Origin: an alpha proteobacterium HIMB5
GTDB lineage: Bacteria; Pseudomonadota; Alphaproteobacteria; Pelagibacterales; Pelagibacteraceae
DNA length: 64,000 bases
Assembly: GCA_000299095.1 (NCBI GenBank)
Contig: CP003809.1
Coordinates: 1,236,001 to 1,300,000, forward strand
Reading direction: 5' to 3'
The notes under the pieces were generated by a model, which saw only the letters and a program-made list of their open reading frames with translations, was not told the DNA's origin and made no database searches. Position numbers and translations under genes: made by a program. Shown here in pieces: positions 1-64,000 of the stretch. Positions within the stretch are counted from its first letter, which is position 1; each line of letters opens with the position of its first letter.

Positions 1-280
1 CTGATATCAATGAAATTAGACTGCCTGATTTTAATAGTTTGATAACTTTATCTAAACTTTTCGCTTCATTAAATTTATAATAAGAAATTAAATTTGAATT
101 TATATTGTACTTTTTTAATAAGTTTTTAGAAACCCTGGTATCTTCACACAATATGTGATCTGAATTTTTTAAAATCTCAATAGCTCTTAGGGTTATGTCC
201 TCTAAATTTCCAATAGGAGTTGATATTAGATAAAGACCTTTTTTAAACTTATTATTGTCAGATTTAAAATTTAAGCTCAT
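1..280 (-). CDS. rsmI: 16S rRNA 2'-O-ribose C1402 methyltransferase, 5' part only
   Basis: Partial gene; the 3' end lies outside the window. The 93 visible codons start at an ATG ending at 280. Around residues 16-25 they read LYLISTPIGN and then LEDITLRA, the N-terminal SAM-binding signature of the RsmI/YraL tetrapyrrole-methylase family, followed by CEDTR near residue 46. RsmI 2'-O-methylates C1402 in the decoding centre of 16S rRNA. It is divergent from the LpoA-like gene with only 31 bases between the starts; E. coli also places rsmI (yraL) beside lpoA (yraM) in divergent orientation, which supports both calls. Confidence 0.92.
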   Translation of the reverse strand, partial: MSLNFKSDNNKFKKGLYLISTPIGNLEDITLRAIEILKNSDHILCEDTRVSKNLLKKYNINSNLISYYKFNEAKSLDKVIKLLKSGSLISLIS

Positions 281-311
281 TTAGAAAATAAATTGTTATA
301 ATACTATTCAA

Positions 312-1472
312 ATGAATAAAATTTCAAAGTTAATTATTTCAACTATGATTATAATTTTCTATTTAACTAACTCATACGCTAACGAAGATACTAAACTTAA
401 AATAGGTTTACTTATACCAATCTCAGGGGAAAATTATGAGCTCGGACAATCAATAACCAAAGCTGTCCGAATGGCTATGAAAGACATAAATACAGACAAA
501 TTAGAGATAATAATTAAAGATACTAAATCTGATCCAGCAACTACTTTAAAATCTGCTAATGAATTAAAGCTTGAAGGAATTAATTTAACAATTGGTCCTG
601 TATTTTTTGAGAGCTTAAAATATCTTGATGAAATAGAAGATATGATTTTTTTATCATTCACAAATCAAACAATTGATTTACCAAAAAATGTTATAAGCTC
701 TGGTGTCAATTCAACATCTCAACTTAATACAATAAAAAAATTTTTAGAAGATAATGAAATCGATAATACTATATTTTTAATACCTAAATTGAATTATGAA
801 GAAGAGTTAAAAAAAAGTATAAAAAAATCTAGAATTAAAATTTCAAAAACCCATTTCTATGAAAAAGAGCCAACTAAACTTACAAATCAAATTGAAAAAA
901 TAACTAATTATAAAATTAGAAAACAGAATCTTGAAGATGAACTTTATAGATTAGAAAATTCTAATGAATTTAATAAAGAAAAAAAAATTGAACAATTAAA
1001 AATGAAATATACTTTAGGTGATGTTAGATTCAATTCCATAATAATTGCTGACTTTGAAGAAAGTTTAAAAAGTGTAACTACTTCTTTACTTTACTCAGAT
1101 GTTTCTCCAAAAGATAAATATTTCATAACTCTCAATCAATGGTTTGATAAAAGTTTAATTAATGAAAAAGATATTCAACCAATTTATTATCCATCAATAA
1201 ATAAAGATAATTTTGAAAAATATAAGTTAAGATATCAATTAGATTTTGAAGAAGAACCTAATCATTTATCACTTCTAAGCTATGATTTAGTGGGATTAGT
1301 TTATTATTTATCTTTTAAAAATAATTTTGATTTGTCTGATATTAACAAAATATTTAAAAGAAAAAATTCATTTAAAGGAAAAATAGGAATTTTTGATATA
1401 AAAAATAACGAAATAAATCATCGTTTAAATTTTTATAAAATTGAAAATAAAGAACTTATAAAAATTTTTTAA
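312..1472 (+). CDS. LpoA/LppC-like periplasmic protein (penicillin-binding protein activator family)
   Basis: A 386-residue protein with an N-terminal signal peptide (residues 1-23, ending SYA before NED). It continues as a type-1 periplasmic-binding fold: KIGLLIPISGENYELGQSI at about 29-47 and later PKDKYFITLNQWFD. This fits the Peripla_BP_6/LppC family of penicillin-binding-protein activators, which stimulate peptidoglycan synthases from the periplasm. No lipobox cysteine is visible, so it would be soluble rather than lipid-anchored. Position next to rsmI supports the assignment; sequence alone could also fit an amino-acid ABC-type binding protein. Its last 17 bases overlap the end of rdgB on the other strand. 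Confidence 0.65.
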   Translation: MNKISKLIISTMIIIFYLTNSYANEDTKLKIGLLIPISGENYELGQSITKAVRMAMKDINTDKLEIIIKDTKSDPATTLKSANELKLEGINLTIGPVFFESLKYLDEIEDMIFLSFTNQTIDLPKNVISSGVNSTSQLNTIKKFLEDNEIDNTIFLIPKLNYEEELKKSIKKSRIKISKTHFYEKEPTKLTNQIEKITNYKIRKQNLEDELYRLENSNEFNKEKKIEQLKMKYTLGDVRFNSIIIADFEESLKSVTTSLLYSDVSPKDKYFITLNQWFDKSLINEKDIQPIYYPSINKDNFEKYKLRYQLDFEEEPNHLSLLSYDLVGLVYYLSFKNNFDLSDINKIFKRKNSFKGKIGIFDIKNNEINHRLNFYKIENKELIKIF

Positions 1473-2058
1473 TTTTCTTAAAAGCATTAAACCTATGATC
1501 CATTTTATATTTTTGAGATGGTTTCATTTCCCCAAATGTTTTTCTCTTTCCGAATGGTATAAAAATAGGATCATAACCAAATCCATTTTTTCCCTTTGGT
1601 ATAGATGATATGTGGCCTTCAACTTTGCCTTGAACGCAAACAATTTTTTTGTTTAAGTTACTTATTGAAAGCGCACAAATAAATCTTGCTTTTACTTTTT
1701 TTTTTTTCCAATTTTTATCTACTTTATTTAATTCTTTATAAACCCTTTTAATTGCTTTATTAAAATCACCTTTTCTCCCGCCCCATCTAGCAGAAAAAAT
1801 ACCAGGCCTTTTATTTAGAAGATCAACCTCCAAGCCTGAATCGTCCGCTAAACAAATAAGATTACTTTTTAATGAAAAATATCTGGATTTGATCAGTGAG
1901 TTTTCTTTAAATGTTTTTCCGTCCTCTTTTGGACTATGTATTTTAAAGTTTGATGTTGAATAAAGATTTATATATTTTGGTAATAAATTCCTAATTTCCT
2001 TTAATTTTCCTTTATTATTAGTGCCAATGAGAAGAGTTTTAATTTTTTTTTGAGACAT
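1456..2058 (-). CDS. rdgB: Non-canonical purine NTP pyrophosphatase (dITP/XTP)
   Basis: 200 residues of the RdgB/HAM1 family, which hydrolyses dITP, ITP and XTP to monophosphates and keeps deaminated purines out of DNA and RNA. Visible signatures are IGTNNKGKLKEI near the N-terminus (nucleotide loop), LADDSGLEVDLL (metal-binding acidic site), GIFSARWGG, and KNGFGYDPIF. The frame stays open 25 codons upstream, but the ATG at 2058 (MSQKK) gives the family's usual length and leaves a 36-base divergent spacer to grpE. In many alphaproteobacteria rdgB also lies close to the grpE/heat-shock genes. Confidence 0.93.
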   Translation of the reverse strand: MSQKKIKTLLIGTNNKGKLKEIRNLLPKYINLYSTSNFKIHSPKEDGKTFKENSLIKSRYFSLKSNLICLADDSGLEVDLLNKRPGIFSARWGGRKGDFNKAIKRVYKELNKVDKNWKKKKVKARFICALSISNLNKKIVCVQGKVEGHISSIPKGKNGFGYDPIFIPFGKRKTFGEMKPSQKYKMDHRFNAFKKIKKFL

Positions 2059-2094
2059 CTGGAAATTTATAGATTTCTTACCATATATGTTCCC

Positions 2095-2727
2095 ATGGAC
2101 AAAGAGCAAACCGATAATCAAGAACAAAATCAAGAAATTTCAAATGCTGAAGAGGATACTCAACAAAAAGAGGTTCCCTCTTCTGGTTCAGAGTCACCTG
2201 AAGAAATAAAAGAACTTTCTCCAGAAGATAAAATTGCTGAACTTGAAGATAAGTTGGCTAGAACTTTTGCTGAAATGGAAAATCAAAGAAGAAGGTTCGA
2301 AAAGGAAAAAGAAGATGCTTTTGAATATGGCGGATCTTCATTTGCAAAAGAAGCTTTAACTTTAATTGATAACCTTGAAAGATCTAAAGTAGTCCTTGAA
2401 AGTGACGATACATTGAAAAACACAGAAGCGTTGAGGAAAACTCTGGAACACTTTGATATTATTAGTAAAGATTTAATTTCTATATTCAGCAGAAATAACA
2501 TCAAACCAATAGAAAGTTTAAATAAAAAACTTGATCCAAACTATCACCAAGCAATGATGGAAATTGAAGATGCAACTAAAGAACCTGGAACTATAATTCA
2601 AGAAATTCAAAAAGGTTTTACAATAAAAGATCGTTTGTTAAGACCTTCGCTAGTTGGGGTAGCAAAAAAACCTTCAGGAACTGACAAAAAAGTCGAAGAA
2701 AACAAAGAAAATTTGGAGAAGAAATAA
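2095..2727 (+). CDS. grpE: GrpE nucleotide-exchange factor for DnaK
   Basis: 210 residues, starting at the ATG at 2095 (MDKEQTDN). An upstream in-frame start at 2050 would overlap rdgB and add non-conserved residues. The acidic, Gln-rich leader is followed by a long coiled coil (about residues 45-75, with ARTFAEMENQRRRFEKEK) and the C-terminal beta domain with YHQAMMEI and IQKGFTIKDRLLRPSLVGVAKKP, a GrpE hallmark. It releases ADP from DnaK. It heads a chaperone cluster with dnaK and dnaJ; a heat-shock-type promoter lies between it and dnaK. Confidence 0.95.
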   Translation: MDKEQTDNQEQNQEISNAEEDTQQKEVPSSGSESPEEIKELSPEDKIAELEDKLARTFAEMENQRRRFEKEKEDAFEYGGSSFAKEALTLIDNLERSKVVLESDDTLKNTEALRKTLEHFDIISKDLISIFSRNNIKPIESLNKKLDPNYHQAMMEIEDATKEPGTIIQEIQKGFTIKDRLLRPSLVGVAKKPSGTDKKVEENKENLEKK

Positions 2728-2739
2728 TGCATGTGGCAA

Positions 2740-2767
2740 CTTGTAGATTAAAAATAAACACTTATAT
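2740..2767 (+). promoter_or_regulatory. Sigma-32-type heat-shock promoter ahead of dnaK
   Basis: CTTG at 2740-2743, a 17-base spacer, then CTTATAT at 2761-2767. This fits the alphaproteobacterial heat-shock promoter consensus CTTG-N17/18-CYTATnT described for dnaKJ operons of this class. It lies 22 bases before the dnaK ATG, just upstream of a good ribosome-binding site (GAAGGAGAG, 2771-2779). The motif and position are seen; activity is inferred. Confidence 0.6.
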
Positions 2768-2788
2768 GACGAAGGAGAGATATTAATT

Positions 2789-4714
2789 ATGAGTAAAATT
2801 ATTGGAATAGATTTAGGAACTACCAATTCATGTGTTGCGATCATGGAAGGAAGTCAGGCAAAAGTTTTAGAAAATGCTGAAGGTGCTAGAACAACACCTT
2901 CTGTTGTTGCATTTACTGATGAAAATGAAAAACTAATTGGTCAGCCAGCCAAAAGACAAGCAGTAACTAACCCTGAAAATACGATTTTTGCAGTAAAAAG
3001 ATTGATTGGTAGAAATTTTGATGATCCAACTGTAAAAAAAGATATAGAAGCGGCTCCATTTAAAATTGTAAATTCTGAAAAAAATGATGCATGGATTGAA
3101 GCAAAAGGAGAAAAATATTCTCCATCACAAATTTCAGCTTTCATTTTACAGAAAATGAAAGAAACAGCAGAAAAATATTTAGGCCAAGCTGTAACAAAAG
3201 CGGTAATTACTGTTCCAGCTTATTTTAATGATGCACAAAGACAAGCTACAAAAGATGCTGGTAAAATTGCTGGCCTTGAAGTTTTAAGAATTATAAATGA
3301 GCCAACTGCGGCTTCGTTAGCATATGGTTTAGATAAAAAGCAAAACAAAAAAATTGCAGTTTATGATCTAGGAGGAGGTACATTTGATGTATCTATTTTA
3401 GAATTAGGTGATGGTGTATTTGAAGTTAAGTCAACAAATGGAGATACTTTTTTAGGTGGAGAAGACTTTGATAATGCTGTTGTTGAATATTTAATATCTG
3501 AATTTAAAAAAGATAATGGTATTGATTTAAAGTCTGACAAACTAGCACTTCAAAGATTAAAGGAAGCTGCAGAAAAAGCCAAAATTGAATTATCATCAGC
3601 TGAACAAACTGATATTAATCTTCCATTTATCACAGCTGATAAAACTGGACCTAAACATATAAACTTAAAAATGACTAGAGCTAAGTTAGAAGCTTTAGTT
3701 GAAGATTTAATTGCTAGAACAGTACCACCTTGTCAAACAGCACTTAAGGATGCTGGGATTACTGCAAGTGAAATTGATGAAGTTGTAATGGTGGGTGGAA
3801 TGACAAGAATGCCCAAAGTAATTGATGAAGTAAAAAACTTCTTTGGAAAAGACCCTAATAAGAGTGTTAACCCAGATGAAGTGGTTGCTATGGGAGCTGC
3901 TATACAAGCAGGTGTCTTACAAGGTGACGTGAAAGATGTACTATTATTAGATGTTACTCCTTTGTCTCTTGGTATTGAAACACTTGGTGGAGTATCAACA
4001 AAATTAATAGACAAAAACACAACCATACCTACAAAAAAAAGCCAAGTTTTTTCAACTGCTGAAGACAATCAGCCTGCAGTATCAATAAGAGTACTTCAAG
4101 GTGAAAGAGAAATGGCAACAGACAATAAATTGTTAGGTAATTTTGAGCTAGTTGGAATAGCTCCAGCTCCAAGAGGTGTTCCTCAAATTGAAGTTACTTT
4201 TGATATTGATGCAAATGGAATAGTAAATGTGTCTGCTAAAGACAAAGGAACTGGTAAAGAACAGAAAATTCAAATTCAAGCATCAGGTGGGTTAAGTGAT
4301 GAAGAAATTGAAAAAATGGTTAAAGATGCAGAGGCTAATAAAGAAGCAGACAAAAAGAAAAGAGAGTCTGTTGACGTAAGAAACCAAGCAGACACTCTCA
4401 TTCACTCGACAGAAAAAAATCTTAAAGAACATGGATCTAAAATTTCTGATGCAGAGAAAAAGGCAATTGAAGATTCATCTGCAGCTGTGAAAGAGGCTCT
4501 TAAAGGTGATAATATTGAAGATATCAAGAAAAAAACAGAAGCTCTAGTTCAAGCATCTATGAAACTTGGTGAAGCAATCTATAAATCACAACAAAATACA
4601 AAGCCAGAGTCTGGAAAAGATGATGGAAAAGACAACAAGGATAAAAAAGACGATAATGTTGTTGATGCTGACTTCGAAGAAGTAAAAGACGAAAATAAAG
4701 AAAAAAGCGCTTAA
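2789..4714 (+). CDS. dnaK: Hsp70 chaperone DnaK
   Basis: 641 residues, full length. The ATPase domain begins [14 protein letters not shown] and contains [30 protein letters not shown] and [13 protein letters not shown]. The substrate-binding domain starts near [14 protein letters not shown] (about residue 392), and the lid ends in a charged low-complexity tail closing with the DADFEEV motif. DnaK is the ATP-driven cytosolic folding chaperone working with GrpE and DnaJ encoded on either side. A strong Shine-Dalgarno (GAAGGAGAG) stands 9 bases before the ATG. Codon use is more G+C-rich than neighbours, as expected for an abundant protein. Confidence 0.99.
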
Positions 4715-4715
4715 C

Positions 4716-4731
4716 AGACAACTAATTGTCT
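4716..4731 (+). other. Intergenic stem-loop between dnaK and dnaJ
   Basis: AGACAA (4716-4721), loop CTAA, TTGTCT (4726-4731): a perfect 6-bp stem with a 4-base loop starting one base after the dnaK stop and ending 11 bases before the dnaJ ATG. There is no U-tract, so it is not an intrinsic terminator. It may be an RNA-processing or stability element that sets the DnaK:DnaJ ratio (inference). Confidence 0.45.
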
Positions 4732-4742
4732 AGGTTAAATTG

Positions 4743-5870
4743 ATGGCTAAAAGAGACTATTATGATGTCCTAGGCGTAAACAAAAGCGCAAGTCCTGAAG
4801 ATATAAAATCAGCTTACCGTAAACTAGCGGTAAAATATCATCCAGATAAAAATCCTGGTGACAAAACTGCTGAGGATAAATTCAAAGAAGCTAGTGAAGC
4901 TTATGGAATTCTTTCAGACAAGAGTAAAAAAGAAAACTATGATAATTTTGGTCACGCTGCATTTGAAAATGGTGGCGGTGGTCAAGGTGGTTTTGGTGGT
5001 TTTAATGGATCAGATTTCTCAGATATTTTTGAAGATTTTTTTGGCGACTTTGGTGGAGGTGGAAGAAGAAGTAATAGAAGAAGCTCAAGCAACAGAGGAT
5101 CAGATTTAAGATACGATTTATCAATAACTCTTGAAGAAGCATACACAGGCAAAAAACAAAATATTCAATTCTCTACTTCTGAAAAATGTAGTACATGTAA
5201 AGGCAATGGATCAAAACCTGGTCATTCACCAGATCGATGCACATATTGTGGAGGTAATGGAAGAGTAAGAACTAACCAAGGCTTTTTTACAGTTCAGCAA
5301 ACTTGTCCTCAATGCGCGGGAAGTGGTGAAGAAATTACAAATCCATGTAACGATTGTAATGGTCAAGGAAATAAACAAACATCTAAAAAACTAGCTGTCG
5401 CAATCCCTCAAGGAGTTGATGATGGAACACGAATTAGATTATCCGGTAAAGGTGAAGCAGGCACAAGAGGTGGCGCCAATGGTGACTTGTATTTATTCAT
5501 AAACGTTAAATCTCACGAATTATTTAAAAGATCTGATGAAAACTTATTTTTTGAATGTCCTATTTCAATAGCTGATGCAGCCTTAGGAACTACAATTGAA
5601 ATTCCAACAATTGATGGTGGAAAAGCAAAAATTAAAATCCCTGAAGGGACACAGTCAGGTAAACAATTTAGGTTGAGGGGCAAAGGTATGCCATATATGC
5701 GAGGAAGTGGAAATGGAGATTTATATGTACAAATTGAAACTGAGGTTCCCGTTTCTTTAAACAAGAGACAAAAGGAGTTATTAGAACAATTCAGAGAAAT
5801 TGAAAACGAAAAATCCAATCCTAGTATCAAACAATTTTTCCAAAAAGCGAAAAGCTTCTGGAAAAACTAA
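4743..5870 (+). CDS. dnaJ: Hsp40 co-chaperone DnaJ
   Basis: 375 residues from the ATG at 4743 ([14 protein letters not shown]); a TTG one codon earlier is less likely. Domain order is canonical: J domain (1-70) with the HPD motif in YHPDKNPGD; a Gly/Phe-rich linker; a zinc domain with four CxxCxGxG repeats ([32 protein letters not shown]); then the C-terminal substrate-binding domains. It delivers clients to DnaK and stimulates its ATPase. It follows dnaK by 28 bases in the same operon, with a small stem-loop in the spacer. Confidence 0.98.
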
Positions 5871-5912
5871 TCTTTGTAATAAATTAAAAGACATATATAA
5901 AATTCATTAGTT

Positions 5913-6689
5913 ATGAAAAAAATAAACCTTACTATAACTGGGTGTATGGGCCGTATGGGTCAACAATTGATTAAAACTGCCCAAAAAGAAAAAGGTTACA
6001 AAATTACAAGTTTAACAGAATACAAAATTATTAATAAAAAATTTAATGGTATTAAACCACAACTAAATACTGAAGAAGCTTTTAAAAAAACAGATGTAAT
6101 AATTGATTTCACAGTACCAAAATGTACTTTTGAAGTATTAAAAATAGCCACAAAATTAAAAAAAAGAATTGTTATAGGGACCACGGGTTTTACGGAAAAA
6201 GAGGAAAAATTAATTAAATCGCATTCAAGAAAAATACCTATTTTAAAAGCAGGAAATATGAGTCTTGGTATAAATTTGTTAATGTATTTAACTGAAATTG
6301 CTTCAAAATCTCTTGGAAAAAAATACTTAAGTAAAATTTTTGAAGTGCATCACAAGCACAAAAAAGATTATCCATCTGGAACTGCATTAATGTTAGGTAA
6401 TGGTATAGCCATTGGAAAAAATAAAAATTTTTCCAATTTAATTGGAAAAAAGTTTTTAAATAAAAAAAATTTTCCATATGGAAATAAAATAAATTTTAAT
6501 TCAATAAGAAAAGGAGAAATTATTGGAGAACATGAAGTTTTATTTTCTAGTGGAAAGGAAATCATAAAACTTAATCATGAAGCTTTTGACAGAGCTTTAT
6601 ATTCTGAAGGCGCATTATCAGCTGCAAGCTGGTTAATGAAAAAAAAGCCTGGTTTGTATTCAATGCGAGATCTAATGAATTTCAAATAA
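5913..6689 (+). CDS. dapB: 4-hydroxy-tetrahydrodipicolinate reductase
   Basis: 258 residues. DapB reduces hydroxy-tetrahydrodipicolinate with NAD(P)H in the diaminopimelate/lysine pathway. Seen: the N-terminal nucleotide-binding loop ITGCMGRMGQQL (GxxGxxG), VIGTTGFTEKE, the catalytic segment EVHHKHKKDYPSGTA (about 149-163), and KGEIIGEHEVLF. The stop overlaps the nth start as TAATG, so the two are translationally coupled. Length matches the family. Confidence 0.97.
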   Translation: MKKINLTITGCMGRMGQQLIKTAQKEKGYKITSLTEYKIINKKFNGIKPQLNTEEAFKKTDVIIDFTVPKCTFEVLKIATKLKKRIVIGTTGFTEKEEKLIKSHSRKIPILKAGNMSLGINLLMYLTEIASKSLGKKYLSKIFEVHHKHKKDYPSGTALMLGNGIAIGKNKNFSNLIGKKFLNKKNFPYGNKINFNSIRKGEIIGEHEVLFSSGKEIIKLNHEAFDRALYSEGALSAASWLMKKKPGLYSMRDLMNFK

Positions 6690-7342
6690 TGAATGAAATT
6701 CAAAGAGCAAAAATAGTATTAAAAATACTAAATAAAACATACCCCAGAATTGAAGTCCCATTAAAAAGTAGGAATGTATTTACTTTGCTTGTATCAGTTC
6801 TTTTGTCAGCACAATGTACCGATGTTAATGTCAATAATGTAACAAAAGATATTTACCCAAAATATTTTAAACCTGAACACTTTGTTAAACTAGGAAGAAA
6901 AAAGATAGAAATATTAATTAAAAAAATTGGTATTTTTAGAATTAAAGCGAAAAGCATTTATAATCTATCGAAGATTTTAATTGAAAATCATAAAGGGAAA
7001 GTTCCTAAAACATTTGAGGAGTTGGAAAAACTACCAGGTGTTGGTCATAAAACAGCTAGTGTTGTGATGTCTCAGGGATTTGGTTATCCTGCATTTCCCA
7101 TAGATACGCATATACATAGACTTGCACAAAGGTGGGGTTTGACAAATGGAAAAAATGTTGTTCAAACAGAAATGGATTTGAAAAGGCTATTCCCAAAAAA
7201 AAACTGGAATAAACTTCATCTTCAAATTATTTATTATGGAAGAGAATATTGCAAAGCAAGAAATTGTTTTGGAATAAGTTGTAAAATTTGTACTTCTTGC
7301 TATCCTAATAGAAAAAAACCATTTATTGCAAAAAAACCATAA
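6689..7342 (+). CDS. nth: Endonuclease III (DNA glycosylase/AP lyase)
   Basis: 217 residues. It removes oxidised pyrimidines in base-excision repair. Helix-hairpin-helix LPGVGHKTASVV carries the catalytic Lys (K121), and PIDTHIHRL carries the catalytic Asp (D139). The C-terminal iron-sulfur loop has five cysteines (C188, C193, C198, C201, C204), but their spacing is not the usual C-x6-C-x2-C-x5-C (see findings). Start and stop overlap both neighbours as TAATG, making dapB-nth-pfkB one tight operon. Confidence 0.94.
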   Translation: MNEIQRAKIVLKILNKTYPRIEVPLKSRNVFTLLVSVLLSAQCTDVNVNNVTKDIYPKYFKPEHFVKLGRKKIEILIKKIGIFRIKAKSIYNLSKILIENHKGKVPKTFEELEKLPGVGHKTASVVMSQGFGYPAFPIDTHIHRLAQRWGLTNGKNVVQTEMDLKRLFPKKNWNKLHLQIIYYGREYCKARNCFGISCKICTSCYPNRKKPFIAKKP

Positions 7343-8268
7343 TGAAAATAATTGGAATCGGAAACGCAATTGTTGATATTTTATGTAAAGTTTCAGATGA
7401 ATTTTTAGTACGTAATTCTTTAACCAAAAGTACAATGAAACTTGTTAACGAAGAAGAGTTTGAAAAACTAATATCCTCATTAAAAATAGAAGAGACTATT
7501 TCTGGCGGATCTGTTGCTAATTCTATAGTCGGCTTATCGCAGTTAGGTAATAAAGTTGGTTTTATTGGTAAAGTTAATAATGATGAATTGGGAAAAAAAT
7601 ATGAAGAAGGCCTTAAAAAAGAAGATGTTGATTATTTATATAAAAAAAAAACAGAACCAATTCCTACTGGGTCTTGTCTAATTTTGATTACACCAGACTC
7701 TGAAAGAACTATGTGTACATACTTAGGAACTGCTGGAAAAATAAATGATAATGATGTAGATGAAAAAATAATTAAAAGCGCAGAAATTACTTTCCTTGAA
7801 GGATATTTATGGGATGAGGGCGATCCAAAAAAAGCTTTTGATAAAGCAATAAAGTACTCAAATAAAGTAGCAATGTCTTTATCAGATCTTTTTTGTGTTG
7901 AAAGACATAAATCACATTTTTTAAATCTAGTGAAAAATGAGTTAGATATTATTTTTGCAAATGAACAAGAAATCTTATCTTTAACAGGAGTAAATTCATT
8001 TGATGATGTGATTTCTTTCTGTAAACAATTAAGTAAAAATATTGTTATCACAAGAGGTGAAAAAGGAGCTATCTCAATCAATGAAAATGAAGTTGAAGAA
8101 TGTGAAGCTCACAAAAATCTAGAAATTAAAGATCTGACTGGCGCAGGGGATTTGTTTGCAGCAGGCTATCTTCATGGAATTATTAATAAGTTCTCTACAA
8201 AAGAAAGTCTGAAAAAAGGAACTGAATTATCATCTAAGATTATTCAAAAAATTGGTGCAAGGATTTAA
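7342..8268 (+). CDS. PfkB-family sugar/nucleoside kinase (adenosine kinase-like)
   Basis: 308 residues of the ribokinase/PfkB fold. The N-terminal IIGIGNAIVDILCKV and SGGSVANSIVGLSQLG (Gly-Gly substrate motif, about residue 55) are followed by the C-terminal signature DLTGAGDLFAAGYLHGI, in which the Asp of GAGD is the catalytic base. The N-terminal pattern resembles alphaproteobacterial proteins annotated as adenosine kinase, but the substrate cannot be fixed from sequence. The start overlaps the nth stop by one base. The stop overlaps the end of the ArfA-like gene on the opposite strand. Confidence 0.85.
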   Translation: MKIIGIGNAIVDILCKVSDEFLVRNSLTKSTMKLVNEEEFEKLISSLKIEETISGGSVANSIVGLSQLGNKVGFIGKVNNDELGKKYEEGLKKEDVDYLYKKKTEPIPTGSCLILITPDSERTMCTYLGTAGKINDNDVDEKIIKSAEITFLEGYLWDEGDPKKAFDKAIKYSNKVAMSLSDLFCVERHKSHFLNLVKNELDIIFANEQEILSLTGVNSFDDVISFCKQLSKNIVITRGEKGAISINENEVEECEAHKNLEIKDLTGAGDLFAAGYLHGIINKFSTKESLKKGTELSSKIIQKIGARI

Positions 8269-8369
8269 TTCTTTTTTCTTTTAAAACTTCCTTTACCCTT
8301 TTTAGGTTTAACTACTTTTAACTTATATCTTCTATCTGCTAAATTTTTTGCTACTAAATTCTTTTTCAA
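8265..8369 (-). CDS. Small ArfA-like alternative ribosome-rescue factor (34 residues)
   Basis: A 34-codon frame with a TTG start (8367-8369) that overlaps the TGA stop of the regulator gene as TTGA. A purine-rich GAGAGG lies 12 bases upstream. The product is almost all basic: N-terminal KKNLVAKNLADRRYK, then VVKPKKGKGSFKRKK. The KKGKGS(Y/F)xRK core is the signature of ArfA, which recruits release factor 2 to ribosomes stalled on non-stop mRNAs. E. coli ArfA is about twice as long with the motif near its middle; here it closes the protein. Motif and coupling are seen; the function is inferred from the motif alone. It could instead be another tiny basic ribosome-associated peptide. Confidence 0.6.
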   Translation of the reverse strand: MKKNLVAKNLADRRYKLKVVKPKKGKGSFKRKKN

Positions 8370-8920
8370 TTTAAATGATATCCTCTCTTGTCATGTTTTA
8401 TAAATTCATCTTCTTTAAATTTTTCTAGAAATTTTTTTCTTAATCTATAAATATGAGTTTCAACAGTATGTGTTTCTAATTCAGACGTGTGTTTCCAGAC
8501 TTCTCTTTGTAATTCTTTCAAAGTTACAAATTCATTTTCTACAATAAATAGAATTAATTCTGTCTCTTTTTCTGTCAAATTTAATTTATTATTATCTTTT
8601 ATAATTTGTCTTGAATTTAGGTTCAAAAAATAATTTCCTATTTTGATATGTGACTGGTTTGAAAATTTATTACTTAAGAACCAAATATTAATTTGTTCTA
8701 AAATTTTATCTATTTTATTTGGAGTAGATAATGTTTTACAATTTTTAATATTGTTTGTTTTATCTGAAATAACTAGGTAATTTTTTAATTCTAAAAAATC
8801 TTTTAGATAAGATTCTTGATCTTTATAGTGATCTATTTTAAAATTTAAATTTTCCTCAATTTCCTTTAAAATCTCAAATAAAAAAGGTGAACTTAAAATT
8901 ATTAAATTTTTAGAACTCAT
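8366..8920 (-). CDS. OmpR/PhoB-type winged-helix regulator with degenerate receiver domain
   Basis: 184 residues from the ATG at 8920. The C-terminal half (about 100-184) is a winged-helix DNA-binding domain: LTEKETELILFIV, TLKELQREVW, then the recognition helix THTVETHIYRLRKKF and the hairpin KHDKRGYHL. The N-terminal half has the length of a receiver but lacks the acidic pair after strand 1 (LIILSSPF), so ordinary phosphorylation is doubtful. No histidine kinase is nearby. It is divergent from the L,D-transpeptidase gene with 3 bases between the starts, and its stop overlaps the ArfA-like start. Targets are unknown. Confidence 0.8.
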   Translation of the reverse strand: MSSKNLIILSSPFLFEILKEIEENLNFKIDHYKDQESYLKDFLELKNYLVISDKTNNIKNCKTLSTPNKIDKILEQINIWFLSNKFSNQSHIKIGNYFLNLNSRQIIKDNNKLNLTEKETELILFIVENEFVTLKELQREVWKHTSELETHTVETHIYRLRKKFLEKFKEDEFIKHDKRGYHLN

Positions 8921-8923
8921 AAA

Positions 8924-9415
8924 ATGCAACTTATTTTAAAAAACAATAGTACTCTTTTATTGGATGAATTTAAATTTAAATGTTCAATTGGTAAGAATGG
9001 TTCTACATCAAACAAAATAGAAGGGGACAGAAAAACTCCAAAAGGTGTTTATTCTTTGGGCCCTTTGTTTTACAGAAAAGACAAGTTCAAGAATCCTGAA
9101 ACAAAATTAAAAAAAATATCAATCAAAAGAAATATGGGATGGTGTGATGATATAAATAGTAAAAATTATAACAAGCTGATTAAAATTGATAACAAAACTA
9201 AACATGAGAAATTATTTAGAAAAAATAAAATTTATGATTTATTAATACCAATAAATTATAACACAAATAAACCGATTAAAAAAAAAGGTAGTGCTATTTT
9301 TATTCATTTAACAAAAAATTATGAAAAGACACTTGGCTGCATTGCTCTTAAGGAAAATGATTTATTAACAATATTAAAGATTATCGATAGAAAAACAAAA
9401 ATAAAAATTCTTTAA
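8924..9415 (+). CDS. L,D-transpeptidase catalytic (YkuD) domain protein
   Basis: 163 residues. The YkuD signature is present: a substrate-loop pattern GDRKTPKGVYSLG (34-46), FIHLTKN with the catalytic His (H128), and KTLGCIAL with the nucleophile Cys (C139). The family makes 3-3 peptidoglycan cross-links or attaches proteins to peptidoglycan. No signal peptide is visible, so either it is exported by another route or it acts inside the cell; similar leaderless YkuD proteins are common in alphaproteobacteria. It starts 3 bases from the divergent regulator, and its 3' end overlaps yggS by 4 bases. Confidence 0.82.
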   Translation: MQLILKNNSTLLLDEFKFKCSIGKNGSTSNKIEGDRKTPKGVYSLGPLFYRKDKFKNPETKLKKISIKRNMGWCDDINSKNYNKLIKIDNKTKHEKLFRKNKIYDLLIPINYNTNKPIKKKGSAIFIHLTKNYEKTLGCIALKENDLLTILKIIDRKTKIKIL

Positions 9416-10065
9416 ATTCTATTTCCAAAAATTTTTGAGCCAATTCTCACAAACGTTGCACCGTGTTCTATTGCTTCTATATAATCAGAAGACATGCCCA
9501 TACTAAGTTCTTTCAAATCTAAAGAATTTTTTAAATCAAGCATATGTGTAAAATACTTTTTAACATCATCATCTTGGGGAGGAATACACATTAAACCAAT
9601 TATATCTAATTTAAGATCCAAAGTACATTTTGTATAAAATTCTTTCAAATTCTTCAAATCAATACCACTTTTCTGTTGCTCGTCACCAATATTTACTTGA
9701 ATAAAAATTTTTAAATACTTGTTTCTTTTTTTTTGTTCCTCAGAAATTTTTTCTGCTAATTTTAAATTATCTAGTGAATGTATGTAATCAAAAAGAGGTA
9801 TTACATATTTTACTTTATTTGTTTGTAATTTACCTATCATGTGAAGTTTGATATTTTGAAAAGAATTTCTTACTTTAGTCCATTTCTCTATAGATTCTTG
9901 AACCTTATTTTCTCCAAAATGAATATGGCCGTGGTTTATAAGAGGTTTTATTTCAGTCATAGGAAATGTTTTACTGACTGCAATAATTTGTGATTTTATC
10001 GATTGAGTAAATCTGGACTTTATTTGTTCTTCAATACTAATTAAGTTATTAATAGATTTATGCAA
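9412..10065 (-). CDS. yggS: YggS-family PLP-binding homeostasis protein
   Basis: 217 residues of the YggS/PROSC alanine-racemase-fold family, a single-domain PLP carrier in vitamin B6 homeostasis. Seen: IIAVSKTFP with the PLP-binding Lys near residue 32, HFGENKVQE, LHMIGKLQTNK, VNIGDEQQKSGID, and the C-terminal LSMGMSSDYIEAIEHGATFVRIGSKIFG. The only reasonable start is a TTG at 10065; no ATG precedes the conserved region. The first 6 bases overlap the start of the divergent ThiE-like gene, so each promoter must sit inside the other gene. Confidence 0.92.
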   Translation of the reverse strand: MHKSINNLISIEEQIKSRFTQSIKSQIIAVSKTFPMTEIKPLINHGHIHFGENKVQESIEKWTKVRNSFQNIKLHMIGKLQTNKVKYVIPLFDYIHSLDNLKLAEKISEEQKKRNKYLKIFIQVNIGDEQQKSGIDLKNLKEFYTKCTLDLKLDIIGLMCIPPQDDDVKKYFTHMLDLKNSLDLKELSMGMSSDYIEAIEHGATFVRIGSKIFGNRI

Positions 10066-10626
10066 AATTTTTTACCTAAATTATATTGTTTTATAAATGA
10101 ATATAATTTAGCAGAATTATCTAGATTAAGTAATAACATAAATCTTATTTATAGAAATTATTGTAACCAAAATAATTTGAAAACCATCTTAAAATTGAAA
10201 GATTTTTGTAAAAAAGAAAAGAGAAAACTGTTTATATCTAATAATATCAAATTGGCATTAAATTTAAAGTTAGATGGGATTTACATCCCATCTTATAATA
10301 AAAAAATAAATTATAGTTGTGTATATAATAAACCGAAAAAATTTAATATCATTGGTTCTGCTCATAATATCAGAGAAATAAAAATTAAAGAAAAGCAAGG
10401 CTGTGAGGAAATATTTATTTCATCAATTTTCAAAATTCAGAAAACAAAAAAAATTTTGGGTATTATTAAATTTAATTTACTAGCTGTTAAATCACAAAAA
10501 AAAATAATTGCTCTTGGTGGTATAAACGAGAAAAATTATAAAAAACTAAAAACTACTAATTCTCTTGGTTTTGCCTCAATAAGTTGGGCAAAAAAAAACG
10601 GCCTAAGAAAACTTAGGCCGCTTTAA
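10060..10626 (+). CDS. Thiamine-phosphate synthase/TenI-like protein, divergent
   Basis: 188 residues with a TIM-barrel layout like ThiE/TenI: LKLDGIYIPSYN (sheet plus phosphate loop), NIIGSAHNIREI (equivalent of GxSxH), EEIFISSIFKIQ (equivalent of the SPIFxT strand), and IIALGGINEKNYKKL with GFASISW. Several ThiE substrate residues are weakly conserved, so it may be a TenI-type paralogue rather than an active ThiE. No other thiamin gene is in the window. Unusually, its last codons (KKNGLRKLRPL) are written by the porin's terminator hairpin. The start overlaps yggS by 6 bases. Confidence 0.65.
   Translation: MQNFLPKLYCFINEYNLAELSRLSNNINLIYRNYCNQNNLKTILKLKDFCKKEKRKLFISNNIKLALNLKLDGIYIPSYNKKINYSCVYNKPKKFNIIGSAHNIREIKIKEKQGCEEIFISSIFKIQKTKKILGIIKFNLLAVKSQKKIIALGGINEKNYKKLKTTNSLGFASISWAKKNGLRKLRPL
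10590..10620 (-). terminator. Intrinsic terminator of the porin gene
   Basis: A perfect 9-bp stem (CGGCCTAAG 10599-10607, loop of four A, CTTAGGCCG 10612-10620). Read on the minus strand it is followed by nine U (complement of A-run 10590-10598), 26 bases past the porin stop. It is a textbook rho-independent terminator that lies inside the 3' coding end of the opposing ThiE-like gene. Confidence 0.93.
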
Positions 10627-10645
10627 ATTTTTAGACTTCAAATAA

Positions 10646-11722
10646 TTAGAATGCTAAACCAACTGCGATCTCGTTTACAGTTCTTGTTGCTGCATCTTGA
10701 AGGTAGTTTGGATTAGTTGTCTCAGTAGTATATGCCTTAATTGACATAGATCCCATTGAGTAAGCTATTTGAATTGACTCCATAGACTGTGTTACGTCTG
10801 CAGTTTGTGCAGATGTACCATTGTCATCTTGGTTGTCATATGTGTCATCAATATCTGTGTAAGAAATTGATAAATCATCATTTACGTTAAACGCAAGTGA
10901 CAAAGCTTCAGCTTCGAAAACACCAGATGATGTACCTACAGTTTTAGCTACACCAGTTGTTACTGCTGCACCTTCTACACCAGCATCAACATATGATGTT
11001 TGGTAAGAAACTACTACTGGACCAAATGCATACTTAGCAAACCAAGTACCATCAAATCTGTCCTGTCTAGCATCTGCTGTTGAAGCTACTGCAACGTTAT
11101 CTTCCATAGTTGCACCGTAAGCACCAAGAGTTAGACCCATGTCAGTAGTAACTGTTACACCAAGACCCATAGCTTTTCCTGTAGCATCAGTTCTAGCTGC
11201 TGTGGTACCATCTGTAGCCTCAGCACCATCTCCTTGAGGTGTGTATTCAAAACCTAGAGCTACAGAAGCGCCAGCTACGTCTATTGCTGGAGCATTGTAC
11301 GTTATACCATTTCCAGCAAACGCACCCATAGTGTTCATTGATGTTGAACTTGCTGTAGTACCGTCTGATACTTCTTCATATGCAGTTGCATATGCTTCAT
11401 CGTATGCACCATTAATACTTGCAGCACCACCAATAGCGATTGATCCCATATCACCCATTGTTAATGTTGTAGCAGATGAATCGAAAACACCAGCTGATGC
11501 AAAGTGAATTGCATGTGATACTGACCATCCGTTATCCATTTCACCTGAACCAGTTAGTGAAAATCCACTACCTTGTCCAAATTTGCTTGCTGAGTTAGCA
11601 GATTCACCAGTTACGTATGTTAACTGAGTAGAACCAGATACTGCTAATTCACCAGCATTAGCACTTACTGCAGCTAGCGAACCTGCTAGTGCTGTAAGAC
11701 CTACTTTTTTTAAGTTAGTCAT
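10646..11722 (-). CDS. Outer-membrane porin (major, gram-negative type)
   Basis: 358 residues from the ATG at 11722, chosen because AAGGAG lies 7 bases upstream and MTNLKKVGLTALAGSLAAVSANA is a clean signal peptide; an ATG at 11746 would spoil it. The mature part is rich in Gly, Ala, Ser, Thr and Asp, with alternating amphipathic strands (SGSTQLTYV, GFSLTGSGEM, VVSYQTSYV, SIQIAYSMGSMSIKAYT). It ends in VGLAF, with the C-terminal aromatic residue that targets beta-barrels to the BAM complex. It probably forms the main diffusion channel for small solutes. Higher G+C codons and a strong terminator suggest very high expression. Confidence 0.88.
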   Translation of the reverse strand: MTNLKKVGLTALAGSLAAVSANAGELAVSGSTQLTYVTGESANSASKFGQGSGFSLTGSGEMDNGWSVSHAIHFASAGVFDSSATTLTMGDMGSIAIGGAASINGAYDEAYATAYEEVSDGTTASSTSMNTMGAFAGNGITYNAPAIDVAGASVALGFEYTPQGDGAEATDGTTAARTDATGKAMGLGVTVTTDMGLTLGAYGATMEDNVAVASTADARQDRFDGTWFAKYAFGPVVVSYQTSYVDAGVEGAAVTTGVAKTVGTSSGVFEAEALSLAFNVNDDLSISYTDIDDTYDNQDDNGTSAQTADVTQSMESIQIAYSMGSMSIKAYTTETTNPNYLQDAATRTVNEIAVGLAF

Positions 11723-11904
11723 ATTAATCTCCTTATTGTTATTCATATGAACGATGATTAATTATCACTAATGTCATTAATTGTTTAAAAAATTCCCTAT
11801 TTTATGTGCTTTTTATTTAATTTGTGATATTTTTACAACACTACAGAACATAATTTTATTGAATTTTTAGAATTCTAATGTTTTTTAGCATAATTCAACT
11901 TTTT

Positions 11905-12474
11905 ATGAATAAATTATTTAAAACTCTAATTATTTTATTTTTAGTAATCTTAACTACCTCTTGTGGAAACAATTTTTTCAAAAGATCTGATGTCAAAGAC
12001 AATCCAGTTAACGTTGAAGAAAGAGTGAAAAGAAATATTGAAGAAGGAAAAGGTGTAAGATTTCAAAATTTATTAGAGGGTAAATCTGGTGGTACTTTTG
12101 ACTTTGCCTCATCTAATGAATTGTGGAGAGCTTCAGTTGAAATCTTAGATTTTGTTCCTCTTACAAACGCGAGTTATTCTGGTGGTATAATTATTACAGA
12201 TTGGTTTAAAGGTAAAAACACAAGTGAAACTGATAGACAACTTAAGATAACAGTTAGATTTTTATCAAATGAAATAAGAGCAGATGCCTTAAAAGTTAGT
12301 GTCCATGAAAAAAAATGTATCAAGCTTTCTTCTAATTGTGATATCAATTTAATTCAATCGAATGTATCTGAAGAAATCAAATTAGCCATACTTAAGAAGG
12401 CCGCTTTAATGGAAAGAAATGACACAAAAAAAAAACGAAAACCTTATTTAGGCAGAACAAAACCTGAAAAATAG
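11905..12474 (+). CDS. DUF3576 family lipoprotein
   Basis: 189 residues from the ATG at 11905 (MNKLFKTLI). An N-terminal hydrophobic helix ends in the lipobox LTTSC, so the mature protein is predicted to be lipid-anchored at its Cys. The core matches DUF3576: RNIEEGKGV, SSNELWRASVEILDFVPL, NASYSGGIIITDWF. The family is found ahead of leuS in many alphaproteobacteria, as here (57 bases). Its biochemical role is unknown; the neighbouring lptE (LPS assembly) hints at the outer membrane. Confidence 0.85.
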   Translation: MNKLFKTLIILFLVILTTSCGNNFFKRSDVKDNPVNVEERVKRNIEEGKGVRFQNLLEGKSGGTFDFASSNELWRASVEILDFVPLTNASYSGGIIITDWFKGKNTSETDRQLKITVRFLSNEIRADALKVSVHEKKCIKLSSNCDINLIQSNVSEEIKLAILKKAALMERNDTKKKRKPYLGRTKPEK

Positions 12475-12531
12475 TTTTTAAATTTAGTTAAATCACATTC
12501 AATTTGTTGTAATATAATTTTTATTTTTATT

Positions 12532-15080
12532 ATGGATAGATACAACTTCAAAATTGTTGAAAAAAAATGGCAAGATTTTTGGGATAGCAAAAATTTTTTT
12601 AAATCGGAGCCAAATTCAAATAAGAAAAAGTTTTATTGTTTAGAAATGTTTCCTTATCCCTCTGGAAAGATACATATGGGTCATGTTAGAAATTATACTA
12701 TAGGCGATGTGTTGGCTCGCTACAAGTTTATGAATGAATATAACGTTTTACATCCAATGGGGTGGGACTCGTTTGGAATGCCAGCTGAAAATGCAGCAAA
12801 ACAAAATAATCTAGATCCTAAAGCATGGACTGAAAGTAATATTTCAACAATGAAAAAACAATTGAAACAACTAGGATTATCTATTGATTGGTCTAAAGAA
12901 ATTTCCACTTGTTCAGAAGAATATTACAAGCATCAGCAGGCTTTTTTTTTAGAACTATACGACAAAGGTCTTGTTTATCGAAAAGAAAATTATGTAAATT
13001 GGGATCCAGTGGATCAAACCGTTTTAGCGAATGAACAAGTAATTGATGGTAAAGGATGGAGATCAGGTGCAATTGTAGAAAGAAAAAAACTTAATCAATG
13101 GTTCTTTAATATTTCTAAATTTTCCTCTGAATTACTCGAAAGCCTTGAAACTCTAGATAAATGGCCAAACAAAGTTAAGACTATGCAGAAAAATTGGATT
13201 GGAAAATCTTTTGGTTGTGAAATAAGTTTTAAAATTGAAACTGAGCTTCCCATTAATGAAATAAAATGTTTTACAACTCGGCCTGATACTTTGTTTGGTT
13301 TTTCTTTTTTGGCATTATCAGTAGATCATCCTATTTCCAAATACTTTGAAGGTAATAAAGAATTCGATAAATTTAAGGAAGATTGTTCTAAAGCTGGAAC
13401 AACTGAAGAAGCGATTGCAAAAGCGGATAAAATTGGATTTAAAACAAATATAATTGCAATTAATCCTTTGGATGAAAATAATAAAGTTCCAGTTTATTTT
13501 GCAAATTTTGTTTTAATGGACTACGGTTTTGGGGCTGTATTTGGTTGTCCAGCTCATGACCAAAGAGATTTAGATTTTGCAAAAAAATATAATTTAAATG
13601 TTAAAACTGTTGTTTGTCCTTTGAATGAGGATGAAAAGTTTTCTGTCACTAACGATGCTTATACAGGACCAGGCAAAATTATTAATTCTAAATTTTTAAA
13701 TGGTTTAAAATGCCCAGATGAATCAATTATCAAAACAATTGAAATTTTAGAAAAAAAAAATTAGGAAAAAAAAAAACTAATTTTAGACTAAAAGACTGGG
13801 GTGTTTCACGACAAAGATATTGGGGATGTCCCATTCCGATTGCTTATAATGAAAAAGGTGATGTTGTTAAAATTCCTTTAAAAGATTTGCCAGTAAAACT
13901 TCCAGAGAAAATAGATTTAAATGTCAAAGGAAATCCATTGGATCATCAGGTGGAATGGAAAAATATCAAGATAAATAATCAAAATTGTGTAAGAGAAACT
14001 GACACTCTTGATACATTTGTAGACTCTTCATGGTACTTTTTGAGATTTTGTTCTGCAACTAACAGCGAAGTTGGTTTTGATATTGAGGATATAAAATATT
14101 GGATGCCTGTAGATCAATATATTGGTGGAGTTGAACATGCAATCTTACATTTATTATATTCTCGTTTTTTTATGAGAGCTCTAGGTGATGGTAAAAAAGA
14201 TTTTATAAACCTTGAGCCTTTTGATGGTTTGTTCACTCAAGGTATGGTTTGTCATGAAACATATAAAGACGAACACAATAACTGGGTTTCACCTGAAGAA
14301 ATTGAGAGTAACGATGGAAAAAATTATTTTCTAAAAACAAATTCAAACATTAAAATTAAAGTAGGTCCCAGCGAATCTATGTCAAAATCTAAAAAAAATA
14401 CTATTGATCCACAAAAGATTATTGATCATTATGGAGCAGATGCGGTAAGAATGTTCATTTTGTCTGACAGTCCTCCTGAAAAAGATGTTCAATGGTCAGA
14501 ACAAGGCATGATTTCTTCACATAAGTTTGTTCAAAAATTTTGGCAGATTCACCGCAATATAATTTCCTTTAAAGAAAATCCTAAGATAAACGAAAATCAT
14601 AATAAGAACATTGAATATTTTACAAACAAAATTATTTATAAAATCACAAGTAATCTAGAGAATTTTCATTATAACGTAATTATTGCTAATCTACATGAAA
14701 TTTACAATTTTTTATCAAAAAATATTAACAATCATCATAGTAAAAAAGTTCTTGTAGATAGTTTTCAGAAAATTTTAAGAGCTATATCTCCAGTACTTCC
14801 GCATTTAGCAAATGAATGTTTAGAAGAACTAGAGATAAGAGAAAAAAATACATGGCCTAAAATAGATCACAAATTTATTTCCAATATTGACCAAATTAAA
14901 ATTGTAGTCCAAATTAATGGTAAAAAAAGAGATTTACTAGAATTTGAAAGCAGCGTTAGTGAAGAAGATGTTCTCAAAGTAATTGAAAAAAATAAAAAAC
15001 TAGAGAAATTTTTAAAAGATAAAGAAATTGTAAAAAATATTTACGTAAAAGATAAAATTATTAATATAATCACTAAATGA
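12532..15080 (+). CDS. leuS: Leucyl-tRNA synthetase, reading frame broken by one missing base
   Basis: Two frames together make a complete LeuS. The first, 12532-13764, has the HIGH-type motif HMGH (residues 48-51), the start of the editing domain and [12 protein letters not shown]. It ends LEKKN then TAG. The second resumes at about 13764 with [21 protein letters not shown], then the editing-domain end, [10 protein letters not shown], and MSKSKKN (KMSKS loop, with Ser in place of the first Lys). The break falls in a run of ten A (13751-13760): adding one A gives [13 protein letters not shown] and an 849-residue protein, close to the usual 860. LeuS is essential, so this is either a sequencing error or is rescued by slippage. 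It overlaps lptE by 4 bases. Confidence 0.93.
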
Positions 15081-15532
15081 AAAGATTTTTTTTTACATTA
15101 ATTCTTTTTTTAATTTTAACTAATTGTGATTTCAGACCTATATACTCTACTGAAAAAATCAATTTTTCAGTTAAAGAAATAATAGTTAATGACAGCAACA
15201 AATTAAATAAAAGTTTAGCCAAATCATTAAATTTTTTAACAGAAATACAAAATACAAATCAATTAATTCTTAATATTAATATTAATAAATCTATCGAAAT
15301 TAAAACAAGAAACTCTAAAGGGGATCCTGAAATATTTGAAATGATTTTAATACTAGAAATTCAAACAAGTAATAAAGATAATATAATTAACACGAAAAAT
15401 TTAAGAAGAAATATAAATTATAATAATAACTCTGATAAATTTAAACTCAATCAGTATGAAAAAGATCTAGAAGAAATTTTACTTAGTAAATTAGTCGAAG
15501 ACGTTTTAAAATATCTATCAAATTTGCAATGA
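15077..15532 (+). CDS. lptE: LPS-assembly lipoprotein LptE
   Basis: 151 residues. The signal peptide has lipobox LTNC (Cys near residue 16), then FRPIY, a typical LptE start (CGFxPxY). The rest is weakly conserved: a small alpha/beta domain with [25 protein letters not shown]. LptE plugs the LptD barrel that inserts lipopolysaccharide in the outer membrane. The leuS-lptE-holA order, with ATGA overlaps on both sides, is standard for this position and is the main evidence beyond the lipobox. Confidence 0.8.
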
Positions 15533-16509
15533 TTATTAAAAATTTCGATTTAGAAAAAAATTATAAAAATTATAATTTTTTTTTATTTCATGGTGTAAAT
15601 GAAGGGCTAAAAGAGGAATATTTAGATAAAGTTTTTATTAAAAAATTTTCACAAAATTCATATCAATATACTGAAAAAGAAATTCATCAAAATTTTGAAA
15701 AATTTTATAATGAAATATTTTCTTTATCTTTTTTTGAAAAAGAAAAATTAATTATTGTTAAGAATGTCACGGAAAAAATTAGAGAAGATATCATTGAATT
15801 AAGTCAAAAAAAAATTGAGGATGTTAAAATAGTGCTGTTTTCAGATATGCTTGATAAACGCTCAAAATTAAGAAATTTATTTGAAAAAGAAAAGAAATTA
15901 GCTTCCATCCCTTTTTATCAAGATAATGTTCAAACTTTATCAGCTTTAGTAACCAATTTTTTTCGTAATAAAAAAATTTCTGTATCATCTGAAACAATAA
16001 ACTTGATTGTCAATAAAAGTAATGGGGAACGAAAAAATTTAAAAAATGAATTGGAAAAAATAGAAATGTATACAAAAAATAAATCAAATATTTCTGCTGA
16101 TGAAATAAAGATATTAACTAACACAGCTGAAAATCACGATATTGGTGAACTAGTAGACAATTGTTTAGCAAAAAACGATAAACAAATTAGATATTTAATG
16201 AATGAAAATAATTTTGGGTCAGATGATTCAATCATTATAATCAGAATTTTTCTGTTTAAGGCAAAAAGATTATTAAATTTAATAGATATTTTTACTGAAC
16301 AAAAAAACATTGATAAAACAATTGCTAGTGCTAGACCACCAATTTTTTGGAAAGATAAAGATTTGATAAAAAGACAAATAAAATCTTGGACTTTAAATCA
16401 AGTCGAAAAACTTATTATAGAAATAAATGAAATAGAGTTATTAGTAAAAACTAATACTCATAACTCAGTGCACATTTTATCAGATTTTATACTTAACAAA
16501 TCAAAATAA
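15529..16509 (+). CDS. holA: DNA polymerase III delta subunit (clamp loader)
   Basis: 326 residues. Pattern of the HolA family: YNFFLFHGVNEGLKEEYLDKV at the start (Walker-like but lacking an intact P-loop), SLSFFEKEKLIIVKN, VIVKIVLFSDMLDKRSKLRNLFEK, GERKNLKNELEKIEMY and the collar-like C-terminus. Delta opens the beta clamp so the polymerase can be loaded. It overlaps lptE by 4 bases, and its stop directly abuts the parB stop coming from the other side. Confidence 0.88.
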   Translation: MIIKNFDLEKNYKNYNFFLFHGVNEGLKEEYLDKVFIKKFSQNSYQYTEKEIHQNFEKFYNEIFSLSFFEKEKLIIVKNVTEKIREDIIELSQKKIEDVKIVLFSDMLDKRSKLRNLFEKEKKLASIPFYQDNVQTLSALVTNFFRNKKISVSSETINLIVNKSNGERKNLKNELEKIEMYTKNKSNISADEIKILTNTAENHDIGELVDNCLAKNDKQIRYLMNENNFGSDDSIIIIRIFLFKAKRLLNLIDIFTEQKNIDKTIASARPPIFWKDKDLIKRQIKSWTLNQVEKLIIEINEIELLVKTNTHNSVHILSDFILNKSK

Positions 16510-17349
16510 TTAATAATTAGATTTAATAACATCAATTAATCTGTTTAATTGATCTAGATCTTTATACTCTATTTTAATTGAACCTTTGTTATTTCTGCTA
16601 TTAGAAATTATTACTTTTAAGCCTATTTTATCTATTAATGAATTTTCTAATGTCTGTACATTTACATCTCTTGATTTTAAAGATTTCTTCTTAGTTTTAA
16701 AAATTTTAACTAGATTTTCTGCCTGTCGAACAGATAACTTTTTATCATGTATTTTATTTGCCACAAATTCGGCGTTATCTAGTCCTACTAAAATTTTTGC
16801 GTGCCCAGCAGTAATCTTTCTTGTTTCAATTAAATTTAAAACCTCTTTGGGTAAAGTTAATATTCTTAAACTGTTAGTAATATAACTTCTGCTCTTACCA
16901 ATAAACTTTGAAACTTTTTCATGATCATATGAAAATTCATCTATTAAACGTTGATAACTTTGGGCTTCTTCAAGGGGATTAAGATCGTCTCTTTGTACAT
17001 TTTCAATTATTGCAAATTCTAAGGACTTTAAATCATCAACATTTGTAATTACTACTGGGACTTCCTCTAGCCCTGCTTTTTTCGCTGCTAAAAAACGCCT
17101 TTCTCCAGCTATAATTTCGTATTTATCATTATCTTTATTGTGTTTTCTAACAATTATAGGCTGAAGAACACCTCTTTCTTTAATGGAATTCGTTAATTCA
17201 TTTAATTTATTTTCATCAAAAATTTTTCTTGGTTGAAATCTGTTTTTAACGATCTTGCTAACTTCAACTGTATTATTTTTATTCGTTGATTTAGTTTCGC
17301 CAATTAAAGACGATAGTCCCCTACCCAATCCTTTTTTTAATTTATTCAT
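16510..17349 (-). CDS. parB: Chromosome-partitioning protein ParB
   Basis: 279 residues. N-terminal GLGRGLSSLIG (ParA-interacting region), then RFQPRKIFDE, PIIVRKHN, and the CTP-binding EIIAGERRFLAAKKAGLEEVPV and IENVQRDDLNPLEEAQSYQRL. A helix-turn-helix with FIGKSRSYITNSLRIL and ITAGHAKILVGL contacts parS. It loads as a sliding clamp at parS; a near-perfect site lies in the nearby rsmG. Its start overlaps the parA stop as TAATG. Confidence 0.97.
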   Translation of the reverse strand: MNKLKKGLGRGLSSLIGETKSTNKNNTVEVSKIVKNRFQPRKIFDENKLNELTNSIKERGVLQPIIVRKHNKDNDKYEIIAGERRFLAAKKAGLEEVPVVITNVDDLKSLEFAIIENVQRDDLNPLEEAQSYQRLIDEFSYDHEKVSKFIGKSRSYITNSLRILTLPKEVLNLIETRKITAGHAKILVGLDNAEFVANKIHDKKLSVRQAENLVKIFKTKKKSLKSRDVNVQTLENSLIDKIGLKVIISNSRNNKGSIKIEYKDLDQLNRLIDVIKSNY

Positions 17350-18143
17350 TAAGCAACACTTTCAATCTGAAATTCTTTATTTAAAAATTCGTCTGTAAAA
17401 CTAAAATAAGATTTACTTCCTGGACAAGTTTTATCATAAATTAAAACTGGTACTCCATGTGATGGAGCTTCTGATAATCTTACATTTCTAGGTATTACAG
17501 TGTTATAAACTTTATCTTTAAAATACTCTCTTGCTTCTTTCTCCACTTCTGAAGATAGTTTATTTCGTTTATCATACATAGTTAGTAAAATACCTTGTAT
17601 TCCTAATTTTGGATTTAAATTAGATTTTACCCTTTCTATAGTTTTCATTAATTGTGTTAATCCTTCTAATGCAAAAAATTCTGTTTGAAGTGGAACTAAT
17701 AAAGTTACAGAGGAAACCAGCGCCATTACTGTCAACAGGCTTAAAGAAGGGGGACAATCAATCAATATATAATCATAATTTTGTTTATTTTCTTGAGAAA
17801 AATCAGCTAGTTTTTCTTTCAAAATAAATGCTCTTTTTTCATCTCCAGCTGTTTCCACCTCTAAGCCAGACAAATCAACATTCGAAGTAATTAAATCTAA
17901 ATTAGAGAATTCAGTTTTTTTTATGCAATCTAATATTGATTTTGATCCATTTAACACTCCATAAATGGTTAAATCAGAGTCCTCAGTATTAGAAAGGCCT
18001 AATCCTGTGGTAGCATTTCCTTGGGGATCTAAGTCAATAACTAAAACTTTTTTGTTTAGTTGTGAAAGACCTGCGGCTAAATTAATTACTGTTGTTGTTT
18101 TTCCAACACCACCTTTTTGATTAATTATCGAAATTATTTTCAT
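17349..18143 (-). CDS. parA: Chromosome-partitioning ATPase ParA
   Basis: 264 residues. Deviant Walker A motif NQKGGVGKTTTVINLA near the N-terminus, Walker A' VIDLDPQGNATTGLG, and DCPPSLSLLTVMAL. ParA is an ATP-dependent DNA-binding ATPase that moves ParB-parS complexes to position the origin region. It overlaps rsmG by 4 bases and parB by 1, forming the rsmG-parA-parB operon usual near alphaproteobacterial origins. Confidence 0.98.
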   Translation of the reverse strand: MKIISIINQKGGVGKTTTVINLAAGLSQLNKKVLVIDLDPQGNATTGLGLSNTEDSDLTIYGVLNGSKSILDCIKKTEFSNLDLITSNVDLSGLEVETAGDEKRAFILKEKLADFSQENKQNYDYILIDCPPSLSLLTVMALVSSVTLLVPLQTEFFALEGLTQLMKTIERVKSNLNPKLGIQGILLTMYDKRNKLSSEVEKEAREYFKDKVYNTVIPRNVRLSEAPSHGVPVLIYDKTCPGSKSYFSFTDEFLNKEFQIESVA

Positions 18144-18781
18144 ATTTTCTTTATATCTTTAATATTCAAAATAAATGAATCGTTGCTTGTAATACTTTTT
18201 TTTGTCTCATAATCTAATCTCCATTTTTTCAGTGTTTCAGACAAAATTTCATTTCCAGTCTTGCCCATAAAGATGATTAGATTTTTAAAGTTTTTAAAAT
18301 TTGTGTAAAGTAATTCTAAAACAACTGGTAAAGGTTTGAATGCTCTTGAAGTGATAATCACTTTATCATTGTCAGTATTATCAAAAATATTTTCTTTGAT
18401 TACTTCTGTGTTTAAATTTAGATTAGAAGATACCTGTTTTAAGAAATTGGCCTTATGAAAACTTTTTTCGTACATAACTGTTTTAATTCTACTCCCATTA
18501 TTTTTTGAAAGAATTGAAAGTAAAATTCCTGGTAATCCTGATCCTGATCCTAGGTCTATTATTTTTTTTTGATTAAAATCAATAAAATCAGTAATTTGCA
18601 TTGAATCAATTATATGTCTTTTAACTATGTATTCTCTATTTATATTTGCTCTGCTTATCAAATTGACAACTTTATTCTCTTGTATAATAAGATCAATATA
18701 TTTTTCTAGATCTATACAAGTTTCACGTGAAACATTTGGAAAAAATCTTTTTATGTTTCTTTCAATTACTGAATCGTCCAT
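18140..18781 (-). CDS. rsmG: 16S rRNA G527 N7-methyltransferase RsmG
   Basis: 213 residues. Near the start is the segment NVSRETC, whose codons form a parS site. The SAM-binding motif IIDLGSGSGLPGILLS (about residues 75-90) and RHIIDSMQI are typical of GidB/RsmG, as is ITSRAFKPL. It N7-methylates G527 in 16S rRNA. It overlaps the mnmG stop as TAATG, in the conserved mnmG-rsmG-parA-parB order. Confidence 0.95.
   Translation of the reverse strand: MDDSVIERNIKRFFPNVSRETCIDLEKYIDLIIQENKVVNLISRANINREYIVKRHIIDSMQITDFIDFNQKKIIDLGSGSGLPGILLSILSKNNGSRIKTVMYEKSFHKANFLKQVSSNLNLNTEVIKENIFDNTDNDKVIITSRAFKPLPVVLELLYTNFKNFKNLIIFMGKTGNEILSETLKKWRLDYETKKSITSNDSFILNIKDIKKI
18719..18734. promoter_or_regulatory. 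parS centromere site inside rsmG
   Basis: A 14-base perfect palindrome GTTTCACGTGAAAC (18720-18733), matching the bacterial parS consensus TGTTTCACGTGAAACA at 15 of 16 positions. It lies in the rsmG codons for NVSRET, a location where other bacteria also carry parS, and is about 1.4 kb upstream of the parB start and 7.2 kb from the putative origin. Confidence 0.9.
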
Positions 18782-20652
18782 TAAGCTATTTGCTTAATAG
18801 ACTTTCTTTTGACATGTGACAACAAAATATATGCTGCAGCAGGAGTTACACCATCAATTCTAAGCGCTTGACCTAAAGTTTTTGGTTTAATTATCTTAAA
18901 TTTGGCTTTAACTTCGTTCGATAGTCCTGATAGGTTGTCGTAATTGACATTTTCAGGGATAACTAAGTTTTCATCTCTTTTGAATGCTAATATATCTGCA
19001 TTCTGCTTATTCAAATAGCCTTTATAATGACAATTTATTTCGATCTGCTCATCAATTTCATCATTAAAAAAAGGTACATCAGGCCAAATTTCTCTAATTT
19101 TATGCATTTTTACAGAATTTCTTGATAAAATATCTTCAGCACTTCTAAGTATTCCATCTTTAGCTATTTTAATGTCGAATTGTTCAGCCTTAGAAGGAGA
19201 TATCTTTAGAGACTTCATAACATTTTTGGTTTCATCAATTTTGTTTAATTTATCGTAAAAATGGTTTTTTCTATTTTCTGATATTAGCCCAATTTTAGTT
19301 CCTCGTTCAGTTAAACGTATATCTGCATTATCTGCTCTCAAGGAAAGTCTGTACTCTGCTCTTGAAGTAAACATTCTATAAGGCTCCGCTACGCCTTTAG
19401 TAACTAGATCATCAATCATTACTCCGATATAGGCCTCGGATCTGTCTAAAATAAAAGGTTCTTGGTCCTTAACAGATAACGCTGCATTTATGCCAGCGAT
19501 AAGTCCTTGGGCAGCAGCCTCTTCATAACCAGTCGTACCATTGATTTGTCCAGCTAGGAAAAAATTTTTAATTTTTTTTGTCTCAAGAGTTAAAAATAAC
19601 TCTCTAGGGTCAACATAATCATATTCTATTGCATAACCGGGTCTAATTATTTTTACATTTTCTAAACCGTTGATATTATTGCATATTTCTTGCTGAACAT
19701 CTTCTGGGAGTGAAGTTGAGATACCATTTGGATATATCGTATAATCATTTAATCCTTCAGGCTCAAGATAAATTTGATGCCTACTTTTTCCTTCAAACTT
19801 TACGATCTTATCTTCTACAGAAGGACAATATCTCGGACCAACACCTTGTATTGAGCCAGAATACATCGCACTCTTATTTAAATTTTTTTTAATAATCGAA
19901 TGAACTTTTTCATTCGTATAAGTCATACGACAACTAACTTGTTGATTTAGATTTTGTTTTGTAAGAAAAGAAAAAAAATATGGTTTGTCATCTGCAAACT
20001 GTTCCTCTAAATTTGAAAAGTTAATTGTTCTAGCATCTAATCTTGGAGGTGTTCCAGTTTTCAATCGTCCAATTTTAAAATCAAAATTTTTTAATTGCTC
20101 ACTTAATCCGATTGTTGGTTTTTCATTAAATCTTCCAGCTGGAATTTTATTATCACCAATATGGATGAGACCATTTAAAAAAGTACCAGTAGTCAGAATT
20201 ATTTTCTTTGAAAAAATATTAGAACCAGATTTAGTAACAAAACCACTTATTGAATTTTTATTAAAAATAAATTCAATTACAGAATCTGAAATTATTGTTA
20301 AATTACAGTAGTTTACAAGTTTTTCTTGCATATATTTCTTATATAATGATCTATCAGATTGAGTTCTAGGCCCCCTTACAGCTGGACCTCTGCTACTATT
20401 CAATAATCTAAATTGAATACCCGACTTATCAGCTACTTCCGCCATTACACCATCTAAGGCATCTATTTCTCTAACAAGGTGTCCTTTACCCAAACCACCA
20501 ATTGCAGGGTTACATGACATTTCACCAATTGTATTAAAGTCATTAGTAAATAAAGCTGTGTTGACACCTAGCCTTGCAGATGCAGCAGCTGCCTCACATC
20601 CAGCATGACCTCCACCAATTACTACTACATCAAATTTATACTCTTTTTTCAT
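18781..20652 (-). CDS. mnmG: tRNA uridine-5-carboxymethylaminomethyl modification enzyme, FAD subunit
   Basis: 623 residues from the ATG at 20652 (MKKEYKFDV); a second ATG at 20655 and a TTG at 20673 are alternatives. FAD-binding [14 protein letters not shown] at the start, then [47 protein letters not shown] and [13 protein letters not shown]. With MnmE it builds the wobble U34 modification (cmnm5U/mnm5U) of several tRNAs. It is separated by 67 bases from mnmE upstream and overlaps rsmG by 1 base. Confidence 0.97.
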
Positions 20653-20719
20653 CATCCTAAACTTATATTGCAATAGTATATTTACAAGGTCCGAAAAACC
20701 TTTTTAATAAAGGATATTT

Positions 20720-22054
20720 TTATTTTCCAATACAAAAATCATTAAAAATTTTTCCTAAGACTTCCTCGACATCAACATCTCCAACAACTCGACCAAGGTA
20801 TCTAGTTGCCAACCTTAAATCCTCTGCCGCTTTATCAAATTCATTTATTGATTTTTTTTCTAAAAAGATTTTTAAATGCGAAATACATTTTTCTAAATTG
20901 TGCCTATGTCTTTCCCTTGATATTAAAATATTTTCATTAATAGCAAATTTATGTTTTAACTTTTTTTTTATTTCTTCAACAAAAGTATTAAGATTTGTTT
21001 CTTCCCTAACTGAAATTAAAATATGTTCCAGACTACCAATGGAATTTGTATCAAAATCATCTGAAATTAAATCGGATTTATTTATTACAATTAAAGAATT
21101 TTCGTCATATAACTGGTCAAAAAACCCTTTAAAATGTGGGTTTTTTGCATCTAATAATATTATTTTCATATCGGCATTTTGAGCCTTATCTATAGCAATT
21201 TGAACACCCTTCTTTTCAATTTGATCATTTGTCTCCCGTATTCCAGCCGTATCTGAGATGAGCACAGGGTATCCATCTAAATTCAAACTAACTTCAATTG
21301 TGTCTCTAGTCGTGCCCTCAATTTCAGAAACAATAGCAACTTCTCTTTTTGATAAGTAATTTAATAAGCTTGATTTGCCTGCATTTGTTGGGCCCACAAT
21401 GACAATTTTAAATCCGTTACGAATTTTTTCTCCAACTTTATTATCATTCAAGATCGAATTTATAATTTTAATTATATCGTGCGTTTCATTTTTAATATTT
21501 TTCAAAATATCTTTTGGTAAATCTTCATCTGGAAAATCAATTTTTGCTTCAACATTAGCTAAAATTTTTAATAATCTATTTCTCAACTCTTCGTATTTTT
21601 TTGAAACCTTGCCACTTAAAAGATTTATGGCTTGTCTTCTTTGTAGATCAGTTTCAGATGAAATAAGGTCAGATAAAGCTTCTATGTTAAGCAAGTTTAT
21701 CTTGCCGTTTTCAAAAGCAATTTTTGTAAACTCTCCAGGTTCTGCCAGCCTGCAATTTTCTATTTTCGACAAAGATCTGAGTAGAGCGCTTACAACTGCA
21801 TTACTCCCATGTATATGGAATTCCGCTAAATCTTCTCCTGTGTAGCTATTTGGTCCAGGAAACCACAACAGCATTCCTTGATCTAATAATTCATTATTTT
21901 CAGGATTATATATTTTACATAGTTTAGCTTCTTTTGGATTTGGTAACTTAATTTTTGTTAATTTGCTTAACGCTCTTTTGGTTTCGGGCCCTGATATTCT
22001 AATTATGGCTATGCCTGATTTATTTGATCCTGTAGATAAGGCAAAAATAGTCAT
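20720..22054 (-). CDS. mnmE: tRNA modification GTPase MnmE
   Basis: 444 residues. N-terminal folate-binding domain (IFALSTGSNKSGIAIIRISG, SYTGEDLAEFHIHGS, AEPGEFTKIAFENGKINL), a helical domain, and an inserted G domain: VGPTNAGKSSLLN (G1), EIEGTTRDTIE (G2), DTAGIRE (G3), INKSD (G4). It ends with the essential FCIGK motif. Partner of MnmG in wobble-uridine modification. Minus strand, 100 bases downstream of rho. Confidence 0.97.
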   Translation of the reverse strand: MTIFALSTGSNKSGIAIIRISGPETKRALSKLTKIKLPNPKEAKLCKIYNPENNELLDQGMLLWFPGPNSYTGEDLAEFHIHGSNAVVSALLRSLSKIENCRLAEPGEFTKIAFENGKINLLNIEALSDLISSETDLQRRQAINLLSGKVSKKYEELRNRLLKILANVEAKIDFPDEDLPKDILKNIKNETHDIIKIINSILNDNKVGEKIRNGFKIVIVGPTNAGKSSLLNYLSKREVAIVSEIEGTTRDTIEVSLNLDGYPVLISDTAGIRETNDQIEKKGVQIAIDKAQNADMKIILLDAKNPHFKGFFDQLYDENSLIVINKSDLISDDFDTNSIGSLEHILISVREETNLNTFVEEIKKKLKHKFAINENILISRERHRHNLEKCISHLKIFLEKKSINEFDKAAEDLRLATRYLGRVVGDVDVEEVLGKIFNDFCIGK

Positions 22055-22154
22055 TTTAAAATAAGTTTATTTGATCACTTTTAATAAAAAATATAAATAA
22101 GAAAATAATTATAAAATCTAAAAAAAAGAAAGTAAGTGAAATTAAATATTTTTA

Positions 22155-23423
22155 TTATGCTGGCTTATTCATAGAATTAAAAAATTCAGCATTATTCTTT
22201 GTATCTTTCAATTTTGAACTTATAAACTCGATGGCATCCATTGTCCCCATCGGAGCAATAATTCTTCTTAGGACATTCATTTTTTGAAGATCATTTTTAT
22301 CAAAAAGAAGCTCTTCTCTTCTTGTTCCCGATTTGGTTATATCTATTGCAGGATAAATTCTTTTATCAGCGATTTTTCTATCAAGTACAGTTTCGCTGTT
22401 ACCGGTTCCTTTAAATTCCTCAAAAATTACTTCGTCCATTCTGCTTCCAGTGTCAATTAGTGCTGTAGAAATAATTGTTAATGAACCACCTTCTTCAATG
22501 TTTCTAGCAGCACCAAAAAATCTTTTTGGTCTTTGTAAAGCATTTGCATCAACACCACCTGTTAAAACCTTACCAGAACTTGGTATTACAGCATTATAGG
22601 CTCTTCCTAATCTCGTTATAGAGTCTAACAAAATGACTACATCTTTTTTATGTTCTGTTAATCTTTTTGCCTTTTCAATTACCATTTCAGCTACCGCAAC
22701 GTGTCTTTGTGCGGGTTCATCAAATGTGGAACTTATAACTTCACCTTTGACGGTTCTTTGCATGTCAGTAACTTCTTCAGGTCTTTCATCAATCAACAAG
22801 ACAATCAAGTAACATTCTGGATAATTCTTCGCAATTGAATTCGCAATACTCTGTAGCATGATTGTTTTCCCAGCTTTTGGTGGAGAAATAATTATTGATC
22901 TTTGCCCTTTACCAATAGGGCTTACAAGATCTATTAATCTTGGAGTTAAATCTTGTTTTTTATCAGGTTTAGTCGCTTCAATCTCCATAACTAATTGTTT
23001 ATTTGGATACAGAGGCGTTAAATTATCAAAAGCAATTTTATGTCTTGATTTATCTGGTTCTTCAAAATTGATCTTGCTTACTTGTAAAAGTGCAAAATAT
23101 CTTTCCCCTTCTTTTGGGGCTCTTACCGCTCCTTCAACTGTATCACCTGTTCTTAAGCCAAATTTTCTAATTTGGCTTGGACTTACATAAATATCATCTG
23201 GTCCAGGTAAATAATTTGACTCCATCGCTCTTAAAAAACCAAACCCATCTTGTAATAATTGAAGCACACCAACGCCTGTTATTTCCTCTTTTTCAGCAAC
23301 TTTTTTTAAAATTGCAAATATGATTTCTTGTCTTCTTAAAGTGCTTGCATTTTCAATACCAAGTTCCTCGGCCTGAGTAATTAATTGTTCAGATGTTTTT
23401 AATTTAAGTTCTTGAATATTCAT
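22155..23423 (-). CDS. rho: Transcription termination factor Rho
   Basis: 422 residues. N-terminal OB-type RNA-binding domain ([34 protein letters not shown]), then the RecA-like motor with P-loop [29 protein letters not shown], the Q/R-loop region, and [33 protein letters not shown]. The hexameric RNA helicase terminates untranslated transcripts. Only two strong intrinsic terminators are apparent in the window, consistent with heavy reliance on Rho. The 100 bases after its stop are A+T-rich with nothing recognisable. Confidence 0.98.
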
Positions 23424-23487
23424 ATTTGATTGGATTTAAATAAGATAAGATTTTTTGAGTATAATGCTTACAAATTAAATTTCAACC

Positions 23488-23919
23488 CTAGATTGGCTTA
23501 AAAATTACTACAAATATGATTAATATTAGAAGTAATGTGGGTATTTCGTTAATATATCTGAAGAATTTAGATGATTTGTTATTCTCATTAATTTTAAATT
23601 TATTTAACAATTTTCCCAAATAAAAATGATAAGATGTAAGAAGCGCAACAAATATGAGCTTTAATTGTAACCACAAAGCTCCTAATTGATCAAAACCAAC
23701 TTTAGATATTAATAGTAATCCAAACAACCAGCTTAAAACCATTGCTGGCGTCATAATATAATAAAACAGTTTACGCTCCATAGTTTTAAATACTGAAGTA
23801 ACAATTTCATTATTATTTTCTGAATGATAAACAAAAATTCTAGGTAGATACAACAAACCAGCCATCCAAGAGATTACTGCTATTAAATGTATGCTTTTAA
23901 ATAACAAGTAACTATTCAT
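23488..23919 (-). CDS. hemJ: Protoporphyrinogen IX oxidase HemJ
   Basis: 143 residues with four predicted membrane helices. The HemJ signature is seen: SIHLIAVISWMAGLLYLPRIFVYH (conserved His and Arg), MERKLFYYIMTPAM, WLQLKLIFVALLTSYHFYLGKLL. It oxidises protoporphyrinogen IX at the inner membrane in the penultimate step of haem synthesis. It overlaps the end of hemH by 8 bases, in a hemE-hemH-hemJ operon. Confidence 0.94.
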   Translation of the reverse strand: MNSYLLFKSIHLIAVISWMAGLLYLPRIFVYHSENNNEIVTSVFKTMERKLFYYIMTPAMVLSWLFGLLLISKVGFDQLGALWLQLKLIFVALLTSYHFYLGKLLNKFKINENNKSSKFFRYINEIPTLLLILIIFVVIFKPI

Positions 23920-24946
23920 AATCTAAACAAGGACATTTTTTAAAATTTCTAGGACATTGTATTTTTGGAGGGTATAAGCTTTCTGTTAATTTATTATCTT
24001 CTTTATTAATTACTAAATTAGATAAGGACGATATAAAATTTACATTATCTCCAAGAGCAGGGATCCTCACATATTCCACACATCCATTTTTGTCTGCTAA
24101 TTCTTTGTACTCTATATCAAGTTCTACTAATGTTTCTGAATGTTCAGATACAAAAGCAATTGGTACTAAAGCAATCTTTTTTCCCATTTTTGAATTTTCT
24201 ACAATTACATCTTCAGTCGATGGACCAATCCACTTTAGTGGTCCAACTCTACTTTGATAACTTAAAATCCAATCTAAATTTTTTATATTCATCTTGTTAA
24301 CAATTTTATTAACTGATTGCTCGACCTGCCATTGGTATGGATCTCCTTTTTTAATGTTTTTTTCTGGCAAACCATGAGCAGAAAAGATTAACTTATAATT
24401 GCTTAGATCTTTAATTTTCTTATAAATTTCGTCTATATGTGCATCAATAAATTTTGCTTCGGTTGGGTAACAACAAATTGTTGATGTTTTAACATTATAA
24501 TCGTTTTTCTTACACACATCGTGCCATTCCTTTATTGACGATCCCGATGTTGCTGCTGAATATTGTGGATATAAAGGTAATAATATTACTTCCACAGGAT
24601 TAAAATTTTTGACTTCATGGATAACATTTTCAGCTCTAGGGTGCCAACACCTCATAACAATAAAACATTTATATTCATTATTTTGATCTTCCTCATTTAA
24701 TTTATTTTCCAATGAGTTTGATTGGTCTATAGTTAATCTTAAAATTGGTGATGCTCCACCAAGCTCTTCGTAAATTTTCTTTGCTGTTGGTGCTCTTCTG
24801 CTGGATATTAATTTTGCTAAAGGGTATCTTAAAAATTTAGGTAAATTTAATATTGCAGGATCATAGAACAGATTAAATAGAAATGGCTCTACATTTTCTA
24901 GTTTATCTGGTCCTCCTAAATTAAGTAAAATTACAGCTTTTTTCAT
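23912..24946 (-). CDS. hemH: Ferrochelatase
   Basis: 344 residues. VILLNLGGPDKLENVEPFL at the start, LPLYPQYSAATSGSS, KLIFSAHGLPEKNIKKGDPYQWQ (active-site His) and PIAFVSEHSETLVELDIEY are all family hallmarks. It inserts ferrous iron into protoporphyrin IX. The C-terminus ends with three close cysteines (C331, C338, C340 in CPRNFKKCPC), a possible iron-sulfur or metal site as in some other bacterial ferrochelatases (inference). The start directly abuts the hemE stop. Confidence 0.97.
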   Translation of the reverse strand: MKKAVILLNLGGPDKLENVEPFLFNLFYDPAILNLPKFLRYPLAKLISSRRAPTAKKIYEELGGASPILRLTIDQSNSLENKLNEEDQNNEYKCFIVMRCWHPRAENVIHEVKNFNPVEVILLPLYPQYSAATSGSSIKEWHDVCKKNDYNVKTSTICCYPTEAKFIDAHIDEIYKKIKDLSNYKLIFSAHGLPEKNIKKGDPYQWQVEQSVNKIVNKMNIKNLDWILSYQSRVGPLKWIGPSTEDVIVENSKMGKKIALVPIAFVSEHSETLVELDIEYKELADKNGCVEYVRIPALGDNVNFISSLSNLVINKEDNKLTESLYPPKIQCPRNFKKCPCLDYE

Positions 24947-25948
24947 TTAATAATCTTTTACAAATTTTACTAGATAATCCATCATTTCAAGTTTTGTTTC
25001 CGGCAAAATACCATGACCCAAATTAAAAATATATGGATGATCTTTAAAAATATCTAAATACCTTTTGGCTTCTTTCTTTAAGTTATCTTTATCTGTTAAT
25101 AATACTTTAGGATCCATACCACCTTGAACTGGTATTTTTATATTTTTTACAATTTCCATAGGATTAACTTCATAATCTATACAAACTGCATCTGGTTTAA
25201 CTATATCACAATAATTTTTATAATTTTTAATGCCTTTTGGAAAACAAATTACCGGAACATTTAAACTTTTAACATAATCTACTAAACTTAAAGTAGGAAT
25301 ATATACATAATTGGGCAAATCTTTTTCTTCCAATAAGCCTGCCCAGCTATCAAAAATTTGTATTACTTCAGCACCATTATCTATTTGATTCTTAATGTGT
25401 AATTTTAAAAACCTCTCGATTAAAAATAAAATTCTATTTATTAAAAAATCATCATTAAAAAAGTCATCTTTTAACTTTAACTTGGGTGATTGTTTGTTTA
25501 ATATGTAAACTAATAAAGTCCAAGGAGCACCAACAAACCCTATGGTACTTTTTTTATCTGTTAAACTATTTTTGCTTACTTGATTTATTGCTTTATAAAC
25601 TGGATAAACCCTTTCCACAAAATCAACTTCATCTAATTTTGAAGCTTCTTCTAAATTTAGTTCACCTAATAATGGGCCAAAATCTTTTTTAAATTCTACT
25701 TTTTGATTTAATCCATATGGTAACATTAAGATATCAGAAAAAATTATAGCTGCATCGAGGTTAAATCTTTTTAATGGTTGTAAAGTTATTTCTGAAGATA
25801 AATCAGCATTAAGACATAATTTGATAAAGTCTGGGTTTAATTTTCTAATTTCTCTAAACTCTGGCAAATACCTGCCAGCTTGTCTCATTATCCATATAGG
25901 ATTAATATCAGTGTTATTTTCTTTAATTACTTTATGAATAGGTGTCAT
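24947..25948 (-). CDS. hemE: Uroporphyrinogen-III decarboxylase
   Basis: 333 residues. N-terminal PIWIMRQAGRYLPEFREIR holds the substrate-binding Arg residues. Also seen are AIIFSDILMLPYGLNQKVEF (catalytic Asp), GFVGAPWTLLVYI, QIFDSWAGLL, VQGGMDP and FNLGHGILPET. It decarboxylates uroporphyrinogen III to coproporphyrinogen III. First gene left of the putative origin and transcribed away from it; hemE also flanks the origin in Caulobacter. Confidence 0.97.
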   Translation of the reverse strand: MTPIHKVIKENNTDINPIWIMRQAGRYLPEFREIRKLNPDFIKLCLNADLSSEITLQPLKRFNLDAAIIFSDILMLPYGLNQKVEFKKDFGPLLGELNLEEASKLDEVDFVERVYPVYKAINQVSKNSLTDKKSTIGFVGAPWTLLVYILNKQSPKLKLKDDFFNDDFLINRILFLIERFLKLHIKNQIDNGAEVIQIFDSWAGLLEEKDLPNYVYIPTLSLVDYVKSLNVPVICFPKGIKNYKNYCDIVKPDAVCIDYEVNPMEIVKNIKIPVQGGMDPKVLLTDKDNLKKEAKRYLDIFKDHPYIFNLGHGILPETKLEMMDYLVKFVKDY

Positions 25949-25989
25949 TTAATAATTATATATATTTAGATAGTTATATTAGTAAGTAC

Positions 25990-25998
25990 TGTGAATAA
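25990..25998 (-). promoter_or_regulatory. DnaA box, perfect
   Basis: TGTGAATAA on the plus strand, which is TTATTCACA on the minus strand: an exact match to the DnaA-box consensus TTATNCACA, 42 bases from the hemE start. Confidence 0.75.
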
Positions 25999-26011
25999 TG
26001 GTAATTAAAAC

Positions 26012-26020
26012 TTATTAACA
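26012..26020 (+). promoter_or_regulatory. DnaA box, one mismatch
   Basis: TTATTAACA, one mismatch (A for C at position 6) to TTATNCACA, in the opposite orientation to and 13 bases from the perfect box at 25990-25998. Confidence 0.45.
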
Positions 26021-26116
26021 CTTTATTCAGCTTTTATTTAATAATTTTTTCCTATTTTTTGAGTTATTTTAAATTTAATTAAACATTTGTATAATTTTTT
26101 TACAGTATTTTCAAAA

Positions 26117-26125
26117 TGTGAATAA
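26117..26125 (-). promoter_or_regulatory. DnaA box, perfect
   Basis: TGTGAATAA on the plus strand (TTATTCACA on the minus strand), identical to the first box and in the same orientation, 127 bases away, on the far side of the A+T-rich stretch. Confidence 0.75.
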
Positions 26126-26209
26126 AACCCTTATTTTTCAATCAATTTAAATAAAAAATAAATTTGTTAAATTTAATTTAAATATTACAAAGATATTAAC
26201 AGGATATAC

Positions 26210-27040
26210 ATGAGTAATACTTATCAAATTTTTCTAATTTCTGACTCAACAGGAGAAACATTAGATAGAATTTTTTTATCTCTTAAAGCACAGTTTCAAA
26301 ATATAGAATACAAAGTTAATTCATATTCATTTACAAGAACAGAAAATCAAGTTTTAAAGATTCTTGATATTGCTAAAAGAGAGAAAAATTCAATTATTTT
26401 GTATACAATAGTTGATAATAATTTGGCTAAATTTTTAGCAAATAAAAGTGATGAAAAAAAAATTCCATGTTTTGGCGTACTAGGAAGTTTAATATTAAGT
26501 TTCTCTAAATTGTTTAATCAAAAAGCTTCCCACGAACCGAGCGGTCAACATGCTTTAAATGAAGAGTATTACGAACGTATTGAAGCTATACAATATACAA
26601 TGAACCATGACGATGGAAATCTTCTTAATGATATTGAAAAATCTGATATTATTTTATTAGGTGTAAGTAGAACAAGTAAAACTCCAACATCAATTTATTT
26701 AGCAAACAAAGGTTTTAAAACAGCAAATATCCCTTTAGTTAATCAAAAGTCTATTCCAGATATTTTAAAAAAAGATCCACAAAATTTTTGTGTAATAGGG
26801 CTCACCACAGAAGCAGAAAGACTTGTAGATATAAGAAAAAATAGAATGAATTCTCTCAAAGAAACTAAAAGTCAAGATTATACAGATTTAGAGAAAATTA
26901 AGAAAGAAGTACAAGATGCAAAAGAGTTATTTAAAAAGTATAATTGGCCTTCAATTGATGTTACTAGAAAATCAGTAGAGGAAACAGCAGCATCAATTAT
27001 AAAAATTCATGAAATATATATAAGTAAAAAAAATGGGTAG
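26210..27040 (+). CDS. ppsR: Pyruvate,phosphate dikinase/PEP synthase regulatory kinase-phosphotransferase (DUF299)
   Basis: 276 residues of the DUF299/PpsR family, bifunctional enzymes that phosphorylate (ADP-dependent) and dephosphorylate pyruvate phosphate dikinase or PEP synthase. Seen: IFLISDSTGETLDRI at the start, PGALNEEYYERIEAI-type segment (HALNEEYYERIEAIQYTMNHDDG), and the P-loop-like LGVSRTSKTPTSIYLANKG with KTANIPLV. The target enzyme is not in the window. First gene to the right of the putative origin; an AGGA ribosome site sits 8 bases before the ATG. It overlaps maf by 8 bases. Confidence 0.92.
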   Translation: MSNTYQIFLISDSTGETLDRIFLSLKAQFQNIEYKVNSYSFTRTENQVLKILDIAKREKNSIILYTIVDNNLAKFLANKSDEKKIPCFGVLGSLILSFSKLFNQKASHEPSGQHALNEEYYERIEAIQYTMNHDDGNLLNDIEKSDIILLGVSRTSKTPTSIYLANKGFKTANIPLVNQKSIPDILKKDPQNFCVIGLTTEAERLVDIRKNRMNSLKETKSQDYTDLEKIKKEVQDAKELFKKYNWPSIDVTRKSVEETAASIIKIHEIYISKKNG

Positions 27041-27623
27041 AAAGATAATTTTAGCTTCCAAAAGTAAAGTTAGAAAAGAAATTCTCGATAAAAATGGTTT
27101 AAACTGTGAAGTCCAGCCATCAAACGTCGATGAAGATATTGTTAAAAAAAGTTTAGAAAAACAAAAAGCATCACCCGAAGAAGTTTCAAAAAATTTAGCA
27201 GAATTAAAAGCGAACAAGGTAAGTCAAAAATTTACTGATGAGTTTGTGATAGGAGCAGATAGTGTAATTGATCTTAACGGCAAAGTTATTTCAAAACCAA
27301 CAAACAGAGATCAAGCATATGAAATTCTAAAAAATTTAAATGGACAAACGCATTATTTAATCAGCTCCGTTTGTATATCTAAGGGTGGAAATATGATTTG
27401 GAATTTCACTGATAAAGCCACATTAACAATGAAAAGTATGACTGAAAAGGAAATGAAAGAATATTTATCTAAAATAAGTGATGAAGCCTTATATGCTTAT
27501 AATGTATATCAAATTGAAGGATTAGGTAGGTCCTTATTTTCTAAGATAGAAGGAAATGAAAATACAATTATGGGTCTTCCGGTTGAAAATATAAAAGACT
27601 ACTTAAAAAATTATAATGAATAA
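27033..27623 (+). CDS. maf: Maf-family nucleotide pyrophosphatase
   Basis: 196 residues. IILASKSKVRKEILDKNGL at the N-terminus (family SxSxxR motif), FVIGADSVIDLNGKVISKP (catalytic Asp), and NTIMGLPVENIKDYL at the end. Maf enzymes hydrolyse non-canonical or modified NTPs and are linked to septum formation. It overlaps ppsR by 8 bases and aroE by 8, in the conserved origin-proximal operon. Confidence 0.93.
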   Translation: MGRKIILASKSKVRKEILDKNGLNCEVQPSNVDEDIVKKSLEKQKASPEEVSKNLAELKANKVSQKFTDEFVIGADSVIDLNGKVISKPTNRDQAYEILKNLNGQTHYLISSVCISKGGNMIWNFTDKATLTMKSMTEKEMKEYLSKISDEALYAYNVYQIEGLGRSLFSKIEGNENTIMGLPVENIKDYLKNYNE

Positions 27624-28413
27624 AAATTATCTTATTATCGGGAATCCTGTAGAACATTCCCTATCACCAAAAATTCATAATTTTTGGTTTAATGAAAATA
27701 ATATTAACGCTACTTATAAAAAAGAAACATTATCAGAAAGTAAGCTAGAAAATTTAGTTAAGAGAATAAAAGAAGGAAATATAAGTGGAGCCAATGTTAC
27801 TGTTCCGTTCAAACAAAAGATAATACCTTTTCTTGATAAATTGTCGGATCTTGCAAAAAAAACTCAATCAGTGAATACGTTATATAAAGAAGATGATCTG
27901 GTGATTGGTGATAACACTGATGTGTATGGTTTTTTACAATCAATTTTAAATCAAAACATTAGCCTTAAAAATAAAGATGCTCTTATTGTGGGTGCTGGTG
28001 GGGTAGTCCCATCCGTAATAACTGCCCTTGAAGATTTATCAATAAGAAAAATTTATATAAAAAATAGAACGAAAGAAAAGTTATTAAAATTAGAAGAAAC
28101 ATTTGCTAACATAAATTCTTTGGAATGGGATCATGAGATTGATTGCGATATCGTAATAAATGCTACTAGTCTTGGATTAAAGCCAGACGATCAAATAAAT
28201 TTGAACTTTGATAGTTTAAAAAATAAAATAATTTTTTATGATACAATTTATAATCCTCCAGTAACTAATTTTTTAAAAAAAGCAAAAGAGAAAGGACACG
28301 TCATTATAAATGGAAAGCTAATGTTGCTTTTACAAGCTCAAAAAGCGTTTCAAATTTGGACTGGAATTAATCCTAAAATAGATCAAAAATTTTTGAATTA
28401 CTTAAATGATTAG
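27616..28413 (+). CDS. aroE: Shikimate dehydrogenase
   Basis: 265 residues. N-terminal YLIIGNPVEHSLSPKIHNFWF with the shikimate-binding SxS, GANVTVPFKQKIIPFLD with the catalytic Lys (about 69), NTLYKEDDLVIGDNTDVYGF, and the NADP-binding IVGAGGVVPSVI. It reduces 3-dehydroshikimate in aromatic amino acid synthesis. It overlaps maf and coaE by 8 bases each. Confidence 0.95.
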   Translation: MNKNYLIIGNPVEHSLSPKIHNFWFNENNINATYKKETLSESKLENLVKRIKEGNISGANVTVPFKQKIIPFLDKLSDLAKKTQSVNTLYKEDDLVIGDNTDVYGFLQSILNQNISLKNKDALIVGAGGVVPSVITALEDLSIRKIYIKNRTKEKLLKLEETFANINSLEWDHEIDCDIVINATSLGLKPDDQINLNFDSLKNKIIFYDTIYNPPVTNFLKKAKEKGHVIINGKLMLLLQAQKAFQIWTGINPKIDQKFLNYLND

Positions 28414-28993
28414 AATAGCATTAGTAGGTGATATTGGATCGGGTAAAAGTTATTTTTCAAAATTATTTAAATTTCCTATTTTTAATGCAGATTTAGAAGT
28501 AACTAAAATTTATGAAAAAGATAAAAATTTTAATAAATTAATTAGAAAAAAATTTCCTCAACAGATCTTCTCTTTCCCGCTAAAAAAAGAAGAACTCATA
28601 AAATGTATTTTATCTAATCCTGGAAATTTAAAAAAAATCTCAAAAATTGTACATCCGATAGTTAGAAAAAAACTAAACATATTTCTAAAGAAGAATAAAA
28701 ATAAAAAGTTTGTGATTTTAGATATCCCACTTTATTTAGAGAATAAACTTCGATTAAAAAATGACGTGATTATCTACATAGACTCTAAAAATAAAGATAT
28801 AAAATCCAGATTATTAAAAAGAAAGAGTTTTAATAACAAATTGCTAAAGTTATTTAAAAAAATTCAGCTTCCATTATTAGCAAAAAAAAAGAAATCTGAT
28901 TTTATAATTAAAAATAATTTTACTACAAAAAAAGCTAAAAGATCTGTAAAATACATACTTACACAATTAAGACATGAAAGAAATAATACTTGA
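28406..28993 (+). CDS. coaE: Dephospho-CoA kinase
   Basis: 195 residues. P-loop IALVGDIGSGKSYFSKLF at the N-terminus, FNADLEV (CoA-site Asp), VHPIVRKKLN, and FVILDIPLYLENKL, all CoaE landmarks. It phosphorylates dephospho-CoA in the last step of CoA synthesis. Very Lys- and Asn-rich, like other less-expressed genes here. It overlaps dnaQ by 20 bases. Confidence 0.92.
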   Translation: MIRIALVGDIGSGKSYFSKLFKFPIFNADLEVTKIYEKDKNFNKLIRKKFPQQIFSFPLKKEELIKCILSNPGNLKKISKIVHPIVRKKLNIFLKKNKNKKFVILDIPLYLENKLRLKNDVIIYIDSKNKDIKSRLLKRKSFNNKLLKLFKKIQLPLLAKKKKSDFIIKNNFTTKKAKRSVKYILTQLRHERNNT

Positions 28994-29639
28994 TACGGAA
29001 ACCACAGGTTTAAATGTTAAAGATGGACATAGAATTGTTGAAATTGGTTGTATAGAATTAGAAAATTTGGTTCCAACCAAGAAAACATTTCATTGTTATT
29101 TAAATCCAGAAAGAAAGGTCTCAGAAAAGGCTTTTGAAGTTCATGGATATTCAGATGAATTTTTATCAAAACAAAAAAAATTTTCTGAAATAGCAGATAA
29201 TTTCCTTAACTTTATTGAAGGCAAGAGATTGGTTATTCACAATGCAGAATTTGATATAGGGCATTTAAATAATGAAATGTTAACTATTGGAAAAAAAAAA
29301 ATTAATAATGAAGTTGTAGATACACTTGTGCTAGCGAGAAATAAATTTCCAGGTTCGCCTATTAATTTAGACTCTTTATGTAAACGATATAGAATAGATA
29401 ACTCTAGAAGAACGAGGCATACAGCTTTAATTGACTGTGATTTATTAGCCAAAGTATATATTAACCTTTTAGATCAAAAAGAACCAACTTTAGATTTTAA
29501 AAGTGAAAATAAAAATGCAGTACAGATGAATGATGATAATATTCAATATTATAAAAAAATTATTAAACCATCAGAAGATGAAATTAACCTACATAAAAGT
29601 TTTTTAAAAAATGATTTAAAGAAAAATTATTTTAACTAA
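28974..29639 (+). CDS. dnaQ: DNA polymerase III epsilon subunit (3'-5' proofreading exonuclease)
   Basis: 221 residues. ExoI motif ILDTETTGLN (catalytic Asp and Glu), VHGYSDEFL, ExoII VIHNAEFDIGHLNNEM, and ExoIII RTRHTALIDCDLLAKVYINL (DnaQ-type His and Asp). It proofreads during chromosome replication. Last gene of the rightward origin-side operon, overlapping the secB end by 8 bases. Confidence 0.97.
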   Translation: MKEIILDTETTGLNVKDGHRIVEIGCIELENLVPTKKTFHCYLNPERKVSEKAFEVHGYSDEFLSKQKKFSEIADNFLNFIEGKRLVIHNAEFDIGHLNNEMLTIGKKKINNEVVDTLVLARNKFPGSPINLDSLCKRYRIDNSRRTRHTALIDCDLLAKVYINLLDQKEPTLDFKSENKNAVQMNDDNIQYYKKIIKPSEDEINLHKSFLKNDLKKNYFN

Positions 29640-30060
29640 ATCGATTATTATAAAGTTTTTCAAAATCTATTTTTTTTTCTAATTTTATTTCTGGATGACC
29701 GGAATTATGAATTAAGTTAAGAAAAGCCTTCTCCAAATTAGGATATATTTGATTCTGAACATCACAAAGAATTATTTTTTCTAAATCTTTTTTTTCACTT
29801 ACTTTTTCGTCAACTCTAATTATTGTTGCATAAACAATTTCAAAATAAGATCTTTTCTCATTTTCTTCCTTATCCTCAAATTTTAAGGTTGTATTAATTT
29901 CAACCATTTTATTTTTTAGCGGTTTAGAGTTAATATCAATATTCAAATGATATTTTGAAATATTTTCTCTTACAAATATATATGTTTCTATATCAGGTGT
30001 TTCACTTGATAAGTCTTTTATATATTGTCCTAAAATTTTATATTTTTCTGTCATGGTCAT
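29632..30060 (-). CDS. secB: Protein-export chaperone SecB
   Basis: 142 residues, or 140 from the second ATG at 30054. Seen: YIKDLSSETPD, then long amphipathic strands VEINTTLKFEDKEENEKRSYFEIVYATIIRVDE and CDVQNQIYPNLEKAFLNLIHNSGHPEIKL (family LFPYAR...GFPPL region). SecB tetramers keep preproteins unfolded and hand them to SecA. The dnaQ-secB neighbourhood is conserved in alphaproteobacteria. It overlaps the fxsA end by 23 bases. Confidence 0.9.
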   Translation of the reverse strand: MTMTEKYKILGQYIKDLSSETPDIETYIFVRENISKYHLNIDINSKPLKNKMVEINTTLKFEDKEENEKRSYFEIVYATIIRVDEKVSEKKDLEKIILCDVQNQIYPNLEKAFLNLIHNSGHPEIKLEKKIDFEKLYNNRFS

Positions 30061-30463
30061 CTTCTATATCTTCAAATTCCCCTTCGATAAAATTCTTTTT
30101 TTCATTTTTTTTGTTTTCATAATTTTTGCTGATACGAGTGAAGAATAATTTTCTCGTGGGAGGAAAAATTAATAAAAAACCCAAAGTATCAGTGGCAAAG
30201 CCAGGAATAATTAACAATACTGCTGCAAATGCAATTGCAGCGCCAGAAATTAACTCATATGCAGGTATTTGGTTTCTAACCATATTGGTCAGCCCAGATT
30301 TAATTGTATTTAGTCCTTCATGTTTTGCGTAATACACACCAACCACAGCAGTAAAAAATATTAAAAAAATAGTTTTAAAAGCTCCAATTTGAGAGCCTAT
30401 TTTAATAAATAGATAAATTTCGATAATTGGAATGAGTATAATTGATAATAGCAGTGTGTTCAT
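30038..30463 (-). CDS. fxsA: FxsA-family membrane protein
   Basis: 141 residues. Membrane helices LLLSIILIPIIEIYLFIKIG, TIFLIFFTAVVGVYYA and IAFAAVLLIIPGFATDTLGFLLIFPPTR match FxsA (PEIxxFIxxG and GfxTDxxGxLLLiPpxR motifs). The E. coli protein affects exclusion of phage T7 when over-expressed; the normal role is unknown. It ends in a charged cytoplasmic tail. Overlaps secB. Confidence 0.92.
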   Translation of the reverse strand: MNTLLLSIILIPIIEIYLFIKIGSQIGAFKTIFLIFFTAVVGVYYAKHEGLNTIKSGLTNMVRNQIPAYELISGAAIAFAAVLLIIPGFATDTLGFLLIFPPTRKLFFTRISKNYENKKNEKKNFIEGEFEDIEDDHDRKI

Positions 30464-30520
30464 TTGACTTTAATGTAATTTGTTGGTTGAAATAATCAAC
30501 ATAGTAATTACTATTAATGC

Positions 30521-31117
30521 ATGAATTACAGCTTTGAGTACATAGACATTATTCTACTCGCGATGATCGCAGGTTTTATTTTCTTAAGATTAAGAGGAAT
30601 TCTTGGAAGAAGAAGTGGCTTTGAGGGAAAACCAGCCACACAATTTGAAAAAATTTTAAAAGATGTTCAAAAAGAAAATCAACCTAAGCCTAGAGAAAAT
30701 TTTGATGATGTGGCACAAAAGGAATTTATTAGTGGTGCTAAAATCGCATACGAAACTATTATCACTGATTTTAGTGACAGTGATAATAAGTTAACCACAA
30801 GTAAACCGTTACTAAGTAAAGAAATTTTCACTCAATTTAATGAAGCTTTAAAAGAACGAGATAAGAGAGGTCATACTGCAGAGATTACTTTTATCGGTGT
30901 AAATTCAGCAACAATAAAAGAACATAAAAAAGAAGATAACTTTTTAAAAGTTACTGTAGATTTTGTAAGCGAAGTTATTACTTGTATTAGAGATAAAGAA
31001 AAAAAAATTATTTCTGGTGATCCTGAGAAAATTAAAAAAATATATGACACTTGGATCTTTTCAAGAGACACAAGATCAAATAATCCAAATTGGCAACTTA
31101 TAGAAACCCTAACATAA
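30521..31117 (+). CDS. Tim44-like domain protein
   Basis: 198 residues. An N-terminal membrane helix (YIDIILLAMIAGFIFLRLRGILGRR) is followed by FEGKPATQFE and a Tim44/TIM44-like lipid-binding domain: EFISGAKIAYETIITDFSD, LLSKEIFTQFNEAL, WIFSRDTRSNNPNWQL. Related to the mitochondrial import motor anchor Tim44; the bacterial role is unclear. Divergent from fxsA, immediately followed by smr. Many alphaproteobacteria have mltA between these two genes; it is missing here. Confidence 0.85.
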   Translation: MNYSFEYIDIILLAMIAGFIFLRLRGILGRRSGFEGKPATQFEKILKDVQKENQPKPRENFDDVAQKEFISGAKIAYETIITDFSDSDNKLTTSKPLLSKEIFTQFNEALKERDKRGHTAEITFIGVNSATIKEHKKEDNFLKVTVDFVSEVITCIRDKEKKIISGDPEKIKKIYDTWIFSRDTRSNNPNWQLIETLT

Positions 31118-31531
31118 TTGAGTAAAATTTCAGATCAAGATAAGAAAGATTGGCAAAATTTTTTATCTAAAAAAGAAAAATTACCTAACAAAGATTCAGT
31201 TCAATCAAATAAAAAAAACTATAAAAGTTCTGAAATTGACTTACATGGATTTACGTTAGATGAAGCAAACAAGAAAATTGAAAAATTCATTCTTGATAGT
31301 TATGAAAATGGTTTCAATAAATTAAGAATAGTAACGGGTAAAGGTTTACACTCAAACAACGAAAAGGATCCTTACGTATCAAAAGATTTAAGTATTTTAA
31401 GATATTCAGTTCCTGAATATATAAAGAACAATAATGAGCTAATGAATTTGATAACAGAATTTAAAGAGGCTAATATTCAAGAAGGCGGGGAGGGAGCTTT
31501 CTATATTTTTTTAAAAAAGAAAAAATTATAA
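31118..31531 (+). CDS. Smr-domain protein
   Basis: 137 residues with a TTG start directly after the Tim44-like stop. The Smr domain reads [20 protein letters not shown] (the LDLHG motif), then [11 protein letters not shown] (TGKG motif) and [13 protein letters not shown]. Smr domains are nucleases or nucleic-acid-binding modules, some cleaving mRNA at stalled or collided ribosomes. Whether it works with the ArfA-like gene elsewhere in the window is unknown. Overlaps hslU by 6 bases at the 3' end. Confidence 0.88.
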
Positions 31532-32899
31532 AATAAATTTAGAAAGATCAGAGTCTTTTACTAAAGTATCTAAATTTTTGTCAATATAAGCTTTGTTAAT
31601 TAAAATTTTTTCTCCAGATCTATCTGTTGCTGTAAAACTGATATCATCTAATATTTTCTCAATTATAGTGTGTAATCTACGAGCACCAATATTTTCAACA
31701 GTTGCATTTACCTCTGATGCTATATTTGCAATTCTATCTATCCCATCTTCAGAAAATTCAAGTTCGACATTTTCAGTTTTAAGAAGTGCCACATATTGTT
31801 TTATTAAACTATAGTCTGGTTCTTTAAGAATTCTTTTAAAATCATCACTAGTTAATGCTTCTAGTTCCACTCTGATTGGTAATCTTCCTTGTAATTCTGG
31901 CAAAAGATCAGAGGGTTTTGCAAGCTGAAATGCTCCTGAAGCGATGAATAAAATATGATCAGTTTTGATTGGTCCATATTTTGTGTTAACTGTTGTTCCC
32001 TCAATTAAAGGCAATAAATCTCTTTGAACACCTTCTCTTGAAACATCACCACCAACTCTATCAGTTCTCGCTGAAATCTTATCTATTTCATCTAAAAAAA
32101 CTATTCCATTATTTTCTGTAGAAATCTTAGCCGCTTTTATAATTTTATCTTGTTCAATTAATTTATCAGATTCATCATTTATTAAAATTTCATGAGACTC
32201 TTTTACTGTCATTTTCTTTTTCTTTTCTTTAGGCCCCATTGACTTTCCAAGCATGTCGCTAATATTGATCATGCCTATATTTGCACCTGGCATACCAGGA
32301 ATTTCAAAAGAGGCACCATTTCCTCCACCAGCATCACTTACAGCAATTTCAATTTCGTTATCGTCTAAATCACCATTTCTTAATCTTTGTCTAAAACTTT
32401 CTCTTGTAGCAGGACTAGCTTTTTTACCGACTAAAGCATCCAATACTTTTTCTTCAGCCATTTTTTGAGCTTTAGCTTTAACTTCTTTTCTTTTTTTAAC
32501 CTTCTCCATTGAAATGGCAATTTCAATTAAATCTCTAACGATTTGTTCTACGTCCCTACCCACATATCCAACTTCAGTAAATCTAGTTGCTTCAACCTTT
32601 ACAAAAGGTGCTTCTGCAAGTTTAGATAATCTTCTAGAAATTTCAGTTTTTCCAACTCCAGTTGGTCCAATCATTAAAATATTCTTTGGTAAAACCTCAT
32701 TTTTCATTTCACCATCGAGCGCTTGTCTTCTCCATCTGTTTCTCAAAGCAACAGCCACAGCTCTTTTAGCTTTATTTTGCCCAACCACAAATCTATCTAA
32801 TTCAGAAACTATTTCTCTTGGTGATAAAGAACTTCCAAGTGAAGCTTCATTTTTTTTATTATCCTTTGGATGAAGTTGAGTAACGTTTGATTTATCCAT
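31526..32899 (-). CDS. hslU: ATP-dependent protease ATPase subunit HslU
   Basis: 457 residues. [31 protein letters not shown], Walker [16 protein letters not shown], pore loop [10 protein letters not shown], Walker [12 protein letters not shown], and the C-terminal LSKFIL that docks into HslV. The Clp/HslU unfoldase feeds proteins to HslV. Its start overlaps the hslV stop by 1 base. Confidence 0.98.
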
Positions 32900-33414
32900 T
32901 ATATTTTTTCAATTTTAACATTATCGTTTGTAAATACGCATATATCTGCAGCAACTTTAATTGCTTTCTTTGCAACTTCTTCTGCTGTCAAATCAGTTTC
33001 CATCAATACTTTACCAGCTGCTAAGGCATAGTTACCACCAGAACCTATTCCTATTACATCCCCTTCAGGTTCTAGAACATCACCAGTCCCAGATATAATA
33101 TAACTATTATTTTTATCACCCACAGCCATTAATGCTTCTAATCTTCTTAAATACTTATCTGTACGCCAGTCTTTAGCAAGTTCAACAGCCGCTCTTGATA
33201 AATTACCTGCATGTTTTTCTAGCTTTCCTTCAAGTCTCTCAAATAGAGTTAGAGCGTCTGCGGTTGATCCAGCAAAACCTGCAACAACATCTCTTTTTTC
33301 AATCTTTCTTACCTTTGATGCTGTACTTTTAACTACGGTATTGCCCATACTTACTTGACCATCACCAGCAACTACTACATCTTTGTTTTTTCTTACTAAT
33401 ACTATTGTAGTCAT
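32899..33414 (-). CDS. hslV: ATP-dependent protease peptidase subunit HslV
   Basis: 171 residues. Begins MTTIVLVRK: after Met removal the Thr at position 2 is the catalytic N-terminal nucleophile. Also seen are [39 protein letters not shown] and [15 protein letters not shown]. Proteasome-like hydrolase partner of HslU. First gene of the pair, divergent from hisB with an 89-base spacer. No clear Shine-Dalgarno is visible. Confidence 0.98.
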
Positions 33415-33503
33415 ATTAATAAGGTGGATATTAATTTTTATTCTTCAAGTAGCGATTACTGATATTGATATATTTCTTAATCCATATATACCTTCATGAA
33501 CAT

Positions 33504-34094
33504 ATGGCTAGAAAAGGTAAAATTGCGAGAAAAACTAAAGAAACAAGCATTAGTGTTGAAGTAAACATTGATGGTAAGGGAAAATACGAAATAGATACTG
33601 GCATAGGATTTTTAGATCATATGCTAGAACAATTATCAAAACACTCACTAATAGATTTAAAAGTTAAGGCTAAAGGTGATACTCATATTGATCTTCACCA
33701 CACAACAGAAGACACTGGTATTGCTATAGGTGAAGCTCTTAAAAAGGCAGCAAAAAAATTTGTTGGCATAAAAAGATATGCTCATGCAATGATACCAATG
33801 GATGAAACTTTAACCAGAGTAGCTGTTGATGTATCCAATAGACCTTATTTAATTTGGAAAGTAAAAGTTAAAGTTGAAAAATTAGGTGAGATGGATACAG
33901 AGCTATTTAAAGAGTGGTTTCAAGCCTTCTCTCAAGCAGCTGGAGTTACTTTGCATGTAGAAAATATTTATGGAGAAAATAGCCATCATATAATTGAGTC
34001 TTGCTATAAAGGTTTAGCAAGATCATTAAGAACAGCATTAGAAATGGATCCAAGAAACAAAAAATTAATTCCATCAACTAAAGGTTCTTTATAA
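33504..34094 (+). CDS. hisB: Imidazoleglycerol-phosphate dehydratase
   Basis: 196 residues from the ATG at 33504 ([14 protein letters not shown]), the start that gives the family length; an in-frame ATG at 33465 adds a non-conserved hydrophobic leader. Metal-binding motifs [29 protein letters not shown] and [19 protein letters not shown] are intact. Dehydrates imidazoleglycerol phosphate in histidine synthesis. Monofunctional (no phosphatase domain). First gene of hisB-hisH-hisA-hisF-hisE. Confidence 0.96.
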
Positions 34095-34099
34095 ATTTA

Positions 34100-34726
34100 A
34101 TGAAAGTCACAATTGTTGACTACAATTCAGGTAATATAAGTTCAGTAGTAAATTCTTTTAAAGAAGTTGCAAAAAACAAAATAGATATTGAAGTTACCTC
34201 AGACATACAAAAGATAAGATCTAGTGACAAACTTGTCTTGCCAGGACAAGGTTCGTTTAAGAGCTGTGTAGATGCCCTAAATTCTATAAATGGACTTTCA
34301 GAAACACTTAATGAATTTGTGATTAATAATAAGAAGCCACTTCTTGGAATATGTGTTGGTTTACAAATGTTTGCAGATATTGGATATGAAGAAACTGAAA
34401 CTAAAGGACTTGGATGGATTTCAGGCAAAGTTTCAAAAATAGACAACCTAAGTGGAAAGTTTAAACTACCTCATATTGGCTGGAATCAGATTGATATAGT
34501 CAAAGATAGTAAAATTTTTAAAGATATAGAGAATAATTCTCATATGTATTTTGTGCATAGTTATGAATTTATACCAAATGATAAAAATGTAATTTCAGCT
34601 ACAACTGATTATTCATCAAATATTGTTTGTTCTGTTGAAAAAGAAAATATTTTTGGAACGCAATTTCACCCAGAAAAAAGTGATAAGATTGGCTTAAAAA
34701 TAATTGATAACTTTATTAACTTATAA
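34100..34726 (+). CDS. hisH: Imidazole glycerol phosphate synthase, glutaminase subunit
   Basis: 208 residues. VTIVDYNSGNISSV at the start, LPGQGSF, the class-I amidotransferase nucleophile in LLGICVGLQMF (Cys near 84), and the His-Glu of TQFHPEKS. It supplies ammonia to HisF, encoded two genes on. Five bases after hisB; abuts hisA. Confidence 0.96.
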   Translation: MKVTIVDYNSGNISSVVNSFKEVAKNKIDIEVTSDIQKIRSSDKLVLPGQGSFKSCVDALNSINGLSETLNEFVINNKKPLLGICVGLQMFADIGYEETETKGLGWISGKVSKIDNLSGKFKLPHIGWNQIDIVKDSKIFKDIENNSHMYFVHSYEFIPNDKNVISATTDYSSNIVCSVEKENIFGTQFHPEKSDKIGLKIIDNFINL

Positions 34727-35452
34727 ATGAAAATTTTTCCTGCAATAGATATTAAAGATAAAAAATGCGTGAGGTTAGTTAAAGGAGACTTTGATAGGAA
34801 AACCGAATATGAAATGTCTCCTGTTGAACAAGCAGGTAAATACAAAGATCATGGATTTAAAAATTTACATATAGTTGATTTAGATGGAGCATTAACTGGT
34901 GAAACAATTAATTTAAATATTATCCAACAGATAGTAACTAAATTCGATCTTAAAATTGAAATTGGTGGTGGAATAAGAAATTATGAAAATATTAAAAGAT
35001 ATGTCGAAGCAGGTGTTGAAAAAGTTATCTTGGGAAGTGCAGCTATAAAAGATAAAAATTTTTTAAAAGGGGCGTGTGAAAAATTTCCAAATAAAATTGC
35101 TCTAGGCTTGGATTCTAAAGATGGCTATTTATCTGTTTCGGGATGGAAAGAAAATTCAAATCAGTTAACTTTAGATTATTTAAAGGAAGTAAATGATTAT
35201 GGTGCAAGTAGGCTGATATATACTGATATTAATAGAGATGGTATGAAACAAAGCCCTAATTTTGAAGAAACAGTTAAGGTTGCCAGTACTTCAAAGTGCC
35301 CAGTAGTTATATCTGGTGGAGTTTCTTCAATTGATGATGTTAAAAAAGCTAAAGGATTTAGTAATAAAAATATTGAAGGTATTATAGTTGGAAAAGCTAT
35401 TTATGATGGAGATATTAAACTAGAAGAGTTAGTTAAAGAATTAGATGCTTAA
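34727..35452 (+). CDS. hisA: ProFAR isomerase HisA
   Basis: 241 residues, a TIM barrel with the HisA start [48 protein letters not shown] (catalytic Asp) and VVISGGVSS. Isomerises ProFAR to PRFAR, the substrate of HisF-HisH. It abuts hisH and overlaps hisF by 8 bases. Confidence 0.96.
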
Positions 35453-36200
35453 AAATAGAATCATACCATGTTTAGATGTCAAAAATGGCAGAGTTGTAAA
35501 AGGAATTAATTTTGTTGATTTAAAAGATGCTGGTGACCCAGTTGAACAAGCTAGGATCTATAGTGATAATGGTGCGGATGAGATTTGTTTTTTGGATATT
35601 ACAGCTTCTAATGAAAATAGAGATACAATTTATGAAGTAGTTAAAGAAACTTCAAAAAGATGTTTTGTTCCCCTAACAGTTGGGGGTGGAGTAAGAAGTG
35701 TTGACGATATCAATAAGTTATTAAATTGTGGTGCTGATAAAGTTTCTATAAATACTGCTGCTGTACAAAATCCAAGTGTAGTTATAGATAGTTCAAAGAA
35801 ATTTGGCTCTCAATGTATTGTAGTTGCAATAGACGCTAAAAAAAATAATGAAAGTTGGGAGATATTCACTCATGGTGGAAGAAATAGTACAGGAATTGAT
35901 GCTATTGATTTCGCCATTTTAATGGAAAAAAATGGAGCAGGGGAGCTTTTGGTGACTTCAATGGACAGAGACGGTACACAGAAAGGATATGACATTGATC
36001 TGATGTCATCAATATCGTCATCAGTTAATATACCCGTTATAGCTTCTGGAGGTGTTGGTAATTTAGATCATTTAGCTGAAGGTATAAAAACTGGAAAAGC
36101 TAGTGCTGTTTTAGCTGCCTCTATTTTTCATTATGGAAAATATTCTATTAAAGAAGCGAAGGAATATTTGGACTCAAAGGGAATACCTGTTAGAATTTGA
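35445..36200 (+). CDS. hisF: Imidazole glycerol phosphate synthase, cyclase subunit
   Basis: 251 residues. [19 protein letters not shown] (catalytic Asp), [51 protein letters not shown] (second catalytic Asp) and [16 protein letters not shown] barrel joining ammonia from HisH to PRFAR. Ends 1 base before the hisE ATG. Confidence 0.98.
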
Positions 36201-36201
36201 T

Positions 36202-36474
36202 ATGCTTGGTACACTTGAAAACTTATTTAAATTAGCAAGAGAGAGAAAAGAAAATCCGGTTGAAGGATCTTACACAAATAAATTGTTATCAGATACCTCA
36301 TTGAGCAAAGCAAAGGTCATTGAAGAAATTGATGAGTTAATAGAGGCTGTAGAAAAAAATACTAATAAAATTCATGAGGCAGCAGATGTTTTTTATCACT
36401 TAACAATGTATTTAGAAGCTAATGGTATAAAAATCGAAGAAGTGATGGGTGAATTGGAAAAAAGAAAAAAATGA
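36202..36474 (+). CDS. hisE: Phosphoribosyl-ATP pyrophosphatase
   Basis: 90 residues from the ATG at 36202 (MLGTLENLFKLARERK), 1 base after the hisF stop; an earlier in-frame start lies inside hisF and adds non-conserved sequence. MazG-type helical motif KVIEEIDELIEAVEK followed by HEAADVFYHLTMYL supplies the metal-binding acidic residues. Second step of histidine synthesis. It overlaps the HIT gene by 4 bases (ATGA). Confidence 0.93.
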   Translation: MLGTLENLFKLARERKENPVEGSYTNKLLSDTSLSKAKVIEEIDELIEAVEKNTNKIHEAADVFYHLTMYLEANGIKIEEVMGELEKRKK

Positions 36475-36836
36475 CATACGATGAAAATAATATTTTCGCA
36501 AAGATACTTAGAGGTGAGATTCCTTGTAACAAAATATATGAAGATGATTATGTTTTGTCATTTCACGATATTAATCCTCAAAAAAAAATTCATGCTTTAG
36601 TAATTTCAAAGGGCAAATATATAGATCTAGATGATTTTAGTGAAAATGCCTCTTCTGAAGAGATGGTTGGTTTATTAAAAGGAATAAACACAGTTGCAAA
36701 GAAACTTGGTATATCAGTAGATACAGGAAAAGGTTATAGAGCTTTAGCAAATATCAACGAACATGGTGGTCAGGAAGTACCACATCTTCATTTTCATTTA
36801 TTTGGGGGTGAAAGAGTTGGTAAGATGGTAGAGTGA
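36471..36836 (+). CDS. HIT-family nucleotide-binding hydrolase (HinT-like)
   Basis: 121 residues. FAKILRGEIPCNKIYEDDYVLSFHDINPQ, HALVISK and the histidine triad VPHLHFHLFGG are those of HinT-type purine nucleoside phosphoramidases. The real substrate in bacteria is uncertain. Placed right after hisE in the same operon, a common alphaproteobacterial arrangement. Its TGA overlaps the GTG start of the next gene. Confidence 0.92.
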   Translation: MTYDENNIFAKILRGEIPCNKIYEDDYVLSFHDINPQKKIHALVISKGKYIDLDDFSENASSEEMVGLLKGINTVAKKLGISVDTGKGYRALANINEHGGQEVPHLHFHLFGGERVGKMVE

Positions 36837-37336
36837 CATTAGAAATTAAAAGAAGCTATCTAGAAATAAAATCTTTGGATGATTTAAATGACTCGTCTAA
36901 ACCTTCAGAAAATTATTATATTGAATTAATAAAAGAACCAGATTTTCAATTGAATAAGTTTTTTTACAAAAATGTTGGAAAAAAATATAGATGGACAGAC
37001 AGACTAATTTGGACTGATATCCAATGGATTGAATATATCAATAATAAAAATTTAAAAACTTTTGTATTAAAAAATGAAAAAGATCTAGCAGGTTATTTTG
37101 AAATTATTTATCACCCATTAAAAAATGAAAAAGAGATAGCTTACTTTGGTTTATTAGAAGAATATCATAATAAAAAGCTAGGATCGTATTTTCTGTCATG
37201 TGGAATTAAAGAAGCGTTTAAAGAAAAAATATCAAGGTTATGGCTCCATACATGTACTCTAGATCATAAAAATGCATTAAATAATTATTTAGCAAGAGGA
37301 ATGAAGGTATTTAAGGAAGAAACTATAAGAGTTTAG
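36833..37336 (+). CDS. GNAT-family N-acetyltransferase
   Basis: 167 residues from a GTG start that overlaps the HIT stop (GTGA). C-terminal acetyl-CoA-binding region: IAYFGLLEEYHNKKLGSYFLSCGIKEAF, where the loop EEYHNKKLGSYF corresponds to the GNAT Q/RxxGxG/A motif, followed by RLWLHTCTLDHKNALNNYLARGMKVFKEE. Substrate unknown. Last gene of the his operon; its 3' end overlaps lolA by 4 bases. Confidence 0.8.
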   Translation: MTLEIKRSYLEIKSLDDLNDSSKPSENYYIELIKEPDFQLNKFFYKNVGKKYRWTDRLIWTDIQWIEYINNKNLKTFVLKNEKDLAGYFEIIYHPLKNEKEIAYFGLLEEYHNKKLGSYFLSCGIKEAFKEKISRLWLHTCTLDHKNALNNYLARGMKVFKEETIRV

Positions 37337-37890
37337 TCTGTTCTCTTTGGTAATAAAAATAGTTTTTCATTTAAAATCTGATTTTCTAGAATATTTGAAA
37401 TAGTTGTTAAATTTTTGTTTTGATAGATATCAGTAATTTCCCAACCATTTAGATTTTTCGTTTTTTTATCAAAAAAAATATTTATTTTTTGATTATTCTC
37501 AATTATTTGAAATCGTATAATATTTTTATCTTCCTGGCTAGCATCAAGCTGTTCTATTTTGCTAATTAAAAATTCTTTATCTAACACCAAATTAAGGGGA
37601 GTTCTTTCTAATGGATAGAAATAATATGCACCTGTATTTTTAATTTTAATAACTAACGATTTGCCATTTGAAACAAGTATTTTTCCTTTTTTATCAAAAT
37701 ACTCACAAAAAATTTTTTTTGGATACAAAATTGTGCAACTACCTTTTTCAGTTTTCTCATTAATTTTTTGAATAAAATTAAAGCTTATATTTTCAGTTTT
37801 TTTAAGTTTATTTATAACATCAATTTTAATAGAGGCATCTGCAGGTATAATTTGAAAAAAAAAAATGATTAAAGAAAAATACTTTTTCAT
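37333..37890 (-). CDS. lolA: Outer-membrane lipoprotein carrier LolA
   Basis: 185 residues. Signal peptide (residues 1-19, KKYFSLIIFFFQIIPADA), then a LolA-like half-barrel: ISFNFIQKINEKTEKGSCTILYPKKIFCEYFDKKGKILVSNGKSLVI, with ERTPLNLVLD. Periplasmic carrier of lipoproteins from LolCDE to the outer membrane. The ftsK-lolA order is conserved in proteobacteria, and the TAATG overlap with ftsK supports the start. Confidence 0.88.
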   Translation of the reverse strand: MKKYFSLIIFFFQIIPADASIKIDVINKLKKTENISFNFIQKINEKTEKGSCTILYPKKIFCEYFDKKGKILVSNGKSLVIKIKNTGAYYFYPLERTPLNLVLDKEFLISKIEQLDASQEDKNIIRFQIIENNQKINIFFDKKTKNLNGWEITDIYQNKNLTTISNILENQILNEKLFLLPKRTD

Positions 37891-39977
37891 TAAAGAACAT
37901 CTCTTTTTCCAACATGGTTCGCCTTACTAACAATTCCATCAGCTTCCATCATATCCATTATTCTTGCGGCACGGTTATAACCAATTTGAAGTTTTCTCTG
38001 AAGAAATGAAGTTGATGCTTTGCCTTCACTCTTCACTATTTCTATTGCAGATTGATATAATTCATCCTTATCACCAGTATTCTGAACACTTCCTGAATCC
38101 TTTTCATCAGCAAAATTCAGAATTTCGTCAACATAATCAGGCTCTGCTTGAGATCTTATAAAGTTGTTTATTTTTTCAATTTCATTTTCAGAAACAAAAG
38201 GAGCATGAATTCTAACTATTCTATTAGCTGACGACATATATAGCATGTCACCTTTTCCTAGCAGTTGTTCAGCTCCTTGTTCCCCAAGAATTGTTCTGCT
38301 ATCAATTTTAGAAGTTACTTGAAAAGAAATCCTTGTAGGAAAATTAGCCTTTATAGTTCCAGTAATTACATCAACACTTGGTCTTTGAGTTGCCATTATG
38401 ATATGAATACCCGCCGCTCTTGCCATTTGTGATAATTTTTGAATATAATTTTCTATTTCTTTTCCAGCAACCAACATTAGATCTGACATTTCATCAACAA
38501 CTACAACTATGTATGGCATAGGCAGTTTGTGTTTTGCATTATAACCATCAATGTTTCTAACATTTTCTTTAGTCATTAGTCTGTACCTACTCTCCATCTC
38601 TTTTACGACCCAACCCAATACAGATGCTGCTTTTTTAGCTTCAGTAATCACAGGACATAATAAATGAGGCAAACCTTCATATGTTGAAAGTTCTAACATT
38701 TTTGGATCAATTAAAATAAATTTACATTTGTCAGGAGAATGGCGATAGAGAAGGGAAAGAATAATTGTATTTATGCAAACAGATTTTCCCGAACCAGTAG
38801 TACCAGCGATTAACAAGTGAGGCATGGTTGATAAATCTCCTATTAAAGGAGTTCCTGATATACTTTTTCCTAAAGCAATAGGTAATTTAATATCTTTTTT
38901 TTTAAAATCAGAATTATCCAAAATTTCACTTAGATAAACATTTTCTCTACTAGGATTAGGAAGCTCAATACCAATTGTGCTACTCCCGGGAATGGTCGAA
39001 ATTCTAGCTGACTCAGAGCTGGTATTTCTTGCAATATCATCTGATAGATTAATAATTTTTGAGACCTTTACACCTGCAGCAGGTTCAAATTCGTTTAATG
39101 TTACGACTGGACCTTGACTTGATTTTTTAATTTTACCACTGACACCAAAATCTAAAAGTATTTTTTCTAAAAACTCAGAATCATAATTTTGATTTTTATT
39201 CGTTTCATTTCTCTCTGATTTTGACGGAATTTTTAGTAGTTTTAATTCAGGCAATATATATTTTTGTTTGTTTCCCATGTCATTTTTATTTTCTTTTATA
39301 AAAGGTAAATCTTCTTGTATAAGATTTTTAATTTGATCTTGGGGAATGTATTCTTCTATAATTTCACTCTTATTAGTATAATTTTTCTGTCCTTTTGAGA
39401 AAATATATAAGTAAATTTTTTTAATGATTTGTAAAAACGAATTCAATTTGAAATTGATACTTAATAAAAAAAACGAAAAAATTAAAAATATTAGAATATA
39501 GAATGAGATATTTTCATACATTAAAAAAATTTTACCTAAAAAAGAATTAGATAAAAATTCCCCCACAAATCCACCATTACCATTAATGTAGAATTCAAAC
39601 GCTTCATTGTAAAATAAGTTAAAAAAGATTGAGCCAAAAATAATATAAAGTATTCCAAAAAATATATTTTCGACAGAAAAAAAAATTTGTTTTAATTTAA
39701 AAATATTTATACCAGTAAAAATTAAAGTTAATGGAATTAAGTAGGAAATAACCCCAAAAGCTTGAAATAATAAGTCTGATGTAAAACTTCCTTGAAAACC
39801 AAGCAAATTATTTATTTTAGTTGTACTTGGAAAAATAAAATTTGGATCATTTGGTGAATAAGATAGCAGAGCAATTAATAACAAAATCCCTAATAAAATA
39901 AAAACAATACCAAAAATTTCTAATAATCTTCTTGTGGTAAAACTAATAAATGTATTTGCTAAGTTTTTTATATCCAT
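37890..39977 (-). CDS. ftsK: DNA translocase FtsK
   Basis: 695 residues. The N-terminal part (1-200) has four to five membrane helices (FGIVFILLGILLLIALLSY and others). The motor carries LLIAGTTGSGKSVCINTIILSLL (Walker A), KFILIDPKMLELSTYEGLPHLL, YIVVVVDEMSDLM (Walker B) and IHIIMATQRPSVDVITG. The C-terminal gamma winged helix is complete (SFLQRKLQIGYNRAARIMDMMEADGIVS). It pumps chromosome dimers towards dif at the septum. The linker is short compared with E. coli. Confidence 0.97.
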   Translation of the reverse strand: MDIKNLANTFISFTTRRLLEIFGIVFILLGILLLIALLSYSPNDPNFIFPSTTKINNLLGFQGSFTSDLLFQAFGVISYLIPLTLIFTGINIFKLKQIFFSVENIFFGILYIIFGSIFFNLFYNEAFEFYINGNGGFVGEFLSNSFLGKIFLMYENISFYILIFLIFSFFLLSINFKLNSFLQIIKKIYLYIFSKGQKNYTNKSEIIEEYIPQDQIKNLIQEDLPFIKENKNDMGNKQKYILPELKLLKIPSKSERNETNKNQNYDSEFLEKILLDFGVSGKIKKSSQGPVVTLNEFEPAAGVKVSKIINLSDDIARNTSSESARISTIPGSSTIGIELPNPSRENVYLSEILDNSDFKKKDIKLPIALGKSISGTPLIGDLSTMPHLLIAGTTGSGKSVCINTIILSLLYRHSPDKCKFILIDPKMLELSTYEGLPHLLCPVITEAKKAASVLGWVVKEMESRYRLMTKENVRNIDGYNAKHKLPMPYIVVVVDEMSDLMLVAGKEIENYIQKLSQMARAAGIHIIMATQRPSVDVITGTIKANFPTRISFQVTSKIDSRTILGEQGAEQLLGKGDMLYMSSANRIVRIHAPFVSENEIEKINNFIRSQAEPDYVDEILNFADEKDSGSVQNTGDKDELYQSAIEIVKSEGKASTSFLQRKLQIGYNRAARIMDMMEADGIVSKANHVGKRDVL

Positions 39978-40037
39978 AAAAATGAATCAAATATAACACT
40001 TTGTATCATCTAATTTTTGTTGTTAAAATTAAATTAT

Positions 40038-41096
40038 ATGACAGTTTGTATATTAGGACATAATCTAACTAGTTTAGCATTAGCAAAAGCACTAATTAAA
40101 ATTGGGTTAGCAGTAGATTTAATAGAAAATAAAAAAATAAAAGCTTATCCAAAATCAAGAACACTAGGTATTTCAAAATCAAACATACAATTTTTTTGTA
40201 ATGAAATTAGTAATATCAATAATTTGTGTTGGAAGATTAATGACATTAAAATTTTAGGTGATAACAATTTAAATAAAGAGTTAATTTCATTTACTAATAA
40301 AGATTATTTATTCTCAATTATTAAAAATTATGAGTTGCATACTTATTTAAAAAATGAATTAAAAAGAAATAAGAAATTTAAAGAAAAAAAAACTCTTAAT
40401 GAAGGTGACTATGATTTAATAATAAATACTGATTTAAATCACAATTTTACAAAAAAATATTTTTTTAAAAAAATTGAAAAAAATTACAATGCGTTCGCAT
40501 ACACATCAATTTTAAAACATAAAAAGATTAAAAATAACCAAGCTACCCAGGTATTTACTAAAAATGGTCCTTTTGCTTTTTTACCAATATCCAATAATGA
40601 AACGTCTTTAGTTTATTCTTTTAATGGAACGATAAAGTTAAGTAAAAATAAATTTATTGAATTAACCAATAAATATAACAAACGGTTAGAAATCTTAAAA
40701 ATTTCAGAAATCAATTATTTCCCATTAAAATCTTCAAATTTAAGATCTTATTATCATAAAAATATTTTAGCATTTGGCGATATGCTTCACAGAATTCATC
40801 CTTTAGCAGGACAAGGATACAATATGACATTAAGAGATATGAAAACATTAATTGGAATAATTAAAAGTAAAATTGAACTGGGTCTTCCAATTGATCAATC
40901 TATAAACTCTGAATTTGAAAAAAAAACTAAATCTCAAAATTATTTATTTTCTAAAGGTATTGATTTAATTTATGAAATTTTTAATTTTGAAAGAAAGCTA
41001 AATAACAAATTGATAAATCAAACTATTTCATTTGTTGGAAAAAATAAAAAGCTTAACAAAGTATTTAAATTAATTGCAGACTATGGAGCTTTTTAA
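40038..41096 (+). CDS. UbiH-family FAD monooxygenase with a degenerate nucleotide loop
   Basis: 352 residues from the ATG at 40038 (MTVCILGHN). The second FAD motif is excellent, FGDMLHRIHPLAGQGYNMTLRDM, as in ubiquinone-ring hydroxylases UbiH/UbiF/UbiI, and FAFLPISNNETSLVYSF is the usual mid-protein DG-like region. The first FAD motif, normally GxGxxG, is G7-H-N-L-T-S12 here, so its second and third glycines are gone. Probably a divergent ubiquinone-biosynthesis hydroxylase; activity needs checking. Divergent from ftsK with a 60-base spacer. Confidence 0.72.
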   Translation: MTVCILGHNLTSLALAKALIKIGLAVDLIENKKIKAYPKSRTLGISKSNIQFFCNEISNINNLCWKINDIKILGDNNLNKELISFTNKDYLFSIIKNYELHTYLKNELKRNKKFKEKKTLNEGDYDLIINTDLNHNFTKKYFFKKIEKNYNAFAYTSILKHKKIKNNQATQVFTKNGPFAFLPISNNETSLVYSFNGTIKLSKNKFIELTNKYNKRLEILKISEINYFPLKSSNLRSYYHKNILAFGDMLHRIHPLAGQGYNMTLRDMKTLIGIIKSKIELGLPIDQSINSEFEKKTKSQNYLFSKGIDLIYEIFNFERKLNNKLINQTISFVGKNKKLNKVFKLIADYGAF

Positions 41097-41099
41097 TAA

Positions 41100-41747
41100 C
41101 TATTGAATTGTGGTGTTGTTGAAATCGTCATACGAATAAGTGGTCAATATTTCAGAAATTTTTGTTTTTCTTTGTTGTAAATCTTTTGCCTCTAATAAAA
41201 TTTGCTTTTCTTCTAGAGAAAAAGGTGACGCCATTGCTAAAGCATTAATAGTTTCATCTAAGCTTTGTTTTTCTAAAGCCTTCCAATTAATTATAAAGCC
41301 TCTTTTTTCAAATAAACTCTTTAGGTCCTTAAAAATTAATTCTAAATCAGAAAATTTAAGGTCTTCTTTTTTATCTAAAAGATCATTTTCAAAATCATTA
41401 TATTTGACTTCACACTCTCTATAATTTTTTCCACTATGTATTTCAGTTAAAACTTCAAATCTTATTAATCCTCTTAGTTCTATTAAAAAACGCTTATCCT
41501 CTGTTTCTCTAAAACTTACAATCTTCCCAAGACAACCAACGTCATGAAGTTCTGGAACTAGATTATCAACATTTTTAGATTTTTTTGGTTGGATCATTCC
41601 AATTAGTTTATTGGATTTCATACTATCATTTACCATTTCGATATACCTAGGTTCAAAGATATTTAGTGGAACTGCAGTCTTTGGAAAAATGATAAAATTA
41701 CTTAGGGGAAAAACAGGTATAATTTTTGGTAGTTCAGAAGATGACAT
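41100..41747 (-). CDS. LON-substrate-binding-domain protein (Lon N-terminal domain only)
   Basis: 215 residues from the ATG at 41747. IIPVFPLSNFIIFPKTAVPLNIFEPRYIEMV is the classic Lon N-terminal beta-domain start; DVGCLGKIVSFRETEDKRFLIELRGLIRFEVL follows. There are no ATPase or protease domains, as in the stand-alone LON-domain family of alphaproteobacteria. A role in protein quality control is assumed, not shown. Ends 3 bases from the stop of the converging UbiH-like gene. Confidence 0.87.
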   Translation of the reverse strand: MSSSELPKIIPVFPLSNFIIFPKTAVPLNIFEPRYIEMVNDSMKSNKLIGMIQPKKSKNVDNLVPELHDVGCLGKIVSFRETEDKRFLIELRGLIRFEVLTEIHSGKNYRECEVKYNDFENDLLDKKEDLKFSDLELIFKDLKSLFEKRGFIINWKALEKQSLDETINALAMASPFSLEEKQILLEAKDLQQRKTKISEILTTYSYDDFNNTTIQ

Positions 41748-41797
41748 GTTTATTAATATAAGGATCAATTAAGTTTTTACAAATATTTTAATATTGC

Positions 41798-41826
41798 TTG
41801 ATAGACTTTAAAGAGGTAGATATATT
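41798..41826 (+). promoter_or_regulatory. Sigma-70-type promoter of the tRNA-Gly gene
   Basis: TTGATA (41798-41803, 5 of 6 to TTGACA), a 17-base spacer, and TATATT (41821-41826, 5 of 6 to TATAAT), ending 11 bases before the tRNA. Spacing and both hexamers fit the housekeeping sigma factor. Confidence 0.65.
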
Positions 41827-41837
41827 CTTTTTTATAA

Positions 41838-41912
41838 GCGGGCATAGCTCAGTGGTAGAGCGTCTCGTTGCCAACGAGAAGGTCGAGGGTTCGACCCCCT
41901 TTGCCCGCTCCA
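41838..41912 (+). tRNA. tRNA-Gly (anticodon GCC)
   Basis: 75 bases including an encoded CCA. Acceptor stem GCGGGCA/TGCCCGC, D arm with AGCTCAGTGGTAGAGC, anticodon stem CTCGT/ACGAG with loop TTGCCAA (anticodon GCC), and T arm GAGGGTTCGACCCCC, all pairing well. It decodes GGC and GGU. The gene for pterin carbinolamine dehydratase begins 6 bases after the CCA, so the two are probably co-transcribed. Confidence 0.99.
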
Positions 41913-41918
41913 ATTTCA

Positions 41919-42263
41919 ATGAGTGATTTATTAAATAAAAAATGTGTTCCTTGTGAAGGTGGTGTTTTACCTTTTGATATTTCTCAAATTCATAAATATC
42001 AAAAAAAAGTTGATAGTTGGGATGTAGTCAAAAATACAAAGGAAATTTATTTTTTAGAAAAAAATTTTAAATTTAAAAATTTTATTGAAAGTCAAAAATT
42101 TGTAAACGAAGTGGGTAAAATAGCAGAGATAGAGGGACATCATCCAGATATTTTATATGGATGGGGATATGCTAAAATTTCAATTACCACTCATGCTATA
42201 GAGGGTTTGTCTGAAAACGATTTTATTCTTGCAGCAAAAATTGATAAAATTTCTAATGTCTGA
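41919..42263 (+). CDS. 4a-hydroxytetrahydrobiopterin dehydratase (pterin carbinolamine dehydratase)
   Basis: 114 residues from the ATG at 41919; the frame continues upstream through the tRNA gene, which is not coding. PCD/PhhB signatures: VLPFDISQIHKYQKKVDSWDVV, KFVNEVGKIAEIEGHHPDI with the catalytic His pair, and VSITTHAIEGLSENDFILAAKID (family TH...GLT..D). It recycles the 4a-carbinolamine formed by aromatic amino acid hydroxylases, or acts as a moonlighting protein. No Shine-Dalgarno is visible, since only 6 bases separate it from the tRNA. Overlaps purH by 11 bases at the 3' end. Confidence 0.9.
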   Translation: MSDLLNKKCVPCEGGVLPFDISQIHKYQKKVDSWDVVKNTKEIYFLEKNFKFKNFIESQKFVNEVGKIAEIEGHHPDILYGWGYAKISITTHAIEGLSENDFILAAKIDKISNV

Positions 42264-43785
42264 AATGCCTTGTTTTTGAAAATACTAGAATAGTTTCAGT
42301 TTCGTTTGCAAATTTGATTATTTCTTTATCCCTAATTGACCCTGCAGGTTGAATTACAGCAGAAACACCAGATTGAACTAATTTTTCAATTCCATCTACA
42401 AATGGAAAAAATGCATCAGATGCAGCAACTATGTCTTCATCTGGATTAACAAATTTTCTCATTTTGTTGATCGCTATTTGACAGCTATCAAGTCTACTTG
42501 GTTGGCCCGATCCTATACCAACTGTTGAGTTATTGTGAGCTAAAACAATGGCATTAGATTTTACATATCTGCATACATTAAATGCAAAAATTAAATTTTT
42601 CATTTGCGAACTTGAAGGTTTTAATTTTGAAACAATTTTGAAATCTCTAGGCTTAAATTGAACCAAATCCTCATTTTGAATCAATAAAGCACCATTGTGA
42701 GAGTTAATTTTATAACTCTCATTTAACTTAAATTGATTAGCATCGATTAATCTTAAATTTTTCTTTTTTTTCAGTATCTTTAATGCTCTAGTATCAAATC
42801 CATTAGCAATTATAACTTCAAGAAAGATCTTATTTAGTTCAAGAGCCAATTTACTATTTACCTTGAAGTTACATGATACAATACCACCAAATGCACTAAT
42901 AGGGTCAGAAGCTAGTGCTGATTTATAACATTCAACTTGATCTTTTTTAATAGATACACCACATGGATTTGCATGTTTTACAATAACAACACCACAATTA
43001 TTTGGTAAAGATTTTGAAATTGTTAAGGCAGCAAAAATGTCATTTAAGTTATTATAACTTAATTGTTTTCCACTTAATTGATTTAGATTTAAACCATTAG
43101 AAGAATAGATAGCACTCATTTGATGAGGATTTTCTCCATATCTTAATTTATTAATTATATTCGCGCTAAAGATCTTTCTTTTTGGGAAACTATCATTAGT
43201 TATTTTATTAAAATAATTAGAGATTAAAGAATCATAATAAGCAGTTTCAGTAAATGCATGCTTAGACATTTTTTTTCTAAATTCAATTGTGGTTGAGCCA
43301 TTGTTCAAGTTTATCTCATTAATAAGCTCTTCGTATTGGTCTGTCGATGTTATCACTGTAACATCATTGTAATTCTTAGCAGCAGCTCTCACCATTGTTG
43401 GTCCACCAACATCTATATTTTCAATTATCTTATTATGGTTTTTGGTATTTTTTAATGTTTCTTCAAATGGGTAAAAATTAACTATAACTAGATCAATATT
43501 TTCAAAGCTATTTTTTCTTAATTCTTGTTTATGTCTTTTGTTTTTTCTCTTATTTAAAATTCCAGCGTGAATTTTAGGATGTAAAGTTTTGACACGACCA
43601 TCTAATATTTCGGGTGAATTAGTAAAATCTGAAACTTCAATACATTTAAATTTAAGTTTTTTAATTGCTTTGAATGTTCCACCAGAACTGATTATTTGAA
43701 TATTGTATTTTTTTAAACAATTTAATAGTGGTTTTAAATTTTGTTTATCTGATAATGAAATTAGAGCTCTTTTAATTTTTGACAT
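42253..43785 (-). CDS. purH: Bifunctional AICAR formyltransferase/IMP cyclohydrolase
   Basis: 510 residues from the ATG at 43785 (MSKIKRALISLSDK), which overlaps the stop of the upstream gene as TAATG; a start 7 codons earlier is possible. The MGS-like IMP cyclohydrolase domain (IQIISSGGTFKAI, DGRVKTLHPKIHAGIL, NIDVGGPTMVRAAAKN) is followed by the transformylase domain (KHANPCGVSI, SAFGGIVSCN, GIGSGQPSRLDS, ASDAFFPFVDGIE). Last two steps of purine synthesis to IMP. Confidence 0.97.
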   Translation of the reverse strand: MSKIKRALISLSDKQNLKPLLNCLKKYNIQIISSGGTFKAIKKLKFKCIEVSDFTNSPEILDGRVKTLHPKIHAGILNKRKNKRHKQELRKNSFENIDLVIVNFYPFEETLKNTKNHNKIIENIDVGGPTMVRAAAKNYNDVTVITSTDQYEELINEINLNNGSTTIEFRKKMSKHAFTETAYYDSLISNYFNKITNDSFPKRKIFSANIINKLRYGENPHQMSAIYSSNGLNLNQLSGKQLSYNNLNDIFAALTISKSLPNNCGVVIVKHANPCGVSIKKDQVECYKSALASDPISAFGGIVSCNFKVNSKLALELNKIFLEVIIANGFDTRALKILKKKKNLRLIDANQFKLNESYKINSHNGALLIQNEDLVQFKPRDFKIVSKLKPSSSQMKNLIFAFNVCRYVKSNAIVLAHNNSTVGIGSGQPSRLDSCQIAINKMRKFVNPDEDIVAASDAFFPFVDGIEKLVQSGVSAVIQPAGSIRDKEIIKFANETETILVFSKTRHFRH

Positions 43786-45368
43786 TATATTTTTATTAGC
43801 TCCCACTTAATATCACTATTTTTTGAATTTATTATCCCTGATATAAAAATATTTTGATTTTCAACATACGTACTTTTGCTGTTAAAAAATAGCCCATTTT
43901 CGATATTTACTTCATAATTGTTACAATTAAATTTCCAACCTTCATCACCAATTTCAATTAGTATAGTTTTATTATCTTGAGTTTTCATGACCTTTGAAGT
44001 TGGGTCTAAATGAAAACGAATATCAAATTTTAGATTTGGTAAATCTTTTTTACCTTTAATTTTATCAGTACCAATTAATTTAAAGTTTTCGGGAAAATAC
44101 TCAATTTCTCTTTCATAAATTAAATTATATTGTTTCAAATAGCCATCATGCGAAGCATTTATTTTCCAATAATTTTTTTCAAAAACTATATTTTTTTGAA
44201 TTATCTTTAGATTTGTATTTATTTTATATTCACCTTTAGAATTCTTACTAAATTTGCATGATGAATTATCATCTAAGACTAAAGTATTTTGTAAAGCTGA
44301 AGATCGACATAGTTCATTTAATTGATTATTTGTACCCTCATAATAACCTGCATTTGTAAATATTTTTTTGCCATTTGATAAAAATTCAAAAGAAAGTGAA
44401 CCAGCCTGATACTCATCTGAAAAATTTTTTTCAGGCGATGGTCCAATATCCATGAATAGATTTATTTTTTTATTGTTTAAAGATACATAATTTGAATTTT
44501 CATAATTTTGATTTTTAAATGCATAACCACATCTTTTTAAATATTGATCAAATTCAAAATTGTTAGATAAATTGTTACCATTAAAATGTGGATCAAAATT
44601 GATATTTTTCCAAAAGAATGAATAAGATTGACCTAAATAAAAAATATATTCATCAATAAAATCAGGTATTACATTTTGTGATTCTTTAAACCATTCTCTA
44701 ATTAGTATTAAGTATTTTAAGTAAAATATAGAATGTTTAATACTACGCGATTTTGGAAACCCATATTTATCAAAAGCTTCTTTAATAAATTTTTTTAATA
44801 AATCTAATCCAGCATTTAAATTTTTTGTTTGCTCACTGTAACAAAGAGAAAAAAGAATTATTGCAGAAATACTTATTATTTTATTTTTGTAATCCTTTGA
44901 ATGATTTACTTGATTTAATAAATGTAAAATTTGTTTTTGAAGTATTATGTCAAAATTTTTTTGGTATTCTTTTGTACCATTATCATAAGTTAATTTAGAA
45001 TTTGATAACCATGAAATAATTCTTTTTGATACAATACTTATTTCCCAACTTTTTGAGTTATATTTATTATTTATATCTATCCATTTTGTAATTACTTTTT
45101 GTACATCACTACTTGAAGATTTTAGATCTAAACTAAAAATCCAAAAAAAATTGTTTAACTTTTTAAACTGTTTCTCACTGAGTTTCTTATTTATCCATAT
45201 TTCTTCTAATGAAAAATCAGCAATATTATTTTTTTTTGTTTTGATTTTAATTAGAGAAGACAGAAGGTAAGTGCTTGGTTTGTATTTAAATAAAAGATCT
45301 GTGTATTTGGAAATTTTTTTGTCATATAAAAAAGAATTAAGATATAAATTTCTTAAATTATTCAGCAT
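43785..45368 (-). CDS. Heparinase II/III-family protein
   Basis: 527 residues. An N-terminal alpha-helical toroid region (about 60-290, with KSWEISIVSKRIISWLSN and AFDKYGFPKSRSIKHSIFYLKYLILIREWF) leads into a beta-sandwich with DIGPSPEKNFSDEYQAGSLSFEFLSNGKKIFTNAGYY and SSALQNTLVLDDNSS, the Hepar_II_III C-terminal pattern. No signal peptide is visible. Relatives are polysaccharide lyases, but the alphaproteobacterial version beside purH has no established substrate. Coupled to purH by TAATG. Confidence 0.82.
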   Translation of the reverse strand: MLNNLRNLYLNSFLYDKKISKYTDLLFKYKPSTYLLSSLIKIKTKKNNIADFSLEEIWINKKLSEKQFKKLNNFFWIFSLDLKSSSSDVQKVITKWIDINNKYNSKSWEISIVSKRIISWLSNSKLTYDNGTKEYQKNFDIILQKQILHLLNQVNHSKDYKNKIISISAIILFSLCYSEQTKNLNAGLDLLKKFIKEAFDKYGFPKSRSIKHSIFYLKYLILIREWFKESQNVIPDFIDEYIFYLGQSYSFFWKNINFDPHFNGNNLSNNFEFDQYLKRCGYAFKNQNYENSNYVSLNNKKINLFMDIGPSPEKNFSDEYQAGSLSFEFLSNGKKIFTNAGYYEGTNNQLNELCRSSALQNTLVLDDNSSCKFSKNSKGEYKINTNLKIIQKNIVFEKNYWKINASHDGYLKQYNLIYEREIEYFPENFKLIGTDKIKGKKDLPNLKFDIRFHLDPTSKVMKTQDNKTILIEIGDEGWKFNCNNYEVNIENGLFFNSKSTYVENQNIFISGIINSKNSDIKWELIKI

Positions 45369-45397
45369 ATAAAATAGATTATATTAAGAATAGATAA

Positions 45398-46057
45398 CTA
45401 AGCTGATTTCAACAATTCTATATTTTTTTTGATATCACCGTTATTACTCTTAAAAATTGTTGTTCCCGATACTAGAATATTTGCACCTGCCTCGATTGCA
45501 CTTTTAGAATTTTCAAAATTTATTCCACCATCTATTTCTATATCATAATTAAAATTATTATTTTCACGAATAGTTTTTAATTTTTTAACTTTTTCCAAAA
45601 CTTCGGGCATAAATTTTTGACCCCCAAAACCTGGATTAACACTCATTATAAGAACCAAATCAATTTGATTTAAAAATTTCTCTATTATCTCAATTTTTGT
45701 TTCTGGATTTAATGAAATCCCAACTTTCTTTTTTAATTCTCTAATTTTATTTATTGAGTCTTGTAAGCTATCAGTTGCTTCAGGATGAATTGTAATAATA
45801 TCAGCTCCAGCTTCCGCATAATCTTCTATGTACTTATGGACAGGGGCAATCATCAAATGAACGTCAAACTTAAGTTTAGTATGCTTTCTTAGTGATTTAA
45901 TAACAGGAGGTCCAATTGTTAGATTAGGAACATAATGTCCATCCATTACATCAACATGAACCATGTCAGCCCCACCGTTTTCTAATTTTTTTATTTCATT
46001 ACCAAGTTGACTAAAGTCAGCAGAAAGTATTGATGGTGATATTTGTATTTTTTTCAT
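45398..46057 (-). CDS. rpe: Ribulose-phosphate 3-epimerase
   Basis: 219 residues, TIM barrel. ISPSILSADFSQLGNEI, MVHVDVMDGHYVPNLTIGPPVI (metal-binding His and Asp), DVHLMIAPVHKYI, VLIMSVNPGFGGQKFMPEVL, IEIDGGINFENS and ILVSGTTIFKS. Interconverts ribulose-5-P and xylulose-5-P in the pentose phosphate pathway. 29 bases upstream of the heparinase-like gene. Confidence 0.97.
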   Translation of the reverse strand: MKKIQISPSILSADFSQLGNEIKKLENGGADMVHVDVMDGHYVPNLTIGPPVIKSLRKHTKLKFDVHLMIAPVHKYIEDYAEAGADIITIHPEATDSLQDSINKIRELKKKVGISLNPETKIEIIEKFLNQIDLVLIMSVNPGFGGQKFMPEVLEKVKKLKTIRENNNFNYDIEIDGGINFENSKSAIEAGANILVSGTTIFKSNNGDIKKNIELLKSA

Positions 46058-46085
46058 TGGTAGTGATTATTAGTAGTATCAATTT

Positions 46086-46454
46086 TTAAAATTTAATTGA
46101 ATTAAAAAATTGGTAAATTTGTCTAGAAATTTCACTTTCAAGAGGAAATGACAGCATACCCATCACAGAATAACCGAGCACCCATGGCATTAAATAAAAT
46201 CTAATCATAAAAAAGAACCATGCAATATATAGTGGTACTAATGGTGCAATTATAAATTTTGGAGTTATTGGTTTGAAGAGTCTAATAAAAGGATTTGTTA
46301 TCTTTACAAATATTTTCATAAAAAAAAATTCAGAATCTTCTTTTTGAAAGATATTCATTGCGACCTTACCAATTAAAGTCCACATGATCATTCCTAAAGT
46401 ATAATCAATTATATAGACTAAGGGATGAAAGTTTGCTGATAATCCTGATGACAT
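46086..46454 (-). CDS. YggT-like integral membrane protein
   Basis: 122 residues with about three hydrophobic segments (YIIDYTLGMIMWTLIGKVAM, FIIAPLVPLYIAWFFFMIRFYL, LGYSVMGMLSFP). VKITNPFIRLFKPITPKF resembles the YggT motif around TdPllxpiRrxiP. It is longer than the standard YggT protein, also found here at 57717-58007. Function unknown. Ends 28 bases before rpe and follows the symporter's terminator. Confidence 0.6.
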   Translation of the reverse strand: MSSGLSANFHPLVYIIDYTLGMIMWTLIGKVAMNIFQKEDSEFFFMKIFVKITNPFIRLFKPITPKFIIAPLVPLYIAWFFFMIRFYLMPWVLGYSVMGMLSFPLESEISRQIYQFFNSIKF

Positions 46455-46480
46455 TTAAGTTTTATATTAGAAAAAAGAAC

Positions 46481-46510
46481 AAAAAAAAAGGGGCGAATAA
46501 ATCGCCCCTT
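46481..46510 (-). terminator. Intrinsic terminator of the symporter operon
   Basis: Perfect 9-bp stem AAGGGGCGA (46488-46496)/TCGCCCCTT (46502-46510), loop of 5. On the minus strand it runs into nine U (complement of 46481-46489). It lies 24 bases past the symporter stop and upstream of the YggT-like gene. Confidence 0.93.
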
Positions 46511-46533
46511 AAATTAATTTGACTTAATAAGTA

Positions 46534-48342
46534 TTATCTACCAATTACAGTTTTACCTGCAGGTACACGACACTCATCAACCATTCTTTGAGTAGCAGCA
46601 TTAGGCGCTGAAGTCATTAAACTTACAACAACCATTGCAACTAAACTAACAGTAGATCCGAAGATACCAAATGTTAACTGTGTAATACCTAAGAAACCAG
46701 CTCCACCGTTACGTACCCAAATTAGATACGCAGCACCAGATACTAGACCTAATATCATACCAGCTATTGCACCTTCTCTGTTAGCTCTGTTCCACCATAC
46801 ACCAAGTACAAGTGGCCAGAATAAACCAGACATCGCAAAGTCAAAAGCCCAGATCACTGAACCTAAGATACCTTGGATTTCCATTGCTGCAATTGTAGCT
46901 CCAGCAAAACCAATTACTACAAGTAATACCCTTGCAACAACTAGTCTTTTTGCAGTTTCCGCTTTTGGATCAATGATCTTATAGTAAACATCATGTGATA
47001 TAGCGTTTGCAATTGCTAGAATTAAACCATCTGCTGTTGACATGGCAGCTGCCATACCACCGGCTGCAACTAGACCTGAGATTACATACGGTAATCCTGC
47101 TATTTCTGGTGTTGCTAATACAACGGCTTTACCACCCATGAAGAACTCGTTTAATTCAACAGTTCCATTTCCGTTAAAGTCGCTAATAAACATCAGATTA
47201 GCTTGGTTCCAGTTTTGGTACCAATCAATCGCTTGCACATCAGAAATTGATTTACCAATAATACCTGTAGGTAGTGATGGATCAATCAATGCTAATTTTG
47301 AAAGCGTCGCTAACATTGGTGCAGATGAATATAGTAGGAAGATAAAGAATACTGACCAACCTACTGATTTTCTAGCTGCTTTTACACTTGGTGTTGTAAA
47401 GTATCTCATCATCACGTGCGGTAATGAAGCTGTTCCCATCATCATCGCTAATGCTAATGAAATAAACGCCCAAGGTGAAGCATTTACTGCAGAGTGTGCT
47501 TTAGTTATTCCAGCTAAGCCTTTTGGTACTGTAGCAAGATCCTCTTTCGAGTTAGCCACAAATCCAAACTGCTGTTCTAAATCAGCTATTCTAGCTACTT
47601 CATCAGCTAACATGAAGTGTGGGAAGAAACCAGCACCAATTTTGTTACTGATCCAGAATACTGGAAGTAAATAAGCTATAATTAGTACAATGTACTGTGC
47701 AACTTGTGTCCAAGTTACTCCTCTCATACCACCTAGCATTGAACATAATAAAATACTTATTAATCCAACGTATACAGCGTATTGAAACGGAATATCTAGA
47801 GCAACAGATGCAATAGTACCTGTAGCGTTAATTTGTGCAGTCACATATGTAAATGAGGCAACAGTTAATACTATTACCGCACATAGTCTTGCTAAATTAC
47901 CACCGTATCTTGTACCAACGAAATCTGGAACTGTGTAACAGCCAAATTTTCTTAGGTATGGTGCTAATAAAGATGCAACTAACACGTAACCACCAGTCCA
48001 ACCCACAAGTAACGCCATGTAACCGTAACCTTTGAAGTAAATACCACCTGCCATTGCAACGAATGATGCACCAGACATCCAGTCTGCTGCAGTCGCCATA
48101 CCGTTGAATACAGTAGGTACTTGTCTTCCAGCTACGTAGTAAGCGTCAGCTTGAGCTGTACGTGATAGCCAACCAATTATTGCATAGATGGCTACTGTAA
48201 AAGCAACGAAACAAATTCCGATTGCTTTTGCAGACATACCAGCTGATTCTGCAATTGCCATTATGATTATGAAAGCTAAAAAACCTCCAGTATAGATTCC
48301 ATAAACTTTTGGCAAATTGTCTATAAAATTACCTTTTAACAT
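46534..48342 (-). CDS. Sodium:solute symporter large subunit (ActP-like, VC_2705 subfamily)
   Basis: 602 residues with 13 or so membrane helices of the SSS family. Seen: DAYYVAGRQVPTVFNGMATAADWMSGASF (sodium-site region), YVTAQINATGTI, MMGTASLPHVMMRYFTTPSVKAARKS, and GLVAAGGMAAAMSTADGLILAIANAISHD. Paired with a DUF4212 small subunit and close to acs, so acetate or a similar short carboxylate is the likely substrate (inference). One extramembrane loop carries an EF-hand-like calcium motif, DFNGNGTVELNEF (D388-E399). G+C-rich codons and a strong terminator point to high expression. Start overlaps the small subunit's stop (TAATG). Confidence 0.9.
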   Translation of the reverse strand: MLKGNFIDNLPKVYGIYTGGFLAFIIIMAIAESAGMSAKAIGICFVAFTVAIYAIIGWLSRTAQADAYYVAGRQVPTVFNGMATAADWMSGASFVAMAGGIYFKGYGYMALLVGWTGGYVLVASLLAPYLRKFGCYTVPDFVGTRYGGNLARLCAVIVLTVASFTYVTAQINATGTIASVALDIPFQYAVYVGLISILLCSMLGGMRGVTWTQVAQYIVLIIAYLLPVFWISNKIGAGFFPHFMLADEVARIADLEQQFGFVANSKEDLATVPKGLAGITKAHSAVNASPWAFISLALAMMMGTASLPHVMMRYFTTPSVKAARKSVGWSVFFIFLLYSSAPMLATLSKLALIDPSLPTGIIGKSISDVQAIDWYQNWNQANLMFISDFNGNGTVELNEFFMGGKAVVLATPEIAGLPYVISGLVAAGGMAAAMSTADGLILAIANAISHDVYYKIIDPKAETAKRLVVARVLLVVIGFAGATIAAMEIQGILGSVIWAFDFAMSGLFWPLVLGVWWNRANREGAIAGMILGLVSGAAYLIWVRNGGAGFLGITQLTFGIFGSTVSLVAMVVVSLMTSAPNAATQRMVDECRVPAGKTVIGR

Positions 48343-48602
48343 TAATCGCCTCCTTTTTCAGAAAAGCCGAACTCTTCATCAATTTTTTCTTGTCTGTTCG
48401 CAAACCAGAAAATTAGGATTACGAAAATTCCAAGAGAACCTTGACAAGTGAACCAATACGTTAGTGGATAACCAAAAGGTCCACCGACTTCGTTCATCTC
48501 AGCTCCAAAAAGGAAGATACCCATTGAGAACACAGCCCAGATTGCTAAAGTGATAAATAGCAATGCTCTGGTCTTTTCCCAGTGTTGTGCTTGTTTAGAC
48601 AT
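48342..48602 (-). CDS. DUF4212 small subunit of sodium:solute symporter
   Basis: 86 residues from the ATG at 48602, preceded by a strong AAGGAGAG ribosome site; an upstream start at 48635 is less likely. WEKTRALLFITLAIWAVFSMGIFLFGAEMNEVGG and YWFTCQGSLGIFVILIFWFANRQEKIDEEFGF are the two membrane helices of the DUF4212 family, always found with an SSS-type permease. Operon with the large subunit by TAATG overlap. Confidence 0.92.
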   Translation of the reverse strand: MSKQAQHWEKTRALLFITLAIWAVFSMGIFLFGAEMNEVGGPFGYPLTYWFTCQGSLGIFVILIFWFANRQEKIDEEFGFSEKGGD

Positions 48603-48726
48603 TATATCTCTCTCCTTGTTAGTTATAACTGGCAAAAACTCTAACCATTATGAAATGGATTTAAAGTGTAAAAATTGCTCAAAATAGGGACATTTTGCTC
48701 TATAACTGATAAAAAAGCCTAAATTT

Positions 48727-49350
48727 ATGTCAAAATACAAATTAACGTGGCGAGATTTGAAATTTTCAGATTTCAAAGTTTATTTATTTGCTTTGTTTAA
48801 AGCATTTATCCCTAAAAAAAAGTTAAAAAATTTAGATGATCTTGAGGAGTTTATTCAAACAAAGTCAGCGTGGGTAGCACAAGTTACTCTTTATAGTTAT
48901 TTAAAAACAAGAATGGGAACAAGGTACGTTTTACATTTCGAAAATGATGAGTTTATGAAGTCAGTTAATCTTGCAAAGTGGAATATTTATGCAGTTTCTC
49001 TTCAAGATTTAACTTTTTATGTATTTTCGTATTTAAAAATAAACTTTCAATTTCAAGATTTAGAAAAAGCAAAAGAGATTTTTAATAACATTTTAGATGA
49101 TGAAACTTCAAATAAGATGCCACAAGATATTATTGAAGAAACAAAAAGTACTTTTGAAGAAAGATTAGATAAAATGAATTGGGATAATCAAGTAAACGAT
49201 TATCCATTTAACCAAAGCGCACTCTCTTTATTCAAGTGGGCTCCAATAGCAGATGAATTAAAAAATCTTGACCGTAAAATCGTTTTAAACTCAATGATAT
49301 TAAAGTGGGATATTATAAAAAAAGAATTTAGTGAGAGAATTGAGTTTTAA
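48727..49350 (+). CDS. Uncharacterised protein in the acetate locus
   Basis: 207 residues that I do not recognise. Soluble and mixed alpha/beta in look, no signal peptide or membrane helix. Distinctive stretches are [70 protein letters not shown] and [30 protein letters not shown]. It is divergent from the symporter operon (124-base spacer) and converges on acs with a 4-base overlap, so it may be tied to acetate uptake or activation, but this rests on position alone. Confidence 0.75.
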
Positions 49351-51452
49351 ATATTTTTTCTATTTTCTACCAAACTATCTACAACAGATGGATCAGCTAA
49401 TGTAGTAGTATCACCTAGCTGATCATGTTCATTAGCAGCTATCTTTCTTAAAATTCTTCTCATGATTTTTCCAGATCTTGTTTTTGGTAAGCCAGGTGAA
49501 AAATGAATTATGTCAGGAGTTGCTAAAGGACCAATTTGTTTTCTAACCCAAAGTTTTAAGTCTCTTTCAAGTTCTCCATTTTCTTGCTCACCGGCATTTA
49601 AAGTAACATAACAATACAAACCATTACCTTTAATGTCGTGTGGATAGCCCACTACAGCAGCCTCAGCTACTTTTGGATGAGCTACAAATGCACTTTCAAT
49701 TTCGGCAGTTCCTAAATTATGTCCTGAAACGATGATAACATCATCAACTCTTCCTGTTATCCAGTAGTAGCCATCTTTGTCTCTTCTACACCCGTCTCCA
49801 GTGAAATATTTTCCATCAAATTGAGAGAAATAAGTATCTATAAATCTTTGATGATCACCATAAACAGTTCTCATTTGGCCTGGCCAAGATTGAGAAATAC
49901 ACAATCTACCTTCACCAGCTCCTTTGATTTCATTTCCATCTTTATCAACTAATGATGGCTTAATTCCATAGAATGGTTTTGTTGCTGAACCTGGTTTTAG
50001 GTTGATAGCACCAGTTTGGGGTGCAATCATTATTCCACCAGTTTCTGTTTGCCACCAAGTATCAACAATTGGGCATTTTGAATTTCCAACTGTTTTATAA
50101 TACCACATCCATGCTTCTGGATTAATTGGCTCACCTACAGTTCCCAAAAGTTTTAAAGATTTTCTAGAAGTTTTTTTAACAGGTCCATCACCTTCTCTCA
50201 TTAGCGCTCTTATAGCTGTTGGAGCTGTGTAAAAAATATTCACTTTGTATTTATCAATTATTTGCCACCACCTTGAGCTATCCGGATAAGTTGGTATTCC
50301 TTCGAACATTATTGTTGTTGCTCCGTTAGCTAGAGGACCATAAATGATATAACTATGACCTGTCACCCAACCAATATCAGCTGTACACCAATAAATATCT
50401 TTTGGTTTATAATTGAAAATATATTCGTGTGTCATCGAAGCATACACCATATAACCACCTGTTGTATGAAGAACCCCTTTAGGTTTGCCTGTTGAACCAG
50501 ATGTATAAAGTATGAACATCGGATCTTCTGCGTTCATTTCTTCAGGTTCACAATGATTAGATACATCTTTAATTAATTCATCATACCAAACGTCTCTGTC
50601 GTAATCCCAGCTTACAGAATTACCTGTTCTTTTAACTACAATACATTTTTTTACGTTTGGACAACTTCTTAAAGCTTCATCTGTAATTTCTTTTAAAGGA
50701 ATAGTTTTTCCACCTCTTACTCCTTCATCAGCTGTGATTATATATTCAGACTCACAATCATTAACTCTTCCAGAAATAGAGTCTGCTGAAAATCCACCAA
50801 AAATTATAGAATGAATTGCTCCAATTCTTGTACAAGCCAACATAAGAACAGCAAGTTCAGGTATCATAGTTAAATAAATTGTTACTCTGTCACCTTTTTT
50901 AATTCCTAATTTCTTAAGACCATTAGCTGCTTTTGAAACTTTTTGATGTAGTTGTTTATATGAAATTTTTTGTGTATCTTTTGGATCGTCACCCACCCAA
51001 ATAATTGCAGTTTCATCTTTTTTATTTTCTAAATGTCTATCTATGCAATTTGCCGAAGCATTAAGCGTTCCATCTTCGAACCATTTAATTCTAACATCAG
51101 TATTACTGTATTTTACATCTTTAATTTTAGAATAAGGTTTGATCCAGGTAATTCTTTTTCCTTCCTTCGCCCAAAATTCATTATTATTTTTTATAGAGTC
51201 ATTATATTTCTTTGTATACTGTGCTTTACTTGCTAAGCTGTTTTTTACCCATTCAGATCTTGTCTTCAAAACAAGTTCCTGTTCTTTATTTTCTAAATTT
51301 TTTTTAATTCTTTTTTTGGTTTTTTTCTTTGATGACTTAGTTTTATTAGAAATTTTTTTTCTAGTTTTACTTTTTTTTACTTTTTTAAATTTTTTTTTTT
51401 TGACTTTTTTAGATGTTTTTTTTTTAGTTTTTCTTTTTTTCTTTTTAGTCAT
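49347..51452 (-). CDS. acs: Acetyl-CoA synthetase with lysine-rich N-terminal extension
   Basis: 701 residues. From about residue 66 it is a normal Acs: [41 protein letters not shown] (AMP-binding P-loop), [40 protein letters not shown] and [16 protein letters not shown] with the catalytic, acetylation-regulated Lys. It makes acetyl-CoA from acetate, ATP and CoA. The first 50 residues hold 29 Lys and 3 Arg, an extension foreign to the family. A TTG at 51269 (Leu62), 8 bases after AGGA, could start a conventional-length protein. The ATG at 51452 is 1 base after the EVE-gene stop. Confidence 0.95.
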
Positions 51453-51453
51453 T

Positions 51454-51867
51454 CTATCTTTTACTCATTCTGTTAAGAATTTTCCAGCTTTTAGAATCAA
51501 TTTTCATTACTGATAATCTACTTTGTTTAATTAAAGGTAATTGGCTTAGATCCTTAATTTTCTTAATTTCCTCTAATTTTACTGGTTTCTGAAATTTTTC
51601 TTTGAATTTTACGGTCACTGCTACAAATCTCCCGGTTTTATCGGTTTTATCCCTGTAAGCTTCTTTTATAACTTTAACGACTCCAACTATTTCTTTCCCA
51701 ACATTAGAATGATAAAAAAAACAAAGATCACCTATTTTCATACTTTTCAGGTTGTTTGCAGCTTGATAGTTTCTTACTCCATCCCAAGGAGCACCTTCTG
51801 CTCCAGCTTTTATTTGTTGATCTAAAGACCAAACATCAGGCTCTGACTTTAATAACCAATAATTCAT
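51454..51867 (-). CDS. EVE-domain protein
   Basis: 137 residues, a single EVE domain: [68 protein letters not shown] is a PUA-like fold thought to bind modified bases in DNA or RNA; bacterial single-domain members have no settled role. Upstream of acs by 1 base, hence co-transcribed. Confidence 0.92.
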
Positions 51868-51918
51868 AATTATAATCTGTTAAGAATAAAATATTTTGAA
51901 TATATTATAAATATACTT

Positions 51919-53892
51919 ATGAGCTCTGAATTATCAAATTTAATTGACCTATATAAAAATAAAAAGTTTCTTCGGGCTGAAAAAAAATGCTCAGAATTAA
52001 TTAAAAAAGTGAAACCCAATCATGATTTGTTAAATCTATATGCAATTATTTTATTTGAATTAAAAAAATATGAACAATCAATTGTTCAATTGAAAAAGTC
52101 AATTGAAATAAATCCAAATTATTTTCAAGGTTATAATAGTCTTGGAAATGTGTTTTTAAAAAAAAATGAACTTGATGAAGCAATTAAAAATTATGATAAA
52201 GCAATTGAACTTAAAAATGACTATTTTGAAGCTTACCATAATAGAGGTAATGCATACCTGAAATTAAAAAAAAAAGACAAAGCTATAAATAATTATAATT
52301 TGTCTACAAAGTATAATCCAAATTATTTAGCCGCCTATAAAAGCAAAGTAGACTTATATTATAACTTTAAGAATTATGAACAAGCTTTGATTGAAATAGA
52401 AAATGTTTTAAGATTAGATCCAAGCAATGATAAGATGTACCACAAAAAAGGAGATATCTTTACAGAAAAAAATCAATTAGATTTAGCATTAAGAAATTAT
52501 GAAAACGCATATACTTTAAATCCTGACAAAGCATTTTTGCTAGGCAGTATTCAAATAACAAAAAATAAAATGTGTTATTGGAATGATTTTTTTCAATTAA
52601 AGAAAGAAGTAGAAAATAAAATTTTAGAAAATAAAAAAATTTCACCACCTTATACAGTAACTACAATTTATGACTCTCCTAAACTTCAACTAGAATGTAG
52701 TAAGGTTTGGCAAAGTGAATATAAATTTGAAAATAAAATAAATTTTAGATTTAATAAAAAATTTTCAAAAAAAATAAAAATTGGATTTTTTTCAGCAGAT
52801 TTTAGAACACATGCCATGGGTCATTTAATGGTAAAAATGTTAGAGCAACATGATAAATCTATGTTTGAGCTTTATGGATTTTATTTTGGCCCTAAACTAA
52901 ATCCAAGTGATGAATTACAAAATAGAATAATTAAATGTTTTAGTAATTTTATAGAAATTAGTTTAATGACAGATTTAGAGGTAACGGAACTTTGCAGAAA
53001 ACTTGATATAGATATAGCGGTTGATTTTATGTGTTATACTGGAGACTATAATCGTTTTGGAGTATTTCTTCAAAGAGCTGCACCAATACAAGTCAATTTT
53101 TTAGGGTATCCTGGCACATCAGGATCAAAATGTATGGATTACATAGTTGCTGATAAAACTTTAATAACAGAAGACGAAAAAAAATTTTATTCAGAAAAAA
53201 TAATTTACCTACCAGACACTTATCAGCCCAATGAAGACTTAAAGAAAGTTTCTGTAAATTCAATAAGCAAACAATCACTTGGTTTAACCGAAGGATCATT
53301 TGTTTTCTGTTGTTTTAATTCTCATCAAAAAATTAATCCAATTATTTTTGATGTATGGCTTGAAATTTTAAAAAAAACAGAAAAGAGTGTTCTGTGGTTA
53401 CTGAAAGATAATAAATTCTCAGAAAAAAATATCAAATTATACTGTGAAAAAAATAAAGTAGACCCAGATAGATTAATATTTGCAGATCGCGTAGAGTTAG
53501 AGGATCATTTACAGAGAATTCAATATGCAGATTTATTTTTAGACACCTTTCCATATAATGCACATACGACTTGCAGTGATGCGTTAAGGATGAATATTCC
53601 TGTTTTAACCTTAAAAGGAAACTCTTTTGCTAGCAGAGTTGCCTCTAGTCTTCTCAATTCTCTTGATCTAAGTGAATTAATAACCCATGATTTAAATAAT
53701 TATAAAGATGCTGCTTTAAAGATATATAAAGACCCTAGTTATTTAAAAAGTCTTAATGAAAAAATAAAGAATAATAAAGTTAAGTCTAATTTATTTAATT
53801 CCAAAATTTACACAAAAAATATTGAAAAGGCCTATCAGTCAATTTATAAAAATTATATTGATGGTAATAAACCACAAGACTTAGAGTTATAG
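51919..53892 (+). CDS. TPR-repeat GT41 (O-GlcNAc transferase-like) glycosyltransferase
   Basis: 657 residues. Residues 1-215 form about six tetratricopeptide repeats (for example YNSLGNVFLKKNELDEAIKNYDKAIEL and YHNRGNAYLKLKKKDKAINNY). The rest is a GT41 domain: IGFFSADFRTHAMGHLM, DIAVDFMCYTGDYNRFGVFLQRAAPIQVNFLGYPGTSG, FCCFNSHQKINPIIFDVWLEIL, and LFLDTFPYNAHTTCSDALRMNIPVLTLKG (UDP-sugar site). Probably glycosylates a protein or surface structure, target unknown. It overlaps tsaD by 6 bases at the 3' end. Confidence 0.9.
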   Translation: MSSELSNLIDLYKNKKFLRAEKKCSELIKKVKPNHDLLNLYAIILFELKKYEQSIVQLKKSIEINPNYFQGYNSLGNVFLKKNELDEAIKNYDKAIELKNDYFEAYHNRGNAYLKLKKKDKAINNYNLSTKYNPNYLAAYKSKVDLYYNFKNYEQALIEIENVLRLDPSNDKMYHKKGDIFTEKNQLDLALRNYENAYTLNPDKAFLLGSIQITKNKMCYWNDFFQLKKEVENKILENKKISPPYTVTTIYDSPKLQLECSKVWQSEYKFENKINFRFNKKFSKKIKIGFFSADFRTHAMGHLMVKMLEQHDKSMFELYGFYFGPKLNPSDELQNRIIKCFSNFIEISLMTDLEVTELCRKLDIDIAVDFMCYTGDYNRFGVFLQRAAPIQVNFLGYPGTSGSKCMDYIVADKTLITEDEKKFYSEKIIYLPDTYQPNEDLKKVSVNSISKQSLGLTEGSFVFCCFNSHQKINPIIFDVWLEILKKTEKSVLWLLKDNKFSEKNIKLYCEKNKVDPDRLIFADRVELEDHLQRIQYADLFLDTFPYNAHTTCSDALRMNIPVLTLKGNSFASRVASSLLNSLDLSELITHDLNNYKDAALKIYKDPSYLKSLNEKIKNNKVKSNLFNSKIYTKNIEKAYQSIYKNYIDGNKPQDLEL

Positions 53893-54960
53893 TTTTACTC
53901 CCGCGCCTTTTAAAAATTTAGCGCTTTTATCTAACTGCCACCTTGGATTAGCAGCATAGTCTAGAGTATTAAATTCTTTATTTTTGTATTTTTCTAAACC
54001 AACCATAGCAATCATTGCAGCATTATCACCACACAATTCTTTTGAAGGAAATATAGGCTCATATTTTCTCTCATTACAAAGATCAGAAAACATTATTCTA
54101 AGTTCTTTATTTGCTGCAACACCACCAGCTATCACAAATTTTTTATTTTTATTTTTTGTTAATTTTTCAAACTCATCAAAAGCAATGTTAGTTTTTTTAT
54201 ACATAATTTGTTTTATTGTTTCTTGAAATGAAGCTGCAATATCAAATTTATCTTGTTCTGATTTTATTGTTTTTGACAGTTTTAATATTGCTGTTTTTAG
54301 ACCTGCGAATGAAAGATTACAACCACCTCTATTAATTATAGGTTTCGGTAATTTGTATCTATTAGGATCTCCCTTTTTAGCCAACACTTCTATCTGTGGA
54401 CCACCCGGAAATTCAATGTTTAGTAATTTAGCAGTTTTGTCAAACGCCTCACCTAATGCATCATCGATAGTGGTACCTAAACGTTGATAACTTCCAAGTT
54501 TGTTTATACTTAAATATTGTGAATGACCACCAGAAATTAAAAGTAACAAATAAGGATAATTTAAGTTTGCATTTAGTTTTGGACTAAGCGCATGACCCTC
54601 TAAATGATTAACAGCAATAAATGGTTTTTTAATACAGTTAGCAAAACTTTTTCCAAAACTTAGACCTACCGATAGACAAACAACTAGTCCTGGACCTGCT
54701 GTTGAAGCAACTGCATCAATTTCATTAGCTTTAATCCTACTGTCATTAATTGCTTTTTTTGTAATTAGATCAATTTTCTCTAAATGAGATCTAGCTGCTA
54801 ACTCAGGAACTACACCTCCAAATTCCTTATGAACATCAATCTGACTTGATATTATGTTTGATAATATAATAGGTTTACCGTTTTTATCTTCAGTTAGTAT
54901 TGCTGCAGCTGTTTCGTCACAACTAGATTCGATTCCAAGAATTATTGGTTTTTTTGTCAT
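53887..54960 (-). CDS. tsaD: tRNA N6-threonylcarbamoyladenosine synthase subunit TsaD
   Basis: 357 residues. ILGIESSCDETAAAIL, GGVVPELAARSHLEKI, AFIAVNHLEGHALSP (metal-binding His pair), LLLISGGHSQYL, GTTIDDALGEAFDKTAKLL, and FVIAGGVAANKELR with CGDNAAMIAMVG. Transfers threonylcarbamoyl to A37 of ANN-decoding tRNAs. Divergent from hemC (53-base spacer), as in most alphaproteobacteria. Confidence 0.98.
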   Translation of the reverse strand: MTKKPIILGIESSCDETAAAILTEDKNGKPIILSNIISSQIDVHKEFGGVVPELAARSHLEKIDLITKKAINDSRIKANEIDAVASTAGPGLVVCLSVGLSFGKSFANCIKKPFIAVNHLEGHALSPKLNANLNYPYLLLLISGGHSQYLSINKLGSYQRLGTTIDDALGEAFDKTAKLLNIEFPGGPQIEVLAKKGDPNRYKLPKPIINRGGCNLSFAGLKTAILKLSKTIKSEQDKFDIAASFQETIKQIMYKKTNIAFDEFEKLTKNKNKKFVIAGGVAANKELRIMFSDLCNERKYEPIFPSKELCGDNAAMIAMVGLEKYKNKEFNTLDYAANPRWQLDKSAKFLKGAGVKL

Positions 54961-55013
54961 AAAATAAATTATTATAAATTGTAAAATCTGAATAAAAAAG
55001 TGAATTTAAAAAT

Positions 55014-55934
55014 ATGAATAAAGAAATAATTATTGGAACCCGAGGAAGTAAACTTGCATTGATTTATGCACAAAAGGTAAAAGATCAACTTATAAAACTT
55101 GCCAATATTTCAGATGAACAAATTAAATTAAAAGAAATTGTAACAAAAGGCGATCAAGTAAAAGACAAAAGACTCTCTGAAATTGGAGGGAAGGGCTTAT
55201 TTTCCAAAAATATTGAAATTGAATTATTAGAAGGCAATATAGATGTTGCTGTTCATGCACTTAAAGATATGCCCGCTAATGAAACTAAAAATTTATCTAC
55301 ATATGCTTATTTAAAAAGAAATGATCCAAGAGAAGTTTTCATTGCTAAAAATAATAAAAAAATTAGTGAACTAAATTTCAATGCAATTGTAGGCACGTCG
55401 TCATATAGAAGAGAGTTTCAAATTAAAAAAATTAGAAATGACTTAGAAAGCAAGTTGATAAGAGGAAATGTAGACACAAGAATTAGAAAATTAGATGAAG
55501 GCCAATATGATGCTATAATGTTATCTTATGCAGGATTGGATGCTTTGAGTTTAAATAGTAGAATTTCTCAAACATTTTCCGTATCAGAAATATTACCAAG
55601 TGCAGGACAAGGTATTATAGCGTTACAATGTAGGTCAGATGATCAGGAAATTAAAACAACACTTAATAAAATAAACGATCATCATACAAAATTAAGAGCA
55701 ATCACAGAAAGAAATGTATTAAAAGTTTTAGATGGTGATTGTGAAACAGCTGTTGGCGTACATTCTGTAATTGAAGAAGACAAAATAACTCTTGAGGCAG
55801 AATTGTTTTCTTTAGATGGCACACAAAGATTTTATGAAAAAAAAAGTTCAAATATTTTAAATTGTGAAAAATTAGGTATAGAGGTCGGTAAAATTTTAAA
55901 AGAAAAATCAAAAGATAGTTACAAAAAAAAATAA
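55014..55934 (+). CDS. hemC: Hydroxymethylbilane synthase (porphobilinogen deaminase)
   Basis: 306 residues. IIGTRGSKLALIYAQKV, EIVTKGDQVKDKRLSEIGGKGLFSKNIEIELLEGNIDVAVHALKDMP, GTSSYRREFQIK, IRGNVDTRIRKL, and LDGDCETAVGVH, whose Cys holds the dipyrromethane cofactor. Joins four porphobilinogens. Overlaps hemD by 1 base (TAATG). It serves the same haem pathway as hemE/H/J elsewhere in the window. Confidence 0.98.
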   Translation: MNKEIIIGTRGSKLALIYAQKVKDQLIKLANISDEQIKLKEIVTKGDQVKDKRLSEIGGKGLFSKNIEIELLEGNIDVAVHALKDMPANETKNLSTYAYLKRNDPREVFIAKNNKKISELNFNAIVGTSSYRREFQIKKIRNDLESKLIRGNVDTRIRKLDEGQYDAIMLSYAGLDALSLNSRISQTFSVSEILPSAGQGIIALQCRSDDQEIKTTLNKINDHHTKLRAITERNVLKVLDGDCETAVGVHSVIEEDKITLEAELFSLDGTQRFYEKKSSNILNCEKLGIEVGKILKEKSKDSYKKK

Positions 55935-56632
55935 TGCATATTTTATTAACAAGACCAATAGATGACAGTATTGAAATGATAGAAAAATTTAAATCACTAG
56001 GTCATGATGTGTCTCATCTACCATTATTAAATATAGAAAAAGTAAATCATGAAAATTTCAATTTTAATAATTACGATGCATTTATTTTTTCAAGCTCCAA
56101 TTCAATTAAATTTCTGGACATAAAAAATATAAATAAAAATATCAAATGTTTTTCAGTAGGGTCTGCAACTGAAAAAAAAATTCGCGCGCTAGGATTTCAA
56201 AATGTAATACCTGCTGAAGGCAGTGTTAATAGCTTGATAGAAATTATTCAAAATAATTTTGATACTTCAGACGGTAAATTATTATATATCAGTGGTGAAA
56301 CTATTGCTTATGAATTAGACAAAGATTTAAAAAACAAAGGATACAATATTGATAGATTAATTAATTACAAAACAAGTCATAATTATTTTAACGATATTAA
56401 TTTTATTAAAGAGTTAAAAAAAAAAATACCAAATATTGTTTATATTTATTCTGAAAATAGTGCGAAAAGTTTTTTGAAATTCATTAATAATTCAGGCTTG
56501 AAAGATGATTGGATGGATACAAACTTAATGTGTATGGGCGAAAAAGCATCTACAATACTTAATGAGATAAAATGGAAAAAAATTTTTCTTTTTAATCCTG
56601 GAGAAGAAGAGTTTTTGTTATATAAAATTTAA
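55934..56632 (+). CDS. hemD: Uroporphyrinogen-III synthase
   Basis: 232 residues. This poorly conserved family is recognised by ILLTRPIDDSIEMIEKFKSLGHDVSHLPLLNIEKV, DAFIFSSSNSIKFL, FSVGSATEKKIRALGF and YSENSAKSFLKFI, together with its place directly after hemC. Cyclises hydroxymethylbilane with ring-D inversion. Ends 2 bases before the MscS-type gene. Confidence 0.9.
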   Translation: MHILLTRPIDDSIEMIEKFKSLGHDVSHLPLLNIEKVNHENFNFNNYDAFIFSSSNSIKFLDIKNINKNIKCFSVGSATEKKIRALGFQNVIPAEGSVNSLIEIIQNNFDTSDGKLLYISGETIAYELDKDLKNKGYNIDRLINYKTSHNYFNDINFIKELKKKIPNIVYIYSENSAKSFLKFINNSGLKDDWMDTNLMCMGEKASTILNEIKWKKIFLFNPGEEEFLLYKI

Positions 56633-56634
56633 TT

Positions 56635-57720
56635 ATGGAATTATTTAATAATTTTTCAGATGTCTTTTTGTCGGTTTGGAATAAAGGAATTCTTGGCGTA
56701 GATATTTTTCAAATTTTAATTGGAGTAGGAATTTTTCTTTTATTTTTAATATTTAGAGGAATCATAAGTAAATTAATAATTAAAAAGTTAGAGTTAATTT
56801 CTAAAAGAACCACAAACAAACTAGATGATACATTTGTTAAATCAATGGTGGGTCCAGCAAGATTTTTACCAATTGTCTTAGGTTTTTTTATTGCAAGTTA
56901 TTACATGACATTTTCTGTTGAAGGCAGGGAAGTTGTAGATACTATAAATAGAACATTAATCACTATTCTTATTTTTTGGGTCATACACCAAATTATAGAA
57001 CCTATTTCTTATATCTTAAGTGGTTTAGACCAAATTTTAACTAGAGAGTTAATTGGTTGGATTATTAAATCATTAAAAATTTTAATTTTTATTTTAGGTC
57101 TCGCAGCAGTTTTAGAATTATGGGGAATAAAAATAGGACCAATCATTGCAGGTTTAGGATTATTTGGTGTTGCCGTCGCTCTTGGTGCTCAAGATTTATT
57201 TAAAAATTTAATTTCTGGTATTTTGGTTTTAGTTGAAAAAAGATTTAAAATTGGTGACTGGATTTCTGTCGATGGAGTTATTGAAGGTATAGTTGAAAAA
57301 ATTGGATTTAGATCCACAACTATTAGAAAATTTGATAAATCTCTGGCAATAATTCCAAACTTCCAGTTTGCAGAAAATGCAGTTGTAAACGTAAGTGAAA
57401 CATCAAACTGGTTGATTAGTTGGAATATCACATTGCAATATGACACCACAGTTGACCAACTTAAAACTATCAGAAATGAAATTGAGAAGTATATATTGGA
57501 AAGCAAGGACTTTGATATTAAGGTTGGTGTTGCGGTTAGAGTTGATAAATTTTCAGACAGTTCAATTGATATGTATGTTCGTTGTTTTACAAATAGTAGA
57601 AGTTGGAATGATTGGCTTTCAATAAAAGAAAGATTGGCAATAAAAATTAAGGAAATAGTTGAGGGCAACAAAGCGTCATTCGCGTTCCCGAGCCAATCAA
57701 TTTATGTTGAAAAAAAATGA
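56635..57720 (+). CDS. MscS-family mechanosensitive channel
   Basis: 361 residues. Helices near 25-45, 75-95 and 105-125, and the pore-lining TM3 LGLFGVAVALGAQDLFKNLISGILVLVEKRFKIGDWI, the MscS signature, followed by the beta domain GVIEGIVEKIGFRSTTIRKFDKSLAIIPN. Opens on membrane tension to release solutes in osmotic downshift. Overlaps yggT by 4 bases. Confidence 0.93.
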   Translation: MELFNNFSDVFLSVWNKGILGVDIFQILIGVGIFLLFLIFRGIISKLIIKKLELISKRTTNKLDDTFVKSMVGPARFLPIVLGFFIASYYMTFSVEGREVVDTINRTLITILIFWVIHQIIEPISYILSGLDQILTRELIGWIIKSLKILIFILGLAAVLELWGIKIGPIIAGLGLFGVAVALGAQDLFKNLISGILVLVEKRFKIGDWISVDGVIEGIVEKIGFRSTTIRKFDKSLAIIPNFQFAENAVVNVSETSNWLISWNITLQYDTTVDQLKTIRNEIEKYILESKDFDIKVGVAVRVDKFSDSSIDMYVRCFTNSRSWNDWLSIKERLAIKIKEIVEGNKASFAFPSQSIYVEKK

Positions 57721-58007
57721 TTGCTATATTTTACTTAGCTTTACAAATTTTAAAACTTTATTCATATGTAGTTGTAGCAAATGTTGTTATAAGCTGGTTA
57801 ATAGCTTTTAACGTTCTTAATACGGGAAATCGATTTGTTTATGCTATTTTAGAACTTACTTATCGATTAACTGATCCAATTTTAGTAAAGATAAGAAGAT
57901 TTTTACCTAACCTGGGATCATTAGACATATCTCCAATTATATTACTTTTGTTGATTTGGTTTATAGAAATGTGTATGAAGCTCTACATCGCACCATTAAT
58001 TTTTTAA
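57717..58007 (+). CDS. YggT-family membrane protein
   Basis: 96 residues with two membrane helices (YVVVANVVISWLIAFNVLNT and ISPIILLLLIWFIEMCMKLYI) around the YggT motif LTYRLTDPILVKIRRFLPNLGSLDISPI. Standard family length. Role unclear; often beside DUF167 or cell-wall genes elsewhere. In the operon between the MscS-type gene (4-base overlap) and folD (3 bases). Confidence 0.92.
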   Translation: MIAIFYLALQILKLYSYVVVANVVISWLIAFNVLNTGNRFVYAILELTYRLTDPILVKIRRFLPNLGSLDISPIILLLLIWFIEMCMKLYIAPLIF

Positions 58008-58010
58008 TTT

Positions 58011-58856
58011 ATGATTTTAATAGACGGAAAAAAAGCAGCAGCTGAACTAAGAGAAGAACTTAAACAAGAAGTTACGGAGTTAAAAAGCAAACATAATAAA
58101 GTTCCTGGACTAACTGTAATATTAATTGGAGAGTTGGCACCAAGTAAAATTTACGTAAGAAACAAAGAAAAATCTGCTACAGAGGTTGGATTAAAATCAG
58201 AAGTAATTAGATACCCAGAAAATGTTGAGGAGAAAACTGTATTAGATAAAATTGATGAGCTTAATAAAGATGATAGTGTCTCAGGTATATTAGTTCAGTT
58301 ACCTTTACCAAAACATATTGATAAACAAAAAGTGATAGAAGCAATCTCACCATCAAAAGATGTAGATGGTTTTCATCCAATGAATGTAGGAAATTTATCC
58401 TCTGGATATGAAAGTTCTGTGCCTTGCACACCACTTGGATGTTATTTATTAATTAAAAAAATTGAGCCAAACTTAAGTGGAAAAAAAGCAGTAGTTGTTG
58501 GAAGATCAAATTTAAATGGAAAACCAATGACTCAATTACTTTTAAAAGAAAATTGCACAGTAACTATTACCCATTCAAGAACAAAAAATCTTAAAGCAGA
58601 GTGTTTAGAAGCAGATATTATTGTAGCTGCAGTTGGAATTCCAGAATTAGTTAAAGGAGACTGGGTCAAAAAAGATGCGATTGTAATTGATGTAGGAATT
58701 AACAAGACAGATAATGGTATTGTTGGAGATGTTGCGTTCGATGAAGTTTCAAAATACGCAAAAGCTCTAACTCCTGTCCCAGGTGGAGTTGGGCCAATGA
58801 CAATTGCTTGTTTGTTAAAAAATACTATTGAGTGTTTTAAAAGATCCCAAAAATAA
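58011..58856 (+). CDS. folD: Methylenetetrahydrofolate dehydrogenase/cyclohydrolase
   Basis: 281 residues. PGLTVILIGELAPSKIYVRNKEKSATEVG (catalytic Tyr and Lys), GILVQLPLPKHID, KDVDGFHPMNVGNL, VVVGRSNLNGKPMTQLLLKENCTVTITHSRT (NADP site), and VPGGVGPMTIACLL. Interconverts methylene-, methenyl- and formyl-tetrahydrofolate in one-carbon metabolism, which also feeds purH. Confidence 0.98.
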   Translation: MILIDGKKAAAELREELKQEVTELKSKHNKVPGLTVILIGELAPSKIYVRNKEKSATEVGLKSEVIRYPENVEEKTVLDKIDELNKDDSVSGILVQLPLPKHIDKQKVIEAISPSKDVDGFHPMNVGNLSSGYESSVPCTPLGCYLLIKKIEPNLSGKKAVVVGRSNLNGKPMTQLLLKENCTVTITHSRTKNLKAECLEADIIVAAVGIPELVKGDWVKKDAIVIDVGINKTDNGIVGDVAFDEVSKYAKALTPVPGGVGPMTIACLLKNTIECFKRSQK

Positions 58857-58934
58857 GGACTTTTTAAAAAAGTTTAATTGTCTCAACGACTGTATTGATC
58901 AAATATTTTCTCTTCACTTTGATAATGTTTCTAA

Positions 58935-59144
58935 ATGAAGAAGCCAAAATATGAATATAGAATTGCTATAATCATGATATTGCTTACGGCAGTTCCAATT
59001 GGTGCAACACAGCTTGGTTGGTATCTTTATGGAAAACAAGTTGGTTTTGATTATGGTATGATAGCAGGAACTTTTGCAGTAATATTAGCTGGGTATTTAA
59101 TGTACGAAAAAGGTTGGAGAAACGAAGATGAGGATGAGGATTAA
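58935..59144 (+). CDS. Small two-helix membrane protein, unknown
   Basis: 69 residues. Two hydrophobic helices (IAIIMILLTAVPIGATQLGWYLYG and YGMIAGTFAVILAGYLMYEKGW) and a strongly acidic tail NEDEDED. I do not recognise the family. It is followed after 3 bases by a SHOCT-domain membrane protein, so the two probably act together. The 78 bases before it show no clear promoter or terminator. Confidence 0.65.
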   Translation: MKKPKYEYRIAIIMILLTAVPIGATQLGWYLYGKQVGFDYGMIAGTFAVILAGYLMYEKGWRNEDEDED

Positions 59145-59147
59145 TTA

Positions 59148-59432
59148 ATGGAAAAAATAATTTTTTTTGGATTAGCAGTACCAATTCTTGGTTTTGTTTT
59201 TTATTTAGGTGGTTCGGCAATAATGAAAGGTTTCAAAGCTAAGGTTGAGTTTGCACCAAAAAAAAATCAAGATGAGGAGACAGATCAATCTCAATCAGAA
59301 TTAGATACCAACATTACTAACACAAATAATAATCTTAGTTCAGAGTTAGCAAATTTAAATAATCTCCTTAAAGATGGGGTTTTGACCCAAGAAGAATTTG
59401 ATAAAGCGAAAAAGAAAATTCTAGATATTTAA
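59148..59432 (+). CDS. SHOCT-domain small membrane protein
   Basis: 94 residues. N-terminal membrane helix (IIFFGLAVPILGFVFYLGGSAIM), a Gln/Asn/Thr-rich linker, then the C-terminal SHOCT motif SELANLNNLLKDGVLTQEEFDKAKKKIL. SHOCT is a short oligomerisation-type domain. Ends overlapping the converging hydrolase gene by 4 bases. Function unknown. Confidence 0.8.
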   Translation: MEKIIFFGLAVPILGFVFYLGGSAIMKGFKAKVEFAPKKNQDEETDQSQSELDTNITNTNNNLSSELANLNNLLKDGVLTQEEFDKAKKKILDI

Positions 59433-60418
59433 TTATAATTTAATAATTTTTTGAGTGGACTTATTTCACCAATTTTAAAGATAATAGCATCCTCTTTATT
59501 AAAACCAAATTTTTCAGCGCTATCTTTAAATCTCATTCGAGGTTCCATTATAGGTTCTAATGATAAAACAAAAGTACCCCAGTGGGTTCCCAAAACTTTT
59601 TTACTTTTTAAATCCTGAGCAATATTAAGAGCCTCTTCAGGAGTTGTATGATAAATCGACTTGTCAAACATTGGTCTAAAATTATATGCTCCAATATTAA
59701 TCATTGATAAATCAATAGGTCCATATTTTTGTCCAAGATCTTTATAGATGTTTCCATATCCAGTATCACATGCAAAAAATATTTTTTTGTTTTTATATTC
59801 AATTAAAAAATTTCCCCATAATGTTTTATTGGTATCAGTTAGACTTCTCTTTGACCAATGAACAGCAGGTAATAATGAAATCTTTAAATCTTTGTTAATT
59901 TGTATTTCATCATACCAGTCCATTTCGTTTACATCTTTGTATTTTTTGAAATATTTACCAAGCTTAAGAGGAAGCAAAACCTTTGCATCTTTATAAGGAA
60001 ATTTTCTAATGGTTGACATATCCTGGTGGTCATAATGATTGTGTGTAAGTAGAAACACATCTGTTTTTGGAATTTCTTTTAACTGAATAGCAGGCTCAAC
60101 ATATCTTTTTGGACCAAATATTAAAGGACCTGCATTATTTGAAAAAACTGGATCAGTAATGACTGTTGTTTTACCTAATTTGATTAAGAATGTAGCATGT
60201 CCTATCCAAGCAATATAATCGTCATCTTTTAATTTATCTAAATTTTCTTTAACTATTTTTTTATCAATGACATGATCTTTGGGAACAGTAATATCAATTT
60301 TCTTTTTTTCTTTAATAAATGTTTTATAGGAAAATTTTATATCATTAGCTCTAACAGGTGATCCTTCAGGATTTCTAAAAGTCCCATCTGGTAAATGATG
60401 ATAAGGTTTTTCTGCCAT
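59429..60418 (-). CDS. Metallo-beta-lactamase-fold hydrolase (NAPE-PLD/UlaG-like)
   Basis: 329 residues. YIAWIGHATFLIKLGKTTVITDPVFS, the zinc motif LLTHNHYDHQD (HxHxDH), LPAVHWSKRSLTDTNKTLWGNFLIEY, FFACDTGYG (second Asp) and VLGTHWGTF (final His) follow the NAPE-phospholipase-D type of bacterial lipid hydrolases. The exact substrate is unknown. No signal peptide. 52 bases separate it from the gene upstream. Confidence 0.88.
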   Translation of the reverse strand: MAEKPYHHLPDGTFRNPEGSPVRANDIKFSYKTFIKEKKKIDITVPKDHVIDKKIVKENLDKLKDDDYIAWIGHATFLIKLGKTTVITDPVFSNNAGPLIFGPKRYVEPAIQLKEIPKTDVFLLTHNHYDHQDMSTIRKFPYKDAKVLLPLKLGKYFKKYKDVNEMDWYDEIQINKDLKISLLPAVHWSKRSLTDTNKTLWGNFLIEYKNKKIFFACDTGYGNIYKDLGQKYGPIDLSMINIGAYNFRPMFDKSIYHTTPEEALNIAQDLKSKKVLGTHWGTFVLSLEPIMEPRMRFKDSAEKFGFNKEDAIIFKIGEISPLKKLLNYN

Positions 60419-60470
60419 TGTTAAATTAATACAATTATAAAAAATAATTCCAATTAGAAAAAAAATTTAA

Positions 60471-61535
60471 TCATTTTTTTTCCATAAGCCATAAATTATT
60501 TTCAGATAAAAAATAAATTTTACCATTGTTTGGATGAACTTGAATATCTCTAATTCTTCCAATCTTATCCTTAAAAATTATTTTTTCTTGAACATTTTCT
60601 AAATCATTGAAGATTAATTTTCTTAAAGATTTGTCTTTTAACGACGTGATTAAAGCGTGGCCATTCCATTCTTTAAACTCATTTCCTTTGTAGATTGTAA
60701 TTGCGCTAGTTGCAATTGATGGAACCCAATATTGAATTGCCTTTGTAAAACCTGGTTTCCATTTTGGTCCAATTGGAATTCCAGAATAATTTTTTCCACC
60801 CCAACCTAAAATTTTCCAACCATAGTTTTCACCTTTTTTAATTTCTCCAAACCAATCACCACCTCTAGCACCATGGTTGCTTGCATAAATTTTTCCATCA
60901 AAAGATGAATAGGTAAGACCCTGTGGATTACGAACACCAATTTGATAAATTTCTGGCAACCAATTTGATTTACCCTCAAATTTTGGATTATCTTTTGGAA
61001 TACTACCATCTAAATGAATTCTAATGATACTTCCAGGATGGTTAGTTGGATCTTGAGCAATCATTCCACCACCTCTTTCACCAGTAGATGCAAATAAATA
61101 ATTATCCTTAATAGCCAGTCTTGATCCAAAATGATAACCAGAATCTATGGGTGGGTTTGCTTGAAATATATTTCTAAAATTTAAACTTTTTTTATCTAAT
61201 GTTGCTCTACCTATTGAAGTGCTTGTCTTCCAGTTCCCTCTATCTTCTGTGTAGGAAATCCATAATTGATTATTTTGATAGAGAATATCTAAAAGTCCAC
61301 CTTGACCAGATACTGTAAAATTTAAATTATGGTTTACAATTTCTGTATTACCATTTGAAACATTAACAATTTTAATTTTTCCATTTTTTTCAGTTATTAT
61401 TAATTCGTTTTCATTAATAAAAGATGATCCCCAAGGTTCATCAAGATTTGTAATTTTAGTAAATGATAAGTTTTCTGAAAAACTTTTTTCAGAACAAAAG
61501 AACAGAAAGAATAATATAAGAAAATATTTTTTCAC
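60471..61535 (-). CDS. PQQ-type soluble aldose sugar dehydrogenase (YliI-like)
   Basis: 354 residues from a GTG at 61535, which lies 1 base after the SDR stop and gives a proper signal peptide (VKKYFLILFFLFF to SFS). Six-bladed propeller family: LDEPWGSSFINENELIITEKNGKIKIV, GQGGLLDI, SRLAIKDNYLFASTGERGG, GVRNPQGLTYSSFDGKIYASNHGARGGDW and GRIRDIQVHPNNGKIYFLSE. Members oxidise aldoses with PQQ; no PQQ synthesis genes are in the window, so the cofactor may be scavenged (inference). Confidence 0.87.
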   Translation of the reverse strand: MKKYFLILFFLFFCSEKSFSENLSFTKITNLDEPWGSSFINENELIITEKNGKIKIVNVSNGNTEIVNHNLNFTVSGQGGLLDILYQNNQLWISYTEDRGNWKTSTSIGRATLDKKSLNFRNIFQANPPIDSGYHFGSRLAIKDNYLFASTGERGGGMIAQDPTNHPGSIIRIHLDGSIPKDNPKFEGKSNWLPEIYQIGVRNPQGLTYSSFDGKIYASNHGARGGDWFGEIKKGENYGWKILGWGGKNYSGIPIGPKWKPGFTKAIQYWVPSIATSAITIYKGNEFKEWNGHALITSLKDKSLRKLIFNDLENVQEKIIFKDKIGRIRDIQVHPNNGKIYFLSENNLWLMEKK

Positions 61536-61536
61536 T

Positions 61537-62247
61537 TTAAGAAAGTTTTGATCTACCACCATCAACAGCAATGATTTGACCAGTCATCCAAGAACTTTCA
61601 TCAGTTAGTAAAAATTTTGCAAGTGCTGCTGAGTCTTGTCCCTCACCCAATCTTTTTAGCGGATGTGCTTTTGCAATACCTTCTGCTAAAACTTTATTTT
61701 TTAACATTGGTTCAGCTATTTTTGAATTTGTTAAACTCGGAGCTATACAATTTACTCTAATGTTAGGCGCAAATTCTGCAGCAAGAGAAACTGTTAAACC
61801 TTCAACAGCAGCTTTAGCAGATGCAATAATTGCGTGATTGGTAAAACCACGTTGAGCTGCTACTGTAGAAAATAAAACAATAGAACCTTTATTTTTTTTT
61901 AAACTTTCTTGATAACCTTTTATAGCTTCAACTGCTGAATAAAGATTTAACTTCATACAATTATTTAAATCTTGCTCTTTGACCATTCTAACAGGCTTAA
62001 GATCTATTGAACCCACACAATAAGCTAGACCTTTTGCTTCAGGAATGTCAGATTTTACCTTTTCGATAAAGTTATTTTCTAGAACATCTGCAACTGTATA
62101 GGCAGAATTAAGTTGACTTGCTAATTGTTGAACACTTTCTTCATTTCTTGCAACTAGATGTATGTCATGACCAGAATCTTTTAATTTTTTTGCTAAACTA
62201 GAACCAATTGAACCAGTAGCTCCAAAGACAATATATTTATCTGACAT
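61537..62247 (-). CDS. Short-chain dehydrogenase-like protein lacking the catalytic Tyr
   Basis: 236 residues. NAD(P)-binding VFGATGSIGSSLA (GxxxGxG, 9-15), a CVGS segment in place of NAG, LFSTVAAQRG with Ser127, and VDGGRS at the end. In the active-site helix, where classic SDRs have YxxxK, it reads HAIIASAKAAVEGL: Lys145 is kept but position 141 is Ile, not Tyr. It may use another mechanism or be a binding protein. Substrate unknown. It precedes the sugar dehydrogenase by 1 base. Confidence 0.87.
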   Translation of the reverse strand: MSDKYIVFGATGSIGSSLAKKLKDSGHDIHLVARNEESVQQLASQLNSAYTVADVLENNFIEKVKSDIPEAKGLAYCVGSIDLKPVRMVKEQDLNNCMKLNLYSAVEAIKGYQESLKKNKGSIVLFSTVAAQRGFTNHAIIASAKAAVEGLTVSLAAEFAPNIRVNCIAPSLTNSKIAEPMLKNKVLAEGIAKAHPLKRLGEGQDSAALAKFLLTDESSWMTGQIIAVDGGRSKLS

Positions 62248-62274
62248 ATAAATTTATTTTAGTTATATTTAATT

Positions 62275-63765
62275 ATGAAATTGTTTTTTATACTTGGCAA
62301 CCAATTATTTCCATTAAATTATTTAGATAAATTTAAAAAAGATCACTTATTTTTTTTAGCAGAGGATTACGAACTTTGTACATATGAAAAACATCATAAG
62401 CAAAAAATATTATTATTTTTATCATCAATGCGATCATATTTGGATAGACTTAGAAAAGATAAATTTAAAACAGAATATTTAGATATTACCAATAAAACTT
62501 TCAAATCAAGTTACACTGATAAATTAAAATCAATAATTAAATCAAAAAAAATTACTGAAGTTACAAGTTTTGAAATAGAAGATAAATTTTTTGAAAACAA
62601 AGTTTCAAATTTTTTTAAAAAAGAAAAAATAAAATGGAATATTGTTCAAACTCCAATGTTTCTTAATTCGAGAGATAATTTTAAAAAATATCTAAACAAA
62701 TCTAAAAAGCCGTTTATGGCAACATTTTACAAAGATACTAGGAGAGAGCTTAACATATTGATGGATAAACAAGGCAATCCACAAGGTGGGAAATGGAGTT
62801 TTGATGAAGACAATAGAAACAAATTACCTAAGAATATATCAATTCCTAAATTTCCAAATATTAATGAAACTACACATACAAAAAAGTTAAAACCAATAAT
62901 TGAAAAAAATTTTAAAGATCACCCAGGCAATACAAATCAGTTCTGGTTTGCAACCGAATACGATGATGTTTTAAAGTTATTGAACTTTTTTATTAAAGAG
63001 AAATCAAACTTATTTGGTGATTATGAGGATGCAGTTGATCAGAAAGATAATATTTTATTTCATAGTGCTTTAAGTCCTTATATAAATTTGGGAATAATCA
63101 CGCCTGAATTCATAATAAAAAAAATTTTAGACTTTCATAAAAAAAATAAAATTAGAATGAACTCACTTGAGGGCTATGTAAGGCAAGTCATTGGATGGAG
63201 AGAATTTATGAGAGGAATTTACCAGGGCTATTCAAAAGAAATGGAAACAAAAAATTTCTTTAATCAAAATAGAAAAATGAAGAAAAGTTGGTATGAAGGA
63301 ACTACTGGGCTTCCACCATTAGATTATGCAATTAAAAATGCAAAAAATTATGGATGGTCACACCATATAGAAAGATTAATGATCCTCTCAAACATTATGA
63401 ACCTTTGTGAAATCAAACCAACAATTGTTTACAAATGGTTTATGGAAATGTTCGTTGATTCATCTGATTGGGTAATGGTTCCAAATGTTTATGGAATGGG
63501 TTTATTTAGTGATGGTGGAATTTTTGCGACTAAACCTTATATCTGTGGATCAAGCTATTTCATGAAAATGATGGATTTTAAAAAAGGTGATTGGTGCAAC
63601 ACAATGGATGGTCTTTATTGGAGATTTATTGATAGAAATAGAAAATTTTTCCTTACAAATCCAAGGCTATCAATGATGGTAAGAATTTTTGATAAAATGA
63701 AAATTGAAAGAAAAAAGTTAATTTTACATGAGGCACAAAATTTTATTAATAAAAATACTTCCTAA
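62275..63765 (+). CDS. Cryptochrome/photolyase-family protein of the FeS-BCP (PhrB) lineage
   Basis: 496 residues. N-terminal alpha/beta domain FFILGNQLF and HHKQKILLFLSSMRSY (PhrB-type start), then the FAD-binding helical domain: FHSALSPYINLGIITP, SLEGYVRQVIGWREFMRGIY, WSHHIERLMILSNIMNLCEIKP, WFMEMFVDSSDWVMVPNVYGMGLFSDGG. These match bacterial (6-4) photolyases with an iron-sulfur cluster. However, only C378, C424 and C441 occur in the C-terminal half, and the usual YCxxC pair is gone. Probably repairs UV damage with light, fitting a surface-ocean cell. Overlaps the next gene by 20 bases. Confidence 0.9.
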   Translation: MKLFFILGNQLFPLNYLDKFKKDHLFFLAEDYELCTYEKHHKQKILLFLSSMRSYLDRLRKDKFKTEYLDITNKTFKSSYTDKLKSIIKSKKITEVTSFEIEDKFFENKVSNFFKKEKIKWNIVQTPMFLNSRDNFKKYLNKSKKPFMATFYKDTRRELNILMDKQGNPQGGKWSFDEDNRNKLPKNISIPKFPNINETTHTKKLKPIIEKNFKDHPGNTNQFWFATEYDDVLKLLNFFIKEKSNLFGDYEDAVDQKDNILFHSALSPYINLGIITPEFIIKKILDFHKKNKIRMNSLEGYVRQVIGWREFMRGIYQGYSKEMETKNFFNQNRKMKKSWYEGTTGLPPLDYAIKNAKNYGWSHHIERLMILSNIMNLCEIKPTIVYKWFMEMFVDSSDWVMVPNVYGMGLFSDGGIFATKPYICGSSYFMKMMDFKKGDWCNTMDGLYWRFIDRNRKFFLTNPRLSMMVRIFDKMKIERKKLILHEAQNFINKNTS

Positions 63766-64000
63766 AAGATAAAAGAATTAAATTTTTCAAAGTCCTAAAA
63801 ATTTCAAATTTTGGTATTTTAGAAACACCAGTTTTTCTATCAGCAAAAGTAATGGGTATTTCTTTAATAGAAAAACCATGCTCTACTATCTTAAATATCG
63901 TTCCCATAAAAAAACTGTATCCTTTTGCATTCACTGAATTTAAATTAAATTTCCCAAGTTTATTTAAATTAAATCCCCTATAAGACGTTGTATACTCATT
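63746..64000 (-). CDS. GT2 glycosyltransferase (polyprenol-phosphate mannosyltransferase-like), 3' part only
   Basis: The last 84 codons of a gene whose 5' part lies beyond the window. The visible part reads YTTSYRGFNL, then KGYSFFMGTIFKIVEHGFSIKEIPITFADRKTGVSK, the C-terminal signature of DPM1-type family-2 glycosyltransferases (GYxFxxE, I.E.PI.F.DR..G.SK). It would transfer a sugar to polyprenyl phosphate for cell-surface glycans. The length and start cannot be judged. Confidence 0.82.
   Translation of the reverse strand, partial: NEYTTSYRGFNLNKLGKFNLNSVNAKGYSFFMGTIFKIVEHGFSIKEIPITFADRKTGVSKIPKFEIFRTLKNLILLSFRKYFY

Follow-up and report, generated by a model that had tools for sequence, protein, structure and literature searches.

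In this study, which was based on a 64,000-nucleotide stretch of the genome of the alphaproteobacterium HIMB5 (the window, in which all positions are counted) and on searches among its relatives, we describe a conserved homologue of the ribosome-rescue factor ArfA in SAR11, a group in which a large survey reported none (PMC11633108, drawn on here, like the other papers cited, in excerpts). The 34-residue peptide is ordinary in kind, an ArfA, and unexpected in its place and form. In the reading that we favour and consider quite likely from the sequences compared, it would recruit RF2, stand in ArfB's stead, be the active product of a normally stopped mRNA and owe its level to coupling with an upstream regulator gene.

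Identification of the arfA gene

The gene occupies positions 8265-8369 on the minus strand, where an earlier note had suggested a 34-residue open reading frame with a TTG start hidden between longer genes; a Pfam match, conservation in the family, synteny and the absence of stops confirm that it is real. It encodes MKKNLVAKNLADRRYKLKVVKPKKGKGSFKRKKN, ends in TAA, and its TTG is the only ATG, GTG or TTG of the 41-codon stop-to-stop frame. As for the proposed membership of the ArfA family, the product passed the curated cut-off of the Pfam ArfA profile PF03889 (28.1 bits, E 1.4e-6, cut-off 25.5), and a search of NCBIfam with the same product gave no match at E 0.1. The solved structures that it matched up to E 1 were all named ArfA (6 of 6), although the matches were weak (E 0.023-0.07). 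Residues 2-32 aligned without gaps to residues 12-42 of the 72-residue ArfA chain in these structures, which we take to be E. coli ArfA, and in the structure alignment the product spanned E. coli residues 11-44. The ArfA core motif had been placed at the C-terminal end, and it is found there: KKGKGSFKRK (8274-8303, minus strand) makes up residues 23-32 of the 34.

Tyr15 aligned with E. coli Phe25 in the middle part that contacts RF2, and each of the 22 rows of the SAR11 alignment carried Y or F there. The alignment comprised 22 of the first 31 loci and showed N, L, KKGKGS and R to be invariant. Opposite E. coli Ala18 the product has Lys8, which is not a small residue; the position is not invariant in the family, being Ser in several PF03889 members (L300-L303, L306 and L308). 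In a published excerpt, the A18T exchange is described as inactivating E. coli ArfA. The product has no GGQ, the mark of the RF-1 domain by which ArfB is recognised, and its KKGKGSFKRK tail is not the KKGGSTNKK of the ArfT type; moreover, the DUF7230 profile (PF23876) had no match in the HIMB5 genome. That the product is a homologue of ArfA is well supported.

The TTG start overlaps the stop of the upstream gene in the tetranucleotide TTGA (8366-8369, minus strand), as had been noticed before. A weak, putative ribosome-binding-like stretch, AAGAGAGG (8382-8389, minus strand), can be read within the last codons of that gene, 12 nt before the TTG. The upstream gene (8366-8929, minus strand) encodes a winged-helix regulator of the OmpR/PhoB type with 187 residues, and it sits between arfA and a divergent gene of the YkuD L,D-transpeptidase type (8924-9415, plus strand, Pfam), which was also found at 25 of the first 31 SAR11 arfA loci read. 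On the other side, a convergent sugar kinase gene of the pfkB family (7342-8268, plus strand, Pfam) overlaps the end of arfA by 4 nt. The Pfam search of the regulator found the winged helix only (PF00486, E 1.3e-11) and no receiver domain. Its AlphaFold model (pLDDT 82, pTM 0.52, 10 sequences) matched full-length regulators of the OmpR/PhoB type (best E 3e-8, TM 0.45), among them 2hqr, which is titled an atypical orphan response regulator; the HIMB5 protein is probably likewise an orphan, with a receiver that has degenerated. The block THTVETHIYRLRKK was invariant in all ten aligned relatives of the regulator.

Conservation, synteny and selection

The ArfA model matched 199 of the 247 Pelagibacteraceae genomes (137 over the cut-off) and 86 of the 103 of good quality, while 48 of the 247 had no match. 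A scan for the pattern PKKGKGS[FY] confirmed at least 389 loci, and the 80 named loci that were kept among the matches listed all came from Pelagibacteraceae, Pelagibacterales or Candidatus Pelagibacter; because the scan required this pattern, the invariance of the motif in the scanned set is partly by construction. The product was 34-50 residues long in 70 named SAR11 loci, and thus the short form is not special to HIMB5 but usual across the clade.

The neighbourhood is conserved as well. The winged-helix regulator lay directly upstream of arfA in 114 of 127 loci, the convergent pfkB gene was present in 106 and both in 99, where the 127 are those read of 129 (L014 and L088 were missed) and include some loci twice. 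Removal of the duplicates left 121 distinct ORFs, 108 of them with the regulator. In 93 of these 108, arfA started inside the regulator gene; with the start chosen as the nearest ATG, GTG or TTG, the overlap was 4 nt in 51 loci, 20 nt in 23, 1 nt in 16 and 8 or 14 nt in three. The remaining loci had the start within 0-10 nt (nine), further away (five) or a CTG only (one). In the genus g9 (L003, L005, L009 and L017), arfA has an ATG start and lies in a different neighbourhood.

The dN/dS of the 28-codon core in 120 distinct sequences was 0.20 (2,658 pairs with a pS of 0.3-0.6) and 0.36 for 64 closer pairs, the pairs not being independent and a further 4,418, either saturated or lacking synonymous change, yielding no ratio. 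When the KKGKGS end was left out, it was 0.32 (2,873 pairs). The pooled pN/pS of 60 sequences was 0.24 in the arfA frame; the five other frames gave 1.05, 1.79, 1.42, 0.42 (a reverse frame) and 2.04. None of the 120 distinct cores had an in-frame stop, whereas the two other forward frames had stops in 108 and 120 of the 120; cores with an internal stop would be dropped from this set, which concerned at most one of the 121 distinct ORFs. The low dN/dS that had been expected of a real gene was thus observed (about 0.2-0.36), and neither a failure of the frame to be conserved nor internal stops, which would have spoken against one, were seen in the relatives. These values point to purifying selection on the SAR11 arfA core. 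A chance ORF was considered and discarded on the grounds of synteny, dN/dS and stop counts.

Rescue and release factors in HIMB5 and its relatives

The earlier note had asked whether the trans-translation system is present, and both components are found in HIMB5 alongside ArfA: an alphaproteobacterial tmRNA (223 bits) and SmpB. In a sample of the family, tmRNA was matched in 94 and SmpB in 99 of 117 genomes. A search for RF-1 domains in HIMB5 gave two proteins only, RF2 (with SPF and GGQ; L057) and RF1. A third match of the short, weak kind that ArfB would give was found in none of 41 Pelagibacteraceae genomes, 20 of them of good quality. Two of these were odd: G028 had three matches in frames of 259-346 residues, and G038 had a single one, at full release-factor strength, in a frame of 150 residues; both look like split RF1/RF2 genes. 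The sister family likewise had no match of this kind in the 14 genomes searched, three of which showed one release factor only. Among 22 other Alphaproteobacteria, which were not a random draw, 11 gave a weak third match of the kind that ArfB should produce (E 2e-22 to 7e-16). The possibility that ArfB is present and ArfA redundant was therefore abandoned for the 41 Pelagibacteraceae genomes examined, as no ArfB was found in them.

According to the excerpts of the survey, which covered over 15,000 genomes, arfA was found in none of 2,376 Alphaproteobacteria and arfB in 2,022 of them (PMC11633108). The survey used nucleotide profiles, which may explain why the arfA of SAR11 was missed. In the open-licence literature, no paper on ArfA of SAR11 cells was found by title or abstract. 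In G017, G026 and G035, which are near-complete and belong to the same genus, ArfA and a third protein with an RF-1 domain were both lacking, hence back-up rescue seems dispensable. In these three and in G074, also near-complete and of the same genus, neither ArfA nor the GKGS-less relative described below was detected, and these four may depend on trans-translation alone.

Probable absence of the non-stop switch

In E. coli, a terminator or RNase III cleavage turns the arfA message into a non-stop mRNA, the product of which is trans-translated (excerpts of PMC8012679). Regulation of this type was looked for in SAR11 in the form of a hairpin, a longer tail and a terminator, and was not found. 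SAR11 ArfA had 4-16 residues after the aromatic residue of the motif, five in 80 of 121 loci, compared with 13-48 residues in the 38 ArfA loci from other classes of the phylum. A hairpin in the 90 nt after the motif (z<-2 against shuffles; 8202-8291, minus strand, in HIMB5, where folding gave none) was present in a single one of the 121 SAR11 loci and in 34 of the 38 from other classes, a comparison in which the wide difference in AT content was only partly handled by the shuffles. Folding of upstream control segments passed the same threshold in 5 of 121 and 4 of 38 loci. The comparison set consisted of 40 loci, all from other classes, of which 38 were readable (L288 and L307 were missed); they represent the best 30 and a further 10 chosen of 51 matching genomes and are not random. 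A terminator-like site was not found between positions 7300 and 9500, where only 0.4 would be expected by chance. Both the hairpin and the longer tail are regulatory features that ArfA does not require for its activity. Given the short tail and the lack of a hairpin, SAR11 ArfA is probably translated from an mRNA with a normal stop and not from a non-stop mRNA policed by tmRNA, which would place it outside tmRNA-dependent control.

Among the full-length ArfA sequences of the other classes, 13 of 38 had tails ending in -AA, such as LAA, QAA, KAA or FAA (L290, L293, L297-L300, L302-L306, L308 and L309). The ssrA tag likewise ends in -AA. By analogy, it is as if the read-through product carried a degron of its own.

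Proposed function and alternative explanations

The best inference from the sequence comparisons is that SAR11 ArfA replaces ArfB as a rescue factor that depends on RF2 and is free of the switch. It would release ribosomes that are stuck at the ends of mRNAs without a stop codon. By homology, its basic C-terminal tail would enter the empty mRNA channel, and its middle part would recruit RF2, which would then cut the peptide off. ArfA would thereby take the place of ArfB in SAR11. The active form would be made directly from a normally stopped message, and its level would be set by translational coupling to the winged-helix regulator, which we infer from the gene arrangement, and not by a failure of trans-translation. 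The KKGKGS stretch of E. coli ArfA occupies the vacant mRNA channel, and the protein tolerates truncation at Asn47 and not further (PMC5378476, in part). SAR11 ArfA ends at the equivalent of E. coli residue 44, three residues short of this limit, which is one for the E. coli protein only; the basic tail FKRKKN may compensate for the shortness. Besides this shortness, the Lys at the Ala18 position, the 48 of 247 family genomes with no ArfA match and the apparent dispensability of a back-up in G017, G026 and G035 count against the favoured reading.

An unlikely alternative is an ArfA-derived adapter with changed partners that uses, for example, RF1 as well as RF2, as ArfT of Francisella does. 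This reading is prompted by the shortened N-terminus and by the exchange at the Ala18 position: E. coli residues 1-10 have no counterpart in the product, and position 18 is Lys. It also gains from ArfT itself, which is of comparable size (40 residues), lacks a terminator or RNase III switch and works with either release factor (excerpts of PMC6299226). However, the KKGGSTNKK of ArfT differs from the KKGKGSFKRK of SAR11, and an aromatic residue has been preserved opposite Phe25 (Tyr15, with Y or F in 22 of 22 rows). Moreover, at what we take to be the Val198/Phe217 pocket of the E. coli release-factor numbering, SAR11 RF2 has I and F, whereas RF1 has Ala at the second position.

Somewhat less probable again is an ArfA relative that binds ribosomes and is too short for rescue, or that has another job in the ribosomal channel. 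The product is indeed below the functional length limit of E. coli, and the GKGS-less relatives in the same family imply that this type of peptide may have other uses. Against this stand the purifying selection on the core and the invariance of N, L, KKGKGS and R in 22 sequences, although that of the motif is partly owed to how the loci were fetched. That the frame is open by chance and simply rich in lysine codons, or acts in cis as a leader whose peptide is irrelevant, is very improbable: it is small, AT-rich and K-rich with a TTG start, but synteny, dN/dS and the absence of stops stand against it, as does the presence of the gene in the genus g9 loci, where the neighbourhood differs.

Comparison with known rescue systems

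The RF2-dependent, switch-free ArfA that we prefer resembles E. coli ArfA (YhdL, PF03889) in the gap-free residues 12-42, in the motif KKGKGS[YF]xRK and in the presence of RF2 and tmRNA/SmpB in the genome. Unlike the E. coli protein, the SAR11 form lacks the first 10 residues, ends at about residue 44 and has no longer tail, and its gene has no hairpin and a TTG start that overlaps a regulator. According to the excerpts of PMC6299226, ArfT of Francisella tularensis is similar in its 40 residues, its basic C-terminus and the lack of a terminator or RNase III site ahead of the stop codon; it differs in having KKGGSTNKK for KKGKGS and in working with RF1 or RF2, and its authors think that it is independent of ArfA in origin. 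BrfA of Bacillus subtilis is likewise a small, RF2-dependent rescue adapter, but it has 71 codons and is produced from a non-stop mRNA (PMC6881298, in part); its sequence is called unrelated in that paper and homologous in PMC11633108, as excerpted. ArfB presumably has the same role as SAR11 ArfA and differs in having a GGQ catalytic domain of its own.

SAR11 bacteria have been called the most abundant marine microorganisms (PMC12753301, excerpted). An ArfA match in 199 of 247 family genomes, together with the lack of any ArfB-like protein in the 41 searched for one, alters the view of how streamlined genomes rescue their ribosomes. SAR11 ArfA offers a natural, nearly minimal ArfA without a tmRNA-dependent switch, which makes it testable whether an ArfA system depends on the switch or can lose it. 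It likewise becomes possible to test why arfA is carried by viruses of marine samples.

Wider relatives and viral copies

A search with the SAR11 alignment matched 15 of 385 Alphaproteobacteria, three of them Pelagibacteraceae. The other 12 comprised seven sequences with a KKGKGS-like stretch and five without GKGS, and three of the eight that were scanned with Pfam passed the ArfA cut-off. When 20 of the 48 ArfA-negative family genomes were searched again, nine held a GKGS-less relative, for example MKRNPIAKALRTPKFKKKVIKDKKKYNRKK; the other 11 gave one chance hit in a long ORF and, in ten cases, nothing at E 0.1. Of 117 family genomes, 12 had the GKGS-less form, and all of these lay outside the ArfA-positive set; six of the 12 sequences were read and six rest on the score. 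A profile comparison linked SAR11 ArfA to the GKGS-less form (probability 98, E 4e-14). One GKGS-less sequence just reached the DUF7230 cut-off (27 of 27 bits) and two others that were scanned did not. These peptides share the first half of SAR11 ArfA, N-x-x-A-x-x-L...KK, but DUF7230 (PF23876) lacks GKGS. GKGS-less relatives of ArfA, some of them DUF7230-like, were seen in SAR11 and sister-family genomes at L061-L069, L249, L250, L252 and L253. DUF7230 as a common alphaproteobacterial family was not borne out, with at least 3 of 289 genomes, a lower bound because the model misses the GKGS-less peptide of G003.

A tblastn search of a phage collection gave no match, perhaps because the consensus query was short and lysine-rich. 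In viral contigs, at least 600 stretches matched the pattern, of which 271 were confirmed and 80 kept among the matches listed. Over the first 20 core residues, the mean identity of SAR11 was 57% with the kept viral copies, a set chosen by similarity, and 29% with five cores of other classes. The gp30 protein of pelagiphage HTVC027P is called ArfA in PMC12753301 (in part). Its core is of the SAR11 type, NPVAKEVRTPKYKSQIIKPKKGRGSFKR, but it has 58 residues with an N-terminal extension and scores 20.2 bits with PF03889, below the cut-off. It is conceivable, though we hold it only tentatively, that SAR11 swapped ArfB for a stripped, constitutive ArfA shared with marine phages and that the GKGS-less, DUF7230-like peptides form a second, unrecognised branch of the rescue family. 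A long C-terminal extension with AGNYTKP was present in 23 of the 80 viral ArfA loci (L173-L176, L184, L202, L232 and others). In L202, the ArfA core (around positions 3001-3093) lies between matches to phrog_2423 and phrog_17747.
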